Shown here in pieces: positions 1 through 64,000 of a stretch of 64,000 bases of DNA (position 1 is its first letter; each line of letters starts with the position of its first letter). The translations under genes were made by a program, and so were the position numbers. This stretch comes from Streptomyces globosus (GTDB taxonomy: Bacteria; Actinomycetota; Actinomycetes; Streptomycetales; Streptomycetaceae): the NCBI RefSeq assembly GCF_003325375.1, contig NZ_CP030862.1, positions 685,501 to 749,500 on the forward strand, read 5' to 3'. The notes below the pieces were generated by a model that saw only the letters and a list, made by a program, of their open reading frames with translations, was not told the origin of the DNA and searched no databases.

Positions 1-751
1 GACCGCGTTCGCCGGGCTGCTGCCCGCGCTGCGGCTGGCCGCCTCCGCGCCCGGCCCGGAGCGGCAGGCGCTGTACGAGGGCCTCGGGCTGGTGCGGACG
101 CTGCCGCTGCTGTCGATCGTCGCGCTGACCTCGGCGGTGGCGGTGCTGGTGCGCCGCGTCGTCGCCGTGCGGATCCTCGGCCAGCGGCTGCAGAAGCTGC
201 CCGCGGACCGGCCGCGCGGCGCCGACCTGCTCACGGACGACGCCGGCCGGGGCAGCCTGCCCGACGCCCAGTACGTCCTGGTCTCGACGGTGGTGCTGGC
301 GTACGCGGCCGTGTCGCTGGCCCGGTTCCCGGACCGGCTGCCGCGGCTGCCGTGGGCGCTGGCCCTGCTCGTCGCCCTGTCGGCGGCGGTGTACCTGGCC
401 GCGAAGTCCGCGGAGGTGACCCGGCCGCTCGTGCTGTCCGTGGTCCGCAGACGCGAGCCCGGAGACCTGGACGCGGCCGTCCGGCCCGGCGACGACATCG
501 AGATCCGCGGGGTGGGCTTCGTCCCGCCCGGGGCGCAGACCCCGGAGATGCTGGCCCGGCTGGTGGTCCGGATCGGGGCGGTCCACGTGCACGTGCCGCT
601 GGTTCCGGTGGCGGGCGGGTTCGCGAACCCGTCGGACACGGCCCTGACGGTGCCGGTCCCGGCCGAAGTGGAACCGGGCCGGGTCGAGGTGCAGGTGGTC
701 ACGGCCGCCGGGGTGGAATCCAACCGCTGCACCATCGACGTCGCCGAGTGA
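1..751 (+). CDS. Membrane protein with C-terminal TIG-like domain (5' cut off)
   Basis: The reading frame is open from the first bases of the window, so the gene starts upstream; the GTG at 92 is only the first start codon inside the window. Visible are two hydrophobic membrane segments (one just after position 92, another around 340-420) and a hydrophilic basic stretch between them. The last ~90 residues form a predicted beta-rich domain beginning G-D-D-I-E-I-R-G-V-G-F, a pattern like IPT/TIG immunoglobulin folds. I do not recognise a named family. It ends 19 bases before the DoxX gene on the same strand. The domain guess is by pattern only; no function is assigned. Confidence 0.7.
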   Translation, partial: TAFAGLLPALRLAASAPGPERQALYEGLGLVRTLPLLSIVALTSAVAVLVRRVVAVRILGQRLQKLPADRPRGADLLTDDAGRGSLPDAQYVLVSTVVLAYAAVSLARFPDRLPRLPWALALLVALSAAVYLAAKSAEVTRPLVLSVVRRREPGDLDAAVRPGDDIEIRGVGFVPPGAQTPEMLARLVVRIGAVHVHVPLVPVAGGFANPSDTALTVPVPAEVEPGRVEVQVVTAAGVESNRCTIDVAE

Positions 752-770
752 AGCGGGTAGACATGGGGGC

Positions 771-1361
771 GTGACCCGAACAGACGACCCCGCCGCGTAC
801 GGGGACCACGAGCCGGGCGAGGCCGCCGACCGGGCCCCCGCCGCCCACCGCGGCGCCCCCGCCCCCGGACTGCGGGACCGGGCCGCCCGGTACGCGCTGC
901 TGCCGCTGCGGATCTTCCTCGGCGCGACCTTCGTCTACGCGGGCCTGGACAAGCTGACCGACCCCGCCTTCCTGTCCGCCTCCGGCACCGGCTCCATCGG
1001 CGAGCTGATGCGCGGGGTGCGCGACACCTCCGCCGTCCCGGCGCTGGTGGACCTGGCCCTGCGCTCGCCCGTCGCCTTCGCCCTGGCCATCGCCGTCGGC
1101 GAGATCCTGGTGGGCCTCGGTGTCCTCGCCGGCCTCCTGACCCGCCTCGCGGCCCTCGGCGGCCTGCTGATCTCGCTCAGCCTGTGGCTCACGGTGTCCT
1201 GGCAGGTCGCCCCGTACTACTACGGAAACGATCTCGCCTACCTGATGGCGTGGACGCCGCTGGTGCTCGCCGGGGCGCCCTACTGGTCGGCGGACTCGCT
1301 GATCCGGTCCGCCCGGTCCGGGGGGCCGGCCAGACTGCGGCGGTCGCGGCGCACCGCGTAG
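771..1361 (+). CDS. DoxX family membrane protein
   Basis: A 196-residue protein with a Pro/Ala-rich cytoplasmic N-terminus (about 40 residues) followed by four hydrophobic segments. The first contains the DoxX-type string LRIFLGATFVYAGLDKL; later ones contain ALAIAVGEILVGLGVLAGLL and a conserved Y-Y-Y-G-N-D-L-A-Y region. DoxX proteins are small quinol-oxidase-associated or redox-related membrane proteins, but the precise role here is unknown. Start is GTG at 771. The last 82 bases overlap, on opposite strands, the end of a small membrane protein gene (1280-1531). Confidence 0.85.
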   Translation: MTRTDDPAAYGDHEPGEAADRAPAAHRGAPAPGLRDRAARYALLPLRIFLGATFVYAGLDKLTDPAFLSASGTGSIGELMRGVRDTSAVPALVDLALRSPVAFALAIAVGEILVGLGVLAGLLTRLAALGGLLISLSLWLTVSWQVAPYYYGNDLAYLMAWTPLVLAGAPYWSADSLIRSARSGGPARLRRSRRTA

Positions 1362-1531
1362 GCCACCAGCCCCACCAGCGCGGCCAGCGTCAGGCCGCCG
1401 GCCGCCATCGGGACCACCAGGAACCACGGGGTGTCGATCTCGCCCGCCGCGTCGAGCAGGTAGAGCGCGCCCGCCGCGGTCAGGACGAGGCCGGCCAGGA
1501 ACCGGCCCGGCTGGAACTCATGACGTCGCAC
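1280..1531 (-). CDS. Small two-TM membrane protein (DUF5668/LiaI-LiaF TM-like)
   Basis: An 83-residue protein from GTG 1531, with two hydrophobic segments (R-F-L-A-G-L-V-L-T-A-A-G-A-L-Y-L-L-D and W-F-L-V-V-P-M-A-A-G-G-L-T) of the kind found in LiaI/LiaF-like transmembrane domains, and a basic tail. The start overlaps the stop of the upstream PspC-domain gene by 13 bases, so the two are probably translated together. In other bacteria PspC and LiaF-type proteins belong to cell-envelope stress modules; that role here is inference. Its 3' end runs into the DoxX gene on the opposite strand. Confidence 0.7.
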   Translation of the reverse strand: MRRHEFQPGRFLAGLVLTAAGALYLLDAAGEIDTPWFLVVPMAAGGLTLAALVGLVAYAVRRDRRSLAGPPDRADRISESADQ

Positions 1532-2879
1532 GGGCCACCTCCACCTGTCCCACACCCGCTTCGAGGTGCAGCTCCACCGTTCCGCCGGCCTCCGTGCCGT
1601 CGGCCGGCGCCACCGTCTCCCGCCGGGTCTCGCCCTCGCCCCGGATGCGCACGTACGAGCGGGTGTCGTCCGGCATCCGGATGTCGCCCAGCCGTACGGA
1701 GGCCTCCGCGCGGGCGGTGACCTCGCGGGGCACGATCACCTTCAGCAGCCCGGCGTCGATGCCGGCGCGCACGGTCAGCGTGCTGCCCTCCGGCACGTCG
1801 AGCCGGCTGAGGTCCAGGGTGGCGATGCCGGTGCCGGACTCGTACACCGGCTGCACGTCGGCCACCGCCGCGGGCCGCCAGCGCACGTCCCGCCAGTCGG
1901 TGCCGATCTCCGCGGGCAGCGCCGCCGACGCCGCCAGCAGCCCGGCCGTGGCCAGGGCCAGCAGGATCGTCCCGAAGCCCGTACGGCCGCGGAACGAGCT
2001 GACCGCGAGGCCGAGGCCGAACACCGCGAGCACCGAGGCGAGGCCGATCTGCAGGGCGTGCGAGAGGGTGCTGTCCTCCCACACGGCCGCCGTCGCCACC
2101 GCGCCCGCCAGCACGGCCAGCACGAAGACCCGGCCGCCGATGCCGCCGCGCGGCCGCCCCGGCCCGCCCGGCCGCGCACCGCGCGGGCTGTTGCCGGGGC
2201 CCTTGCCGCCCGGCTCCGCGGGGTCGGCCGAGTCGTCCGGCCCCCACAGGTAGCCGGAGCTGCCGACCGGGCCGGTCGTGCCGTCCTTCACCAGCGGGTC
2301 CCGCCACCACGAGGGCGTACCGGGCGCCGGCGGCGCCTGCGTCTCCGGCGGGGCGGGGCGGGCCGCAGCCTGCGGCTCCGCCTCGGGGGCTGCCGTGCCG
2401 CGGTGGCGCTGCGACCAGTACGCGGCCCCGCCCAGGGCGAGAACCACCAGCACGGAGAACGCGGCGAGCCCGCCGTTGTCCAGCATCGACAGGAACACCG
2501 CGCAGCCGACGAGCGCCGCGAACAGCGCGGCCAGCGTCGTCCCCTCGACCCGGCCGGTCAGCAGCTTCTTCGCCTCGCTGTCCTCCTCCCCCTCCACGGG
2601 CAGCACCAGCCACGCGACGCCGTAGAAGAGCAGCCCGACACCGCCGGTGACGGTGAGCACGCCCAGCACGATCCGGAAGATGACGGGGTCGAGGTCGAAG
2701 TAGCGGCCCAGGCCGCCGCACACGCCGGCGAGGACCTTGTCGCGCCTGCTGCGGCGCATGGGCGGACGCTCGGCGGGCCGGTCGGAGGAGCCGTCGGAGG
2801 GCGGCCCCGCTGCGGCCCCGGGCGCCTTCGGGCCCGCCGTCCCGGAAGCGGCCGGCGGCGGGGAGTCGTGCTCGGTCAT
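1518..2879 (-). CDS. PspC domain membrane protein
   Basis: A 453-residue protein from ATG 2879. After a Pro/Ala-rich N-terminus, residues 44-96 are a PspC domain (VLAGVCGGLGRYFDLDP, then a hydrophobic helix ending WLVLPVE). Further hydrophobic pairs follow near residues 110-150 and 240-310. The C-terminal ~130 residues look like the beta-rich adhesin/LiaF-like domain (repeated I-A-T-L-D-L-S / L-T-V-R-A-G-I-D strands). PspC proteins take part in envelope stress sensing. It lies head to head with a histidine kinase that carries its own PspC domain, 132 bases away, which suggests one envelope-stress module. Confidence 0.85.
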   Translation of the reverse strand: MTEHDSPPPAASGTAGPKAPGAAAGPPSDGSSDRPAERPPMRRSRRDKVLAGVCGGLGRYFDLDPVIFRIVLGVLTVTGGVGLLFYGVAWLVLPVEGEEDSEAKKLLTGRVEGTTLAALFAALVGCAVFLSMLDNGGLAAFSVLVVLALGGAAYWSQRHRGTAAPEAEPQAAARPAPPETQAPPAPGTPSWWRDPLVKDGTTGPVGSSGYLWGPDDSADPAEPGGKGPGNSPRGARPGGPGRPRGGIGGRVFVLAVLAGAVATAAVWEDSTLSHALQIGLASVLAVFGLGLAVSSFRGRTGFGTILLALATAGLLAASAALPAEIGTDWRDVRWRPAAVADVQPVYESGTGIATLDLSRLDVPEGSTLTVRAGIDAGLLKVIVPREVTARAEASVRLGDIRMPDDTRSYVRIRGEGETRRETVAPADGTEAGGTVELHLEAGVGQVEVARATS

Positions 2880-3011
2880 GGCTCCATGGTGGAGGCGCCC
2901 CGCGGCGCCGGGCATCGGGGCCCCACCCTGGTGCGACCCTGAGATCCCGCCGGGAGCGGTGGGGGGATGCCCTGATGCCCCGCACCGCCCACGCGTGTGA
3001 CCATCGGTGGC

Positions 3012-4319
3012 ATGCCCGCCTCCGCCGCACCGCGCACCCCGCACGCCCCCGACCCCGCCGACGAGGCGCCGCAGCGCCGCCTGTACCGCAGCGCCGACGG
3101 CCGCATGCTCGGCGGCGTGGCCCGCGGGCTCGCCGGGCACCTCGGGCTGCCGGTCGTGTGGGTGCGGCTCGCCTTCTTCGGGCTGTTCGTCTGGGGCGAC
3201 GGGCTCGGCGTGCTGCTGTACGCCGCGTTCTGGGTGTTCGTACCGCTCGGCCTGGGCGGCCGCAGCGGGGGCCGCTCCTTCCACGAGCTCTTCGAGACCC
3301 TCCCCGACGGCGGCCGGCGGCTGCGCAAACCGGCCAGGGGGCAGATCACCGCCCTGGTCGCGCTGTGCGTCGGCGCCGGCATCTTCCTCTCCAAGGTGCA
3401 GTCCGGCGGCGCCTCGGGCCGCTACGTGTGGCCGACGCTGCTCGTCGGCGCGGGCGTCGTCCTCGTCTGGCGCCAGGCCGACAACGCCCGCCGCGAGCAC
3501 TGGGCGGCCGGGCCGGGCGGCAGCCGGCGGATGTTCCAGCTCGCCCGCGCCTGCGCGGGCATCGCACTCGTCGGCATCGGCCTGACCCTCTTCATCGTCG
3601 TCCGCGGCTCGGCCGCGCAGCTCGGCAACGTCCTGACCGCCGCGCTCGCCGTCCTCGCCGGGATCGCGCTGCTCGCCGGGCCCTGGCTGATCCGGATGAC
3701 CCAGGACCTGTCCGAGGAGCGCCTGATGCGCATCCGCGCCCAGGAGCGCGCCGAGGTCGCCGCGCACGTCCACGACTCCGTCCTGCACACCCTCACCCTG
3801 ATCCAGCGCAACGCCGACGACGCGGGCGAGGTGCGCCGCCTGGCCCGCGCCCAGGAGCGCGAGCTGCGGAACTGGCTCTACAAGCCGGAGGGCACCGGCA
3901 AGGAGGAGGCCGAGGAGCCGGCCACCCTCGCCGAGGCCGTGAAGAAGACCGCCGCCGAGGTGGAGGACCACCACGGCGTGCCCATCGAGGTGGTCGTGGT
4001 CGGCGACTGCCCCCTCGACGAGAGGCTGGGCGCGCAGGTGCAGGCCGCGCGCGAGGCGATGGTCAACGCCGCCAAGTACGGTGGCCAGGGGGGCCCGGTG
4101 CAGGTGTACGCCGAGGTGGAGGGGCAGACGGTGTTCGTGTCCGTACGGGACCGCGGGCCCGGCTTCGACATCGACGCGGTACCGGACGACCGCATGGGCG
4201 TACGAGAATCGATCATCGGCCGGATGCAGCGCAACGGCGGGACCGCGCGGCTGCGGTCCGCGCCCGACGGCGGCACGGAAGTCGAGCTGGAGATGGAGAG
4301 GGCGGCGAAAGCGGCATGA
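3012..4319 (+). CDS. PspC-domain sensor histidine kinase (NarL/DesK class)
   Basis: A 435-residue kinase from ATG 3012 (a GTG at 2997 is a weaker alternative). Residues 22-80 are a PspC domain, followed by further membrane helices to about residue 225. The dimerisation/phosphoacceptor helix reads AEVAAHVHDSVLHTLTLIQ, with H254-D255 fitting the HisKA_3 pattern. The ATPase domain shows the N box (REAMVNAAKYG) and the G box (RDRGPGFDID). The stop overlaps the ATG of the response regulator (ATGA). The sensor input is probably envelope stress through PspC; the signal itself is not visible. Confidence 0.92.
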   Translation: MPASAAPRTPHAPDPADEAPQRRLYRSADGRMLGGVARGLAGHLGLPVVWVRLAFFGLFVWGDGLGVLLYAAFWVFVPLGLGGRSGGRSFHELFETLPDGGRRLRKPARGQITALVALCVGAGIFLSKVQSGGASGRYVWPTLLVGAGVVLVWRQADNARREHWAAGPGGSRRMFQLARACAGIALVGIGLTLFIVVRGSAAQLGNVLTAALAVLAGIALLAGPWLIRMTQDLSEERLMRIRAQERAEVAAHVHDSVLHTLTLIQRNADDAGEVRRLARAQERELRNWLYKPEGTGKEEAEEPATLAEAVKKTAAEVEDHHGVPIEVVVVGDCPLDERLGAQVQAAREAMVNAAKYGGQGGPVQVYAEVEGQTVFVSVRDRGPGFDIDAVPDDRMGVRESIIGRMQRNGGTARLRSAPDGGTEVELEMERAAKAA

Positions 4320-5011
4320 CGGAGCGATACGCACAGGCGGACGCGGTGGGCCGGCGGGTCCGGGTGGTGCTCGTCGACGACCACCGGATGTTCCGCGCGG
4401 GCGTGCAGGCGGAGATCGGCGACACCGCCCGGACCGGGGTGGAGGTCGTCGGGGAGGCGGCCGACGTCGACCAGGCCGTCACCGTCATCACCGCCACCCG
4501 GCCCGAGGTGGTCCTCCTCGACGTGCACCTCCCCGGCGGCGGCGGGGTCGAGGTGCTGCGGCGGTGCGCCCCGCTGACGGCCGCCGCCGAGAACCCGGTG
4601 CGCTTCCTGGCCCTGTCCGTGTCGGACGCCGCCGAGGACGTCATCGGGGTGATCCGCGGCGGTGCGCGCGGGTACGTCACCAAGACCATCACCGGCGCCG
4701 ACCTGGTCGACTCGGTCTTCCGGGTGCAGGAGGGCGACGCGGTGTTCTCGCCGCGGCTCGCGGGCTTCGTCCTCGACGCGTTCGCCTCGACGGACGCCCC
4801 GCCGGTCGACGAGGACCTGGACCGGCTGACGCAGCGCGAGCGCGAGGTGCTGCGGCTGATCGCCCGCGGCTACGCGTACAAGGAGATCGCCAAGCAGCTG
4901 TTCATCTCGGTGAAGACGGTGGAGTCCCATGTCAGCGCGGTGCTGCGCAAGCTCCAGCTGTCCAACCGGCACGAGCTGACGCGCTGGGCGACGGCCCGCC
5001 GCCTGGTGTGA
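4316..5011 (+). CDS. LuxR/NarL family response regulator
   Basis: A 231-residue two-domain regulator. The receiver domain has the acidic pair D21-D22, phosphoacceptor D69 in VVLLDVHLPGG, and the S/K switch residues (ALSVS, V-T-K-T). The C-terminal LuxR-type helix-turn-helix (LTQREREVLRLIARG ... KTVESHVSAVLRKL) binds DNA. ATG overlaps the stop of the PspC kinase gene, making this the cognate partner. The divergent PspC membrane operon is the obvious candidate target, by position. Confidence 0.95.
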   Translation: MTERYAQADAVGRRVRVVLVDDHRMFRAGVQAEIGDTARTGVEVVGEAADVDQAVTVITATRPEVVLLDVHLPGGGGVEVLRRCAPLTAAAENPVRFLALSVSDAAEDVIGVIRGGARGYVTKTITGADLVDSVFRVQEGDAVFSPRLAGFVLDAFASTDAPPVDEDLDRLTQREREVLRLIARGYAYKEIAKQLFISVKTVESHVSAVLRKLQLSNRHELTRWATARRLV

Positions 5012-5139
5012 GACGAGAGAGGCCCGCGGGGCCGGTGGGACCCGCGGGGCGGTGCCGGCCCGCCGCCCGACACGTTCTGTGACACACACCGCAGGGTGAA
5101 TGGGGAACCTCGGGGCGGGTCGCGGCGTTCTTGGCTGGC

Positions 5140-6249
5140 GTGACGAGCTTGACCGGGACCCCCGTGTTCGTGGCGGCGATCGCCCTGACGGCGATCGCCG
5201 TCTTCCTGCCGCTGGCCGTGTGGAGCAAGGTGCGCGGCCCTGCCGCGGTGCGCGCCCTCACCCGCGTGCTGATGATGGTGTTCGCCCAGGCCACCGCCAT
5301 CGCACTGGTGTTCATCGGGGTGAACCGCGAGCAGAACTTCTACACCACCTGGGGCGACCTCGTCGGCACGGGAGACTACGTCCAGGCCGCCGAGGACCTC
5401 GGCCCCGACGGCCTCGGCGGCAAGAAGGTCGACGAGGTCCCGAAGGTCAGACAGAAGTTCAGCCCCGTCGAGGACATCCCCGGCGGCCGGGTCCAGGCCA
5501 CCGAGCTCGACGGGCAGATCTCCGGGGTCAAGGGCGACGTCCTCGTCTACCTGCCCCCGCAGTACGACGACCCGGCGTACAAGGACCGCAGGTTCCCCGT
5601 CGTCGAGCTGATCCCCGGCATGCCCGGCTCCGGCAAGTCCTGGTTCAAGGGCCTGAAGGTGGTGGAGAAGCTGGAGCCGCTCATGAAGAACGGCCAGGTC
5701 CAGCCCTTCATCCTCGTCTCGGCGCGCACCATGCTCCTCGGCGACACCGAGACCGGCTGCGCCAACATCCCGGGCCGCGTCAACGCCGACAGCTGGCTCA
5801 GCGTCGACGTGCGCAAGATGGTCACGGACAACTTCCGCGCCTCGGACGACCCCCGCTCCTGGGGCGTCGCCGGGTACTCCGCGGGCGCCTACTGCGCCAC
5901 GAAGCTGGCGATCTCCCACCCCGACCGGTACGCCGCGGCCGTATCCATGTCCGGCTACAACGACCCGGGGATGGAGCCCGCCTCCCTGCTGCGCGAGGAC
6001 CCGGTCCTGCGCCAGCAGCACAACCTGCACACCATGCTGAAGGCCGCGCCGGCGCCGCCCGCGGTCTCCCTGCTCATCACGGGCGGCCAGAACGACGGCT
6101 ACCAGGCCGGGATCGCGCTCCAGCAGGCGGCGCAGCACCCGACGAGGATCGAGGTGCAGAAGACGACCGGCGGCCACACCATCGACGCCTGGGTCCGGCA
6201 GCTCCCGGAGGTCTTCGCCTGGCTGGGCACCCAGGTCAAGGCCCCGTAG
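5140..6249 (+). CDS. Membrane-anchored alpha/beta-hydrolase, esterase D/mycolyltransferase-like
   Basis: A 369-residue protein from GTG 5140. Two N-terminal hydrophobic helices (about residues 7-25 and 38-62) anchor it, and the rest should be outside the membrane. The hydrolase domain has the nucleophile elbow G-Y-S-A-G (S247) and a terminal His in G-G-H-T-I-D (H346), as in the esterase D / antigen-85 family. The surrounding VELIPGMPGSGKSWF is an oxyanion-type loop and not a P-loop. Actinobacterial relatives include many secreted esterases of unknown substrate; no mycolate function is implied. A single-gene unit. Confidence 0.85.
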   Translation: MTSLTGTPVFVAAIALTAIAVFLPLAVWSKVRGPAAVRALTRVLMMVFAQATAIALVFIGVNREQNFYTTWGDLVGTGDYVQAAEDLGPDGLGGKKVDEVPKVRQKFSPVEDIPGGRVQATELDGQISGVKGDVLVYLPPQYDDPAYKDRRFPVVELIPGMPGSGKSWFKGLKVVEKLEPLMKNGQVQPFILVSARTMLLGDTETGCANIPGRVNADSWLSVDVRKMVTDNFRASDDPRSWGVAGYSAGAYCATKLAISHPDRYAAAVSMSGYNDPGMEPASLLREDPVLRQQHNLHTMLKAAPAPPAVSLLITGGQNDGYQAGIALQQAAQHPTRIEVQKTTGGHTIDAWVRQLPEVFAWLGTQVKAP

Positions 6250-6268
6250 CCAGAGCCTGTCCGGCGGT

Positions 6269-7318
6269 TCACGCCGGGCGGGAGGCCCCCGCCCAGGGCA
6301 TCGAGTCGATCGGCGCCACGCGGACCGTCGAGCCCGGCCGCGGGGCGTGGACCATCTGCCCGTTGCCGACGTAGAGGCCGACGTGGGTGACGCCGGAGTA
6401 GAAGAACACCAGGTCGCCCGGGGCGAGCTCGCCGCGGGCGACCCGCCGGCCGGCGTTGATCTGCGTGTACGTCGTGCGCGGCAGGGACACCCCGGCCGCG
6501 CGCCAGGCGGCCTGCGTCAGCCCGGAGCAGTCGTACGCTCCCGGCCCGGTCGCCCCCCAGACGTACGGCTTGCCGACGGCGCCGTACGCGAAGGCGACGG
6601 CGCGGGCGGCGCGCGAGCCGTCGGCGGGCGGGGCGGGTACGGCCGCCGCCTGCCCGGCCCCGGCCTGCCCGGCTCCGCCTCCGGCCCCGGCCCCGTAGGC
6701 GGCGCGCTCCTCGGCGGTCAGCCGGGCCAGCAGCCGCCGGGCGGCCTCCAGTTTGGACTCGACGGCGGACCTGTGGCGGGCGAGTTCGCCCTCCCGCTCG
6801 CGCAGCTCGGCGAGGTGCCCGGCGGCCGCCTTGCGCAGGCCGCCGACCTCGTCGAGCTGCCGGCGTACGGAGGCGACCTCGGCGGCGCTGCGGTCGCCGG
6901 CCCGGTCCAGCAGGGCGGCCCGGTCCAGGAAGTCCTGCGGGTCGTCGGACATCGCCAGGCGGACGGCGGGGGACAGCCCGCCGCTGCGGTACTGGCCCGC
7001 GGCGAGGGCGCCGAGTGTGCGGCGGGCCTCGTTCAGCCTGTCGGTGCGCCGGGCGGCCTCGTCGCGCAGCCCGTCGAGGGTGCGCCGGGCCTCCTGCGCC
7101 TTCTCCTTCGCCCCGTTGTACCGCTCGGTGGCGGCCTCGGCTTCCTCGTACAGCCGGTCGACCTCCGCCTTGATCCCGGCGGGGGTCTGCCGCGGATCGG
7201 CGTGGGAGGTGCCCTCGAGGGCGGTGGCGGTGGCAGCGCCCGCCAGGGCGAGGGTGGCGGCGGTCCGGACGGTGCCGCCGCGGAGCGGGCGCTGCCTGGG
7301 CTTTCGATGACTGGCCAC
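6269..7318 (-). CDS. Secreted NlpC/P60 peptidoglycan hydrolase with coiled coil
   Basis: A 349-residue protein with a basic N-terminus and Ala-rich signal peptide (cleavage near residue 40, SHA-D). Residues 45-205 form a long charged coiled coil (many E/R/A heptads), then a Gly/Ala linker, then an NlpC/P60 domain: catalytic C264 in YDCSGL, H312 in VTHVGLYVG and a polar H324. It is the RipA/CwlO-type layout of cell-wall endopeptidases cleaving within the stem peptide, where the coiled coil usually controls activity. Monocistronic, with about 120 bases upstream. Confidence 0.92.
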   Translation of the reverse strand: MASHRKPRQRPLRGGTVRTAATLALAGAATATALEGTSHADPRQTPAGIKAEVDRLYEEAEAATERYNGAKEKAQEARRTLDGLRDEAARRTDRLNEARRTLGALAAGQYRSGGLSPAVRLAMSDDPQDFLDRAALLDRAGDRSAAEVASVRRQLDEVGGLRKAAAGHLAELREREGELARHRSAVESKLEAARRLLARLTAEERAAYGAGAGGGAGQAGAGQAAAVPAPPADGSRAARAVAFAYGAVGKPYVWGATGPGAYDCSGLTQAAWRAAGVSLPRTTYTQINAGRRVARGELAPGDLVFFYSGVTHVGLYVGNGQMVHAPRPGSTVRVAPIDSMPWAGASRPA

Positions 7319-7443
7319 GCGGGCCTCACGTCCTTCCTCCGGTCGGGCTCGGCTCGGAGGAGGACGCTAGAGGGCGGGGCGGCGGTCGGACGGCGGGATG
7401 ACCGCAAAGTGTCCCGACGCGACCGGTTCTGGCGGCCCGGCGA

Positions 7444-7797
7444 TCAGCGCCAGAGGACGGCGACGAAGATATTGACCACCGTCAGGGCGCCGACGGTCCC
7501 GAACAGGGCCTTGTCGACGCGCTCCTCGTCGCGCTTGACGTAGACGAGGCAGAGGATCACGAACAGGACGGCGAGCTTGACGCCGATCTTGATGTGGTTG
7601 ACGGTCCCGCCGTCCATCTCGCGGAAGCCGACCAGCAGGACGCCGGTGACGAGCATCGTCAGCGCGCCGTGCAGCATCGCGGGCGTGAAGCGCGCCGTGC
7701 CGGCACCCATCGCCTTCATCTGGGTCAGGAAACCGCCCAGCAGAGAGGCGATCCCGATGATGTGCAGGCCGACGAAGACATTGATGAGTACGTCCAT
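7444..7797 (-). CDS. Conserved four-TM membrane protein
   Basis: A 117-residue protein that is almost all hydrophobic, with four predicted helices and short loops (a K-R-D-E-E-R loop between TM3 and TM4). The start of TM1 reads INVFVGLHIIGIASLLGGF with a His and several Gly, somewhat like small haem/quinone-binding membrane proteins, but no family motif is certain. Starts ATG 7797. It sits between NlpC/P60 and pcrA with no operon partner. Confidence 0.75.
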   Translation of the reverse strand: MDVLINVFVGLHIIGIASLLGGFLTQMKAMGAGTARFTPAMLHGALTMLVTGVLLVGFREMDGGTVNHIKIGVKLAVLFVILCLVYVKRDEERVDKALFGTVGALTVVNIFVAVLWR

Positions 7798-7918
7798 GCG
7801 GTCGAGCGTACGGGGGCCCTCACGGGGCCCCGCCGGGGGGTCGGCGCCGGTGTGAGATACGGCCGATTCCTCCGGGCCGGGGCCGGGTGTCCCCGCCGCC
7901 CCCTAGACTCGGAAGGCG

Positions 7919-10465
7919 ATGAGCAGCCTCTTTGACGACAGCTTCCTGGCGGACCTCACCCCCTCCGACGAGGAGCCGCCGCCGCCCGAGGAGTACGCGG
8001 ACGACCGCGCCCCCGAGCCCGGCGCGGACGACCTCTTCGAGGGCCGCTTCGACGTGCCCCTGAGCGGTGACGCCTACTACCGCGACGGCACCCCCAGGCC
8101 GGTCATCGACCCGGCCGCCCTGCTGCACGGGCTGAACGAGCAGCAGCGCGCCGCCGTGGTCCACGCGGGCTCCCCGCTGCTGATCGTGGCCGGCGCCGGC
8201 TCCGGCAAGACCCGGGTGCTCACCCACCGCATCGGCCACCTGCTGGCCGCGCGGAACGTCCACCCCGGGCAGATCCTGGCGATCACCTTCACCAACAAGG
8301 CCGCCGCCGAGATGAAGGAGCGCGTCGAGCAGCTCGTCGGACCGCGCGCCGGCGCCATGTGGGTCTCCACGTTCCACAGCGCGTGCGTGCGCATCCTGCG
8401 CCGCGAGTCCAAGCGGCTCGGCTTCACCTCCTCGTTCTCGATCTACGACGCGGCGGACTCCAAGCGCCTGATGGCACTGGTCTGCCGCGACCTGGACCTC
8501 GACCCGAAGAAGTTCCCGCCGAAGTCCTTCAGCGCCAAGGTCTCGAACCTCAAGAACGAGCTCATCGACGAGGACGCCTTCGCCGCCCAGGCAGCTGGGG
8601 GCACCTCCCGGACGGAGTCTGGGGGAGGGTTCGAGAAGACCCTCGCCCAGGCGTACGCGATGTACCAGGGGCGGCTGCGCGAGGCCAACGCGCTCGACTT
8701 CGACGACATCATCATGACGACCGTCCACCTGCTCCAGGCGTTCCCCGACGTCGCCGAGCACTACCGGCGGCGCTTCCGGCACGTCCTCGTCGACGAGTAC
8801 CAGGACACCAACCACGCCCAGTACACGCTGGTGCGCGAGCTCGTCGGCACCGGCTACCCGGACCTGCCGCCGGCCGAGCTGTGCGTCGTGGGCGACGCCG
8901 ACCAGTCGATCTACGCCTTCCGCGGCGCGACGATCCGCAACATCCTCCAGTTCGAGGAGGACTACAAGGACGCGACGACGATCCTGCTGGAGCAGAACTA
9001 CCGCTCGACGCAGACGATCCTCTCCGCGGCCAACGCGGTCATCGAGCGCAACGAGAACCGCCGCGCCAAGAACCTGTGGACCCAGGCCGGCGCCGGAGCC
9101 GTCATCACCGGCTACGTCGCCGACACCGAGCACGACGAGGCCCAGTACGTCGCCGACGAGATCGACCGGCTCACCGACGCCGGCGAGGCCAAGGCCGGCG
9201 ATGTCGCGATCTTCTACCGGACCAACGCGCAGTCCCGCGTCTTCGAGGAGGTCTTCATCCGCGTCGGCCTCCCGTACAAGGTCGTCGGCGGCGTCCGCTT
9301 CTACGAGCGCAAGGAGGTCCGCGACATCCTCGCGTACCTGCGCGTCCTGGCGAACCCCGAGGACAGCGTCCCGCTGCGCCGCATCCTGAACGTGCCCAAG
9401 CGCGGCATCGGCGAGCGCGCCGAGGCGATGGTCGACGCCCTCGCCCTGCGCGAGAAGATCACCTTCCCGCAGGCGCTGCGGCGCGTGGACGAGGCGTACG
9501 GCATGGCCGCGCGCTCGACCAACGCGGTGAAGCGCTTCAACGTGCTGATGGAGGAGCTCCGCACGATCGCCGAGTCCGGCGCCGGCCCGGCCGTCGTGCT
9601 GGAGGCCGTCCTGGAGCGGACCGGCTACCTCGCCGAACTCCAGGCCTCGACCGACCCGCAGGACGAGACGCGGATCGAGAACCTCCAGGAGCTCGCCGCG
9701 GTGGCCCTGGAGTTCGAGCAGGCCCGCGCCGAGGGCGGCGCAGCCGCGGCCGGCGCGGAGGAGGGCGCCGCGGCGGGCGGCGGCACGCTGGCCGAGTTCC
9801 TGGAGCAGGTCGCGCTCGTCGCCGACTCCGACCAGATCCCGGACGAGGACACCGAGGGCAGCGGCGTGATCACGCTGATGACCCTGCACACCGCGAAGGG
9901 CCTGGAGTTCCCGGTCGTGTTCCTGACCGGGATGGAGGACGGCGTCTTCCCGCACATGCGGGCGCTCGGCCAGACCAAGGAGCTGGAGGAGGAGCGCCGG
10001 CTGGCGTACGTCGGGATCACGCGCGCCCGCGAGCGCCTCTACCTGACGCGCTCCGCGATGCGCAGCGCCTGGGGCACCCCCTCCTACAACCCGCCGTCGC
10101 GGTTCCTGGAGGAGATCCCCGCCCAGTACCTGCAGTGGAAGCGCACGGGCGCCGCGCAGAAGCCGGCCGGACCGGTGCGCGGCCAGGGCTACGGGTCGGG
10201 CAAGGCCTCGTTCGGCACCTCGCCGGAGGCGTTCCTGTCCTCGGCGCGCACGCGCTCGGGCCCGTCCGGGTTCGCCACGCGGCGGGCCACGGAGAAGGCG
10301 GTCGTGGCGCTGGCCGTCGGCGACCGGGTGACACACGACCAGTTCGGGCTGGGCACGGTGATGGAGGTGCGGGGCGCCGGCGCCGACGCGCAGGCGACCA
10401 TCGACTTCGGCGACGCCAAGCCGAAGCGGCTGCTGCTGCGGTACGCACCGGTGCAGAAGCTCTGA
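7919..10465 (+). CDS. pcrA: ATP-dependent 3'-5' DNA helicase PcrA/UvrD
   Basis: An 848-residue superfamily-1 helicase for nucleotide-excision repair and clearing of replication/recombination intermediates. Motifs in order: Q motif (LNEQQRAAV, ~72-80), Walker A GAGSGKT (92-98), motif II V-D-E-Y-Q-D-T (D292, E293), GDADQSIYAFRGA, LEQNYRST, and T-L-H-T-A-K-G-L-E-F-P plus V-G-I-T-R-A-R-E-R-L-Y near the end. The C-terminal tail (H-D-Q-F-G-L-G-T-V ... V-Q-K-L) is the RNA-polymerase-binding Tudor-like part. The acidic N-terminal ~65 residues are an extension. Residues ~226-237 are encoded by what looks like an inserted repeat element (see separate entry). Confidence 0.97.
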   Translation: MSSLFDDSFLADLTPSDEEPPPPEEYADDRAPEPGADDLFEGRFDVPLSGDAYYRDGTPRPVIDPAALLHGLNEQQRAAVVHAGSPLLIVAGAGSGKTRVLTHRIGHLLAARNVHPGQILAITFTNKAAAEMKERVEQLVGPRAGAMWVSTFHSACVRILRRESKRLGFTSSFSIYDAADSKRLMALVCRDLDLDPKKFPPKSFSAKVSNLKNELIDEDAFAAQAAGGTSRTESGGGFEKTLAQAYAMYQGRLREANALDFDDIIMTTVHLLQAFPDVAEHYRRRFRHVLVDEYQDTNHAQYTLVRELVGTGYPDLPPAELCVVGDADQSIYAFRGATIRNILQFEEDYKDATTILLEQNYRSTQTILSAANAVIERNENRRAKNLWTQAGAGAVITGYVADTEHDEAQYVADEIDRLTDAGEAKAGDVAIFYRTNAQSRVFEEVFIRVGLPYKVVGGVRFYERKEVRDILAYLRVLANPEDSVPLRRILNVPKRGIGERAEAMVDALALREKITFPQALRRVDEAYGMAARSTNAVKRFNVLMEELRTIAESGAGPAVVLEAVLERTGYLAELQASTDPQDETRIENLQELAAVALEFEQARAEGGAAAAGAEEGAAAGGGTLAEFLEQVALVADSDQIPDEDTEGSGVITLMTLHTAKGLEFPVVFLTGMEDGVFPHMRALGQTKELEEERRLAYVGITRARERLYLTRSAMRSAWGTPSYNPPSRFLEEIPAQYLQWKRTGAAQKPAGPVRGQGYGSGKASFGTSPEAFLSSARTRSGPSGFATRRATEKAVVALAVGDRVTHDQFGLGTVMEVRGAGADAQATIDFGDAKPKRLLLRYAPVQKL
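8595..8627. repeat. Streptomyces-type CTGGGGGCACCTCCC...GGGGGAG element inside pcrA
   Basis: Bases 8595-8627 start CTGGGGGCACCTCCC and end TGGGGGAG. The CACCTCCC and GGGGGAGG parts can pair around a short spacer. From memory this matches a short palindromic element scattered widely in Streptomyces genomes. It is read through in frame as a Gly/Ser/Thr-rich insert (G-G-T-S-R-T-E-S-G-G-G) between A-F-A-A-Q and F-E-K-T-L of the helicase. No second copy was seen in this window. Confidence 0.6.
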
Positions 10466-10480
10466 CGCCGCGGAACGGGA

Positions 10481-10511
10481 GTGGGCCCGGGCCTCGACGG
10501 CCCGGGCCCAC
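10481..10511. terminator. Bidirectional terminator hairpin, pcrA / M23 peptidase
   Basis: Perfect 13-bp inverted repeat GTGGGCCCGGGCC / GGCCCGGGCCCAC with a 5-base loop, followed on the + strand by a short T-containing run (ttcggggtttt). It lies between two convergent genes and can serve both. Confidence 0.85.
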
Positions 10512-10539
10512 TTCGGGGTTTTGCGGTTGTCCGGCGGTG

Positions 10540-12027
10540 TCAGGACGGGTTGAGGCCCTTGCCGCGCAGCCATGCCAGGGGGTCGACGGCGGCGCCGCCG
10601 CCGGGCCGGACCTCGAAGTGCAGGTGCGGGCCGGTGGAGTTGCCGGAGTTGCCGGAGTAGGCGATGACGTCGCCCGCCTTCACCTTGCCGGACCGGATCT
10701 TGGTGCTGCTGAGGTGGCAGTACCAGGTCTCGGTGCCGTCGGGGGCGGTCACTATCGCCATGTTGCCGTAGGCGCTGTTCCACTGGGTGCGCACGGTGCC
10801 GTCGGTGGCGGCCATGACCGGGGTGCCGTAGCCCACGGGGAAGTCGATGCCGGTGTGCACCGACATCCACATGCCGCCGGCCTGGCCGAAGGAGGCGCTG
10901 AGGCCGCGCTGCGCGACCGGGATGGCGAACTTGGGGCGGGCCGCCTCCTTCGCGGCCTCCTCCTCCGCCTTCCGCTTGCGCTCCTCGTCCTGGCGCTGGC
11001 GCAGGTCGATGCGCTCCTGCGTGCGGCTCGCGCGGTCCGCGAAGTCCCCGGCGTCGGCGCTGAGCGCCTCAAGCTGGGTGTCGAGCTTGCTGTTGGCCGC
11101 GACCGGCTTGACCGACGCCGGGTCGGGCGCGGCCATCGTGGTGGTGTCCTCGGCGGGCTTCTCACTGCCGGTCAGGCCGCCGACGGAGGCCGCGGCGACA
11201 CCGGCGACGCCCACCACGCATGCGGAGGGGACCGCCACCGTGAGCAGGGCGGAACGCTTCGCCGGGGTGCGGCGGCGGCCGCCCCCGCCGGCCGTGTGCC
11301 CGGACTTGGCGCCGGCGCGGCGCGAGGCCCGCGGGCCGGAGGCGGGGCCGGCGGGCGCCGGGGTGACGGGCATGGCCTGCGTCGGCATGTCGTGCACGGG
11401 GGAGGGCGCGTCGTACGCGTCGTCGGCGCCGGCTTCGGGGGCGGGTGCGGCGTCGGGCTCGAAGCCGGGCGCGAGGGCATCCTCCGCGACCGCCTCGAAC
11501 ACGGCGGTGCCGGTGTACGCGTCGTCCGCGTAGCCGGTGTCCTGCTGCTGCGCTTCGGCCTCGTACGCGAAGGAGAACGTCTGGGTCTGCTGCTGGTCCT
11601 GGGGGACGGTGTTCCAGGCGGTGGCGTCGTAGGCGCCGGTGTCCGTGCCGGCGGTGCCGTAGCCGGGTGCCGCCCACTGGCCGGTCTGGTCGTAGCCGAA
11701 CGCGGCGGCCGTGGACTGGTAGTCGGTGCCGGGAGCGGTCCAGGCGCCGGTGTCCCACTGGCCGGTGGCGGCTTCCTCGTGTGCTCCCTGGGCCGGGATC
11801 GTCGGCAGGTAGCCGTCCTGGGCGTAGTCCGTCTGGGGGGCGGCCGTCCAGGCGGTGGCGTCGTACGCGCCGGTGGTGCCGGTGTCGTAGGTGCCGTACG
11901 CCGTGTAGTCGTACCCCTGGCCCTGCGTTTCGTAGGAAACGTAGGGGGAGTCACCGGCGAAAGTGGTGGTCGAAAGGCCGTCGTACCCGGGATCGGGGTA
12001 CAGGCCCGACGAGGGGCGGTCGTTCAC
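10540..12027 (-). CDS. M23 metallopeptidase with long cytoplasmic Tyr/Thr/Gln-rich region
   Basis: A 495-residue membrane-anchored cell-wall endopeptidase. GTG 12027 is preferred to the in-frame TTG next to it. Residues 1-~255 are low complexity, rich in Y, T, Q, A and D, with a repeated G-A-Y-D-A-T-A-W. A basic patch (RRAGAKSGHTAGGGGRRR) precedes one transmembrane helix (TVAVPSACVVGVAGVAAASVGG), then a charged coiled coil (T-Q-E-R-I-D-L-R-Q-R-Q-D-E-E-R). The last ~125 residues are peptidase M23 with zinc motifs H-T-G-I-D and HLHFE. The 255-residue cytoplasmic part is unusual for the family. Confidence 0.93.
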   Translation of the reverse strand: MNDRPSSGLYPDPGYDGLSTTTFAGDSPYVSYETQGQGYDYTAYGTYDTGTTGAYDATAWTAAPQTDYAQDGYLPTIPAQGAHEEAATGQWDTGAWTAPGTDYQSTAAAFGYDQTGQWAAPGYGTAGTDTGAYDATAWNTVPQDQQQTQTFSFAYEAEAQQQDTGYADDAYTGTAVFEAVAEDALAPGFEPDAAPAPEAGADDAYDAPSPVHDMPTQAMPVTPAPAGPASGPRASRRAGAKSGHTAGGGGRRRTPAKRSALLTVAVPSACVVGVAGVAAASVGGLTGSEKPAEDTTTMAAPDPASVKPVAANSKLDTQLEALSADAGDFADRASRTQERIDLRQRQDEERKRKAEEEAAKEAARPKFAIPVAQRGLSASFGQAGGMWMSVHTGIDFPVGYGTPVMAATDGTVRTQWNSAYGNMAIVTAPDGTETWYCHLSSTKIRSGKVKAGDVIAYSGNSGNSTGPHLHFEVRPGGGAAVDPLAWLRGKGLNPS

Positions 12028-12163
12028 CAACTTCTCTTTCGCCTCGGCAGTGGGGGCCTGGGTGGCCAGGGACGGGGGAATCCCTGGGGAGAGCAGTGGC
12101 GTGACTGTACCCGGCGGTCACTGGCCACGACAATCTTCGGAGGGGTTCCGGCTGAGCGGAACC

Positions 12164-12198
12164 GGGCATTCGGCCGTCTTTCGGCCGGTCCCATGCCC
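12164..12198. terminator. Nested hairpin downstream of lipase gene
   Basis: Inner stem CGGCCG/CGGCCG around a pyrimidine loop, enclosed by GGGCAT/ATGCCC. It lies just past the end of the minus-strand lipase gene and upstream of the M23 peptidase gene, so it may end lipase transcription. There is no T-run. A second small hairpin, GGTTCCG/CGGAACC, follows at about 12144-12163. Confidence 0.5.
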
Positions 12199-12248
12199 AG
12201 CCTTGGCCTTGAGTTCGAAATTTGTTCGACTTTGGAGGGGGTGTGCGC

Positions 12249-13034
12249 TCAGGCGGCCGGCGCCGCCTCGCCGCGTGTCTCCGCGGCCGCCGGACCCGGC
12301 CCGTCGAGGACCCGCCGCACCGCCGCCACGACGGCCGGATGCACGGCCAGCGCCAGGTGCCCGACCCCCCTGACCTCGACGTTCTCCGCCGCCAGGTCGG
12401 GGTGTTCGATGCGCGCGGTGCCCGCCGGCACCATCAGCTCGTCCCAGCCGCTCCAGAACGCCACGCACCGGGTGCGGCAGCCGGGGGCGGGGGCGCGCAG
12501 CTCGGCGATCAGCGCGGAATCCGGGCGGATCTGCCGGACGAGGGGGTGGGCGTCCATGAACGGCGCGACGCGCGTACCGGAATGCGGCGAGCCCAGCGTG
12601 ACGAGGGTGCGGACGCGCGCGTCGCCGCCGAGCCGCTGGACGTAGTACCGGCCGACGAGCCCGCCCAGGCTGTGCCCGACGAGGTCCACCCGCTCCCGGC
12701 CCGTCCGCTCGCACAGCTCCTCGACCCGCCGGGCGACGCGCCCGGCCGCCGCGCGCACGTCGCGCGTCAGGGGCGAGTAGTTGTACGCCTCCACCCGTCG
12801 GCCGCCGTCCGCGGCGAGGCGGCGGCGCAGCAGGACGAACACGGACCGGTTGTCGGTGAAGCCGTGCAGCAGCAGCACCGGCGGGTGCACGCCGCCCGGT
12901 CCGGGCGCGGCGGGCTTCTCCTGGCGGATCCCGGTCGGGTAGTGCACCACGTGGGCGCCGAACAGGACGGCCTCCAGGACCCCGGCTCGGGCGGATGCGG
13001 AAAAGGGCGCGGACAGCCACGGCGACAGCCCCAT
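12249..13034 (-). CDS. Triacylglycerol lipase-like alpha/beta-hydrolase
   Basis: A 261-residue hydrolase. Oxyanion region [14 protein letters not shown], nucleophile elbow G-H-S-L-G-G ([18 protein letters not shown]), acid in [11 protein letters not shown], and a C-terminal H-L in [13 protein letters not shown] give the lipase catalytic triad. The LGSPHSGT motif is typical of Pseudomonas/Streptomyces class lipases. No clear signal peptide is seen, although the N-terminus is mildly hydrophobic. Followed by the M23 gene on the same strand after about 220 bases with hairpins. Confidence 0.88.
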
Positions 13035-13243
13035 CGACGGCCTCCCCTAAGACCTTTGGGACTGCTGCCGACCGCGCCGCCGTGCCGTGCGGCTGTCGGT
13101 ACGGTGGCGCGGTGCCTGGCGGTGCGGCTCCCCCGGCGGTGAATCAACGCCGTCCCACGTGTGATTTCCCCCTCCCGCTTGACCGTGAAACGGCGGCGTG
13201 CGCGATGCTGTGCTTAACGTTCGTTCACTCGGGAGGCAGTGCG

Positions 13244-13645
13244 ATGGGTGTGACCGGTCCGATCCGTGTGGTGGTGGCCAAGCCGGGTCTCGACGGCCAC
13301 GACCGCGGCGCGAAGGTGATCGCGCGCGCCCTGCGGGACGCTGGCATGGAGGTCATCTACACGGGCCTGCACCAGACGCCCGAGCAGATCGTGGACACCG
13401 CCATCCAGGAGGACGCCGACGCGATCGGCCTGTCGATCCTCTCGGGCGCCCACAACACGCTGTTCGTCCGGGTGCTGGAGCTGCTGCGGGAGCGCGAGGC
13501 CGAGGACATCAAGGTGTTCGGCGGCGGCATCATCCCCGACGACGACATCGCCCCGCTCAAGGAGAAGGGCGTGGCCGCGATCTTCACCCCGGGCGCGACG
13601 ACGACGTCGATCGTGGACTGGGTGCGCGAGAACATCCACCGCTGA
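13244..13645 (+). CDS. icmB: Stand-alone cobalamin-binding mutase subunit, IcmB type
   Basis: A 133-residue single-domain protein with the full base-off B12 signature: D17-x-H19-x-x-G22 (LDGHDRG, H19 being the lower cobalt ligand), the S-I-L of GLSILSGAH, and F-G-G-G-I-I-P. Length and sequence fit the small subunit of isobutyryl-CoA mutase, which binds adenosylcobalamin for a separate catalytic large subunit. ATG 13244 follows GGGAGGC. No large subunit lies next to it; the only one in the window is at 61111-62691. Which large subunit it serves is not visible from sequence. Confidence 0.92.
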
Positions 13646-13659
13646 CCGCGCCGCCCCGG

Positions 13660-13690
13660 GCGGCCCGCACTCCCGGGGAGTGCCGGCCGC
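13660..13690. terminator. Terminator hairpin after icmB
   Basis: Stem GCGGCC-C-GCACTCC / GGAGTGC-C-GGCCGC with a 3-base loop and one mismatch, between the convergent icmB and DUF5691 genes. Confidence 0.75.
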
Positions 13691-13713
13691 CAGGCGGTGC
13701 GTCCCACGGCCCG

Positions 13714-15318
13714 TCACACGGCGGGCTCCGGGGCGAGTTCGGCGAGCATCGCCGCGCGCAGCCGCAGGGTGGCCGTCAGCCGCTGGAAGGCCTCGGCCCA
13801 GTACGCGCCCGCACCCGCGGTCCCACCGGGGTCCGCCGCCGGCTGCGCGGCCGCGGTCAGCGCCTCCAGCCGGTCGGCCTCGGCGGGGTCGAGGCAGCGC
13901 TCGGCCAGCCCCATCACCCCGCTGAAGCTCCACGGGTAGCCGCCCGCCTCCCGCGCCGCGTCGAGCGCGTCGACCACGGCCCGGCCGAGCGGCCCGGCCC
14001 ACGGCACGGTGCACGCCCCGAGCAGCTGGAACGCCTCGGACAGCCCGTGCGCACCGACGAACCGGGCCACCCAGCCGGCCCGTTCCCCCTCGGGCAGGAC
14101 CGACAGCAGCCGGGCCCGCTCGGCGAGCGAGGCCGTGCCCGGCGCGGTCGCGGTCGGGGCCGCCGGAGAGCCGAGCAGCGCCGCCGCCCACTCCGGGTCC
14201 CGCTGCCGCACCGCCGCCCGGCACCACGCCGCGTGCAGCTCCTCGGCCCAGCCCTCTCCCCCGGGCATCGGCAGGGCCACGACCGCGGCGGCGTCCAGCC
14301 CCCCGAAGCGGTCCCGCCAGCAGGACAGCGGCGCCGCCTCCACCAGCTGGCCCAGCCACCAGGAGCGCTCGCCGCGCCCGGCGGGCGGCCGTTCGGCGAC
14401 CCCGTCGCGCAGCATGCCCGCGTCGCACCCGGCCGGCGGGGCCACGCCGTCCGGCCCGACGCAGGCGAGCGCCCGCCGGGCCATCCGCCCGGCCAGCGCG
14501 GACTGCGGCAGCGCCGACAGCAGCTCGGCGGCGGTCGCCCGCACGTTCCGGCTCCGGTCGTCCAGGGCGGCTTCCAGGAACGGCTCGTCCCCGGCGGACA
14601 GCCCGACCCGCAGCGAGTCGAGGAACATCAGCCGGTCCTCGGCGCGCTCGGCGGCCCAGGTGGATGCCAGCAGCCGCACCGCAGCCGCCGGATCGCGGGC
14701 CCGTACCGCGCCCAGCAGGCCCGCCCGCTCCGCGAACAGCCCCTCCTGCCACAGCTGCCGCACCGCTGCGGCGTCCTCCGGGTCGGGCAGCCCCCCGCCC
14801 GCCCCGGCGCGCAGCGCGAACCGCCAGTCGGGGTTGAGCCCCGCCAGCCACATCCCGCGCGGTCCGGCCAGGGCCAGGGCCTGCGGGCGCAGGTCGCTGC
14901 GGGCCCGGGCCGCGTCGAGCAGCGCCGGCAGCAGCGCAGCGGGCGCCCGGTAGCCGTGCCGGCCGGCGGCCGCCAGCCACTGCGGCAGCAGTTCCGCCAG
15001 GTCCGGCGCGGCCCCCCGCCGCCCGGACCCGGCGCCCGCCCCGGCGCGGCCGGCCAGCAGCTGGGCGAGCCGCCGGCGGGCGGGCTCCGGCGGCTCCGGC
15101 CGCGGGTCCGCCGGTGCGGGCCGCGGCCGGGGCGCCGCCTCGGCGGGCCGAAGCCCGGCGCGGCGGCGCAGCGTGTGCACGGCCGCGGCGTCGAGCAGCT
15201 CCCGCGGACTGCCGCGGCGGCGCCCGGTGCCGAGCAGCGCCGCCCCGACCAGCTCCCCCCAGTCCCCCCGGTCCCCACAGCCCTCCCCGTGTCGCTCCTC
15301 CCCGGCCGCGGCGGTCAT
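13714..15318 (-). CDS. DUF5691 family protein
   Basis: A 534-residue Ala/Leu/Arg-rich, largely helical soluble protein. The opening W-G-E-L-V-G-A-A-L-L-G-T-G-R-R and the repeated helical pairs (for example FLEAALDDRSRNVRATAAEL, HEAT-like) match DUF5691 proteins as I remember them. No catalytic motif was found. It follows the SWIM-family gene on the same strand after 199 bases containing two hairpins. In Streptomyces this family sits with SWIM, MoxR, DUF5682 and vWA genes, as here; the helical-repeat build suggests a scaffold or adaptor. Confidence 0.8.
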   Translation of the reverse strand: MTAAAGEERHGEGCGDRGDWGELVGAALLGTGRRRGSPRELLDAAAVHTLRRRAGLRPAEAAPRPRPAPADPRPEPPEPARRRLAQLLAGRAGAGAGSGRRGAAPDLAELLPQWLAAAGRHGYRAPAALLPALLDAARARSDLRPQALALAGPRGMWLAGLNPDWRFALRAGAGGGLPDPEDAAAVRQLWQEGLFAERAGLLGAVRARDPAAAVRLLASTWAAERAEDRLMFLDSLRVGLSAGDEPFLEAALDDRSRNVRATAAELLSALPQSALAGRMARRALACVGPDGVAPPAGCDAGMLRDGVAERPPAGRGERSWWLGQLVEAAPLSCWRDRFGGLDAAAVVALPMPGGEGWAEELHAAWCRAAVRQRDPEWAAALLGSPAAPTATAPGTASLAERARLLSVLPEGERAGWVARFVGAHGLSEAFQLLGACTVPWAGPLGRAVVDALDAAREAGGYPWSFSGVMGLAERCLDPAEADRLEALTAAAQPAADPGGTAGAGAYWAEAFQRLTATLRLRAAMLAELAPEPAV

Positions 15319-15347
15319 CGTGCCCCCTCCCTCTCGGTGTTCTCCGT

Positions 15348-15380
15348 GCTCCGGTCCCGCCCCCTCCGCGGGACCGGAGC
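15348..15380. terminator. Hairpin between SWIM-family and DUF5691 genes
   Basis: 12-bp perfect stem GCTCCGGTCCCG / CGGGACCGGAGC with a 9-base loop, 30 bases before the DUF5691 start on the minus strand. It could end the SWIM-gene transcript or attenuate read-through into DUF5691. A second stem (CACGGGCGC/GCGCCCGTG, 15461-15482) lies upstream in the same gap. Confidence 0.55.
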
Positions 15381-15517
15381 GGCCTGTCGTCGTCGTGTCC
15401 GGCCTTTCAGCTGGCGTGGTTGTCGTTCATGACCGAGCCCCCCGGCTTGTCGTCCTTGCACACGGGCGCCCCCGCGCCCGTGCTCCCTCCCCTTGGTGCG
15501 GCCCCGGACCGGCCCCC

Positions 15518-16642
15518 TCAGCCGGTCAGGGCGACCGGCTCCGGGCAGCCCTGCTCCCAGGCCGTGAGCGGTGTGAAGCCGCGGTGGCCGCACTCGCCGA
15601 AGACCGTGACCGGCGCGCCGCCCGACAGGGCGGCCAGCTGCCACAGCCCGGCCGGCGGCCGGCCCCCGCCGGAGGCGACCGGCAGGGCGCCGCCGCCTTC
15701 GGCGTCGGCCAGCTGCCAGCCCCGATCGCCCGGTACCGGGACCACGGGGCCCAGCACGACCGGCCAGGACTCCAGCCACGGGTCCTCCCGCAGCGCCGCC
15801 CCGTACGCGTCGAGTGCCGCCCCGGTGCCGACCCCCTCCGGGGCCTGCCCGCACGGCGCCCCCGCGCCGTGCCCCTCCACGAGGTCCGCGCGCAGTCCCG
15901 CCGTTCCGGGGCGGAAGCGGGCCTCCGCCTCCACCACCCGTCCGACCGGCAGCGCGAGCCGCGGCGGCCGCCCCGGCGGACCGAAGTCCAGTACCAGGGC
16001 CGGGCGTCCGCTCCCCGTCCCGCGCAGCCATGTCCGGCGGGTGGTGAGCCGGCCGTCCGGCGACACCGAGTCGTACTGGGCCAGCACCAGCCAGCGGTCC
16101 CGTACGGCCTCCCCCTCCGCGCCGGTGTCCGGGAGCCCCACCCTGCTCCGTACCGTCGCGGCGAGCGGCTGCGGCAGGCCTGCCAGACCGAGCCATCCCC
16201 GGTTCAGCAGGTGCAGCAGCGCGCCCTCCTCCAGCATCCGGGCGGGCCAGCCGGGCCCGCAACCGGGTATCGCCCCCAACTCCCTCACCCGGGCGGCCAG
16301 TCCGGGCGCCTGGGCGTCGACCATGCGCGCCGCGGCCTCCTCCCAGAACGCGGCTCCCGCCTGCTCCTGGCCGGCCAGCCCCTCGCGGACCAGGTCGGCC
16401 AGGCGCTGCTCCAACTCGGCGACGCCGGCGCAGATCCGGGCCGCCCTCCGCTCGGCCCGGCGCCGCGCCGCCTCCGGGTCTGCGGGTGCGGCCCGCGCCC
16501 CCGCCGCCCGACCGGAAGCGGAACCTCCGGTCAGGGTCTGCGGACCTGCCTCCCCCCGTCCCGGTTCGGGCGCCTCCGGCGGGGCGCCGCGAGCGCGGCA
16601 CGGCCCTTGCTCCACGGTGTGGCGGACCTGTTGGTCAGTCAT
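15518..16642 (-). CDS. SWIM zinc-finger family protein lacking its SWIM domain
   Basis: A 374-residue protein from ATG 16642. From about residue 45 (P-A-D-P-E-A-A-R-R-R-A-E-R-R-A-A-R) through A-G-V-A-E-L-E-Q-R-L-A-D-L, MVDAQAPGLAARVRELGAI and the C-terminal W-Q-L-A-A-L-S-G-G-A-P-V-T-V-F-G-E it follows the Streptomyces SWIM-family proteins linked to MoxR/vWA clusters. Those normally start with ~100 residues holding C-x-C-P-S-x-K-x-P-C-K-H; here the N-terminus is a short Pro/Glu/Gly-rich stretch with no such cysteines, in this or other frames. The promoter box upstream implies a leaderless transcript beginning at this ATG. Confidence 0.82.
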   Translation of the reverse strand: MTDQQVRHTVEQGPCRARGAPPEAPEPGRGEAGPQTLTGGSASGRAAGARAAPADPEAARRRAERRAARICAGVAELEQRLADLVREGLAGQEQAGAAFWEEAAARMVDAQAPGLAARVRELGAIPGCGPGWPARMLEEGALLHLLNRGWLGLAGLPQPLAATVRSRVGLPDTGAEGEAVRDRWLVLAQYDSVSPDGRLTTRRTWLRGTGSGRPALVLDFGPPGRPPRLALPVGRVVEAEARFRPGTAGLRADLVEGHGAGAPCGQAPEGVGTGAALDAYGAALREDPWLESWPVVLGPVVPVPGDRGWQLADAEGGGALPVASGGGRPPAGLWQLAALSGGAPVTVFGECGHRGFTPLTAWEQGCPEPVALTG

Positions 16643-16776
16643 GGGAACCACCGTAGGGACCGGCACTGACAATCGGCCTGACCTGCAACAACCGTGCGCG
16701 GGCGGCTCGTTGTCAGTGGCGTGGTGCACCGTGGGGGCAGCAGTCGGGAACGGCTGCGGAGCATCGGAGGGGGACG
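16643..16776. promoter_or_regulatory. Divergent DNA-damage-type promoter region (TTGTCAGTG boxes)
   Basis: Two perfect copies of TTGTCAGTG face away from each other: minus strand 16672-16664 and plus strand 16710-16718. On the minus strand the box is followed after exactly 8 bases by TACGGT (16655-16650), matching the RecA-independent/PafBC promoter pattern TTGTCRGTG-N8-TANNNT; 7 bases later comes the ATG of the SWIM-family gene. On the plus strand the N8 spacing leads to CACCGT, one base off TANNNT, about 45 bases before the MoxR ATG. The boxes are seen; the regulator is inferred from known actinobacterial promoters. Confidence 0.7.
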
Positions 16777-17883
16777 ATGGACACGCAGGGGAACGGCACC
16801 GGCGCCCAGGCGCTGCGACCGCACGCCGAGGACGCCTTCGCACACGAACTGAAAGCCCTGTCCGCCGCCGACGACCGGCCCCGCCCGCCCCGCTGGAAGC
16901 TCTCCCCGTGGGCCGTCGCCACCTACCTCCTCGGCGGCACCCTCGCCGACGGCACGGCCGTCACTCCGAAGTACGTCGGCCCGCGCCGCATCGTCGAAGT
17001 CGCCGTCAGCACCCTCGCCACCGACCGCGCGCTGCTCCTGCTCGGCGTCCCCGGCACCGCCAAGACCTGGGTGTCCGAGCACCTCGCGGCCGCCGTCAGC
17101 GGGGACTCCACCCTGCTCGTCCAGGGCACCGCCGGGACGCCCGAGGAGGCCGTCCGCTACGGCTGGGACTACGCCCGACTCCTCGCCCGCGGCCCCGGCC
17201 GCGAAGCCCTCGTCCCCAGCCCGGTCATGCGGGCGATGGCCGAGGGGGCGACCGTCCGCGTCGAGGAGCTGACCCGCATCCCGGCCGACGTCCAGGACGC
17301 GCTCATCACCATCCTGTCCGAGAAGACCCTGCCCATACCGGAGCTGGGCCAGGAGGTGCAGGCCGTCCGCGGCTTCAACCTCATCGCCACCGCCAACGAC
17401 CGCGACCGCGGGGTCAACGACCTCTCCAGCGCGCTGCGCCGCCGCTTCAACACCGTCGTGCTGCCGCTGCCCGCCACCGCCGACGCCGAGGTCGACATCG
17501 TCGCCCGGCGCGTCGACCAGCTGGGCCGCACCCTCGACCTGCCGCCGGCGCCCGACGCGCTGGCGGAGATACGCCGCGTCGTCACCGTCTTCCGCGAGCT
17601 GCGCGAGGGTGTCACCGGCGACGGCCGCACCAGGGTGAAGACCCCGAGCGGCACCCTGTCCACCGCCGAGGCCATCTCCGTCGTCACCCACGGCCTGGCG
17701 CTCGCCGCGCACTTCGGCGACGGCGTGCTGCGCCCGTCCGACGTGGCCGCCGGGATTCTCGGCGCGGTCGTCCGGGACCCGGCCGCCGACCGGGTCGTCT
17801 GGCAGGAGTACCTGGAGGCCGTGGTCCGCGAGCGGGACGGCTGGCAGGACTTCTACCGGGCCTGCCGGGAGGTGGCGCCATGA
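16777..17883 (+). CDS. MoxR-family AAA+ ATPase
   Basis: A 368-residue AAA+ protein: Walker A GVPGTAKT (residues 90-97), Walker B V-R-V-E-E-L, sensor 1 F-N-L-I-A-T-A-N-D-R-D, arginine finger region L-S-S-A-L-R-R-R-F-N, and a C-terminal lid. MoxR ATPases act as chaperones or remodelers, usually with a vWA partner that is encoded two genes downstream here. ATG follows GGAGGGGG. The stop overlaps the DUF5682 start (ATGA), the first link of a translationally coupled three-gene operon. Confidence 0.95.
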   Translation: MDTQGNGTGAQALRPHAEDAFAHELKALSAADDRPRPPRWKLSPWAVATYLLGGTLADGTAVTPKYVGPRRIVEVAVSTLATDRALLLLGVPGTAKTWVSEHLAAAVSGDSTLLVQGTAGTPEEAVRYGWDYARLLARGPGREALVPSPVMRAMAEGATVRVEELTRIPADVQDALITILSEKTLPIPELGQEVQAVRGFNLIATANDRDRGVNDLSSALRRRFNTVVLPLPATADAEVDIVARRVDQLGRTLDLPPAPDALAEIRRVVTVFRELREGVTGDGRTRVKTPSGTLSTAEAISVVTHGLALAAHFGDGVLRPSDVAAGILGAVVRDPAADRVVWQEYLEAVVRERDGWQDFYRACREVAP

Positions 17884-20198
17884 GCCCGGCGGCACCGCCC
17901 GCCCGCGGCGGGCCGCTGCTGCTGGGCGTCCGCCACCACGGCCCCGGGTCGGCGCGCGCGGTCCGGGCCGCCCTGGAGGCCGCCCGGCCGGCGGCCGTCC
18001 TGGTCGAGGGCCCTCCCGAGGGCGACGCGCTGCTGCCGCTCGCCGCCGACCCGGGGATGCGGCCGCCCGTGGCGCTGCTCTCGCACGCCGCGGACGACCC
18101 CGGCCGGGCCGTGTTCTGGCCGCTGGCCGCGTTCTCCCCGGAGTGGGCCGCCATCCGCTGGGCGCAGGAGCAGCAGCCGCCCGTCCCCGTACGGTTCATC
18201 GACCTGCCCGCCGCCCACACCCTCGCCGCCTCGGAGGCCGGGGAGCCGGCGGGCGGCACCGCGCGGCCCGACCCGCTGGGCGCGCTCGCCGCGGCCGCCG
18301 GGTACGAGGACGCCGAGCGCTGGTGGGAGGACACCGTCGAGCACCGGGGAGGGCCGGGCGAGGCCACCGCCGACCCCCTGGCCGTGTTCGAGGCGCTCGG
18401 CGACGCCATGGAGGCCGTGCGCGGGGCCGGCCCGGAGGACGCCTCGGGCACGATCGGCGGCCGCCCCCGCGACCTGGTCCGCGAGGCCCACATGCGGCAG
18501 CGGATCCGGGCCGCCCGCCGCGAGTTCGGCGACGGCTGCGCGGTCGTGTGCGGCGCCTGGCACGTCCCGGCGCTGCGCGCCGCGACCACGGCCGCCGCCG
18601 ACCGGCGGCTGCTGGCCGGCCTGCCCAGGACCAGGGTGGAGACGGCCTGGGTGCCCTGGACGCACCGGCGGCTCGCCCGCGCGGGCGGCTACGGCGCCGG
18701 AGTCGCCGCGCCCGGCTGGTACGCCCACCTGGCCGCCGCCCCCGACCGGCCGGTCGAGCGGTGGATGGCCCGGGCGGCCGCGCTGCTCCGGCAGGAGGAC
18801 CTGCCGGTCTCCCCGGCGCACGTGATCGAGGCGGTCCGGCTCGCCGACACCCTCGCCGCGGTGCGCGGCCGGCCCGCGCCCGGCCTCGCCGAGACGCTGG
18901 ACGCCGTCCGGGCGGTGATGTGCGACGGCTCCGAGGTGCCGCTCGCGCTCGTCGAGGACCGCCTGGTCGTCGGGGACGTCCTCGGCCGGGTCCCCGACGG
19001 CGCGCCCGCGGTGCCGCTGCAGCGGGACCTCGTCCGGCAGCAGCGCTCGCTGCGGCTGAAGGCCGAGCCGCAGGAGCGGGAGCTGGAGCTCGACCTGCGG
19101 GGCCCGACGGACGCGGCGCGGTCGCTGCTGCTGCACCGGCTGCGGCTGCTCGGCATCGGCTGGGGCCGGCTGGCGGCCTCGCGGCCCGGCACCGGCACGT
19201 TCCGCGAGACGTGGCGGCTGCGCTGGGATCCGGAGCTGGCGGTGCGGGTGGCCGAGGCCGGGATCTGGGGCACCACCGTCCTCGCCGCGGCCGGCGCCAA
19301 GGCCGCGGCGGACGCGGCGGCCGCCCGGGAACTCGCCGAGGTGACCGCGCTGGCGGAGCGGTGCCTGCTGGCCGGCCTGTCCGAGGCGCTGCCCCGGGTG
19401 CTGCGGGCCCTCGCCGACCTGGCGGCCCTCGACACCGACGCGGCCCGGCTGGCGCAGGCCCTGCCCGCGCTGGCCCGGGCCCTGCGGTACGGGGACGTCC
19501 GGGGCACCGCCGCCCCGGCCCTCCGCGCGGTGGCGCGCGGACTGGCCGAGCGGATCTGCGTGGCCCTGCCGCCCGCCTGCGCCGCCGGCCTCGACACCGA
19601 GGCGGCGGCCGGGATGCGCGGGCACGTGGAGGCCGTCCACCGGGCGGTCGGCCTGCTGGACGACGAGGAGCTCCAGGGGCGCTGGGCGGCGGTCCTCGCC
19701 GCGCTCGGCGCCCGGGACGGCGTGCCCGGGGCGATACGGGGGCGGGCGGTGCGGCTGCTGCTCGACGAGGGGCGGCTGCCCGCGCCGGAGGCGGCGCGGC
19801 TGATGGGGCTGGCGCTGTCGCCGGCGGCCGCCCCCGCGGACGCGGCCGGCTGGATCGACGGCTTCGCCGGAGCCGGCGCCGGCGGCGGCACGCTGCTCGT
19901 CCACGACGACCGGCTGTTCGGCCTCGTCGACTCCTGGCTCGCCGCGGTGCCGGCGGACGCGTTCACCGACGTACTGCCGCTGCTGCGCAGGACGTTCGGC
20001 GCGTACGAGCCGGGCGTGCGGCGGACGCTCGGCGAACTGGCCCGGCGCGGCCCCGGCGCCCGGCGCGCGGCGGCCGGCGCCGGAGCCCCCGAGGGCTTCG
20101 CCGCGGAGCCGGACGCGGCCCGCGCCGCCGCCGCCGCAGACCTGGCCCGGCTGCTGCTGGAGGCCGCCGACCGGAGGACGGCCGGGGGACGGTGCTGA
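17880..20198 (+). CDS. DUF5682 protein with TraB/TIKI/EreA-like signature
   Basis: A 772-residue protein. The N-terminus reads G-V-R-H-H-G-P-G-S (H19/H20) followed by a helix and A-A-V-L-V-E-G-P. This is the same arrangement as the G-T-x-H-x-x-x-S ... P-D-x-V-x-V-E motif of TraB/TIKI/ChaN/EreA proteins. A second matching motif, C-G-A-W-H-V-P-A-L (H228), follows. That family includes metal-dependent hydrolases, so an enzymatic role is plausible. The rest is Ala/Leu/Arg-rich helices. Overlaps MoxR by ATGA and abuts vWA by TGATG. The fold match is by motif only. Confidence 0.82.
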   Translation: MSPAAPPARGGPLLLGVRHHGPGSARAVRAALEAARPAAVLVEGPPEGDALLPLAADPGMRPPVALLSHAADDPGRAVFWPLAAFSPEWAAIRWAQEQQPPVPVRFIDLPAAHTLAASEAGEPAGGTARPDPLGALAAAAGYEDAERWWEDTVEHRGGPGEATADPLAVFEALGDAMEAVRGAGPEDASGTIGGRPRDLVREAHMRQRIRAARREFGDGCAVVCGAWHVPALRAATTAAADRRLLAGLPRTRVETAWVPWTHRRLARAGGYGAGVAAPGWYAHLAAAPDRPVERWMARAAALLRQEDLPVSPAHVIEAVRLADTLAAVRGRPAPGLAETLDAVRAVMCDGSEVPLALVEDRLVVGDVLGRVPDGAPAVPLQRDLVRQQRSLRLKAEPQERELELDLRGPTDAARSLLLHRLRLLGIGWGRLAASRPGTGTFRETWRLRWDPELAVRVAEAGIWGTTVLAAAGAKAAADAAAARELAEVTALAERCLLAGLSEALPRVLRALADLAALDTDAARLAQALPALARALRYGDVRGTAAPALRAVARGLAERICVALPPACAAGLDTEAAAGMRGHVEAVHRAVGLLDDEELQGRWAAVLAALGARDGVPGAIRGRAVRLLLDEGRLPAPEAARLMGLALSPAAAPADAAGWIDGFAGAGAGGGTLLVHDDRLFGLVDSWLAAVPADAFTDVLPLLRRTFGAYEPGVRRTLGELARRGPGARRAAAGAGAPEGFAAEPDAARAAAAADLARLLLEAADRRTAGGRC

Positions 20199-20305
20199 TG
20201 AAGGGGAGGAGTGGCGCCGCGGGCGGCGGCCGGGGGGACGGTGCGGGTGAGCAGGACGGGACGGCGGGGCGCCGGCCGGGGGACGACGGGGGGACGGTGC
20301 GGATG
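20181..20305. repeat. Triplicated start-site segment of the vWA gene
   Basis: Three imperfect copies of GCCGGGGGACGGTGC-G-GATGA occur at 20181-20201, 20229-20250 and 20288-20305. Each carries the purine-rich ribosome site; copies one and three include an in-frame ATG (20198 and 20303). The duplication makes the true vWA start ambiguous. Confidence 0.65.
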
Positions 20306-21484
20306 AACCGGACGGACGGCGGTGCGGCGGCGGACGCGGAGCGGGTGCGGCGGTGGCGGCTCGTGCTCGGCGGGACCGGCGCCGACGGCACGGGCTGCGT
20401 ACTGGCCGGCCGGGACCGGGCCGTGGACGACGCGCTCGGCGCGCTCTACGACAGCCCCGCCGGCAGCGCCGGAAGCGGCGGCTCCCGCCGGGCGGCGGGG
20501 GAGCGGTCCGCCGGGCTCGGCGGCTCCGCGCCGGCCGTGGCCCGCTGGCTGGGCGACATCCGCCGGTACTTCCCCGCCCCCGTCGTGCAGGTGATGCAGC
20601 GCGACGCCATCGAGCGGCTCGGACTGTCCGCGCTGCTGCTGGAGCCGGAGATGCTGGAGGCCCTCGAACCGGACGTGCACCTGGTCGGCACCCTGCTGTC
20701 GCTGGGCGCGGCGATGCCGGAGACGACCCGGGAGACGGCGCGGGCCGTCGTCCGCGGCGTCGTCCGGCAGCTGGAGGAGCGGCTCGCCTCCCGCACCCGG
20801 GCCGCCGTCACCGGCGCCCTCGACCGCTCGGCCCGCACCGCCCGCCCGCGCCGCGCCGACATCGACTGGGGCCGGACCGTCCGGGCGAACCTGCGGAACT
20901 ACCTGCCCGAGCAGCGCACCGTGGTCCCCGAGCGGCTCGTCGGGTACGGCCGGGCGGCGCGCTCCGTCCGGAAGGAGGTCGTCCTCTGCATCGACCAGTC
21001 CGGCTCCATGGCCCCCTCGGTCGTCTACGCCTCCGTCTTCGGCGCCGTCCTGGCCTCCATGCGGTCGCTCTCCACCCGCGTCGTCGCCTTCGACACCTCC
21101 GTCGCCGACCTGACGGACCTGGTCGACGACCCGGTGGACGTCCTCTTCGCCGCGCAGCTCGGCGGCGGCACCGACATCAACCGGGCCCTGGCCTACTGCC
21201 AGTCCCGGATCACCCGGCCCGCCGACACCGTCGTCGTCCTGATCAGCGACCTCCACGAGGGCGGCATCCGGGGCGAGATGGCCAAGCGGGTCGCGGCGAT
21301 GCGGGCGGCCGGGACCGCGTTCGTCGCGCTGCTCGCCCTGTCCGACGAGGGCGCCCCCGCCCACGACCGGGAGCAGGCGGCGGCCCTCGCCGCGCTCGGC
21401 GTGCCCGCGTTCGCCTGCACGCCCGACCTGTTCCCCGAGGTGATGGCCGCGGCGATCGAGGGGAGGCCGCTGCCCGTGCCCTGA
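20198..21484 (+). CDS. vWA domain protein (MoxR partner)
   Basis: A 428-residue protein if started at ATG 20198, which overlaps the DUF5682 stop; the conserved part begins around E-R-V-R-R-W-R-L-V-L-G-G, so ATG 20303 is equally possible. The C-terminal vWA domain has a complete MIDAS metal site: D266-x-S-x-S (CIDQSGSM), the Thr of G-G-G-T-D-I-N, and the Asp of VVLISDLHEGG. The N-terminal 230 residues are helical with a W-L-G-D-I-R-R-Y-F-P stretch. MoxR-vWA pairs bind and remodel target proteins; DUF5682 between them is the candidate effector. Confidence 0.92.
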   Translation: MKGRSGAAGGGRGDGAGEQDGTAGRRPGDDGGTVRMNRTDGGAAADAERVRRWRLVLGGTGADGTGCVLAGRDRAVDDALGALYDSPAGSAGSGGSRRAAGERSAGLGGSAPAVARWLGDIRRYFPAPVVQVMQRDAIERLGLSALLLEPEMLEALEPDVHLVGTLLSLGAAMPETTRETARAVVRGVVRQLEERLASRTRAAVTGALDRSARTARPRRADIDWGRTVRANLRNYLPEQRTVVPERLVGYGRAARSVRKEVVLCIDQSGSMAPSVVYASVFGAVLASMRSLSTRVVAFDTSVADLTDLVDDPVDVLFAAQLGGGTDINRALAYCQSRITRPADTVVVLISDLHEGGIRGEMAKRVAAMRAAGTAFVALLALSDEGAPAHDREQAAALAALGVPAFACTPDLFPEVMAAAIEGRPLPVP

Positions 21485-21642
21485 CCGGGAGCCCGTATCC
21501 GCCGTACGGGAAATGGTCAGATCGCACGAATTCGCAGCTCACCGGTCGGCCGATCTGTGAGGGGAATCACCGCGCCGGTGTGATCTGCGATTTAGGGCGG
21601 CAGGTGTCCCGGGGATAACCTGCGAGACGGACATGCCGCGTC

Positions 21643-21733
21643 CACGGTCACCGTGTGCGCCTCCCTTGTGACAGAGCCGTCACGTTGCCCTCCGCGGCAC
21701 GCCCACGCAGACAACCGCGAATCACTGCGAATC
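21643..21733 (+). promoter_or_regulatory. Inverted and direct repeats upstream of sucC
   Basis: CACGGT-C-ACCGTG (21643-21655), GTGAC-N6-GTCAC (21668-21683) and the direct repeat GCGAATC (21717-21723, 21727-21733) cluster in the 270-base gap before sucC. They look like regulator sites. The GTGAC palindrome has a spacer unlike the usual Crp site, so the protein is unknown. Confidence 0.4.
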
Positions 21734-21757
21734 TTTGAAGACAAGGGACGGACGCGC

Positions 21758-22939
21758 GTGGACCTGTTCGAGTACCAGGCGAGGGACCTCTTCGCCAAGC
21801 ACGGTGTACCGGTGCTGGCCGGTGAAGTCATCGACACGCCTGAGGCGGCTCGCGAGGCCACCGAGCGGCTGGGCGGCAAGTCGGTCGTCAAGGCGCAGGT
21901 GAAGGTCGGCGGCCGCGGCAAGGCCGGCGGCGTCAAGCTCGCCGCCACCCCGGACGAGGCCGTCGCCCGCGCGACGGACATCCTGGGCATGGACATCAAG
22001 GGCCACACGGTCCACAAGGTGATGATCGCGGAGACCGCTCCCGAGATCCTCGAGGAGTACTACGTCTCCTACCTGCTCGACCGCACCAACCGCACCTTCC
22101 TGGCCATGGCCTCGGTCGCGGGCGGCATGGACATCGAGGAGGTCGCCGCGACGACCCCCGAGAAGCTCGCCAAGGTCCCGGTGAACGCCAACGAGGGCGT
22201 CTCCATCGAGAAGGCCCGCGAGATCGTCGCCCTGGCGCAGTTCCCGGCCGAGGTCGCCGAGAAGGTCGCCGAGGTCCTGGTCACCCTGTGGAAGACCTTC
22301 GTCGCCGAGGACGCGCTCCTCGTCGAGGTCAACCCGCTCGCCAAGGTCGCGTCCGGCGAGGTCATCGCCCTCGACGGCAAGGTCTCCCTCGACGAGAACG
22401 CGGAGTTCCGCCAGCCGTCCCACGAGGAGCTCGTCGACAAGGCCGCCGCCAACCCGCTGGAGGCCGCGGCCAAGGAGAAGGGCCTCAACTACGTCAAGCT
22501 CGACGGCGAGGTCGGCATCATCGGCAACGGCGCGGGCCTCGTCATGAGCACCCTCGACGTCGTCGCGTACGCCGGTGAAAACCACGGCGGCGTCAAGCCC
22601 GCCAACTTCCTGGACATCGGCGGCGGCGCCTCCGCCGCGGTCATGGCCAACGGTCTCGAGATCATCCTCGGCGACCCGGACGTCAAGTCCGTCTTCGTCA
22701 ACGTCTTCGGCGGCATCACCGCCTGCGACGAGGTCGCCAACGGCATCGTCCAGGCCCTCCAGCTGCTCAAGGACAAGGGCGAAGAGGTCACCAAGCCGCT
22801 CGTCGTCCGCCTCGACGGCAACAACGCCGAGCTCGGTCGCAAGATCCTCTCGGACGCCAACCACCCGCTGGTCCAGCGCGTGGACACCATGGACGGCGCG
22901 GCCGACAAGGCCGCCGAGCTCGCTGCGGCTGCGAAGTAA
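21758..22939 (+). CDS. sucC: Succinyl-CoA ligase (ADP-forming) beta subunit
   Basis: A 393-residue ATP-grasp subunit of the TCA-cycle enzyme that converts succinyl-CoA to succinate with NTP synthesis. Starts GTG 21758 ([12 protein letters not shown]), the family's normal N-terminus. ATP-grasp elements: [26 protein letters not shown], and [10 protein letters not shown] near the C-terminus, with N-V-F-G-G-I-T binding the alpha subunit active site. Followed by sucD after 23 bases. Confidence 0.98.
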
Positions 22940-22962
22940 AGGGACGAGGTCACAGACTCACC

Positions 22963-23850
22963 ATGGCTATCTTCCTCAACAAGGACAGCAAGGTCATCGT
23001 CCAGGGCATGACCGGTGCCACGGGCATGAAGCACACCAAGCTGATGCTCGCCGACGGCACGAACATCGTCGGCGGTGTGAACCCGCGCAAGGCCGGCACC
23101 ACCGTCGACTTCGACGGCACCGAGGTCCCGGTCTTCGGCTCGGTCGCCGAGGCGATGGAGAAGACGGGCGCGAACGTCTCCGTCCTCTTCGTCCCGCCGG
23201 CCTTCGCCAAGGCCGCCGTCGTCGAGGCGATCGACGCCGAGATCCCGCTGGCCGTCGTCATCACCGAGGGCATCGCGGTGCACGACTCCGCCGCCTTCTG
23301 GGCATACGCGAGCGCCAAGGGCAACAAGACCCGCATCATCGGCCCGAACTGCCCGGGTCTGATCACCCCCGGCCAGTCCAACGCCGGCATCATCCCGGGC
23401 GACATCACCAAGCCCGGCAAGATCGGTCTCGTGTCGAAGTCCGGCACGCTGACCTACCAGATGATGTACGAGCTGCGCGACATCGGCTTCACCTCCTGCG
23501 TCGGCATCGGCGGCGACCCGGTCATCGGCACCACGCACATCGACGCCCTGGAGGCCTTCGAGGCCGACCCGGAGACCGAGCTGATCGTCATGATCGGCGA
23601 GATCGGCGGCGACGCCGAGGAGCGCGCGGCCGACTTCATCAAGGCGAACGTGACCAAGCCGGTCGTCGGCTACGTCGCGGGCTTCACCGCCCCCGAGGGC
23701 AAGACCATGGGCCACGCCGGCGCCATCGTCTCCGGCTCCTCCGGCACCGCGCAGGCCAAGAAGGAGGCCCTCGAGGCCGCCGGCGTCAAGGTCGGCAAGA
23801 CGCCGACCGAGACCGCCAAGCTGGCGCGCGAGATCCTCAGCAAGGCCTAG
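22963..23850 (+). CDS. sucD: Succinyl-CoA ligase alpha subunit
   Basis: A 295-residue CoA-binding partner of SucC. Visible: T-G-A-T-G nucleotide/CoA-binding loop near the N-terminus, [25 protein letters not shown], and the phosphohistidine site G-H-A-G-A-I-V-S-G (about H251). Full family length. Co-transcribed with sucC and closed by a strong terminator 40 bases downstream. Confidence 0.98.
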
Positions 23851-23889
23851 CAGCCGCCTCGCGGTGCCGCCCGGCGGCGCCGCGGACAC

Positions 23890-23940
23890 CGTACGGGCGC
23901 GGCCCGCACCCCCGACCGGGGTGCGGGCCGCGCCCGTACG
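23890..23940. terminator. Strong terminator after sucCD
   Basis: Perfect 23-bp inverted repeat (arms 23890-23912 and 23918-23940, beginning CGTACGGGCGCGG) with a 5-base loop. It is the longest stem in the window and serves the convergent minus-strand gene as well. Confidence 0.92.
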
Positions 23941-23965
23941 TGCACCCGCCGGGCGGGTGGGCCGC

Positions 23966-25534
23966 TCACTCGGGGCGCGGCTCCAGGCGGTCGGGCCGGG
24001 CGGCCGGGTCGGCCCGCAGCTTCTCCCGGAGCTGCCGGCTCTGCTCGGTGAGCCGCTGGGGGCCGCTGAGCGGCGGCACCCCGGAGACGCTGGTGCCGGG
24101 GTGGACCGGGGGCTCGTACCGGGTGGGGGCGGTCGCCAGGGTGTAGGCCGTGGCCGCGGTGAGCAGCGCGGTCACCCCGGCGACGGTGCGGGACCAGCGC
24201 CGGGCGCGGTACTCGGCGGCCCCGCGGACGACCGCGGCCGGGCGCGGCACGAGCCGTACGGGCGGCCGCAGCGCGCCGAGCCGCTCGTGCAGCAGGGCCG
24301 CCCGCTCCTGCGGCGGTGCCGCGGCCACCGCGGGGATGCGGCCCGCGAGGTCGTCGTGGGCGTGCAGCAGGCGGTGGCCGGCGGTCGGCGTGGTGGCCTC
24401 CGTCTCGGCGGCGGTGTCGGGGAGGTCGAGGCCGACGGCGTGGTAGAGCAGGACGGTGCGGCGGTGGACCGGCGGCAGCGCCAGCACGGCGTCCATCAGG
24501 ACCCGGTCGGCCGGGTCGACGGATCCGGCGGGGGGCTCGGGGTGCCGGTGGGCGCGGCGGAAGCGGTGCCAGGGGGAGAGGGCGTACTCGTGCGCGGCGG
24601 CGCGCACCCAGCCGACCGGGTCGGGGTCGGTGGCCACCTCGGGCCAGCGCGCCCAGGCCTGCTGGAACGCCCGCTCCACCGCCTCCAGGGCCAGTCCGCG
24701 GTTCCCGGTGAGCAGGTAGGCCTGCCGGGCCAGGGCGGTGGCGGAACGCCGGTACAGGGCGTCGAACGCGGCCCGCGGCCCGTCGACCGGCCCCGGGTCC
24801 GCCGCCTCGGGCACCTCGTCGGCGGGGTCGGCCGCCCGGGTGTCCTCCCCGCCCGGGGCCGGGCGGGGACCGGCCGGCCCGTCCGCGCCCGAGCGGCTCC
24901 CGTCCCCCGCGGCACCCGCCGAGGGGGCACCGGCCGGGGCGTACGGGTCCGGGCCGGGCGGGGCGGTGTACGGACCGGGCTCCGGGGCGGGGCCGGCCGG
25001 GGCGGTGTGCGGACCGGGCTCCGGGGCGGGGCCGGCCGGGGCGGCGTACGGGCCGGGCTCCGGGGCGGGGCCGGGCGGGGCGGCGTACGGGCTCTGCGCC
25101 GGCGCGGCCGGCTCCGCGGGCGCCTCGGAGCAGGGGGGGACGGGCGGGGGACCCGTCCGGCCGGGGCGGTGTGCCGGTGCGGGCCGGGCGGCGGGGCGGC
25201 GCGGGGCGCGGGCGGGGGGTCCGACCGCGGAGTCCCCTGGTGCGGCGGGGCCGGCAACCGGCCCGCCGTCGGGCGGCCGTGACGGTCCGTCCGCGGAGGG
25301 GCGCCGTACGGGCCCGGCGCCGGATCCGCCGGATCCGTGTGCCAACAGGCGCACGTACGCGGCCCGCTTGTGCCCGTGCGGGTGCGCGCGGCCCGCCTCC
25401 CAGGAGCGGACGGCGGCCGCGGTGACCCCCAGCCGCTCCGCGACCTGTTCGCACGTCAGGTCCGCCGCCTCGCGGAGCCGGCGGCGGTCCTCGGGCGTGG
25501 GAAGCCCGGCGGGCTCCCCGGTGCTCTCCGTCAT
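23966..25534 (-). CDS. Membrane-anchored XRE-HTH / sigma-70-like fusion protein
   Basis: A 522-residue protein. Residues ~13-66 are an XRE-type helix-turn-helix ([20 protein letters not shown]). A Pro/Gly/Ala-rich linker of about 180 residues follows, including a 13-residue tandem repeat. Next comes a region like sigma-70 region 2 ([19 protein letters not shown] ... [11 protein letters not shown]), then a region-4-like helix pair ([20 protein letters not shown]). One transmembrane helix ([20 protein letters not shown]) is near the C-terminus. The sigma-like part is divergent, so it may not bind RNA polymerase. This domain order predicts a membrane-tethered DNA-binding regulator; target unknown. 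Divergent from the DUF6350 gene. Confidence 0.8.
24960..25090. repeat. 39-bp tandem repeat in the linker of the XRE/sigma-like gene
   Basis: Units begin at 24960, 24999, 25038 and 25077 (period 39 bp, just over three copies), each starting GGGGCGG-(T/C)-GT. They encode the 13-residue unit P-Y-x-A-P-x-G-P-A-P-E-P-G in the disordered linker. Copy number may vary between strains. Confidence 0.85.
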
Positions 25535-25563
25535 GCCTCACTCCCCGCGCCCTGCCGACCGCG

Positions 25564-25640
25564 GCAAACCTGCACGAAAAAGTACATAAACGTATATTGA
25601 GCGACACAACGGACATTCGCCTATTAACCACTCATAGCGC
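25564..25640. promoter_or_regulatory. AT-rich divergent promoter region, XRE/sigma-like gene and DUF6350
   Basis: About 60 bases holding runs such as GAAAAAGTACATAAACGTAT and CCTATTAACC stand out in a >70% GC window. They lie between two divergent genes. Several -10-like hexamers are possible; no clear paired -35 was picked. Confidence 0.5.
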
Positions 25641-25662
25641 GTGTCGAGGGCACCATGGCGGA

Positions 25663-27438
25663 GTGACGCAATTGACCGACCGCGACGCGCCGTTGCCGAC
25701 CGCGCCGCGCCACGCCGCCCCCCGGCGCAACCGTTCGCCCGAGGCCGCCGCCTGCGTGTTCGGCGGGGCCGTCGCCGCCGGCCTGGGCCTCGGCTTCCTC
25801 GCCGTCCTCGTGATCGTCCTGTGGATCAGCTCCCCCTACCCCGACAGCGGGCCGGGCGGGGCCCTGCACCTCGCCGCCGGCCTGTGGCTGCTCGCCCACG
25901 GCACCGAACTCGTCCGCTACGACACCCTCTCCGGCGTGCCCGCACCCGTCGGGGTGACGCCGCTGCTCCTGATCGCCCTGCCCGCCCTCCTCATGCGCCG
26001 CGCCGCACGCCTCGGCAGCGCCTCCGGCGACGGCAGCGACGGGGACGAGGTGCTGCCCGCGAGCGTCGTCTTCTCCGCCGTGCTCTGCGGCTACCTGGGC
26101 GTGGGCTGCCTCGCCACCGTGTACGCGGCCGGCGGCCCCATGCCCGCCGACCCCCTCAGCGCCGCCTGGCACGTCCCCCTCGTGGCGGTGCTCGCCGCGG
26201 CCGCCGGGGTGTGGGCGGCGAAGGGCCGCCCGCTCGGCCCGCTCCCGCGCTGGGTTCCCGAGGCGCTGCGCCGGGCGGTCGTACGGCCCCGGTACGCCGT
26301 CGCGGTCCGGGCCGGGACGGCCGGGGCGCTCTCCCTGGCCGGCGGCGGGGCGCTGCTCGTCGGCCTCTCGCTGGCCTGGCACGGCAAGGAGGTGGAAGAA
26401 GCCTTCCTCGCGCTGACCGGCGTGTGGTCGGGCCGCTTCGCGGTCCTGCTGCTCGCGCTCGCGCTGCTGCCGAACGCGATGGTGTGGGGCGCGGCGTACG
26501 CCCTTGGGCCCGGCTTCGCCCTCGGCGGCGGTGCCTCCGCCACCCCGCTCGGCTTCGAGGGGGCGCCCGCCCTGCCCAGGTTCCCGCTGCTGGCGGCGCT
26601 CCCGCCGGAGGGGCCCGGGACGGCGCTGACCTGCGCGACGGCGGTCCTCCCGGTGGTCGCCGGGCTGGTGGTGGGGTGGTTCGCGGTGCGCAGGGCGCGG
26701 GAGGTGCGGCGCGCGGAGACCGCGCTGACGGCGGCTCTGGGGGCGCTGGTGTGCGGGCTGTTGATGGCGGGGCTCGCGGCGGTCTCGGGCGGGCCGCTCG
26801 GCTCGGGGCGGCTGGCGGAGTTCGGGCCGGTGTGGTGGGCGACCGGCGCGGCGGCCTTCGCGTGGACGCTGGTGCCGGCCGTTCCCCTGGCCGTGGCGGT
26901 GCACTCGTGGCGGACGCGGCCGGTGCGGAAGGCCGCCGAGGCGGAGGAGGAGGCCCTCGCCGCCGGAGACGAGTGGCACACCGGCGGGGGGCGGGAGGTC
27001 CGCTGGGAGGCGCTGCGCCGCACGGCGGGCACGCTGGTCCCGGACCTCGGCCCGGAACCGACGGCGCAGCCCGCGGAGCCGTCCGCCCCGTCGGCGGACA
27101 CCCCGTCCGGGGGCCGCTCCCGCCGCCTCACGGTGGTCAGGGGCCTCGGCATCGGCCTGCCCGCCGTCCCGGCCCGCCCGGCCCCGGAGGGCGCAGCCCG
27201 GGAAGACCGTGCTCCGACCGCCGCGGCGGCGGCGTCCGCACCGGCCGCAGGCCTCCCGCCCGGGCCTTTCCCGCAGCCCCCCGCCGGGGCCCCGGCCCCG
27301 GCCCCGGCCCCGGCCCCGGACCCGGCGGGCGCCGGGGCCGCATCGGCGCCGGGCGCCGTCCCCGTCCCGGCGGCGCGCCCGCTCGCCCCGCCCGTCGCGG
27401 GGGCCCGCGTCCTGGCCAGGCGCCGCCCGGCCGGCTGA
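25663..27438 (+). CDS. DUF6350 family multi-TM membrane protein
   Basis: A 591-residue protein from GTG 25663 (weak ribosome site; TTG/ATG alternatives up to 25597 add residues not typical of the family). About 9-11 hydrophobic helices cover residues 30-440, with the conserved opening [15 protein letters not shown]. The last ~150 residues are a Pro/Ala-rich cytoplasmic tail containing a short PAPAPAPAP run. DUF6350 has no assigned role. In Streptomyces it sits just before purN-purH, as here. Confidence 0.87.
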
Positions 27439-27439
27439 C

Positions 27440-27486
27440 GCCGGCTGCGGCCGCTCCCGTACCGCGGGGGCGGCCGCAGCGCCGGC
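27440..27486. terminator. Bidirectional terminator after DUF6350
   Basis: Stem GCCGG...CTGCGGCCGC / GCGGCCGCAG...CCGGC with a ~15-base loop, between convergent genes. Confidence 0.8.
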
Positions 27487-27493
27487 CTGCCGG

Positions 27494-28132
27494 CTACTGG
27501 CGGACCTTCAGGACCTTGCCCAGCGCGTTGTCCGGCAGGAGGTCGTTGCACTTGAGCTCCGCCGCCTTCGTCAGGGCGTCGTCGCGGCAGACGTAGAAGT
27601 CCTTGTAGGCGATCTGCACGCCGTACGAGCCCAGGGCCAGGACGATCGCCAGCGACGCCGTGACGATGCCGCCGACCGCGGCCGCCCGCTGCGGGCCGGC
27701 CGCCGGGCCGAGTGCGGCGAGGCCGCCCCCGGTGCTCGCGCCGCCGGCCGGGCGGGCGCCCGCCCCGGAGGCGTCCGCGGCGGCCCCGGGCGCCGCCGCC
27801 GGCTTGCCCCGCAGGCCGCTGACGCCCCAGTACACGGCGAGCGCGCCGAGCAGCAGACCCACCGACGGGATCCCGAAGATCCCGAAGAAGAACCCCCACA
27901 TGCCGGCGAGCAGCGCATAGCGGGCCCGCCGCTGCACGGGGTCGGTCGGGTCCCAGCGGGCCGGCCCGGACGGCCCGCCCGGTCCCGTCGGCCCGCCGGG
28001 GGAGGGGTCCTGGCCGGGGCGGCCGCCGCCACCGCCGGGGCGCGGCCGCCACGGCTGGTCGGGCCGGCCCTCCGGGGGAGCCGCGAAGGGGTTGTCGTCG
28101 GTGGAGGAGTCGGGCTGGCGGCGGTCCGGCAT
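27494..28132 (-). CDS. Proline-rich two- to three-TM membrane protein
   Basis: A 212-residue protein with a Pro/Gly-rich first 65 residues, then hydrophobic segments (Y-A-L-L-A-G-M-W-G-F-F-F-G-I-F-G and V-G-L-L-L-G-A-L-A-V-Y-W-G), a Gly/Ala linker, a third helix (I-V-T-A-S-L-A-I-V-L-A-L-G-S-Y), and a 40-residue C-terminal region with two Cys (Y-V-C-R-D-D-A and L-K-C-N-D-L-L). I recognise the type (DUF4190-like small membrane proteins) but not a function. It is divergent from purN. Confidence 0.75.
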   Translation of the reverse strand: MPDRRQPDSSTDDNPFAAPPEGRPDQPWRPRPGGGGGRPGQDPSPGGPTGPGGPSGPARWDPTDPVQRRARYALLAGMWGFFFGIFGIPSVGLLLGALAVYWGVSGLRGKPAAAPGAAADASGAGARPAGGASTGGGLAALGPAAGPQRAAAVGGIVTASLAIVLALGSYGVQIAYKDFYVCRDDALTKAAELKCNDLLPDNALGKVLKVRQ

Positions 28133-28456
28133 CGAGTGCGTTACTTCCCCTGTGTCGTGGACGCCGGGCGCGCCCGGTGCGGGGCGCCGGCGTCGGAATG
28201 CGTCGCGGGCGGCGTGCGTCGAAGTGCTGCGCGGCCCCCTCTCACCACGCCGTTCGCGGCCTGTATGCCAGACGCTACCCGTCGGCCGTCCCCCCGTCCC
28301 CCGTGGGCCGTCCGGTGTGCCGGTATCGTTGCAGGCGGTCGGCGGCTTCGTAGGGTCCCCCGTATCCCGGGGTGTCGAAGTTTCGTACGACCGCACAAGA
28401 CGAACGCCGCGCCCCCGGGTCGCCCCGGGCGGCACCCACGCGAGAAAGGGCCTGTC
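28133..28456. other. Intergenic region with purN promoter, no gene seen
   Basis: 324 bases between the divergent small membrane protein gene and purN. It holds the ribosome site GAAAGGG seven bases before the purN ATG. No open frame with credible composition and no recognisable riboswitch was seen; in particular no ZTP-type G-C-C-T-G-G-G core. Confidence 0.6.
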
Positions 28457-29080
28457 ATGGCCGCCTCCCGCCTGGTCGTCCTGGTCTCCGGATCCGGCAC
28501 CAACCTCCAGGCCCTGCTCGACGCCATCGATTCCCACCCCGGCGGCGCCGAGGGCTTCGGTGCCGAAGTCGTCGCCGTGGGGGCCGACCGCACCGGCATC
28601 GCCGGCCTGGAGCGGGCCGAGAAGGCGGGCATCCCGACCTTCGTCTGCCCGGTCGGGGACTACGCGAGCCGGGAGGAGTGGGATGCCGCCCTCACCGAGG
28701 CCACTGCGGCCCACGCTCCCGACCTCGTCGTCTCCGCCGGGTTCATGAAGATCGTGGGCAAGGCGTTCCTCGGCCGTTTCGGCGGCCGCTTCGTCAACAC
28801 CCACCCCGCCCTGCTGCCCGCGTTCCCCGGCACCCACGGCGTACGGGACGCGCTCGCGTACGGGGCGAAGGTCACCGGCTGCACCGTCCACTTCGTGGAC
28901 GCCGGCGTGGACACCGGACCGATCATCGCCCAGGGTGTCGTCGAGGTCAGGGACGGGGACGACGAAGCCGCTCTGCACGAGCGCATCAAGGAAGTCGAGC
29001 GCCGGCTGCTCGTCGACGTCGTGGGGCGCCTGGCCCGGCACGGCTACCGCATCGAGGGACGAAAGGTAACGATCCAGTGA
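28457..29080 (+). CDS. purN: Phosphoribosylglycinamide formyltransferase (GART)
   Basis: A 207-residue enzyme that transfers the formyl group of 10-formyl-THF to GAR in purine synthesis. N-terminal [10 protein letters not shown] phosphate loop; catalytic N-x-H in [14 protein letters not shown]; and [15 protein letters not shown] near the folate site with its Asp. Its stop overlaps the purH GTG (GTGA), so the two are coupled. Confidence 0.98.
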
Positions 29081-30654
29081 CCGCCGCAGAGAGCACCACG
29101 ACGTCGCAGCGACCGATCCGGCGCGCGCTCGTCAGCGTCTACGACAAGACGGGACTGGAGGAGCTGGCCCGCGGCCTGCACGAGGCGGGCGTCGCGCTCG
29201 TCTCGACCGGCTCGACCGCCTCCCGCATCGCCGCCGCCGGCGTCCCCGTCACCAAGGTGGAGGAGCTGACCGGCTTCCCCGAGTGCCTGGACGGGCGCGT
29301 CAAGACCCTGCACCCGCGCGTGCACGCCGGCATCCTCGCCGACCTGCGCCTGGAGGACCACCGCAGCCAGCTCGCCGAGCTGGGCGTCGAGCCGTTCGAC
29401 CTGGTCGTCGTGAACCTCTACCCGTTCCGGGAGACCGTCGCCTCCGGCGCCACCCCCGACGAGTGCGTCGAGCAGATCGACATCGGCGGCCCGTCCATGG
29501 TCCGCGCGGCCGCGAAGAACCACCCCTCGGTCGCCGTCGTCACCAGCCCCGGGCGGTACGGCGACGTCCTCGCCGCGGTCCGCGGCGGCGGCTTCGACCT
29601 GGCCGCCCGCAAGCGCCTGGCCGCCGAGGCCTTCCAGCACACGGCCGCCTACGACGTCGCCGTCGCCTCCTGGTTCACGAACGCGTACGCCCCCGAGCCG
29701 GAGGCCGTGCTGCCCGAGTTCCTGGCCGGCGCCTGGGACCGCAAGGCCGTCCTGCGCTACGGCGAGAACCCGCACCAGGCCGCCGCCCTGTACACCGACG
29801 GGCAGCCGGGCGGGCTCGCCAACGCCGAGCAGCTGCACGGCAAGGAGATGTCCTTCAACAACTACGTGGACACCGAGGCCGCCCGCCGCGCCGCCTACGA
29901 CCACGAAGAGCCGTGCGTCGCGATCATCAAGCACGCCAACCCGTGCGGCATCGCGATCGGCGCCGACATCGCCGAGGCGCACCGCAAGGCGCACGCCTGC
30001 GACCCGCTGTCGGCCTTCGGCGGCGTCATCGCCGTCAACCGCCCGGTGACCGTCGCGCTCGCCGAGCAGATCGCGGAGATCTTCACCGAGGTCGTCGCCG
30101 CCCCCGCCTACGAGGACGGAGCGGTCGAGGTCCTGGCGAAGAAGAAGAACATCCGCGTGCTGCGCGTCGAGGGCAGCCCGCACCAGCCGGGCGACCTCAA
30201 GCCGATCTCGGGCGGCGCGGTCCTCCAGCAGAGCGACGTCTTCCAGGCCGAGGGCGACGACCCGGCGAACTGGACCCTGGCCACCGGCGAGGCCCTCGCC
30301 CCCGCCGAGCTCGCCGAGCTCGCGTTCGCGTGGAAGGCCTGCCGGGCCGTGAAGTCCAACGCGATCCTGCTCGCCAAGGACGGCGCCTCGGTCGGCGTCG
30401 GCATGGGCCAGGTCAACCGCGTCGACTCCGCCCGCCTCGCCGTCGAGCGGGCCGGCGCCGAGCGCGCGCAGGGCTCGTACGCCGCGTCCGACGCGTTCTT
30501 CCCCTTCCCGGACGGGCTGGAGATCCTGACCGCCGCAGGCGTCAAGGCCGTCGTGCAGCCGGGCGGCTCCGTCCGCGACGAGCAGGTCGTCGAGGCCGCG
30601 AAGGCCGCCGGGGTGACCATGTACTTCACCGGCACCCGGCACTTCTTCCACTGA
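29077..30654 (+). CDS. purH: Bifunctional AICAR transformylase / IMP cyclohydrolase
   Basis: A 525-residue enzyme for the last two purine steps. The IMP cyclohydrolase domain is residues 1-~200 ([30 protein letters not shown]). The AICAR transformylase domain has K-H-A-N-P-C-G-I-A and the C-terminal D-A-F-F-P-F-P-D ... V-V-Q-P-G-G-S. It consumes AICAR/ZMP, whose triphosphate (ZTP) is the ligand inferred for the riboswitch upstream of glyA. Starts GTG 29077. Confidence 0.98.
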
Positions 30655-30667
30655 GCAGCTCCGCACA

Positions 30668-30714
30668 CGGCGAAGGCCGCGCCCCGCACCGACGGCGGGA
30701 CGCGGCCTTCGCCG
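30668..30714. terminator. Bidirectional terminator after purH
   Basis: 14-bp perfect stem CGGCGAAGGCCGCG / CGCGGCCTTCGCCG with a 19-base loop, between convergent purH and a membrane-protein gene. Confidence 0.85.
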
Positions 30715-30742
30715 TCCGCGGGGGCGGCGCCCCCGCCGGGCC

Positions 30743-31378
30743 TCAGTACTGCGGACGGCCGAAGTAGGCGCTGGCAGCCGCGTTGGCGAGGCCGACGATG
30801 ATCCAGATCCCCAGCGCCAGCGAGATCACCGAGAGGACCATCGAGAGGGCGATGGCGGGGGCTCCGTCGGAGCTGCCGAGGGCGACCACGTTGCTCAGCA
30901 CGCTGAACCCGGCGAAGAGCGTCTGCACCGCACCGAAGGCGATGCCGGAGCCGCGGACGCCGCCGCGGCCCTTGGCCATCTTGGCAGCGGTCAGGATCGG
31001 CCACAGCGCGACGGCGATGATGATGATCCCGACGACGGCCAAGAAGCCGCCCGCGACCGCGCCCGCGTCACTCGCCGTGGAGCTGGAGGAATCGGCGAAC
31101 AGCGAGGCGAAGAACGCCCCGCCCAGCAGCATCAGCACGCCCATCAGGGCCTGCAGGATGCCGAGGATGTAGAGGATGACGCGGGCCGCCTTCACCCCGC
31201 CCGGCATGGGAACCTGTCCGCCGGGAGCCGGGAAGCCGCCGGCCGGGTACGCGGGGTACGCCTGCTGTCCCTGCTGCGGGTAGCCGTAGCCGCCCTGCTG
31301 TCCCTGCTGCGGGTAGCCGTAGCCGGGCTGGCCCTGCGGCTGCTGCCCGTACGGGTTGTTCGGGTCTCCGAAGCTCAT
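30743..31378 (-). CDS. Membrane protein with PQQGQQ-repeat N-terminus
   Basis: A 211-residue protein. Residues 1-65 are Tyr/Gly/Gln/Pro-rich, with two tandem copies of [11 protein letters not shown] (33-bp DNA repeat at about 31261-31326). Four hydrophobic helices follow ([24 protein letters not shown], and two near the C-terminus), ending F-G-R-P-Q-Y. Such disordered YGQP tails are common in actinobacterial membrane proteins; no function is assigned. Divergent from folD. Confidence 0.8.
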
Positions 31379-31545
31379 CTTGCGGTGTTCCTCCGTGGAA
31401 GTGCGGGGACGCACGGCACGCATCGGAGGCCGTTCCGGTCTGCGGTCCGCCCCCCGGCACTGCCCGCGGCAATCTTGTCCCGCCATCGTCGGCGGAGCGG
31501 CCCGGACTTGTCCAGCGGTCGGGGCGGCGGCCGCGCCACCTGTCG

Positions 31546-31555
31546 TGCACGTGCA
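31546..31555. promoter_or_regulatory. TGCACGTGCA palindrome between a membrane gene and folD
   Basis: A perfect 10-bp palindrome, nearly extended by TCG/CGA flanks (TCG-TGCACGTGCA-ACGA), in the ~300-base divergent intergenic region. Plausible operator; no regulator identified. The rest of the gap shows no gene. Confidence 0.35.
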
Positions 31556-31674
31556 ACGAACGGTGCAGGGCCGTGACATGCGCCCGGCCCGGCCCGGCCC
31601 GCGCCCGCAGCCGCGCGGGCCGCGCCGGACGGCACGACTGGAACCCGGGGCCCCGGATCCGGGAGGATGGACGC

Positions 31675-32538
31675 ATGACCGCCCAGATTCTCGACGGCAA
31701 GGCCACCGCAGCCGCGATCAAGTCCGAGCTGACCGCCCGTGTGGAGAGGCTCAAGGCCCAAGGCATCACCCCCGGGCTCGGCACCCTGCTGGTCGGGGAC
31801 GACCCGGGCAGCCGCTGGTACGTCAACGGAAAGCACAAGGACTGCGCCGAGGTCGGCATCGAGTCGATCCGCCGCGAACTGCCCGCCACGGCGACGCAGG
31901 AGGAGATCGAGGCGGTCGTCCGGGAGCTGAACGAGGACCCGGCCTGCACCGGCTACATCGTCCAACTGCCGCTGCCCAAGGGCATCGACACCAACCGCGT
32001 GCTGACGCTGATGGACCCGGACAAGGACGCCGACGGCCTCCACCCGGCCTCGCTCGGCCGCCTCGTCCTGAACGAGCCCGGCCCGCTGCCCTGCACCCCG
32101 AACGGCATCGTGGAGCTGCTGCGCCGCCACGGCGTGGAGATCAACGGCGCGCACGTGGTCGTCGTCGGCCGCGGCATCACCGTCGGCCGCTCCATCGGAC
32201 TGCTCCTGACCCGCAGGTCGGAGAACGCCACGGTGACGCTCTGCCACACCGGCACCCGCGACCTGGCGTCGCTGCTGCGGCAGGCCGACATCGTCGTGGC
32301 CGCCGCGGGCGTCGCGCACCTGGTCAAGCCGGAGGACGTCAAGCCCGGCGCGGCCGTCCTCGACGTCGGCGTCTCCCGCGACGAGGACGGCAGGATCGTC
32401 GGCGACGTGCACCCCGGCGTCGCCGAGGTCGCCGGCTGGATCTCCCCGAACCCGGGCGGCGTCGGCCCGATGACCCGCGCGGAGCTCCTCGTCAACGTCG
32501 TCGAGGCAGCGGAACGGCAGGCCGCCAGTGCAGGCTGA
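31675..32538 (+). CDS. folD: Methylenetetrahydrofolate dehydrogenase / methenyl-THF cyclohydrolase
   Basis: A 287-residue bifunctional enzyme interconverting 5,10-methylene- and 10-formyl-THF. The active-site S-R-W-Y-V-N-G-K pattern (Y49, K53) is present, followed by [10 protein letters not shown], the D-A-D-G-L-H-P motif, NADP loop [10 protein letters not shown], and [11 protein letters not shown] at the C-terminus. It supplies 10-formyl-THF for PurN and PurH, encoded nearby. Overlaps the DUF3017 start by 11 bases. Confidence 0.98.
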
Positions 32539-32968
32539 GCAGGGGGCCGGGCAGGGCGCCGGGCAGGGCGCCGCCGCGGCGGCGGCGAAGTCGCGCCGCT
32601 TCCCGTCCCTCACCCGGGACACGGCCCGCCCCGAGGGCGCCGGCCGGGCCGGGCCCGGGACCGCGCTGACCTCCCGCCAGTGGCCGATGCTCAGCGTCCT
32701 CGCCGCGACCGCGATCGGCCTGCTGTGCACCGCGCTGGGGGCCGTGCGCGCGGGCTGCCTCGTGATGGGGGTGGCCCTGCTCGCGGCCGCCGTGCTGCGG
32801 CGCGCCCTGCCCGACGTCGGCATGCTCGCCGTCCGCTCCCGGTTCACCGACATGATCACGTACGGAATGCTGGGCGCGGCGATCACGCTGCTGGCGCTGG
32901 TCGTCGGGCCCGACCCGCTGCTGGAGATCCCGTTCCTGGAGGACGCGGTCCGCTTCACCGTCCGCTGA
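32528..32968 (+). CDS. DUF3017 small membrane protein
   Basis: A 146-residue protein from GTG 32528, overlapping the folD stop, hence a two-gene unit. A Gly/Ala/Gln-rich start is followed by three hydrophobic helices; the conserved [17 protein letters not shown] lies between the second and third. DUF3017 proteins typically follow folD in Streptomyces. Function unknown. Confidence 0.88.
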
Positions 32969-34204
<1,236 letters not shown>

Positions 34205-34209
34205 CGACA

Positions 34210-34256
34210 CGGCGAAGGGGGCCCCGGCGCGGCAGCGCCCGGGGCCCCCTTCGCCG
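34210..34256. terminator. Bidirectional terminator after mdh
   Basis: 18-bp perfect stem CGGCGAAGGGGGCCCCGG / CCGGGGCCCCCTTCGCCG with an 11-base loop, between mdh and the convergent AhpD-like gene. Confidence 0.9.
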
Positions 34257-34271
34257 TTCTCCCGCGCCCCG

Positions 34272-34787
34272 TCAGCCGCGCGGGCCGCCCGGCGTGTAGC
34301 CGCCCGGCACCATCCGCGTCGTGACGGCGAAGCGGTTCCAGACGTTGATCGTCGCGATGACGGCGATGAGCTGGGCCAGCTCCTGCTCCCCGAAGTGCTT
34401 CGCGGCCCGCTCGTACACCTCGTCCGGGACGAAGCCGTCCGTCAGGACCGTGACGGCCTCGGTCAGTTCGATCGCGGCGATCTCCCGCTCGGTGTAGAAG
34501 TGCCGCGACTCCTCCCAGGCGCTCAGCTGGACGATGCGCTGCACGCTCTCGCCGGCGGCCAGGGCGTCCTTGGTGTGCATGTCGAGGCAGAACGCGCAGT
34601 GGTTGAGCTGCGAGGCGCGGATCTTGACGAGTTCGAGGAGGACCGGGTCCATGCCCTTGCGGGTGGCCGTCTCCAGGGCGACGACGGCCTTGTAGATCTC
34701 GGGCACGTGGCGGGCCATGTTCATGCGGGGGGTGTGCTCGGCGCACAGGTCGGAAGGGGCCGGGGGCTGCGTCTCGTCGGTGGTCAT
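34272..34787 (-). CDS. AhpD-like carboxymuconolactone decarboxylase family protein
   Basis: A 171-residue all-helical protein with the alkylhydroperoxidase AhpD-core signature C64-x-x-C67-x-x-x-H71 (N-H-C-A-F-C-L-D-M-H). Proteins of this type use the Cys pair in peroxide reduction, though many are uncharacterised. Divergent from a MocR-type regulator 46 bases away, the usual layout for a target-regulator pair. Confidence 0.92.
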   Translation of the reverse strand: MTTDETQPPAPSDLCAEHTPRMNMARHVPEIYKAVVALETATRKGMDPVLLELVKIRASQLNHCAFCLDMHTKDALAAGESVQRIVQLSAWEESRHFYTEREIAAIELTEAVTVLTDGFVPDEVYERAAKHFGEQELAQLIAVIATINVWNRFAVTTRMVPGGYTPGGPRG

Positions 34788-34833
34788 GGCCTCACCCTAC
34801 GGAGCAGGCGGACCGCGGATATGGTCCATCTCC

Positions 34834-36243
34834 ATGACGGAATCACGGGCCACTTCCGGAGCCGACCTGCACCTGGAGCTCTCCGCCGGGCGAGGTCTGC
34901 GGGCCGGCCTTGCCGAGGCGCTGCGGGAGGCCGCGCGCAGCGGCCGCCTCGCGCCGGGCACCCGGCTGCCGTCCTCCCGCTCGCTCGCCGCGGACCTCGG
35001 CGTCGCCCGCAACACCGTCGCCGAGGCGTACGCCGAACTCGTCGCCGAGGGGTGGCTGACGGCCCGCCAGGGCTCGGGTACCCGCGTCGCGGAGCGCGCC
35101 CGGCCGCGCCGGCCGGGTCCGGGCGCCGGGGCCGCCGCGCCGCACCGGCCGCCGGTGCGGCGGGGGCCCGCGTACGACCTGACGGCGGGCAGCCCCGACC
35201 TGGGCGGCTTCCCGCGCGCCGCCTGGCTGGCGGCGGCCCGCCGGGCGTTGGCCGCCGCGCCGAACGAGGCCTTCGGGTACGCCGCCGACCCGCGGGGCCG
35301 CACCGAGCTCCGGGAGGCCCTCGCGGGCTACCTGGCGCGGGCGCGGGGGGTGTACGCGGACCCGGGGCGGATCGTGCTGTGCGCGGGCTTCACGCACGGC
35401 CTGGCCCTGCTGGCGAAGGTGCTGCGGGCCCGCCGCGTCCGCGAGGTCGCCGTGGAGGGGTACGGCCTGGCCGTGCACCGGGGGCTGCTGGAGCGGCGGG
35501 GGCTGCGGACGGTGCCGCTCCCGGTGGACGCCGCCGGGGCGTGCACGACCCGGCTGCGGGGCCTCGCCGCAGGGGCGGTGCTGCTGACCCCCGCCCACCA
35601 GTTCCCGACGGGGGTCGCGCTGACGCCGGGCCGGCGGGCCGCCGCCGTCGACTGGGCGCGGACCACCGGCGGGCTGGTCGTGGAGGACGACTACGACGGG
35701 GAGTTCCGCTACGACCGCCAGCCCGTCGGCGCCCTCCAGGGCCTCGACCCGGACCGGGTGGTCTACCTCGGCACGGCGAGCAAGTCCCTGGCGCCGGGGC
35801 TGCGGATGGGCTGGATGGTGGTGCCGGCGGGGGTGCTGGACGAGGTGCTCGCCGCGAAGGGGCCCGCGGAGTTGGCGTCGGGCGTCCTGGACCAGCTCAC
35901 CCTCGCCGAGTTCATCCGCTCCGGCGCGTACGACCGGCACGTGCGCGGCATGCGGCAGCGCTACCGGCGCCGCCGCGACGAGCTCCTGGCCGCGGTGGCG
36001 GGGCGGGTCGCCGTCTCCGGGATCGCGGCCGGCCTGCACGCGGTCCTGGACCTCCCGGAGGGCAGCCAGGAGGGCGTGCTGCGGGCGGCGGCCTGGCACG
36101 ACCTGGCGCTGGAGCCCCTCTCCCGGCACGCCCACCCGGACGCCGGGCTGCCGCCGCGCGAGGCCCTGGTCGTCGGCTACGGAACCCCGCCGCCGAGTGC
36201 CTGGTCGCCGTCGCTCGCGGCGCTGGCGGCGTCCCTGCCGTGA
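34834..36243 (+). CDS. MocR/PdxR-type GntR regulator with aminotransferase domain
   Basis: A 469-residue fusion: N-terminal GntR winged helix (about residues 15-80, with G-T-R-L-P-S-S-R-S-L-A-A-D-L-G-V-A-R-N-T-V) and a fold-type-I aminotransferase domain with E-D-D-Y-D-G-E-F-R-Y and the PLP lysine in Y-L-G-T-A-S-K-S-L-A-P. Such proteins are PLP-sensing regulators, often of vitamin B6 or amino-acid genes. It probably controls the divergent AhpD-like gene; effector unknown. Confidence 0.93.
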   Translation: MTESRATSGADLHLELSAGRGLRAGLAEALREAARSGRLAPGTRLPSSRSLAADLGVARNTVAEAYAELVAEGWLTARQGSGTRVAERARPRRPGPGAGAAAPHRPPVRRGPAYDLTAGSPDLGGFPRAAWLAAARRALAAAPNEAFGYAADPRGRTELREALAGYLARARGVYADPGRIVLCAGFTHGLALLAKVLRARRVREVAVEGYGLAVHRGLLERRGLRTVPLPVDAAGACTTRLRGLAAGAVLLTPAHQFPTGVALTPGRRAAAVDWARTTGGLVVEDDYDGEFRYDRQPVGALQGLDPDRVVYLGTASKSLAPGLRMGWMVVPAGVLDEVLAAKGPAELASGVLDQLTLAEFIRSGAYDRHVRGMRQRYRRRRDELLAAVAGRVAVSGIAAGLHAVLDLPEGSQEGVLRAAAWHDLALEPLSRHAHPDAGLPPREALVVGYGTPPPSAWSPSLAALAASLP

Positions 36244-36318
36244 CCTCGGAGGGCGGCGGCACGATGGCGGGACGGCCGGCCGGAGCCGCATGTCCGAGGG
36301 CGGTGGCAGGATGGGGGG

Positions 36319-36846
36319 ATGGCTGCTGACCCGGCGTGGACGGGATTCCACGAAGAGCTGACGGCGGCGAAGACTGCCGTGTACGACCCGGGCGGCTTCG
36401 CCTGCACCCCGCCCGTGCCCGAGCCGGAGAGCGCGGAGTACGCGGCCTGCGCGTTCACGCTCGACGGCCGCGCGGTCCGGTTCCGGGCGGCCAGGACCAC
36501 CCCGCGGAAGGCGGGCCTGTTCGTGACGGTGTGGCAGCGGTCGGGGGAGGGGCCGATCCGGCCCTTCGACACCGCCGACGGGGTGGACCTCTTCGTCGTC
36601 GCCGTCCGCGACGCGGGCGGCCGCGGGCAGTTCGTCTTCCCGACCGGGGTGCTGTGCGATCGGGGCGTCGTCTCCCGCGGCGGCTCCGGCGGGAAGCGGG
36701 GCCTCCGGGTCTATCCGCCGTGGGCGCAGACGACGAGCCGTCAGGCCTGCGCCACCCAGGCGTGGCAGACGCAGCACTTCCTCGCCCTCGGGCCCGACGG
36801 CCGCTGCGATGCGGCCCGCGCCCGCGCCCTCTACGGGGCCGACTGA
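36319..36846 (+). CDS. MepB family protein
   Basis: A 175-residue protein matching MepB throughout: E-S-A-E-Y-A-A-C-A-F, F-R-A-A-R-T-T-P-R-K-A-G-L-F-V-T-V-W, G-Q-F-V-F-P-T-G-V-L, R-G-L-R-V-Y-P-P-W and Q-A-W-Q-T-Q-H-F-L. MepB is encoded with the MepA multidrug efflux pump in staphylococci, but its biochemical role is unknown. Single gene; its last 16 bases overlap the convergent transporter gene. Confidence 0.88.
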   Translation: MAADPAWTGFHEELTAAKTAVYDPGGFACTPPVPEPESAEYAACAFTLDGRAVRFRAARTTPRKAGLFVTVWQRSGEGPIRPFDTADGVDLFVVAVRDAGGRGQFVFPTGVLCDRGVVSRGGSGGKRGLRVYPPWAQTTSRQACATQAWQTQHFLALGPDGRCDAARARALYGAD

Positions 36847-37691
36847 GGGCGGGAGGCGTCCTGCGCGGCGGGGAGTTCGCCGAAGCGGGCCAGGGCGAGC
36901 GCCCCGGCCACGGCGACGGCGAAGCCCAGAACGCCCAGCCAGGCCAGGCCCTCGCGGGCGCGGTCGCCGAGCCACACCACGCCGGCCGCGGCCGGGCCGA
37001 CCGTCTCCCCGAGCACCATGCCCGCCGTGGCGGCGGTGACCGACCCGCGGGCGAGCGCCGACGTCAGCAGCAGGAAGGCCGCGCCGCCGCCCGACAGCAG
37101 CGCGTACAGGGCGGGGTTGCGCAGGTCGGCCGCCGAGAAGCCGTCGACGAGCCGCACCGACACCTCGACCACCCCGAACCCGGTCCCCGACGCCAGCCCC
37201 AGGGCAGGCGAGCGCGCCCGGTCCGGCAGCCTCCCGCACCCCGCGCCGACCACCAGCACCGCGCCCACGGCCGCGAGCAGCGCCCACCCCAGCCAGGCCG
37301 GCCCCGTACCCGACCCCTCCGGGCCCGAGGCCAGACCGAGCATCGCCAGCCCCGCGCACACCGCGGCCACGGCCGTCCACTCGGCGCGGCTCAGGCGCAC
37401 CCGCAGCAGCCGCGCCGCGGCCACCGCGGTCACGGCCAGGCTCGCCGCGAGGGCCGCGCCCACCGCGTAGATCGGGACGTGCCGCAGCGCCGCCACCTGG
37501 AGGACGAAGCCGGCTCCGTCCAGGCACAGACCGGCGAGATATCGCCACTGCCGCACCGCCCGCCACAGCAGCGCCGCGTCGACCCCGGAGCCGGTCCCGG
37601 GCTCCGCCGCCCGCGCCGCGACCGCCTGCAGAACGGATGCCGTTCCGTAGCAGACCGCCGCACCCAGCGCGCAAACCATCCCAAGCAGCAC
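36831..37691 (-). CDS. DMT-superfamily (EamA-like) membrane protein
   Basis: A 286-residue protein with nine to ten hydrophobic helices. It opens V-L-L-G-M-V-C-A-L-G-A-A-V-C-Y-G-T-A-S-V-L-Q-A, the actinobacterial DMT pattern. GTG 37691 is chosen because it keeps helix 1 intact; ATG 37679 is the alternative. Likely a small-molecule exporter, substrate unknown. Overlaps the MepB gene tail-to-tail. Confidence 0.82.
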   Translation of the reverse strand: MLLGMVCALGAAVCYGTASVLQAVAARAAEPGTGSGVDAALLWRAVRQWRYLAGLCLDGAGFVLQVAALRHVPIYAVGAALAASLAVTAVAAARLLRVRLSRAEWTAVAAVCAGLAMLGLASGPEGSGTGPAWLGWALLAAVGAVLVVGAGCGRLPDRARSPALGLASGTGFGVVEVSVRLVDGFSAADLRNPALYALLSGGGAAFLLLTSALARGSVTAATAGMVLGETVGPAAAGVVWLGDRAREGLAWLGVLGFAVAVAGALALARFGELPAAQDASRPQSAP

Positions 37692-37778
37692 GAAAAGCGA
37701 CTCTAGATCATGGAGGGGCCGCGCAGGTTTCCACGGCCGGATTCCATCCCCTCGACACCGCGTTCTAGTCTGTCGGCC

Positions 37779-38096
37779 ATGGACAGCAGCAGCAGCACCA
37801 GCACCCGACGCCGTATGCGCTCCGGCGGCGTCGCCATCGGCGGCATGGGCCTGCTCGCCGCGGCACTCGTCGCCTGCGGCAGCAGCAAGGAGCCGGACAA
37901 GCGCTGTGTCGACCGCGTCACCCTGGAGAAGCTCAACAACCGCGAGTGCAAGAGCGGAAGCAGCGGAAGGGGCGGCCACGCCGCGTACTACTACGGCGGC
38001 AGCGTCTCCGGCAACAAGGTCAGCGGCGGCAGCTTCGACAAGTCCGCCGTCACCCGCGGCGGCATCGGCGGCCACTCCTCCTCCAGCGGCGGCTGA
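37779..38096 (+). CDS. Small lipoprotein, YgiB/DUF1190-like
   Basis: A 105-residue protein: basic start (T-R-R-R-M-R), hydrophobic signal and lipobox L-V-A-C (G-L-L-A-A-A-L-V-A-C-G). Two further Cys (R-C-V-D, N-R-E-C-K) follow, and the Ser/Gly-rich C-terminus ends R-G-G-I-G-G-H-S-S-S-S-G-G. Position immediately before a glutathionylspermidine-synthase-like gene and the R-G-G tail recall E. coli ygiB-ygiC. The similarity is by layout and motif only. Confidence 0.75.
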   Translation: MDSSSSTSTRRRMRSGGVAIGGMGLLAAALVACGSSKEPDKRCVDRVTLEKLNNRECKSGSSGRGGHAAYYYGGSVSGNKVSGGSFDKSAVTRGGIGGHSSSSGG

Positions 38097-38101
38097 GCCC
38101 C

Positions 38102-39295
38102 TTGCGGCGCCACACCATCGAACCCCGCCCCGGCTGGCAGCAGACGGTCGAGAAGCAGGGCCTGATCTACCCGCTCACCCGCTACCCCGACGACTCCCTG
38201 CGCCCCTACTGGGACGAGAGCGCCTACTACTCCTTCTCGCTCCCCGAGGTGGAGGCGCTGGAGGGGGTCGTCGAGGAGCTGCACGCCATGTGCCTGGCCG
38301 CCGCCGAGCACATCGTCGCCGAGGACCGCTTCGCCGACCTCGGCATCACCGACCGCCGGCTGGCCTCGCTGATCGCCGAGTCCTGGCGGCGCCGCGCCGA
38401 ACAGCCCTCGCTCTACGGCCGCTTCGACCTGTGCTACGACGGCACGGGCCCGGCCAAGATGCTGGAGTACAACGCCGACACCCCGACCTCCCTCGTGGAG
38501 GCGGCCAGCCCGCAGTGGTTCTGGATGGAGGAGCGCTTCCCCGGCGCCGACCAGTGGAACTCCCTGCACGAGCGGCTCGTCGACGCCTGGCGGCGGCAGG
38601 CCGAACTGCTGCCGCCCGGACCGGTGCACTTCGCGCACTCGGAGACCGACGAGATCGGCGAGGACCTGATGACGGTGGTCTACCTGGAGGAGACCGCCCA
38701 GCAGGCCGGCCTGGAGACCGAGGCGCTCGCCGTCGAGAAGATCGGCTGGGACAGCCTGTCGGGCCGCTTCGTGGACCAGAACCTGCGCTTCATCCGCAGC
38801 TGCTTCAAGCTCTACCCGTGGGAGTGGCTGGCCACCGACGCGTTCGGCCCGCACGTCCTCGACACGTACGACCACGGCGGCGGCGACGGCACCACCTGCT
38901 GGATCGAGCCGCTGTGGAAGATGCTGCTCTCCAACAAGGCGCTGCTGGCGGTCCTGTGGGAGCTCTTCCCCGACCACCCCAACCTGCTGCCCGCCTACCT
39001 CGACGGGCCGCGCGAGCTCGCCGGCACGACCGGCTTCGCCGCGAAGCCGCTGCTCGGCCGCGAGGGCGCCGGCGTGGCCCTGCACCCGGCGGGCCCCGAC
39101 GCCCGGCCCTTCACCCCGGCCGAGGGCGAGAACTACGTCTACCAGGCCCTCTCCCCGCTGCCCGACTTCGACGGCAACCGCGTCGTGCTCGGCGCCTGGG
39201 TCGTCGAGGAGGAGGCGGCGGGCCTCGGCATCCGCGAGTCCGCGGGGCCGGTCACCGACGAGTACGCCCGCTTCCTGCCCCACGTCATCCTCTAG
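38102..39295 (+). CDS. Glutathionylspermidine synthase-like ATP-grasp ligase (YgiC-type)
   Basis: A 397-residue ATP-grasp enzyme from TTG 38102, just after the lipoprotein gene. Family motifs: Y-G-R-F-D-L-C-Y-D-G ... M-L-E-Y-N-A-D-T-P-T-S, F-K-L-Y-P-W-E-W, W-K-M-L-L-S-N-K-A-L-L, H-P-N-L-L-P-A-Y and K-P-L-L-G-R-E-G-A. The amidase half of E. coli Gss is absent. Streptomyces are expected to use mycothiol rather than glutathione, so the real substrate is probably a different peptide or amine. Confidence 0.9.
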   Translation: MRRHTIEPRPGWQQTVEKQGLIYPLTRYPDDSLRPYWDESAYYSFSLPEVEALEGVVEELHAMCLAAAEHIVAEDRFADLGITDRRLASLIAESWRRRAEQPSLYGRFDLCYDGTGPAKMLEYNADTPTSLVEAASPQWFWMEERFPGADQWNSLHERLVDAWRRQAELLPPGPVHFAHSETDEIGEDLMTVVYLEETAQQAGLETEALAVEKIGWDSLSGRFVDQNLRFIRSCFKLYPWEWLATDAFGPHVLDTYDHGGGDGTTCWIEPLWKMLLSNKALLAVLWELFPDHPNLLPAYLDGPRELAGTTGFAAKPLLGREGAGVALHPAGPDARPFTPAEGENYVYQALSPLPDFDGNRVVLGAWVVEEEAAGLGIRESAGPVTDEYARFLPHVIL

Positions 39296-39299
39296 GACA

Positions 39300-39339
39300 C
39301 GGCCCTCCGGGACCCCGCTGCGACGGGGCCCGGGGGCCG
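39300..39339. terminator. Hairpin between YgiC-like gene and rocD
   Basis: Imperfect stem CGGCCC...ACCCCG / CGGGGCCC...GGCCG with a 6-base loop between convergent genes. Confidence 0.65.
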
Positions 39340-39344
39340 CGCGG

Positions 39345-40550
<1,206 letters not shown>

Positions 40551-40631
40551 GGGGTCTCCGATCGTCGGTCACGGGCGGGGCGGGCGGGGGGGAGGGCCGC
40601 GGGGTGCCGGCCCCGAACCCGTCCCTCCTGT

Positions 40632-40670
40632 ACCGCTATACGTCCTACACCGCTATACGTCGCTCGTATA
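40632..40670. repeat. ACCGCTATACGTC direct repeats in the rocD-glyA promoter region
   Basis: ACCGCTATACGTC occurs at 40632-40644 and 40649-40661 (17 bp apart). The second copy forms the inverted repeat TATACG-TCGCT-CGTATA (40654-40670). AT-richer than the surroundings and between divergent genes, so a likely operator; the regulator is unknown. Confidence 0.6.
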
Positions 40671-40720
40671 CCGGACGCGGAAACATCCCGGCGGGAGCGG
40701 CGGCTAAGGTGGGCGGTACG

Positions 40721-40799
40721 CACGGCGACTGGCGCACGGGGAACGGACTCCGGGGGAGTCGTGCGCGCACGACCGCACACAGGGCCGCCCGCCTGGGCC
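40721..40799 (+). ncRNA. Probable ZTP (pfl) riboswitch in the glyA leader
   Basis: The leader contains the pfl-motif landmarks in order: C-G-A-C-T-G-G-C-G (40726-40734), a small stem ending C-C-G-G-G-G-G-A-G (40750-40758), and the hallmark GCCGCCCGCCTGGGCC (40784-40799), about 40 bases before the GTG. ZTP riboswitches sense the purine-stress alarmone ZTP/ZMP and switch on one-carbon genes such as glyA and folD. Pairings were judged by eye; no covariance model was run. Confidence 0.75.
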
Positions 40800-40840
40800 T
40801 CGCGGGGACGAGATACGACATCGACCCCGGAGGAGCCGCC

Positions 40841-42109
40841 GTGACCGCGCCCCGCCATCCCGCCCTGACCGCGACCGACCCCGAGCTGGCCTCGCTCGTC
40901 GCCGCCGAGGAAGACCTCCAGGCGCGGACCCTGCGCCTGATCCCCAGCGAGAACTACGTGTCGGCGGCCGTGCTGGAGGCCTCCGGCACCGTGCTGCAGA
41001 ACAAGTACAGCGAGGGCTACCCGGGCCGCCGCTACTACGAGGGCCAGCAGAACATCGACCGCGTCGAGGCGCTGGCCGTCGAGCGGGCGAAGGGCCTGTT
41101 CGGCGTCGACCACGCCAACGTCCAGCCGTACTCCGGTTCGCCCGCCAACCTGGCCGTGTACCTGGCCTTCGCCAAGCCGGGCGACACGGTGATGGGCATG
41201 GCGCTGCCGATGGGCGGCCACCTGACGCACGGCTGGGGGGTCTCCGCCACCGGCTCCTGGTTCCGCGGGGTGCAGTACGGCGTGTCCGCGGACACCGGCC
41301 TGATCGACTACGACGCCGTCCGCGACCTCGCCCTCGCCGAACGCCCGAAGATCATCTTCTGCGGCGGCACCGCCCTGCCCCGCACCATCGACTTCGCGGC
41401 CTTCGCCTCGATCGCCAAGGAGGCCGGCTCCGTCCTCGTCGCGGACGTCGCCCACATCGCCGGCCTCATCGCCGGCGGCGCCCACCCCTCCCCGGTGGGC
41501 CACGTCGACGTGGTCTCCACCACCACGCACAAGACGCTGCGCGGCCCGCGCGGCGCGATGCTGATGTGCCGCGAGGAGCATGCCAAGGCCATCGACAAGG
41601 CCGTCTTCCCCGGCCTCCAGGGCGGCCCCCACAACCAGACCACCGCCGGCATCGCCGTCGCCCTGCACGAGGCGGCCCAGCCCGCCTTCACCCGATACGC
41701 GCACGCGGTCGTCGCCAACGCCAAGGCCCTCGCGCAGGCCCTGCTGGAGCGGGGCTTCGACCTCGTCTCCGGCGGCACCGACAACCACCTGGTGCTGATC
41801 GACCTCACCGGCAAGGGGGTCCCCGGCAAGACCGCCGCCAAGGCCCTCGACCGGGCCGGGATCGTCGTGAACTACAACACGGTGCCCTTCGACCCGCGCA
41901 AGCCGTTCGACCCCTCCGGCATCCGCATCGGCACCCCCTCGCTGACCTCCCGCGGCCTGGGCACCGCGCACATGCCGCAGGTCGCCGAGTGGATCTCCCG
42001 AGCGGTCGACGCCGCCGCGGCCGGGGACGAGCCGGCGCTCGCCGCGATCCGCGCCGAGGTCGCGGACCTCATGGCCGCCCACCCCGCCCCCGGCCTTCCG
42101 CTGGCCTGA
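40841..42109 (+). CDS. glyA: Serine hydroxymethyltransferase
   Basis: A 422-residue PLP enzyme making glycine and 5,10-methylene-THF from serine. Motifs: L-I-P-S-E-N-Y-V-S, N-K-Y-S-E-G-Y-P-G-R-R-Y-Y, PLP-lysine region V-V-S-T-T-T-H-K-T-L-R-G-P-R-G, and G-T-P-S-L-T-S-R-G-L. GTG 40841 follows GGAGGAG. The probable ZTP riboswitch upstream ties it to purine synthesis. Confidence 0.97.
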   Translation: MTAPRHPALTATDPELASLVAAEEDLQARTLRLIPSENYVSAAVLEASGTVLQNKYSEGYPGRRYYEGQQNIDRVEALAVERAKGLFGVDHANVQPYSGSPANLAVYLAFAKPGDTVMGMALPMGGHLTHGWGVSATGSWFRGVQYGVSADTGLIDYDAVRDLALAERPKIIFCGGTALPRTIDFAAFASIAKEAGSVLVADVAHIAGLIAGGAHPSPVGHVDVVSTTTHKTLRGPRGAMLMCREEHAKAIDKAVFPGLQGGPHNQTTAGIAVALHEAAQPAFTRYAHAVVANAKALAQALLERGFDLVSGGTDNHLVLIDLTGKGVPGKTAAKALDRAGIVVNYNTVPFDPRKPFDPSGIRIGTPSLTSRGLGTAHMPQVAEWISRAVDAAAAGDEPALAAIRAEVADLMAAHPAPGLPLA

Positions 42110-42114
42110 CCGCC

Positions 42115-42160
42115 CGGGGAGCCCCGCCGCCGGCCGCGCGGCCTGCCCCGGGGCTCCCCG
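42115..42160. terminator. Terminator after glyA
   Basis: 12-bp stem CGGGGAGCCCCG / CGGGGCTCCCCG, with a second smaller GC stem inside the 22-base loop. Confidence 0.8.
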
Positions 42161-42327
42161 GCCGAAACCGGTCGCCCGGCCGGGCCGGTATCCGGCCACC
42201 CGGCTGCGCCCGGCAGCCGCGCCGCGGCGGGGCCCCCGGCGCCACCGCCGCCGGAGGCCCCGCCCGGCCCCCGCCCGAACCGGCGGCTTCCGGCCGCCGA
42301 ACGGCCGGAGCCGGCCCCCGCACCTGA

Positions 42328-43353
<1,026 letters not shown>

Positions 43354-43359
43354 CGCGGG

Positions 43360-43378
43360 CCGCCGGGCCCTCCGGCGG
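43360..43378. terminator. Small hairpin after trpS
   Basis: 7-bp stem CCGCCGG / CCGGCGG with a 5-base loop, just past the trpS stop. Confidence 0.5.
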
Positions 43379-43475
43379 GACGGAAGGGCCTGGCCATCCG
43401 GGGGACCCTGGCCCCACACTGGGGCCGGGCGGCACAGCACGCAGCCGGCAGCAGCAGACGACCAAGGAGAGATAC

Positions 43476-44087
43476 GTGGGGACCGTAACGCTCGGCGTTT
43501 CGATCGCGGTCCCGGAGCCGTACGGCAGCCAGCTCCAGCAGCTGCGCGCCGGCTTCGGGGACGCTGCCGCGCACGGCATCCCCACGCACATCACGCTGGT
43601 CCCGCCGACCGAGGCCGAGGCGGAGCGGCTGCCGGGGATCAGGGCCCACCTCGCGCAGGTCGCGGAGGCCTTCGCGGCGTTCCCGATGCGCCTGGAGGGC
43701 ACCGGAACCTTCCGCCCGCTCTCCCCGGTCGTCTTCGTCCGGGTCGTGGAGGGCGGCGAGGGCTGCACCCGTCTCCAGGGGCTCGTCCGCGACCCGGACG
43801 GGCCGCTCGACCGGGAGCTCGCGTTCCCGTACCACCCGCACGTCACGGTCGCCCACGGCATCCCGGACGAGGCCATGGACCGGGCCTTCGCCGAGCTCGC
43901 CGACTACCGGGCCGCGTGGGACTGCACCGGCTTCGCGCTCTACGAGCAGGGCTCCGACGGCGTCTGGCGCAAACTGCGCGAGTACCCCTTCGGGCACGCC
44001 GCCGCCGGCGCCGTCCCGGCGCAGCCGGGCTCGCCCGTCGACGAGGCGGCCGGGACGGCGGCCGACGCGGCCCCCCGGCAGTCCTGA
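43476..44087 (+). CDS. 2'-5' RNA ligase / 2H phosphoesterase superfamily protein
   Basis: A 203-residue protein from GTG 43476 with the two H-x-T catalytic motifs of 2H phosphoesterases: T-H-I-T-L and P-H-V-T-V about 93 residues apart. Members open 2',3'-cyclic phosphates or act on RNA ends; the real substrate here is unknown. The last ~35 residues are an Ala/Pro-rich tail. Confidence 0.88.
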   Translation: MGTVTLGVSIAVPEPYGSQLQQLRAGFGDAAAHGIPTHITLVPPTEAEAERLPGIRAHLAQVAEAFAAFPMRLEGTGTFRPLSPVVFVRVVEGGEGCTRLQGLVRDPDGPLDRELAFPYHPHVTVAHGIPDEAMDRAFAELADYRAAWDCTGFALYEQGSDGVWRKLREYPFGHAAAGAVPAQPGSPVDEAAGTAADAAPRQS

Positions 44088-44262
44088 CGCCGCCGCGCCT
44101 CCCGGCGCAGCGGGCGCAGGGCCCGGCGGGTGCGGAACAGCACGGCGCGCAGGACCAGGCGCGGGAACGGGTGAAGGCCCGGGCGAAAAGTCACAAACGA
44201 CGACCGTAGTGCGCGAAAGCGGCAATCGCGGCTATTTCCGTCGGCTCCTTTACGGTGACCTC

Positions 44263-45156
44263 ATGGAATGGCTGACGAAACTCCCCGTGGTCGGCCCGGC
44301 GGCCGCCCGGCTCATGCAGACCCGCGCCTGGCACTCGTACCAGCGCCTGGAGCGCGTCCACTGGAGCCGGCTCGCCGCCGCGATCACCTTCATCAGCTTC
44401 CTCGCCCTCTTCCCCCTGATCACCGTCGCCGCCGCCATCGGCGCGGCCACCCTCGGCGAGGACGAGCTGGACACGCTCCAGCAGCGCCTCGCCGAGCAGG
44501 TGCCCGGCATCTCCGACCAGCTGGACCTGCCCGGACTCGTCGCGAACGCCGCCACCATCGGCGTCGTCGCCGGCGCGCTGCTGCTGTTCACCGGCGTCGG
44601 CTGGGTCGGCTCCATGCGGGAGTGCCTGCGCGCGGTGTGGGAGAAGGACGACGACGAGGGGGAGAACCCGGTCGTCCGCAAGGGCAAGGACGCACTCGTC
44701 CTGCTCGGCCTCGGCGCGGCCGTCCTCGCCTCGGCCGCCGCCTCGGTCATCGGCTCCAGCGCCGTCGGACGCGCCGGCTCCTCGCTGGGCATCCCGCAGG
44801 ACGGCGCGGGCGGACTGCTGCTGCGCGGCGGCGCGTTCTGCGTCGGCGTCCTCGCCGCGTTCCTGCTCCTGCTGTACCTGCTGACCCTCCTCCCCGGCGT
44901 CGAGCCGCCGCGCCGCGCGCTGGTCCAGGCGGCGCTGATCGGCGCGGTCGGCTTCGAGCTGCTGAAGCTGCTGATCGGCGGCTACATCCGGGGCGTGGCC
45001 GCCAAGAGCATGTACGGCGCCTTCGGCGTGCCCGTCGCCCTCCTGCTGTGGATCAACTTCACGGCGAGGCTCCTGCTGCTCTGCGCGGCGTGGACGGCTA
45101 CGGCAAAAGCTCCTCCTCCGGACGGCGGCGACGGCCCGCCGGGAAGCGCCGGTTGA
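44263..45156 (+). CDS. YihY/BrkB family membrane protein
   Basis: A 297-residue protein from ATG 44263 with six hydrophobic helices and the YihY features: H-W-S-R-L-A-A-A-I-T-F-I-S-F-L-A-L-F-P-L near the start and Y-G-A-F-G-V-P-V-A-L-L-L-W-I-N-F-T-A at the end. Despite old names (BrkB, ribonuclease BN), the activity is not established. The last 59 bases overlap the D-Ala-D-Ala carboxypeptidase gene tail-to-tail. Confidence 0.9.
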   Translation: MEWLTKLPVVGPAAARLMQTRAWHSYQRLERVHWSRLAAAITFISFLALFPLITVAAAIGAATLGEDELDTLQQRLAEQVPGISDQLDLPGLVANAATIGVVAGALLLFTGVGWVGSMRECLRAVWEKDDDEGENPVVRKGKDALVLLGLGAAVLASAAASVIGSSAVGRAGSSLGIPQDGAGGLLLRGGAFCVGVLAAFLLLLYLLTLLPGVEPPRRALVQAALIGAVGFELLKLLIGGYIRGVAAKSMYGAFGVPVALLLWINFTARLLLLCAAWTATAKAPPPDGGDGPPGSAG

Positions 45157-46345
45157 AGGCGTACGACCCGGCCGCCACCACGGCCAGCGCACCGGCGGCG
45201 ACCGCGAGGGCGGCGCCGCGCCCACCGCCCTCCCCGGCGCCCGCCGCGGCCGGGGCCGCCTCACGGTCGTGGGTCTGGGCGGGGGAGCCGAAGGAGGAGG
45301 TGTCCGCGCTCTTCGGCGGGACCAGCTCGCCGACCGGCTTGACCTTGCCGGCCGCGGCGAAGCCCCAGTCGAGGAGGTCCGCGGTCTCCTGGTACACGGA
45401 GTTCAGCCCGCCCGACGGGTTCATCACCGTGACGATGAGCTGCCGGTCGCCGCGCTGCGCCGTGCCGGTGAAGGTCGAGCCGGCCATCGTGGTGTTGCCG
45501 TTCTTCACCCCCGCGATGCCCTTGTAGGGGGAGAGCCCGCTCGCGCCCGTCATCAGCCGGTTGGTGTTCTGGATCTCGAAGTACTCGCGCGTCCCGCCGT
45601 ACTGGAGGCCGGGGAACTTCGCGCTGGCCGTGCCGCAGTACTCGCGGAAGTCCGCCTTCTGCAGCCCGGAGCGGGCGATGAGGGTGAGGTCGTACGCGCT
45701 CGACACCTGCCCCGCGGCGTCGTACCCGTCGGGCGAGACCACGTGCGTGTCGAGGGCCTGGAGCTCCTCGGCGTGCGCCTGCATGTCCCGGACGGTCTTC
45801 TCGATGCCGCCGTTCATCGCGGACAGCACGTGCACGGCGTCGTTCCCGGACCGCAGGAACACCCCCAGCCACAGGTCGTGCACCGAGTACTCCAGGTCCT
45901 CCTTCACCCCGACCAGGCTGGAGCCGGAGCCGACCTCCGACAGCTCCTCCGAGGTGACCCGGTGGACCTGGTCCTTGGGGAGCTTCGGCAGCAGGGTGTC
46001 GGCGAAGAGCATCTTCATGGTGGAGGCCGGCGGCAGCCGCCAGTGCGCGTTGTTCGCAGCGAGGACCTCGCCGGTGCGGGCGTCCGCGACGATCCACGAC
46101 CGCCCGGTAAGCGTCGCCGGCAGGGCCGGCGCCCCCGCCAGCGGGCTCACCTGCACGCCCGGCTTGCCGAGCAGCGCGCCGCCCACGGTGGACATCGACT
46201 CCGGGGGCGCGGCGGGCGCCCGGTGCGGCTGCCCCTTGCCGTCGGCCGGCGGGGCGGGCGGCGAGGCGTGGGCGGGGACCGTCAGGAGCGAGGGGACGAG
46301 CAGCGCGGCGGACAGGACCGCGAGCGCGGTCTTCTTTGCAGACAC
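45098..46345 (-). CDS. Serine-type D-alanyl-D-alanine carboxypeptidase (S11, DacA-like)
   Basis: A 415-residue exported penicillin-binding protein from GTG 46345. Signal peptide to about residue 27 (P-A-H-A-S). Motifs: S108-T-M-K111 (S-x-x-K), R-S-G-N (S-x-N), and V-K-N-G in place of the usual K-T-G, a variant I believe is common in Streptomyces DacA-like proteins. A C-terminal helix (A-L-A-V-A-A-G-A-L-A-V-V-A-A-G) and basic tail anchor it. It trims peptidoglycan pentapeptides. Confidence 0.93.
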   Translation of the reverse strand: MSAKKTALAVLSAALLVPSLLTVPAHASPPAPPADGKGQPHRAPAAPPESMSTVGGALLGKPGVQVSPLAGAPALPATLTGRSWIVADARTGEVLAANNAHWRLPPASTMKMLFADTLLPKLPKDQVHRVTSEELSEVGSGSSLVGVKEDLEYSVHDLWLGVFLRSGNDAVHVLSAMNGGIEKTVRDMQAHAEELQALDTHVVSPDGYDAAGQVSSAYDLTLIARSGLQKADFREYCGTASAKFPGLQYGGTREYFEIQNTNRLMTGASGLSPYKGIAGVKNGNTTMAGSTFTGTAQRGDRQLIVTVMNPSGGLNSVYQETADLLDWGFAAAGKVKPVGELVPPKSADTSSFGSPAQTHDREAAPAAAGAGEGGGRGAALAVAAGALAVVAAGSYAFNRRFPAGRRRRPEEELLP

Positions 46346-46466
46346 GCAGGTGAACGTACATCCCGATCGGCTCCCCGCCCTCGGGGACCGGCCAAGTCGG
46401 GCGAACCAACGCCGGGACAGCCCACCCCGGCGCGTCCGTCCTGGGGACCGAACCGATACTGGGTGC

Positions 46467-46727
46467 ATGAAACTCAGCCGCGCCGCCTCCTGGTTCCTGC
46501 TCGCGTTCGGAGTGTGGAGCTGGTTCATCTGGGTGTCTTTCGTCCGGAACCTGTGGCGGAACGGCAGCGGCCTGGCCTTCGACGCCGCCGGCGAGCCGAC
46601 GGCGTACTTCTGGGTACACCTTCTCCTGGCGGTGTCGTCCTTTCTCCTGGGGACGGCCGTTGGGGTGATCGGGTTGCGCGGCGTACTCGCCCTGCGGCGC
46701 GAGGCGCGCGGGGAGCGGCCGGAATGA
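46467..46727 (+). CDS. SCO4848 family membrane protein
   Basis: An 86-residue protein with two hydrophobic helices (F-L-L-A-F-G-V-W-S-W-F-I-W-V and W-V-H-L-L-L-A-V-S-S-F-L-L-G). The W-x-W-F-I-W and R-N-L-W pattern identifies this small actinobacterial family, named after S. coelicolor SCO4848. Its stop overlaps the ATG of the phosphoesterase gene (ATGA), so it is probably a partner of that enzyme. Function unknown. Confidence 0.88.
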   Translation: MKLSRAASWFLLAFGVWSWFIWVSFVRNLWRNGSGLAFDAAGEPTAYFWVHLLLAVSSFLLGTAVGVIGLRGVLALRREARGERPE

Positions 46728-48115
46728 GCGCGGCCCTGGCCGTCGCGGCCGTCCTGCTGGTCCTGTCCGTGCTGGCACTGGTCCACCGGTGGCTGTGGGT
46801 CCGCCTGGTGCGCGACACGACGCGTCCGGGCGGGGCGGCCCGCCGGGTGGGCACCGTGCTCGCCTTCACCCTGCCGCTCCTCTCCCTGGCCGCCCTCACC
46901 GCGGGGCGCGCCGGTGCGCCCTTCCCCGTCCAACAGGCGGTGGCCTGGCCGGGTTACCTCTGGCTGGCCGTCCTGCTGTACCTGAGCATGGCCGTCCTCG
47001 TGACGGAGCCGGTGCGCGCGGTCCTGCTCCGGCGCGGCTCCGGCCGCGGCGCGGCCGCGCGGCCGGAGCCCCGGACCGAGGACCCGCAGCCGGACCTGCA
47101 GCCCCGGCCGGAGCCGCAGCCCGCGTCCGCCGGCGCGGCGGCCTCCGCCGCGGCGCCTTCGCGGCCGGCTCCGGCGGGCGGGCCGCCCCCGGAGCGCCCG
47201 CGAGACCCGGCGCAGCCCGCCGCCGGTACGGCCCCCGGGGCCGGAGCCGCTCCCGCCGCCGACCCGGACGCGGGGGCGGAGGCCGCCGGCCTGAGCCGGC
47301 GGGTGTTCGTCGCCCGCGCCCTCGCCGGCGCCGCGGCCGCCGCCGCGGCGGGGACCGTCGGGTACGGGACGTACGGGGTGCTGCGCGGGCCGAGCGTGAA
47401 GCGGGTGCGGGTGCCGCTGGCCAAGCTGCCCCGCGCGGCGCACGGCTTCCGGATAGCCGTCGTCAGCGACGTCCACATCGGCCCGGTCCTGGGCCGGGCG
47501 CACACCGCCCGCGTCGTCGAGGCCGTCAACGGCACCCAGCCCGACCTGATCGCGATCGTCGGCGACCTCGTCGACGGGGACGTGGCCGACCTCGGTCCCG
47601 CGGCCGAGCCGCTCGCCCGGCTCCGCGCCCGGCACGGCGCCTTCTTCGTCACCGGCAACCACGAGTACTTCTCCGGCGCGCAGCAGTGGATCGACCACGT
47701 CCGCGAACTGGGCGTGACCCCGCTGGAGAACGCGCGCCGCATGCTGCCGTACTTCGACCTGGCGGGCGTCAACGACGTCCAGGGGGAGCGGGAGGGCGCC
47801 GGCCCGGACTTCCGTGCCGCCCTCGGGGACCGCGACCGCGGGCGCGCAGCCGTCCTGATGGCCCACCAGCCGGTCGTGATCCACGAAGCGGTCCGGCACG
47901 GGGTCGACCTCCAGCTGTCGGGCCACACGCACGGCGGCCAGCTCTGGCCGGGCGAGTACCTGGCCGACCTCGCGAACCCGACCGTGGCCGGCCTGGAGCG
48001 CTACGGCGACACCCAGCTGTACGTGTCGCGGGGCGCGGGCGCCTGGGGCCCGCCGGTCCGGGTCGGCGCCCCGTCCGACATCACGGTCGTCGAACTGGCC
48101 TCGTACCAGGCCTGA
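46724..48115 (+). CDS. Membrane-anchored metallophosphoesterase
   Basis: A 463-residue protein: three to four N-terminal helices, an Ala/Pro-rich linker (residues ~105-185), an R-R-containing stretch S-R-R-V-F-V-A-R before another hydrophobic segment, then a calcineurin-type phosphoesterase domain. The metal motifs are complete: D-V-H-I-G, G-D-L-V-D-G-D, G-N-H-E, H-Q-P and G-H-T-H-G-G-Q. The YkuE/YaeI-like class acts on lipid or nucleotide phosphoesters. Translationally coupled to the SCO4848-type gene. Confidence 0.93.
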   Translation: MSAALAVAAVLLVLSVLALVHRWLWVRLVRDTTRPGGAARRVGTVLAFTLPLLSLAALTAGRAGAPFPVQQAVAWPGYLWLAVLLYLSMAVLVTEPVRAVLLRRGSGRGAAARPEPRTEDPQPDLQPRPEPQPASAGAAASAAAPSRPAPAGGPPPERPRDPAQPAAGTAPGAGAAPAADPDAGAEAAGLSRRVFVARALAGAAAAAAAGTVGYGTYGVLRGPSVKRVRVPLAKLPRAAHGFRIAVVSDVHIGPVLGRAHTARVVEAVNGTQPDLIAIVGDLVDGDVADLGPAAEPLARLRARHGAFFVTGNHEYFSGAQQWIDHVRELGVTPLENARRMLPYFDLAGVNDVQGEREGAGPDFRAALGDRDRGRAAVLMAHQPVVIHEAVRHGVDLQLSGHTHGGQLWPGEYLADLANPTVAGLERYGDTQLYVSRGAGAWGPPVRVGAPSDITVVELASYQA

Positions 48116-48160
48116 CCCCGCGCCCCCGCAGGGCCCCGCCGCCCGCCCGCTCCGGCCGCA

Positions 48161-48805
48161 TCAGGGGGCGAGGCGGCGTTCGAGGCCGTCGAGGATGAGG
48201 TCCAGCCCGTAGTCGAACTCGGCGCCGTGGTCGTAGCCGGGCTGCATGACGTGCTCCCGGGCGAACTCCGCGAGATGCGGGTACGCCTGCGCGGGGAACT
48301 GCCCGAGGAAGTCCGCGACGGCCCCTTCCACCTCCCCGGGCTCGAACGGCAGGGCCGCCTCGGTCAGTGCGAAGCCGTAGACGTAGCTGTCCAGCAGCGA
48401 GAACGCGTGCGCGGCGAGCGCGAAGGGGAAGCCGCCCCGCCGCAGCGTGGCGATCACCGCGTCGTGGTGGCGCAGGGTGGCCGGGCCGGGGTGGGACCGC
48501 GAGTCCATGACCGCGGTCGCCCAGGGGTGGCGGCGCAGTACGGCGCGGGCCGAGTGGGCGCGGTGGTGCAGCGCGCTGCGCCAGTCCGCGTCGGCGGGCG
48601 GCAGGTCGATCTCGGCGAAGACGGCGTCGACGATGCCGTCGACGATCGCCTCCTTGTTCGGCACATGGTGGTACAGCGACATCGGCCTGACGCCGAGCTC
48701 CTGCGCCAGGGACCTGATCGTCAGGGCGGCGATGCCGCCCTCGTCCGCGACGCGGACCGCCGCGGCGAGCACCCGCTCCCGGGTGAGCGGAGCGTGCTTG
48801 GCCAT
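48161..48805 (-). CDS. TetR family regulator
   Basis: A 214-residue repressor from ATG 48805, chosen for its ribosome site GGAAGGCGAG. N-terminal helix-turn-helix [22 protein letters not shown] (TetR signature), with a TetR_C-type ligand domain. Divergent from a medium-chain dehydrogenase, with a perfect palindrome in the gap, so it very likely represses itself and that gene. Confidence 0.93.
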
Positions 48806-48852
48806 CTCGCCTTCCGTGGGCAACTCGTGGGTTGACTGCTGCCCGAAGGGTA

Positions 48853-48881
48853 CCGTACTAAGTAAGTCGTACTTAGTACGG
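48853..48881. promoter_or_regulatory. TetR operator, 11-bp perfect palindrome
   Basis: CCGTACTAAGT - AAGTCGT - ACTTAGTACGG, placed between the divergent TetR and dehydrogenase genes and about 15 bases before the dehydrogenase ATG. It would cover both promoters. Confidence 0.85.
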
Positions 48882-48897
48882 GAGAGAGGCGGACGGC

Positions 48898-49929
48898 ATG
48901 GAACCCACCGGACGGGCGGCAGCGGCCCCCACGCGGGCCGGAGTGATGAAGGCGGTCGTCCAGGAGGGCTACGGGCCCCCCGAGGTGCTGCGCCTGGCCG
49001 AGGTGCCCCGGCCGTCGCCCGGGAAGGGCGAGGTGCTGCTGCGGGTCCGCGCGGCCGGGGTCGACCGGGGCATCTGGCACCTCATGGCCGGCCTGCCCTA
49101 CGTGGTGCGGCCGGTCCTCGGGCTGCGACGGCCGCGGAACCCGGCCGTCGGGCAGGACGTCGCGGGCACCGTCGAGGACGCGGGTCCCGGGGTGACGGCG
49201 TTCGCGCCCGGCGACGAGGTCTGGGGCGTTGCGTCCGGCTCCTTCGCCGAGTACGCGGTGGCCCGCGCCGACCGGATCTGCCGCAAGCCGGCCCGGCTGG
49301 GCTTCGAGGAGGCGGGCGTGCTGGCGGTGTCCGGGCTCACGGCGCTCCAGGGCCTGCGGGACGCGGGACGGGTCCGGCCGGGGCAGCACGTCCTGGTGGT
49401 CGGGGCCTCGGGGGGCGTCGGGACGTACGCCGTGCAGGTGGCCAAGGCGCTGGGCGCCGAGGTGACCGGCGTGTGCAGTACCGCCAAGGCCGACCTGGTC
49501 CGCGCGGTCGGCGCGGACCACGTGGTCGACTACACCCGCACCGACTTCGCGGCCGCCGGCCGCCGCTACGACGTGGTCCTGGACATCGGCGGGAGCAGTC
49601 GGCTGTCCCGGCTGAGGGCGGTGCTGGCACCGCGCGGGACGCTCGTCATCGCGGGCGGCGAGGACGCCGGCGACTGGCTCGGCCTGCGGCGGCAGTTCGC
49701 CGCGCTGGCGCTCGCGCCGTTCGTGCGGCAGCGGTTGGCGGTGTTCGTGGCCAAGACGCGCCGCGCCGACCTGGAGGCGCTGGCCGATCTCGTCGAGGCC
49801 GGCCGCCTCACACCCGTCGTGGGTGCCCGGTTCGCGCTGGCCGACGTACCGGAGGCGCTGCGCCTGCTGGCGGCCGGCGGGGTGCGGGGCAAGGCCGCCG
49901 TCGTGGTCGGCGAGGAGGGCCGGGCCTAG
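48898..49929 (+). CDS. NAD(P)-dependent zinc-less MDR dehydrogenase (quinone-oxidoreductase-like)
   Basis: A 343-residue medium-chain dehydrogenase/reductase. [15 protein letters not shown] near the start, G-Q-D-V-A-G-T-V substrate-domain motif, nucleotide loop [14 protein letters not shown] and V-D-Y-T. The structural and catalytic zinc Cys residues are missing, as in quinone oxidoreductase-type enzymes. Its repressor and operator lie directly upstream, so it is presumably induced by a reactive compound. Confidence 0.92.
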
Positions 49930-50723
49930 CGCCGCGTCCGGCGGGGCTTCGCGGGCTCCGGGGCGGCCGCCTCGGCCTCCGCCTCGGCGTCCGGCTGGGG
50001 GTCCGGGTCGGGGTCCGAGGCGCGCTTGCCCCGGGAGACGGCCGTCTGCGCCATGCCGGGCAGGAAGTCCGCGAACAGCTCGTGCACTTCCCGTACGAGC
50101 GGGCGCAGCACCCGGAACCGGGCCAGCACGATGCCGCGCGTCGTGAGCTGCGCGCCGCGCTCTGCGAGCCGCCGGGTCTTGACGCTGCCGGGCGAGCGGT
50201 CGAAGACCCAGTACAGGACGAGCCCCATCTGCGAGAGCCACATCAGCTCGGGCAGGACGTCGGCCAGTTCGTCCGGGACCTTGGTCTTCGCTCCGGCCAG
50301 CACCTCGCGGTGCATGTCGATCGCGGCCTTGCGGGCGGGCTCCGACTCGGGGGAGAAGGGGCTGAGCGGGCTCTCCGGGTCCGCCGCGTTCTTGAAGAAC
50401 TGGGAGGCGAACTCGTGGTAGGGCTCGGCGACGTCGAGCCAGCTCGTCAGTACGCCCGCGAGCCGCTTCTGCAAGTCGGTCTCCCGGTCCAGGACGGGCC
50501 GGACCGCCGCCTGGTGGGCGGCGCCGATCCGGTCGTAGAAGCCCTGGACCAGGTGTTCCTTCGACTCGTAGTAGTAGTAGGCGTTGCCGACCGATACTCC
50601 CGCCTCCTTGGCGATGGCCCGCATGGTCGTCTTGTCGAACCCGCGCTCCTGGAAGAGGCGGAGTGCGGTTTCGAGGATGAGCGTGCGGGTCTGCTCGCTC
50701 TTGGGAGCCTTCTGATCAGTCAC
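49926..50723 (-). CDS. TetR family regulator with long acidic/Pro C-terminus
   Basis: A 265-residue regulator from GTG 50723. HTH: T-M-R-A-I-A-K-E-A-G-V-S-V-G-N-A-Y-Y-Y-Y-E-S-K-E, typical TetR with a Tyr run. The tail (D-P-D-P-D-P-Q-P-D-A-E-A) is low complexity and basic at the end. It is the last gene of a minus-strand unit (51640-49926) whose promoter region has two TTGAAC-N2-GTTCAA palindromes, its likely targets. Confidence 0.92.
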   Translation of the reverse strand: MTDQKAPKSEQTRTLILETALRLFQERGFDKTTMRAIAKEAGVSVGNAYYYYESKEHLVQGFYDRIGAAHQAAVRPVLDRETDLQKRLAGVLTSWLDVAEPYHEFASQFFKNAADPESPLSPFSPESEPARKAAIDMHREVLAGAKTKVPDELADVLPELMWLSQMGLVLYWVFDRSPGSVKTRRLAERGAQLTTRGIVLARFRVLRPLVREVHELFADFLPGMAQTAVSRGKRASDPDPDPQPDAEAEAEAAAPEPAKPRRTRR

Positions 50724-50734
50724 GGTGTACGAGC

Positions 50735-51205
50735 CTATCGGGGCGGCGGGCAGTGGTCTCCACAGGCGGCCTCCTGCGCATCCTCCGCCTCCTCCCCGGC
50801 CGTATCCGCCGCGGACGGCCCGCCGGGTCCGGTCCGCACGGCCTGCCGCCAGGCGGAGGCCGTGTACATGGCACCCCGGGCGAAGGGGCGGCCTGCCGGG
50901 GTGGCGAGCCACTCGGCCTTGGGCCGGTGCTCGGCCAGCGCCCACAGGCAGACGATGAAGGCGTCGGTGCCGGTCCACAGCTGTCCGGAGTCGCCGACGA
51001 CGGTGATCTCGCGGAGCGTTGCCGCGTGGTCGAGCCCGGGGTAGAGCCGCCGGGCCTCGTCGGACCCGGCGGGGACGAGCCGCAGGGGGACGAGCAGGTG
51101 CTGTCCGAGGAGCCAGTGCCGGATGTGCACGCACAGCGGGCAGTCGGCGTCGTAAAGGACCGTCAGCTGCCTGACGGGCGGGGCGCCCTGCGTCTCGGGG
51201 GCCAT
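50735..51205 (-). CDS. DCC-family thiol-disulfide oxidoreductase-like protein (DUF393)
   Basis: A 156-residue protein with the DCC motif Y-D-A-D-C-P-L-C near the N-terminus, in a thioredoxin-like fold, and the later W-T-G-T-D-A-F-I. The two Cys could be redox active. Four bases after the upstream membrane gene and just before the TetR gene, in one operon. Confidence 0.9.
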   Translation of the reverse strand: MAPETQGAPPVRQLTVLYDADCPLCVHIRHWLLGQHLLVPLRLVPAGSDEARRLYPGLDHAATLREITVVGDSGQLWTGTDAFIVCLWALAEHRPKAEWLATPAGRPFARGAMYTASAWRQAVRTGPGGPSAADTAGEEAEDAQEAACGDHCPPPR

Positions 51206-51208
51206 CGG

Positions 51209-51640
51209 TCAGGCCCCGGCCGGCTCGGTCCAGCCCTGGGGCGCGGGGGGCGCTGTCCAGCCCTGGGGGGCGACGGGCGGGACCTGGCGGCGCTCCATGA
51301 TGCCGCGGCGCCGCATCTTGTTCAGCACCCACACGTTGCCCAGGTGCATCACGCCGAGGACCAGCAGGACCACGCCGAGCTTGACCGAGAGGGCCTCGAA
51401 GAGGGTGCGGGCGGTGTCGATGGTGTCGGCCGAGCGCAGGTAGAGCGTCACGAAGCCGATGTTGACGAGGTAGAAGCCGACGACCAGCAGGTGGTTCACG
51501 GCGTCGGCGAGCTTCTCGTTGCCGTGCAGGACGTCCGCGATGAAGATCCGCCCGTTGCGGCTGAGGGTGCGGGCGACCCAGATGGTGAGGCCGATGCTGA
51601 TGAGCAGGTAGATGACGTACGCGACGACGGTGAGGTCCAT
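51209..51640 (-). CDS. Three- to four-TM membrane protein, first gene of TetR-controlled unit
   Basis: A 143-residue protein from ATG 51640: helices V-A-Y-V-I-Y-L-L-I-S-I-G-L-T-I-W-V, L-L-V-V-G-F-Y-L-V-N-I-G-F-V and L-G-V-V-L-L-V-L-G-V-M-H-L-G-N. It ends in a duplicated A-P-Q-G-W-T-A/E-P tail. I do not recognise a named family. Preceded by two matching palindromes, and followed by DCC and TetR genes with very short gaps. Confidence 0.82.
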   Translation of the reverse strand: MDLTVVAYVIYLLISIGLTIWVARTLSRNGRIFIADVLHGNEKLADAVNHLLVVGFYLVNIGFVTLYLRSADTIDTARTLFEALSVKLGVVLLVLGVMHLGNVWVLNKMRRRGIMERRQVPPVAPQGWTAPPAPQGWTEPAGA

Positions 51641-51652
51641 GCCTCGCCCCCC

Positions 51653-51711
51653 TTGAACGTGTTCAACTCGTTGGCAGGACTGACTGTAGGCCTCTTTTTG
51701 AACAGGTTCAA
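51653..51711. promoter_or_regulatory. Two TTGAAC-NN-GTTCAA operators
   Basis: Perfect palindromes TTGAAC-GT-GTTCAA (51653-51666) and TTGAAC-AG-GTTCAA (51698-51711), 45 bp apart, upstream of the membrane-DCC-TetR unit. The nearer copy overlaps the start region. Probably bound by the TetR encoded as the last gene. Confidence 0.82.
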
Positions 51712-51770
51712 GCAAACGGCGCGAGAGGGTGCGGGTGCGCGCGGCGGGCTCCCGGAGTCCGCCGCGGCCC

Positions 51771-52544
51771 TCAGCGCCCGCGCCCGCCGAGCAACTCCAG
51801 CAGCAGGGCGGTGGCCTCCTGCGGGCGCTCCAGCGACGGAAGGTGCCCCGCCCACGGCAGCTCCACGTGGCGGGCGCCGGGGATGCGGCCCGGGAGGGAG
51901 GCCGCGATCTCGCGGAAGTCCGGCAGGTCGTGCGCGCCGCCGACCGCGAGGGTCCGGGCGGTGACCGCGCCGAGGTCGGCCTCGCGCGGGGGCAGCTCGT
52001 GGTCCTCCGCCGCCGACAGCGCGGTCTCGAAGCCGCGGCGCTGCATGGCGCGGACCAGGTCGCGGGTGCGGTCGTCGGCGGACGGGCCGAGCCAGGTGCG
52101 CACCATGAGCTCCACCGCCCCGTCGATGTCGCCCGCCTCCAGCAGCGCGTCCTCCAGGTCGCCGACCTCGCGCAGCTCAGGGCCGGGTACGTGGCCGTCG
52201 ACGGCGGGGCACAGCAGCGCCAGGTCGGAGACCCGGTCCGGGTGCAGGGCGGCGACCTGCAGGGCGACCCGGCCGCCGTACGAGGAGCCGACCAGGGCGG
52301 CGCGTCCGATGCCGAGGGCGTCGAGCAGGGCGAGGACGTCGTCCTCGTCGCGGTAGGGGGCGGTCGCGGGCGGCGAGTCGCCGCAGGTGCGGAAGTCCAT
52401 CCGGACGACCCGGAACCCGGCGGCGGCGAGGGGCTCCCACTGCGGCTGCCACATCCGGCGGTCGCAGACGGAGGAGTGCAGCAGCACCAGCGGGGGGCCG
52501 TCGGCCGGACCTGCGGTGTCATGGGCGGGAAGAGTATTGATCAC
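51771..52544 (-). CDS. Alpha/beta-fold hydrolase
   Basis: A 257-residue hydrolase from GTG 52544. Oxyanion strand V-L-L-H-S-S-V-C-D-R-R-M-W, nucleophile elbow G-S-S-Y-G-G, acid after G-G-A-H-D-L-P-D, and C-terminal H in P-W-A-G-H-L-P-S-L-E-R-P. Standard AB_hydrolase-1; substrate unknown. Confidence 0.9.
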   Translation of the reverse strand: MINTLPAHDTAGPADGPPLVLLHSSVCDRRMWQPQWEPLAAAGFRVVRMDFRTCGDSPPATAPYRDEDDVLALLDALGIGRAALVGSSYGGRVALQVAALHPDRVSDLALLCPAVDGHVPGPELREVGDLEDALLEAGDIDGAVELMVRTWLGPSADDRTRDLVRAMQRRGFETALSAAEDHELPPREADLGAVTARTLAVGGAHDLPDFREIAASLPGRIPGARHVELPWAGHLPSLERPQEATALLLELLGGRGR

Positions 52545-52633
52545 GGCCTCATCCTGGCGGACCGCGGCCGCCCCGCGCCCCCGGTTTCCGCGCCCCCGGC
52601 ACCGGCCCGCCCGCGGGTCCGCCCGCCGGGCCG

Positions 52634-53185
52634 TCAGATGCTGAGCGAACGGGCCTGGTTCACCATGCTCATCACCCAGTGGAAGGTGTTCTGGTCCGTC
52701 GCCGGGATCATCGTGGAGTGGTGGCGGCCGCCGCTGGTGACGGTGACCTGGATGAACCCGGTGGTGACCTTCTCCTTCATCAGCAGGAACAGCAGCCCCA
52801 GCAGGCAGAAGAGGAAGAACACGATGGCCAGGACGATGGCGTGCGTCGGCATCTTCGTCTCGGTGCGGGAGAAGTCCGTCGCGTTCCACATCGCGCCCCG
52901 CAGCGGCATCGTGCCCGAGGGGGTGATGATCTGGTCGCCCGCGATCGTGATGTCCCCGATCGTCAGGCCCGCACCGCCCGCGCCCGCCCCCGCGACGGGC
53001 GCGGGCGGGTAGCCCGGGACGGGGCCCGGCGGCATCGCCGGGGGCTGGGCGGGCGAGGGGATGCCCGCCCCGCCGACGGTCGGCTGGTAGGCCGGCGGCG
53101 CCGGGTACGGCTGCGGGTACCCGTAACTCGGGCTGCCGGGGCTTCCGTTGCCGCTCGGGTAGGGATTCGGCTGCTGGTCACTCAT
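52634..53185 (-). CDS. Pro/Tyr-rich single-TM protein
   Basis: A 183-residue protein: Pro/Gly/Tyr-rich first 70 residues, a beta-like section G-D-I-T-I-A-G-D-Q-I-I-T-P-S-G-T, one strong transmembrane helix (A-I-V-L-A-I-V-F-F-L-F-C-L-L-G-L-L-F-L-L-M), then a short domain with K-V-T-T-G-F-I-Q-V-T-V-T. I recognise the type, common next to the Streptomyces sdh operon, but no function. Confidence 0.78.
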   Translation of the reverse strand: MSDQQPNPYPSGNGSPGSPSYGYPQPYPAPPAYQPTVGGAGIPSPAQPPAMPPGPVPGYPPAPVAGAGAGGAGLTIGDITIAGDQIITPSGTMPLRGAMWNATDFSRTETKMPTHAIVLAIVFFLFCLLGLLFLLMKEKVTTGFIQVTVTSGGRHHSTMIPATDQNTFHWVMSMVNQARSLSI

Positions 53186-53257
53186 GCGGCCGATCCTCGC
53201 ACAGAAGCGGCCGCCCGCCCCCGGGCCCGGCGCAATCGCCCCTCCTCCGGGAACACG

Positions 53258-53304
53258 CCGCGGGGGCGCCGCTCCGGTCGTCGACCGGGGCGGCGCCCCC
53301 GCGG
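53258..53304. terminator. Terminator after sdhCDAB
   Basis: 14-bp stem CCGCGGGGGCGCCG / CGGCGCCCCCGCGG. The loop itself contains a CCGGTCG/CGACCGG stem, giving an extended hairpin. Confidence 0.85.
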
Positions 53305-53326
53305 GTGGTGCGTACGGCCCGAGGGC

Positions 53327-54091
53327 TCAGAAGCGGCGCGTGATCAGGGCGCGCTTGACCTCCTGGATCGCCTTCGTGACCTCGATGCCGCGCGGGCAGG
53401 CGTCCGTGCAGTTGAACGTGGTGCGGCAGCGCCACACGCCGTCCTTGTCGTTCAGGATCTCCAGCCGCTGCTCGCCGGCCTCGTCACGCGAGTCGAAGAT
53501 GAAGCGGTGCGCGTTGACGATCGCCGCCGGGCCGAAGTACTGGCCGTCGTTCCAGAACACCGGGCAGGAGGACGTGCACGCGGCGCACAGGATGCACTTG
53601 GTGGTGTCGTCGAAGCGCTCGCGGTCCTCGGCGGACTGCAGGCGCTCACGGGTCGGCTCGTTGCCCGTGGTGACCAGGAACGGCATGACGTCCCGGTACG
53701 CCTGGAAGAAGGGCTCCATGTCGACCACGAGGTCCTTCATCACGGTCAGGCCCTTGATGGCCTCGACGGTGATGGGCTTCTCCGGGTTGATGTCCTTGAT
53801 CAGCGTCTTGCAGGCGAGCCTGTTCTTGCCGTTGATCCGCATCGCGTCGGAGCCGCAGATGCCGTGCGCGCAGGAGCGGCGGAAGGTGAGCGTGCCGTCC
53901 AGGTTCCACTTGATCTTGTGGAGGCCGTCGAGCACGCGCTCCTTCGGGTCGATCTCGATCTGGAAGTCCTGCCACTCCGCCTGGTCGGAGACCTCGGGGT
54001 TGAATCGGCGGATCCGGAACGTGACCGTGATGTACGGGGAGTCGGCGGCCGGCGCCGCGTCGTCCTTCTTCACGAGGGTCGGGGTGGCCAT
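53327..54091 (-). CDS. sdhB: Succinate dehydrogenase iron-sulfur subunit
   Basis: A 254-residue subunit of complex II passing electrons from FAD to quinone. Cys clusters: S-C-A-H-G-I-C-G plus a distal L-A-C for [2Fe-2S], then C-I-L-C-A-A-C-T-S-S-C-P and C-R-T-T-F-N-C-T-D-A-C-P for the [4Fe-4S] and third centres. Last gene of sdhCDAB; its ATG overlaps the sdhA stop. Confidence 0.97.
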   Translation of the reverse strand: MATPTLVKKDDAAPAADSPYITVTFRIRRFNPEVSDQAEWQDFQIEIDPKERVLDGLHKIKWNLDGTLTFRRSCAHGICGSDAMRINGKNRLACKTLIKDINPEKPITVEAIKGLTVMKDLVVDMEPFFQAYRDVMPFLVTTGNEPTRERLQSAEDRERFDDTTKCILCAACTSSCPVFWNDGQYFGPAAIVNAHRFIFDSRDEAGEQRLEILNDKDGVWRCRTTFNCTDACPRGIEVTKAIQEVKRALITRRF

Positions 54092-55845
54092 CAGTACTTA
54101 CGCTCCATCGGCTGGTAGCGGGTGGTGACGACGGGCTTGTAGTCGAGCCGGACGGAGTCCTTGCCGTCGGCCGCCACCTCGCGGTACGCCATGGTGTGGC
54201 GCATGAAGTTGACGTCGTCGCGGTTCGGGTAGTCCTCGCGGTAGTGGCCGCCGCGGGACTCCTTGCGGGCCAGGGCCGAGACGGCCATGACCTCGGCCAG
54301 GTCGAGCAGGTTGCCCAGCTCGATGGCCTCCAGCAGGTCCGTGTTGAACCGCTTGCCCTTGTCCTGGATCGAGACGTTCTTGTAGCGCTCGCGCAGCTCC
54401 GCGATCTTCTCGACCGCCGTCTTGATGGTCTGCTCCGTGCGGAACACCGACACGTTGGCGTCCATCGTCTCCTGGAGCTCGTTGCGCAGGTCCGCGACCC
54501 GCTCCGTGCCCGTGGAGTTCCGCAGCCGCTCGACGAGGTCGACCACCAGCTCGGCCGGGTTCTCCGGCAGCTCGACGTAGTCGTTCTCGGTGGCGTACCT
54601 CGCCGCGGCGATGCCGGACCGCTTGCCGAAGACGTTGATGTCCAGCAGCGAGTTGGTGCCCAGGCGGTTCGCGCCGTGCACCGACACGCACGCGACCTCG
54701 CCGGCCGCGTACAGGCCGGGGACGACGGTGGTGTTGTCCGCCAGGACCTCGCCCTCGACGTTGGTCGGGATGCCGCCCATGGCGTAGTGCGCGGTCGGCT
54801 GGATCGGGATCGGGTCCGTGTAGGGCTCGATGCCGAGGTACGTGCGCGCGAACTCGGTGATGTCGGGCAGCTTGGCGTCCAGCTGCTCCGGCGGGAGGTG
54901 CGTCAGGTCCAGGTACACGTGGTCGCCCTCGGGACCGCAGCCGCGGCCCTCGCGGATCTCCGTGTAGATGGAGCGGGAGACGACGTCACGGGACGCGAGG
55001 TCCTTCATGACCGGCGCGTACTTCTCCATGAAGCGCTCGCCGTCCTTGTTGCGGAGGATGCCGCCCTCGCCGCGGGCGCCCTCCGTCAGCAGGATGCCCA
55101 TGCGCCAGATGCCCGTCGGGTGGAACTGGAAGAACTCCATGTCCTCCAGCGGCAGGCCGCGCCGGTAGCAGGCCGCCTGGCCGTCACCGGTGAGGGTGTG
55201 CGCGTTGGAGGTCACCTTGAAGAACTTGCCGTTGCCGCCGGAGGCGTAGATGACGGCCTTCGCCTGGAAGATGTGGATCTCGCCGGTGGCCAGCTCGTAC
55301 GCGACGACGCCGGCGGACTTCTTGACGCCGTCGACCTCGGTGATCAGCTGGTCCAGGACGTAGAACTCGTTGAAGAACTCCACGCCCTCCTTGACGCAGT
55401 TCTGGTACAGCGTCTGGAGGATCATGTGGCCGGTGCGGTCCGCGGCGTAGCAGGACCGGCGGACCGGCGCCTCGCCGTGGTTGCGGGAGTGGCCGCCGAA
55501 GCGGCGCTGGTCGATGGTGCCGTCCGGGGTGCGGTTGAACGGCAGGCCCATCTTCTCCAGGTCGAGGACGGCGTCGATGGCCTCCTTCGCCAGGATCTCG
55601 GCGGCGTCCTGGTCGACCAGGTAGTCACCGCCCTTGACGGTGTCGAAGGTGTGCCACTCCCAGTTGTCCTCCTCCACGTTCGCCAGCGCGGCGGCCATGC
55701 CGCCCTGCGCGGCGCCCGTGTGGGAGCGGGTGGGGTAGAGCTTCGTCAGGACCGCGGTGCGGCTGCGCTTCGTCGCCTCGATGGCGGCGCGCATGCCCGC
55801 GCCGCCGGCGCCGACGATGACGGTGTCGTACTTGTGGATCTTCAT
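54091..55845 (-). CDS. sdhA: Succinate dehydrogenase flavoprotein subunit
   Basis: A 584-residue catalytic subunit oxidising succinate to fumarate. FAD loop V-I-V-G-A-G-G-A-G-M-R-A-A, covalent FAD-His region R-S-H-T-G-A-A-Q-G-G, F-H-P-T-G-I-W-R-M-G and catalytic R-G-E-G-G-I-L-R-N. Full length. Preceded by the anchor subunits. Confidence 0.98.
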   Translation of the reverse strand: MKIHKYDTVIVGAGGAGMRAAIEATKRSRTAVLTKLYPTRSHTGAAQGGMAAALANVEEDNWEWHTFDTVKGGDYLVDQDAAEILAKEAIDAVLDLEKMGLPFNRTPDGTIDQRRFGGHSRNHGEAPVRRSCYAADRTGHMILQTLYQNCVKEGVEFFNEFYVLDQLITEVDGVKKSAGVVAYELATGEIHIFQAKAVIYASGGNGKFFKVTSNAHTLTGDGQAACYRRGLPLEDMEFFQFHPTGIWRMGILLTEGARGEGGILRNKDGERFMEKYAPVMKDLASRDVVSRSIYTEIREGRGCGPEGDHVYLDLTHLPPEQLDAKLPDITEFARTYLGIEPYTDPIPIQPTAHYAMGGIPTNVEGEVLADNTTVVPGLYAAGEVACVSVHGANRLGTNSLLDINVFGKRSGIAAARYATENDYVELPENPAELVVDLVERLRNSTGTERVADLRNELQETMDANVSVFRTEQTIKTAVEKIAELRERYKNVSIQDKGKRFNTDLLEAIELGNLLDLAEVMAVSALARKESRGGHYREDYPNRDDVNFMRHTMAYREVAADGKDSVRLDYKPVVTTRYQPMERKY

Positions 55846-55872
55846 GGGATGTTGTCGCCTCAGCCCCGTTGC

Positions 55873-56355
55873 CTAGCGGATGTTCGGGTCGAAGGTGAAG
55901 ATCACCAGCGTGCCCAGGAGGATGGTGAACACCGTGGCGGTGTACAGCAGGCCCTTCAGCCACAGGCGCGTGTTCGCGCGCTCCGCGTAGTCGTTGATCA
56001 CGGTACGCAGGCCGTTGGCGCCGTGCAGCATGGCCAGCCACAGCATCAGCAGGTCCCAGACCTGCCAGAACGGGGACGCCCAGCGGCCCGCCACGAAGGC
56101 GAAGCCGATCTTGGACACGCCGCCGTCCAGCACCAGCTGGATCAGGAGGTGGCCGATGACCAGGACGACGAGGACGATGCCCGAGAGGCGCATGAAGAGC
56201 CACGCGGCCATCTCGAAGTTGCCGCGCGTCGAGCGCGGCGTCTTCCCGGTGCGCTTGCGCGGGGCCTCGATGTACGGAGCCGGGTTGTCGACGTCGTAGA
56301 GGCTCACGCCCTCCACGTCGCCGATGGCCTTGGCGGAAGAAGTGTCAGAGGACAT
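55873..56355 (-). CDS. sdhD: Succinate dehydrogenase membrane anchor subunit
   Basis: A 160-residue protein from ATG 56355 (a GTG at 56364 would overlap the sdhC stop as GTGA). A soluble N-terminus (E-G-V-S-L-Y-D-V-D-N-P-A-P) is followed by three helices with conserved His (V-I-G-H-L-L, M-L-H-G-A-N-G-L). It anchors SdhAB and helps bind haem and quinone. Confidence 0.95.
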   Translation of the reverse strand: MSSDTSSAKAIGDVEGVSLYDVDNPAPYIEAPRKRTGKTPRSTRGNFEMAAWLFMRLSGIVLVVLVIGHLLIQLVLDGGVSKIGFAFVAGRWASPFWQVWDLLMLWLAMLHGANGLRTVINDYAERANTRLWLKGLLYTATVFTILLGTLVIFTFDPNIR

Positions 56356-56360
56356 GCGCG

Positions 56361-56741
56361 TCACTTCCCGAACAGTTCAGCGGCTGCGTGGCCGAGCACG
56401 GGGTACAGGGCCCCGACCATCAGCACGAACCAGATGCCCATGACCCACCAGAGCATCGCCTTCTGGTGGCGGGGCCCCTTGGACCAGAAGTCCACGGCGA
56501 TGACACGGAGACCGTTGAGCGCGTGGAAGAGGATGGCGGCGACGAGGCCGTACTCCAGCAGCGCGACGATCGGGGTCTTGTAAGTCGCCACGACGTCGTC
56601 GTACGCCTCGGGGGAGACGCGGACGAGAGCGGTGTCGAGGACGTGTACGAACAGGAAGAAGAAGATGAGGACGCCGGTGACTCGGTGAGCCACCCAGGAC
56701 CACATTCCTTCCCGGCCGCGGTACAGCGTTCCAGCCGGCAC
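56361..56741 (-). CDS. sdhC: Succinate dehydrogenase cytochrome b556 subunit
   Basis: A 126-residue three-helix subunit from GTG 56741, with S-W-V-A-H-R-V-T-G-V-L and the haem-ligand region F-V-H-V-L-D-T; a second His lies in L-F-H-A-L-N-G-L. First gene of the sdhCDAB operon. A TACGAT -10-like hexamer occurs upstream on this strand without a clear -35. Confidence 0.96.
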   Translation of the reverse strand: MPAGTLYRGREGMWSWVAHRVTGVLIFFFLFVHVLDTALVRVSPEAYDDVVATYKTPIVALLEYGLVAAILFHALNGLRVIAVDFWSKGPRHQKAMLWWVMGIWFVLMVGALYPVLGHAAAELFGK

Positions 56742-56874
56742 GGAAAACCCTCCGGAAGCGGGGCGGGGGCCAGCCGGCTTCGTTGTCGGTCGGGCCCGGC
56801 CGGGTACGGTCCACCGGCCCCGGACATCGTAGCGACGCTTTGTCGGTTCCTTCGCGCGGGGTCCGCCGGTGTGA

Positions 56875-57459
56875 TCAAACAGGCACGGACGGCCTATCCC
56901 GCACGGGCGAATCGCCCCGTTTAGGCGCTGATACCCCTTCGCGGGAAGCGAGCCGGTCCGTCAGGTCGGCGAGCCGGGCCAGCGCGAGCCGGCGCAGCTC
57001 CTCCGCGGAGATCGCCCGCTCCTCCTCCACCTCCAGGCCCATCCGGCGGCGGATCGCCGCCATCAGCTGCCCGGCCCGCTCCTCCGGCGGATGCCCGTCG
57101 AGGCAGATCACGAAGGAATGCCCGAACGTGCGCTCGTACTCCGCCCGGGCGGCGTCCAGCGCGAGCCGGGCCGCGTACGGCGCGCCGTCGGCCAGCTCCG
57201 CCGGCGGCTCGACGGCCAGCGCCCCGACGAGATCGGAGTCGGACAGGTCGTACGACGCCTCGTCGGCCGCGGCGCGCAGAGCGCCCGCGTCCGGGTACGG
57301 TCGGTGCGCGGCCACCTGCTGCGCCCACCGCGGGCTGCCGCAGCACTGCAGCAGCACGGCTTCGGCGAGCTCGGCGGGCAGGGCGTTGAACCGCGCCAGG
57401 CCGCGGTCGCCGGAGAGGGCGGAGCTGCCGCGGGCCTGCGCCGGAAGGTGGCTCGACAG
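56875..57459 (-). CDS. 2-oxo-4-hydroxy-4-carboxy-5-ureidoimidazoline (OHCU) decarboxylase, apparent CTG start
   Basis: A 194-residue uric-acid pathway enzyme that releases CO2 from OHCU to give allantoin. Family motifs: L-A-R-F-N-A-L-P near the N-terminus, C-C-G-S-P-R-W, A-H-R-P-Y-P-D, D-E-A-S-Y-D-L-S, and the catalytic-region F-G-H-S-F-V-I-C-L-D-G-H-P-P-E-E-R. No ATG, GTG or TTG lies between the upstream in-frame stop (57499-57501) and the GTG at 57357, which falls after conserved residues. A CTG at 57459 sits six bases after GAGGAG, so it is the likely start. Confidence 0.85.
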   Translation of the reverse strand: MSSHLPAQARGSSALSGDRGLARFNALPAELAEAVLLQCCGSPRWAQQVAAHRPYPDAGALRAAADEASYDLSDSDLVGALAVEPPAELADGAPYAARLALDAARAEYERTFGHSFVICLDGHPPEERAGQLMAAIRRRMGLEVEEERAISAEELRRLALARLADLTDRLASREGVSAPKRGDSPVRDRPSVPV

Positions 57460-57852
57460 CGGGGGCTCCTCGGGGCGCGGTGCGGGTGTGCCGCAACGCT
57501 AGCGACGCCGGACGCGGTCCGCTGTACCGATTCGGGGTTTTCACCCGGAAGTAAGCCGAAAGGATGAGCGGGATGTCCGGCTGCGCGCACACCAGGGGTG
57601 CCGGGAGGCGGGGAGAGGGTCGCGGAAGCGCGCCGGAGGGGGTGGAAGACGACCGAGGCCGCCACCCCCCACAGGAGAGGCCCCGGTCGCCGTCCGTACG
57701 GGCTCGTGCGACAAGCCCGTACCCTCCTCAGCGCCGCGCGTGCGTTTTGTGTCACACCCCGCTTCGCGCACGCTTGATTGCAGGCCGTACAACTCGTGGA
57801 CGAAGGTACTTGAAAGCCGTAACGTGCTGATTTGCGCCACACGTACAGGACA
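57460..57852. other. Intergenic region, OHCU decarboxylase to sigma factor, two hairpins
   Basis: 393 bases without a credible gene. Contains GACCG-A-GGCC...GGCC-C-CGGTC (57651-57688) and the 9-bp stem GTACGGGCT / AGCCCGTAC (57696-57722), then an AT-richer stretch up to the sigma factor start. The hairpins could belong to a leader RNA or a small RNA; nothing known was recognised. Confidence 0.5.
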
Positions 57853-58617
57853 GTGAACGGGTTGGGGACTTTGCTGGGGGACGACGCGGAGCTGACCGCC
57901 GCCGTGCTCGCGGCACAGGACGGCGACGAGAACGCGTTCCGTGCTGTGTACCGCGCCGTGCACCCGCGGCTGCTGGGGTACGTCCGCACCCTCGTCGGGG
58001 ACTCCGACGCGGAGGACGTGGCCTCCGAGGCGTGGCTGCAGATCGCCCGCGACCTCGGGACCTTCACCGGCGACGCCGACCGCTTCCGCGGCTGGGCGGC
58101 CCGGGTGGCCCGCAACCGGGCGCTGGACCACATCCGCATGCGCGGACGCCGCCCCGCCGTCGGCGGGGACGAGACGGAGCTGACGGGCCGGGCCGCCGAC
58201 AGCGACACCGCGGCCCTGGCGATGGAGGCGCTGTCCACCGGCCGCACCATGGAGCTGATCGCGCGGCTTCCGCAGGACCAGGCCGAGGCCGTCGTGCTGC
58301 GTGTCGTGGTCGGCCTGGACGCCAAGAGCGCCGCCGAGACCCTCGGGAAGCGCCCGGGGGCCGTGCGGACCGCCGCCCACCGCGGGCTGAAGAAGCTGGC
58401 GGAGCTGCTCGGGGCCGAGGGCTCTCCCGCGCCGGAGGCGGAGGCCGGCTCCAGGGCGGCCGCGGCCGTCGGCCATAATGCCGGTGGCCAGGGCCGGGAC
58501 ACCGCGGGCGAGCGGGACCTCGACGCGGTTCCCGCACAGCGAGGCGGCCGGGGCGGCGGCCTCGTGGAACAAACCGGTGTGACGCATTCACGTTGGCGGA
58601 CGCAGAAGGACATGTGA
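57853..58617 (+). CDS. ECF-like RNA polymerase sigma-70 family factor
   Basis: A 254-residue sigma factor from GTG 57853. Region 2: F-R-A-V-Y-R-A-V-H-P-R-L-L-G-Y-V ... D-A-E-D-V-A-S-E-A-W-L-Q-I-A-R-D and F-R-G-W-A-A-R-V-A-R-N-R-A-L-D. Region 4: L-P-Q-D-Q-A-E-A-V-V-L-R-V-V-V-G-L-D-A-K-S-A-A-E-T-L. The ~65-residue C-terminal tail is Gly/Ala-rich and not part of the sigma core. The stop overlaps the next gene (TGATG), which encodes a membrane protein, a typical sigma/anti-sigma arrangement. Confidence 0.92.
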   Translation: MNGLGTLLGDDAELTAAVLAAQDGDENAFRAVYRAVHPRLLGYVRTLVGDSDAEDVASEAWLQIARDLGTFTGDADRFRGWAARVARNRALDHIRMRGRRPAVGGDETELTGRAADSDTAALAMEALSTGRTMELIARLPQDQAEAVVLRVVVGLDAKSAAETLGKRPGAVRTAAHRGLKKLAELLGAEGSPAPEAEAGSRAAAAVGHNAGGQGRDTAGERDLDAVPAQRGGRGGGLVEQTGVTHSRWRTQKDM

Positions 58618-59666
58618 TGGCCGACGAGCGCAACAGGTGGCTGGACCGGGCTGCCTCGGAACGAGTGCTGCGCGGCGCACCTGCCTCCGACGGCGCGGAT
58701 CCGCGCGACCCGGAGGCCGAGGCGCGCCTGCGGGCCGCCCTCGACATGCTGGTGCCGCCGCCGGCGCCCCCGGATGCGGAACTCCCCGGCGAGGCCGCCG
58801 CGGTGGCAGCCTTCCGCGCCGCGCGCGCCGCGGCGGGAGCCGCCGGCGAGGCGGAGCACTCCGGTGCGGCCGGTGCGGCCGTCCCCCTGGTGGAACTCGG
58901 CAGGGCGCCCTCCGCGGGTATCCCGGCGCAGGCGCATGGCTCCGCCGGCGGCCGGCGCGGCAGCCGCCCGGCGCGCTTCGCGCTGGCCGCGGCGCTGGCC
59001 GGGGTCGCCGTCGGCGGGCTGGCCGCGGCCGCGGGCGCCGGGCTGCTCGACCGGATCACCCACGACACCGCGGGCCCCGCCCCGGCGGTGTCGCTCAGCG
59101 CCGACGAGGACCCCGCGCAGCCGGGCCAGACCGTACGCCCCTCCTCCCCGCCGCAGCTCGTGCCCTCGCCGTTCCGCGGCGACGGCGCCGTACCGCCCTC
59201 GGGCACCCCGGCCACCCCCGGCGGGGAGACGGGCGCGGGCCAGGGCCGCGGCGGCGGCGGCGAGCCGGGCCTCGGCGCGGGCGGCACCGGCACGGCCCCG
59301 GACACGGCGACCGACGGCGGCAGCACCCGCGGCACCGGCAAGGAGACCCTGGGCGGCGCCACGCTGCTCGAACGGGAGCGGGAGACGCGCCGCAAGGCGG
59401 TCGACCTCTGCGAGGCGTACCGCTCGGGCCAGATGAACCCCGACCGCCGCGACCGGCTCTCCCGGCTGGCCCAGGGCATCGCGAAGATCCCGCACTACTG
59501 CGAGATGCTGCTTGACGGCCCCCGCGAGTCCGGCGGCTCCACGGCCCCCCGCGACCGCGCCGAACCGGGTGCTGTCCTGAAAACGCCCCGGCTGGGCCAG
59601 GCGCCCGCGGACCGGCCGGCCCTCCCGGGCCCGACGGCGTCCGCCCGCGTCCCCGTCTTCCGCTGA
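58617..59666 (+). CDS. Single-TM membrane protein coupled to the sigma factor (putative anti-sigma)
   Basis: A 349-residue protein from ATG 58617 (GTG 58614 is an alternative). Cytoplasmic first ~120 residues, one transmembrane helix (F-A-L-A-A-A-L-A-G-V-A-V-G-G-L-A-A-A-A-G), and an extracytoplasmic Pro/Gly/Thr-rich region with a conserved helical patch holding two Cys (V-D-L-C-E-A-Y ... P-H-Y-C-E-M-L). It lacks the zinc H-x-x-x-C-x-x-C motif of classic ZAS anti-sigmas, so the role rests on operon position. Confidence 0.8.
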   Translation: MADERNRWLDRAASERVLRGAPASDGADPRDPEAEARLRAALDMLVPPPAPPDAELPGEAAAVAAFRAARAAAGAAGEAEHSGAAGAAVPLVELGRAPSAGIPAQAHGSAGGRRGSRPARFALAAALAGVAVGGLAAAAGAGLLDRITHDTAGPAPAVSLSADEDPAQPGQTVRPSSPPQLVPSPFRGDGAVPPSGTPATPGGETGAGQGRGGGGEPGLGAGGTGTAPDTATDGGSTRGTGKETLGGATLLERERETRRKAVDLCEAYRSGQMNPDRRDRLSRLAQGIAKIPHYCEMLLDGPRESGGSTAPRDRAEPGAVLKTPRLGQAPADRPALPGPTASARVPVFR

Positions 59667-60055
59667 CCCCCCGCCCCCCGCGCGTCCGCGGCGGGGCGCG
59701 TTCGGAGGGAAACACGAGGTGGGCGCGGAGCCGCTGTAACACTTTTCGAACCCGCGGCGCAGTACAGAACGAGCCGACTGGTCATCGGCCGCGCAAGAGC
59801 CGGGGTTCCCCCCGTACCCCTGGGCTCTGCGCACACGGCGCGGGCGGGGTTCGTTCCCCCGGCCCTGCCCGCGCCCCCCTTCCCTCCCCCTCCCCGCGGT
59901 ACGGCGCCCTGCGCGCACCGAAAGCGCCCCGCCACCTCGCCCCGCCCCCTGCGGGCCGCCCGCGGGCAGCAGAAAGCCCGGGCGCCGGCAGGGCCGGGCA
60001 CCCGGGCTCGTGTCGGCGGGGCCCCTGGGCGGGGGCTCCGGCGCCGGCCTGCGGG
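59667..60055. other. Intergenic region, no gene seen
   Basis: 389 bases between two convergent genes. It is C-rich with several GC hairpins. One is a nested, imperfect GCGCA-AGAGCC ... GGGCTC-TGCGC structure near 59792-59832. Another is the transpeptidase terminator described separately. No tRNA or credible open frame. Confidence 0.5.
59975..60008. terminator. Hairpin after L,D-transpeptidase gene
   Basis: AGCCCGGG / CCCGGGCT stem with an inner GCCGGC/GCCGGGC stem, just past the minus-strand gene end. Confidence 0.65.
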
Positions 60056-60928
60056 TCACCAGTAGACGACGACCTTGTCGCCGACCTTCACCTGGTCGAA
60101 CAGCGCGGCGATCTTGCCCTTGTCGCGGACGTTCACACAGCCGTGCGAGGCGCCGTTGTAGCCGCGCGCCGCGAAGTCCGCCGAGTAGTGCACCGCCTGG
60201 CCGCCGCTGAAGAACATCGCGTACGGCATCGGCGTGTGGTAGATCGTCGACGTCCAGTCCTTGGCCTTCCAGCCCACGCTGAACTCGCCCTCGCGGGTCG
60301 GCGTGTTCTCGGAGCCGAAGCGGACGTCCATCGTCGAGATGATCTTTCCGTCGATCATCCAGGCGAGGGTGCGGCTCTCCTTGCTGATGCACATGACCCG
60401 GCCCTGCATGCAGCGCGGGTCCGGCGCGTCCGCCTCGTTGACCGCGGGCGGGCGCAGCTCGTCGGCGGTGGGCTTCTTGCTCATGGCCTGGATCTTCTTC
60501 CAGGTGGCCGCGTCGACCGCACCCGTGGCGGGCAGGCCGTTCTTGGCCTGGAAGGACTTGACGGCGGAGGTCGTCTTGGAGCCGTAGAAGCCGGTGGGCT
60601 TCACCGACATGAGCTTCAGCTGCTTCAGGCGGGCCTGGAGCTCGCGGACCTGCTCGCTGTCGTCGCCGTTCGCCATGATCGCCTTGACCGTCGGGGACGG
60701 CGAGGCCGAGGCGGACGGGGACGCCGACTGCGACGCGGACGGCGAGGGCGAGGCCGCCTTGCCGTCGTCGGACGGCGACGCGGAGGGCGACGGTTCCGCC
60801 GCGGACGCCGAGGGCACCGCCGACGCGGCGCCGGCCGGCGCCGACTCCGACGGTCCGCACGCCGTCGCGGCGAGCGCGACGGCGACGGCCGCTCCGAGCG
60901 CGCGGACTATGGCTTTCTGGCGGTGCAT
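60056..60928 (-). CDS. L,D-transpeptidase lipoprotein with peptidoglycan-binding domain
   Basis: A 290-residue protein from ATG 60928. Lipobox A-T-A-C-G after a hydrophobic signal, Ser/Pro/Ala-rich linker (residues ~25-80), a PG_binding_1 domain ([11 protein letters not shown] ... [15 protein letters not shown]), and a YkuD catalytic domain with S-H-G-C-V-N-V. It makes or edits 3-3 peptidoglycan cross-links at the cell surface. Confidence 0.95.
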
Positions 60929-61110
60929 GGCTGTCCCCCCGGGATTTCTGCTTCGTGTACCTAGGTGATGCCTGGCGGGCGTGGAGAGTTGCACACGCGG
61001 ACGGGATGTTGCGCCATTGTGACCAGCGGCCGTCAGGGGACGGCCCGCAGCCGTCGCGGGGAAGGTTGTATCAGCCCCGGGGCCCTTTGCTCTACGGAGG
61101 GTTTGGTCAC

Positions 61111-62691
<1,581 letters not shown>

Positions 62692-62735
62692 AACACCTGG
62701 CGCGACAGCAGCAACCCTGTGGAACACTCCTGCCC

Positions 62736-63398
62736 ATGCTGGGCGTCACCGATCTGCCGACCTACCTGGCCGGCCTCCTCCTGATCATCCTGCTGCCGGG
62801 GCCGAACTCCCTCTACGTGCTCTCCGTCGCCGCACGGCGCGGCGTGCGCACCGGGTACAAGGCCGCCGCCGGCGTCTTCACCGGCGATGCCGTCCTCATG
62901 ACACTGGCGGCCGCGGGCGCCGGGGCGCTGCTCCAGACCAGCCCCCTGCTCTTCGGCGTCGTCAAACTGCTCGGCGCCGGCTACCTGACCTGGCTCGCCG
63001 TCGGGATGCTCCGCGGGGCCTGGACGCTGTGGCGGTCGCGGGCCGGGCGGGACGAGCCCGGCGCGGCGGAGCCGCAGCCGGCCGGGGAGGCCGCCGCCGA
63101 GCGGGAGCGGCCGTACCGGCGGGCCGTCGTGATCAGCCTGCTCAACCCGAAGGCGATCCTCTTCCTGGTCTCCTTCTTCGTGCAGTTCGTCGATCCCGGC
63201 TACGCCTACCCGGCGCTGTCCTTCCTGCTGCTGGGCGCCCTGCTCCAGCTGGGCAGCTTCCTCTACCTGACGCTGCTGATATTCGGCGGCACCCGCCTGT
63301 CGGCCGCCTTCCGCCGCCGCCGGCGGCTGAGCGCCGGGGCGACCTCCGCCGCGGGCGTCCTCTTCCTCGGCTTCGCGGCCAAGCTCGCCACGGGGTGA
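62736..63398 (+). CDS. LysE/RhtB family exporter
   Basis: A 220-residue amino-acid exporter from ATG 62736. Six helices; family signature L-P-G-P-N-S-L-Y-V-L-S-V-A-A-R-R-G in helix 1 and S-L-L-N-P-K-A-I-L-F-L-V-S-F-F in the middle, close to LeuE-type proteins. Substrate unknown. It follows the mutase gene by about 45 bases. Confidence 0.92.
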   Translation: MLGVTDLPTYLAGLLLIILLPGPNSLYVLSVAARRGVRTGYKAAAGVFTGDAVLMTLAAAGAGALLQTSPLLFGVVKLLGAGYLTWLAVGMLRGAWTLWRSRAGRDEPGAAEPQPAGEAAAERERPYRRAVVISLLNPKAILFLVSFFVQFVDPGYAYPALSFLLLGALLQLGSFLYLTLLIFGGTRLSAAFRRRRRLSAGATSAAGVLFLGFAAKLATG

Positions 63399-63649
63399 CA
63401 TCAGGGGGCGCGCACGCTGCTCGGCGCGCCGTGCGATGGGCCGAGGCGCCGTCAGCTCCCCGTCCACGCCCGTCCACACGCCCCCGTACGCAACGGCGGT
63501 CCGGGCGGCCACGGGGCCGGATGAGCGCGCGAGTTTACCCCTGGGTGCAACCGGTCATGCGTCCAGAGGCTTGGTTTTTTTCCCCTGACGGCATGAACTT
63601 TTGCTGATCTCCATCCAGTTGGACCATTCGTGCGCCTACCCTTCAACGG

Positions 63650-64000
63650 GTGAACCAGTTGATGTCCCGCGAGTCCCAGACCGTCCTGCCCGGTGTGCCC
63701 TCCCAGCCCGAGCTGCCGGGGAAGCTGCCGGACCACCTGCGTGCCGAACTGATCGCCTTCCGCCGGGACTTGCACATGCACCCCGAGCTAGGACACCAGG
63801 AGTTCCGCACCACGGCGGCCATCAAGGCCCGACTGGAGGAAGCCGGCCTGCGCCCACGCGTGCTGAAGTCCGGCACCGGGCTGGTGTGCGACGTGGGCAC
63901 CTGGGACGGCGGCCGGCCGATGCTGGCCCTGCGTGCGGACATCGACGCCCTTCCCATCCCCGACGCCAAGACCCACGTCCCCTACCGCTCGACGGTCCCC
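63650..64000 (+). CDS. M20 family amidohydrolase (3' cut off)
   Basis: The first 117 residues of an M20 peptidase/amidohydrolase, running off the window end. GTG 63650, with an N-terminal extension then F-R-R-D-L-H-M-H-P-E-L-G-H-Q-E-F and L-A-L-R-A-D-I-D-A-L-P-I, the metal-binding opening of the hippurate hydrolase/HipO-like group. Substrate and metal cannot be told from the part seen. The 250-base gap upstream holds a T-run but no gene. Confidence 0.88.
   Translation, partial: MNQLMSRESQTVLPGVPSQPELPGKLPDHLRAELIAFRRDLHMHPELGHQEFRTTAAIKARLEEAGLRPRVLKSGTGLVCDVGTWDGGRPMLALRADIDALPIPDAKTHVPYRSTVP

Follow-up and report, generated by a model that had tools for sequence, protein, structure and literature searches.

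Does DNA damage switch on both arms of a divergent gene cluster in Streptomyces globosus? The question is raised by two copies of TTGTCAGTG that diverge and face outward, 37 bases apart, between a SWIM-family gene and a MoxR-type ATPase gene. They lie in the window, by which we mean the whole 64-kb stretch of DNA analyzed here. We consider it likely that RecA-NDp (PafBC-type) promoters form a divergent pair here; they would drive both arms upon damage and are probably coupled.

Two putative outward-facing promoters, one with a variant -10 element

We located the boxes and -10 elements by direct reading and by pattern search. The elements between the two arms are as follows.

16650..16655, minus strand: -10 element TACGGT of the SWIM-family arm, N8 after the box, an exact TANNNT
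16664..16672, minus strand: box TTGTCAGTG of the SWIM-family arm, of the PafBC/RecA-NDp type
16673..16709, no strand: 37-bp linker between the boxes, with a length that is quantized across the genus
16678..16686, minus strand: accessory element GCAGGTCAG (CTGACCTGC on the plus strand), 5 nt upstream of the SWIM-side box, within the linker
16710..16718, plus strand: box TTGTCAGTG of the MoxR arm, of the PafBC/RecA-NDp type
16727..16732, plus strand: -10 element CACCGT (CANNNT type) of the MoxR arm, N8 after the box and preceded by a conserved GGTG

The inverted, outward-facing pair had been pointed out in a sequence-only reading of this DNA, and our searches place it at 16672-16664 (minus) and 16710-16718 (plus), far above chance. 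TTGTCRGTG was found four times in the 64-kb window versus 0.37 expected. The full motif with at most one mismatch was found twice versus 0.01 expected, and none of 100 shuffles reached two. The other two copies of TTGTCRGTG in the window (12850 and 41776) do not form a full motif even when one mismatch is allowed. The same reading described the minus copy as followed by N8 and TACGGT, and the pattern search returned this promoter as an exact match to TTGTCRGTG-N8-TANNNT. On the plus side, the box is exact and N8 is kept, and the -10 element is one base off, with C in place of the first T. The assignment to the PafBC-type pattern therefore stood for both boxes, both spacers and the minus -10 element, but not for the plus -10 element, which departs from TANNNT. 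For this reason, we call the plus side a variant and not a strict member of the RecA-NDp/PafBC type.

We also searched for other regulatory signals. The LexA/SOS box has the motif TCGAAC-N4-GTTCGA, and no such box with three or fewer mismatches was found from 15946 to 18741. Neither an ordinary sigma-70-like promoter (by a strict consensus scan) nor a terminator was found at 16560-16860.

Genes of the two arms

The minus arm carries the SWIM-family gene and the gene downstream of it, and the plus arm begins with the MoxR gene.

13714..15318, minus strand: DUF5691 gene, downstream in the minus arm (PF18944, E 9e-160)
15518..16642, minus strand: SWIM-family gene, with its ATG (16642) 8 nt after the -10 element; no Pfam family found
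16766-16773, plus strand: likely ribosome site GGAGGGGG of the MoxR gene
16777..17883, plus strand: MoxR-type AAA+ ATPase (PF07728, E 7.7e-38)
17880..20198, plus strand: DUF5682 gene (PF18934, E 2e-268)
20303..21484, plus strand: CoxE-like von Willebrand A (VWA) protein, with a start possibly at 20198 (PF05762, E 1.7e-57)

Behind the VWA gene, the plus arm continues with a CoA-ligase gene (succinyl-CoA ligase beta type). As the ATG of the SWIM-family gene stands only 8 nt past the -10 element, its mRNA should be leaderless. The S. globosus SWIM-family protein has lost the SWIM zinc finger; its promoter is intact nevertheless. The finger, C-x-CPSR-x-FPCKH, is kept in all 29 relatives that we examined by eye (L013-L041), and a relative from another family gave a Pfam SWIM match. 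In one further relative (L099, another family), the zinc finger was also absent in the frame read.

For the five proteins, we detected no defense-system families and no PADLOC match. A role for MoxR-VWA pairs as chaperones is the usual guess, and our literature searches found no published role for a SWIM/DUF5691-MoxR/DUF5682/VWA cluster. The genome carries a second MoxR-DUF5682 cluster (G000:C1:3191971-3196058), with a MoxR protein that is 50% identical. No box was found in the 1.7-kb stretch examined at this second cluster; in 16 kb of surrounding DNA, a single site with one mismatch lay some 6 kb upstream.

Conservation of the boxes and -10 elements

To follow the two promoters across the genus, we screened 61 genomes, S. 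globosus included. An orthologous MoxR gene was present in 56 of them, and the remaining genomes had no MoxR match or a paralogue only. Among these 56 loci, the MoxR-side box was exact in 53 and the SWIM-side box in 52; the remaining boxes, 3 and 4, respectively, each had a single mismatch. Upstream of the boxes, the mean over 25 bases was only 0.46 and 0.50 bits.

The one-base departure of the plus -10 element, which the sequence-only reading had noted, is real. It is not decay, as the MoxR-side -10 element was CANNNT after GGTG in 53 of 53 exact loci (counted without selecting for it), which makes it a fixed feature. The SWIM-side -10 element was TANNNT in 52 of 52 exact genus loci, and the start codon followed it at 7 to 8 nt in every one of them. 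The same divergent pair was detected in at least 80 named loci (Streptomyces, 77; Actinacidiphila, 3), with TANNNT on the SWIM side in 80 of 80. The pattern used for these named loci contained CA, and our counts for the plus -10 element rest on the 53 exact genus loci.

Outside the genus, 12 of 13 orthologous loci, from families f3 and f19, were examined to this depth. Here the SWIM-family gene comes first, followed by DUF5691 and MoxR, the last two on the same strand. N8, TANNNT and a start 7 to 8 nt further on were present at the SWIM-family gene in 12 of 12 loci, with a box that was exact in 2, had one mismatch in 8 and had two mismatches in 2. A GTGGTGCA-type box, the box of the MoxR arm, stood before DUF5691 and was exact in 8 of the 12 loci, with one mismatch in a ninth. 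Outside the genus, this box was found only in these nine loci, all of genus g3, and not in the other three of the 12. We therefore read the boxes as separate promoters, each staying with its own arm, rather than as a single operator.

The motif across the genome and the PafBC genes

A genome-wide motif scan had been proposed together with the sequence-only reading as a way to check it. We scanned the S. globosus genome (7.5 Mb, three contigs) and obtained 11 exact full motifs, compared to 1 for a reversed-pattern control. The looser pattern TTGTCAGTG-N8-NANNNT gave 21 matches versus 0 in the control. The bare 9-mer TTGTCRGTG gave 156 versus 51, and the box by itself is therefore only threefold enriched. 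In 16 genus genomes, the exact motif was found 388 times versus 3 for the reversed pattern (summed over rows).

Each of the 11 exact matches in S. globosus was followed, 7 to 63 nt further on, by a plausible reading frame in the correct orientation, the frames being chosen by length and third-position GC. The genes behind them are the SWIM-family gene, recA and genes for TnpB-like, glyoxalase-like, macro-domain and WGR/propeller proteins, an HD phosphohydrolase, an HNH protein, Cas3 and two proteins without a Pfam family. The motif preceded recA in 30 of 30 loci examined, S. globosus included, among 60 genomes with a recA match. The distance from the start of the motif to the recA match was 66 nt in 29 loci and 72 nt in 1.

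An exact box stands 8 nt before the start of the TnpB-like (IS605 OrfB) gene (L003, G000:C1:2225372), and another lies 21 nt upstream of the Cas3 gene (L011, G000:C3:333763-333785, minus strand). The DNA on the far side of the Cas3 box looks repeat-like and may be a CRISPR array. An exact box also lies upstream of the gene for a WGR/beta-propeller protein (L007, G000:C1:5166048); WGR domains are also present in eukaryotic PARPs. In genus g41, exact motifs number 63 in genome G227 and 119 in genome G247. Several of those listed for G227 share an identical spacer, which would fit a promoter borne on a repeat element.

The genome also encodes homologues of the activator. Near PafA we found two WYL genes, in the order pafA, FKBP gene, pafB and pafC, whose products match the PafBC PDB entries 7p5x, 9fnd/9fne and 6sj9 (PafB, E 1.3e-57; PafC, E 3.1e-52). 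A PafB match (E 1e-10) was present in 187 of 197 genomes of the class, and since PafB is nearly universal there, a presence/absence test of PafBC against the motif had no power. Among the 10 genomes without PafB, several of them incomplete and together too few to weigh, G103 and G153 (completeness of at least 98%) are without the motif, while the motif is borne by G090 (five copies) and by G133, G140 and G143 (one each).

Spacing between the boxes

Across the genus, the gap between the boxes clusters at 25 to 28, 36 to 39, 47 to 51, 60 to 62 and 71 to 72 bp. In none of 392 genus genomes did we find an exact pair at this locus with a gap of 29 to 35, 43 to 46, 52 to 59, 63 to 70 or 73 bp. Exact pairs 12 to 42 bp apart occurred in 201 of the 392 genomes, compared to 0 for the reversed control. 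Among the matches listed (75 pairs from 71 of the 201 genomes), 68 were of the MoxR/SWIM type, as judged from the linker sequence and not from gene context. Their gaps were 25 to 28 bp (8 pairs) and 36 to 38 bp (60 pairs). Gaps of 39 to 42 bp were absent from these 68 listed pairs, and a single gap of 39 bp occurred in the named set.

For gaps of 43 to 73 bp, we required GNNNGGTGCA after the second box, which admits the MoxR type only. This pattern was found in 82 genomes, at 47 to 51 (46), 60 to 62 (33) and 71 to 72 (3) bp; applied to gaps of 28 to 35 bp, it was found in one genome, at 28. The named set of at least 80 loci, in which gaps of 25 to 54 bp were allowed, gave 27 (2), 36 to 38 (59), 39 (1), 48 to 49 (17) and 51 (1) bp; it overlaps the genus genomes at least in part (three shared linkers among those compared).

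Of the 49 possible lengths in the range 25 to 73 bp, 31 did not occur in the rows examined, and the best period of the gap lengths was 11.4 to 11.9 bp. Random drawing of an equal number of distinct lengths never gave so regular a set in 20,000 trials; the draws assume independent lengths, which these are not, and the genomes are related. A period of about 11.5 bp exceeds the 10.5 bp of relaxed B-DNA; values near 11 are known for the helical repeat in vivo. Gaps outside the classes, of 84, 92, 164 or 595 to 719 bp, were found in 9 of 50 genomes, and coupling is therefore not essential everywhere.

The linkers also carry the accessory element GCAGGTCAG. GGTC[AG] was present 11 to 13 bp upstream of a box in 97 of 117 distinct linkers, versus a shuffled mean of 2.9 and a largest shuffled value of 8. 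It stood by the MoxR box in 60 linkers, by the SWIM box in 36 and by both in 1. In 10 of the 117 it lay one turn further out, and in another 10 it was found neither near either box nor one turn away. Its distance steps as well, from 11-12 to 23-24. Together, the quantized gaps and the placement of the accessory element suggest face-of-helix coupling. The element resembles the box itself (nnGTCAGnG) and, by this likeness, may serve PafBC as an additional, weak site or else be bound by another protein.

Other species of the genus have a further divergent pair of these boxes at a different locus, with gaps of 29 to 31 and 42 bp (L122-L127; seven listed pairs). On one side it reads into a gene that weakly matches LRR, and on the other toward a DUF6745 gene some 0.4 kb away (Pfam, L123 only).

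Alternative explanations

The inverted boxes might instead form a single palindromic operator to which one dimeric regulator binds. They form a perfect 9-bp inverted repeat, and its halves stand in a preferred helical phase. However, each half has its own -10 element at N8, the gap varies from 25 to more than 700 bp, the boxes stand in tandem before separate genes in other genera, and the same box stands singly before recA. We regard such an operator as very improbable. Somewhat less improbable, yet still unlikely in our judgment, is that the minus side alone is a damage promoter and that the plus box serves another factor or polymerase form. This would explain why the plus side carries CANNNT after GGTG in all 53 exact loci and why its spacer holds 1.67 bits, versus 0.89 bits on the SWIM side. 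On the other hand, the box and the spacing are identical on the plus side. The most critical bases of a -10 element are the A at -11 and the T at -7, and both are kept there. The strict consensus scan, moreover, detected no sigma-70-like promoter at 16560-16860.

The quantized spacing could also be an accident of descent, with a few founding lengths and small changes around them, an explanation that we hold to be doubtful. The gap classes partly follow clades. Against this, parsimony on MoxR gene trees requires at least 11 changes of class (38 classed genomes of a 50-genome tree) or at least 18 (a 120-row tree); the trees rest on one gene and have many weak forks (17 of 47 inner forks open on the 50-genome tree), and these counts may be inflated. 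Furthermore, the 31 empty lengths and the stepping of the accessory element argue against an accident of descent. Finally, the conserved plus-side sequence could be the start of a small protein (VAWC...), its conservation being that of a coding region. GTG GCG TGG TGC does read V-A-W-C, and in genus g3 the frame is open into DUF5691. Among 53 genus sequences, however, the peptide is not conserved past its first few residues and is often frameshifted or ends early. We consider it extremely unlikely and rejected a small conserved peptide from the plus box.

Proposed mechanism

We return to the divergent pair of PafBC-type promoters. The motifs and how they are conserved, the PafBC genes, the leaderless arrangement and the quantized gaps are observations, whereas PafBC binding, induction by damage and physical coupling are inferred. 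In our model, single-stranded DNA accumulating after damage would lead the WYL activator PafBC to bind TTGTCAGTG at each promoter. PafBC would then let the housekeeping RNA polymerase use the -10 element by sigma adaptation, a mechanism that we borrow from mycobacteria. The SWIM-family protein and DUF5691 would be encoded by a leaderless mRNA from the minus promoter, and MoxR, DUF5682 and the VWA protein by an mRNA with a leader from the plus promoter. With both arms firing, the entire cluster would be switched on together; most likely, then, the PafBC damage response activates it as one unit. A cluster for which we found no role in print would thereby gain a likely trigger, DNA damage.

Relative to one another, the boxes and a single accessory GCAGGTCAG site next to either box would keep a constant face of the helix. 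More tentatively, and with rather more doubt than belief, we propose a phase-locked switch of three sites, in which two divergent PafBC-RNA polymerase complexes share one accessory site on a set face. If this is true, both arms fire as one unit, and selection keeps whole helical turns while the gap drifts from 25 to 72 bp. The damage response of Streptomyces would then have a cooperative mode, a behavior of which we found no account for mycobacterial PafBC. The quantized spacing amounts to a natural experiment in several hundred genomes, and it makes the coupling of divergent activator-polymerase complexes directly testable.

Relation to known systems

The RecA-NDp promoter, known from recA of S. 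rimosus and M. tuberculosis and from SCO6735, has the same TTGTCRGTG-N8-TANNNT just upstream of the gene in Actinobacteria. The UV-inducible recA of S. rimosus has the promoter TTGTCAGTGGC-N6-TAGggT (cited in PMC2375139), and the macro-domain gene SCO6735 of S. coelicolor is UV induced from a promoter of the RecA-NDp type (PMC5087735). In S. globosus, too, recA and a macro-domain gene carry the motif. The locus described here differs from these in having two diverging copies, one with CANNNT as its -10 element, and an accessory GCAGGTCAG beside one of them. The promoter type is therefore already known. The divergent layout was not found in our literature searches, but these genes may be covered by the list of 67 S. 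coelicolor motif genes that PMC2375139 gives in its supplement.

The regulon of mycobacterial PafBC has the same motif, and homologues of PafB and PafC are encoded here. In M. smegmatis without pafBC, MoxR1 and MoxR2 are among the proteins at lower levels (PMC5656591); a word search of that paper did not return SWIM. For S. venezuelae, the mycobacterial motif had seemed, from an initial search, not to be conserved (PMC9380542, 2022). The conservation that we observed in Streptomyces before recA and this cluster bears on that doubt and, being genus-wide, argues otherwise as far as a general statement is concerned.

The MoxR-vWA ternary conflict systems (eLife 2020, PMC7159879) have the pairing of a MoxR AAA+ ATPase with a vWA protein in common with our cluster. 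Their third component is a VMAP, iSTAND, FtsH or beta-propeller protein. The neighbors here are DUF5682, DUF5691 and the SWIM-family protein, and the word SWIM is absent from the main text of that report. The MoxR protein of S. globosus scored 23.2 bits for bpMoxR, under the cutoff of 27. DUF5682 is also present in E. coli, among our control genomes. The cluster is presumably related to the E. coli genes yehL, yehM, yehP and yehQ.
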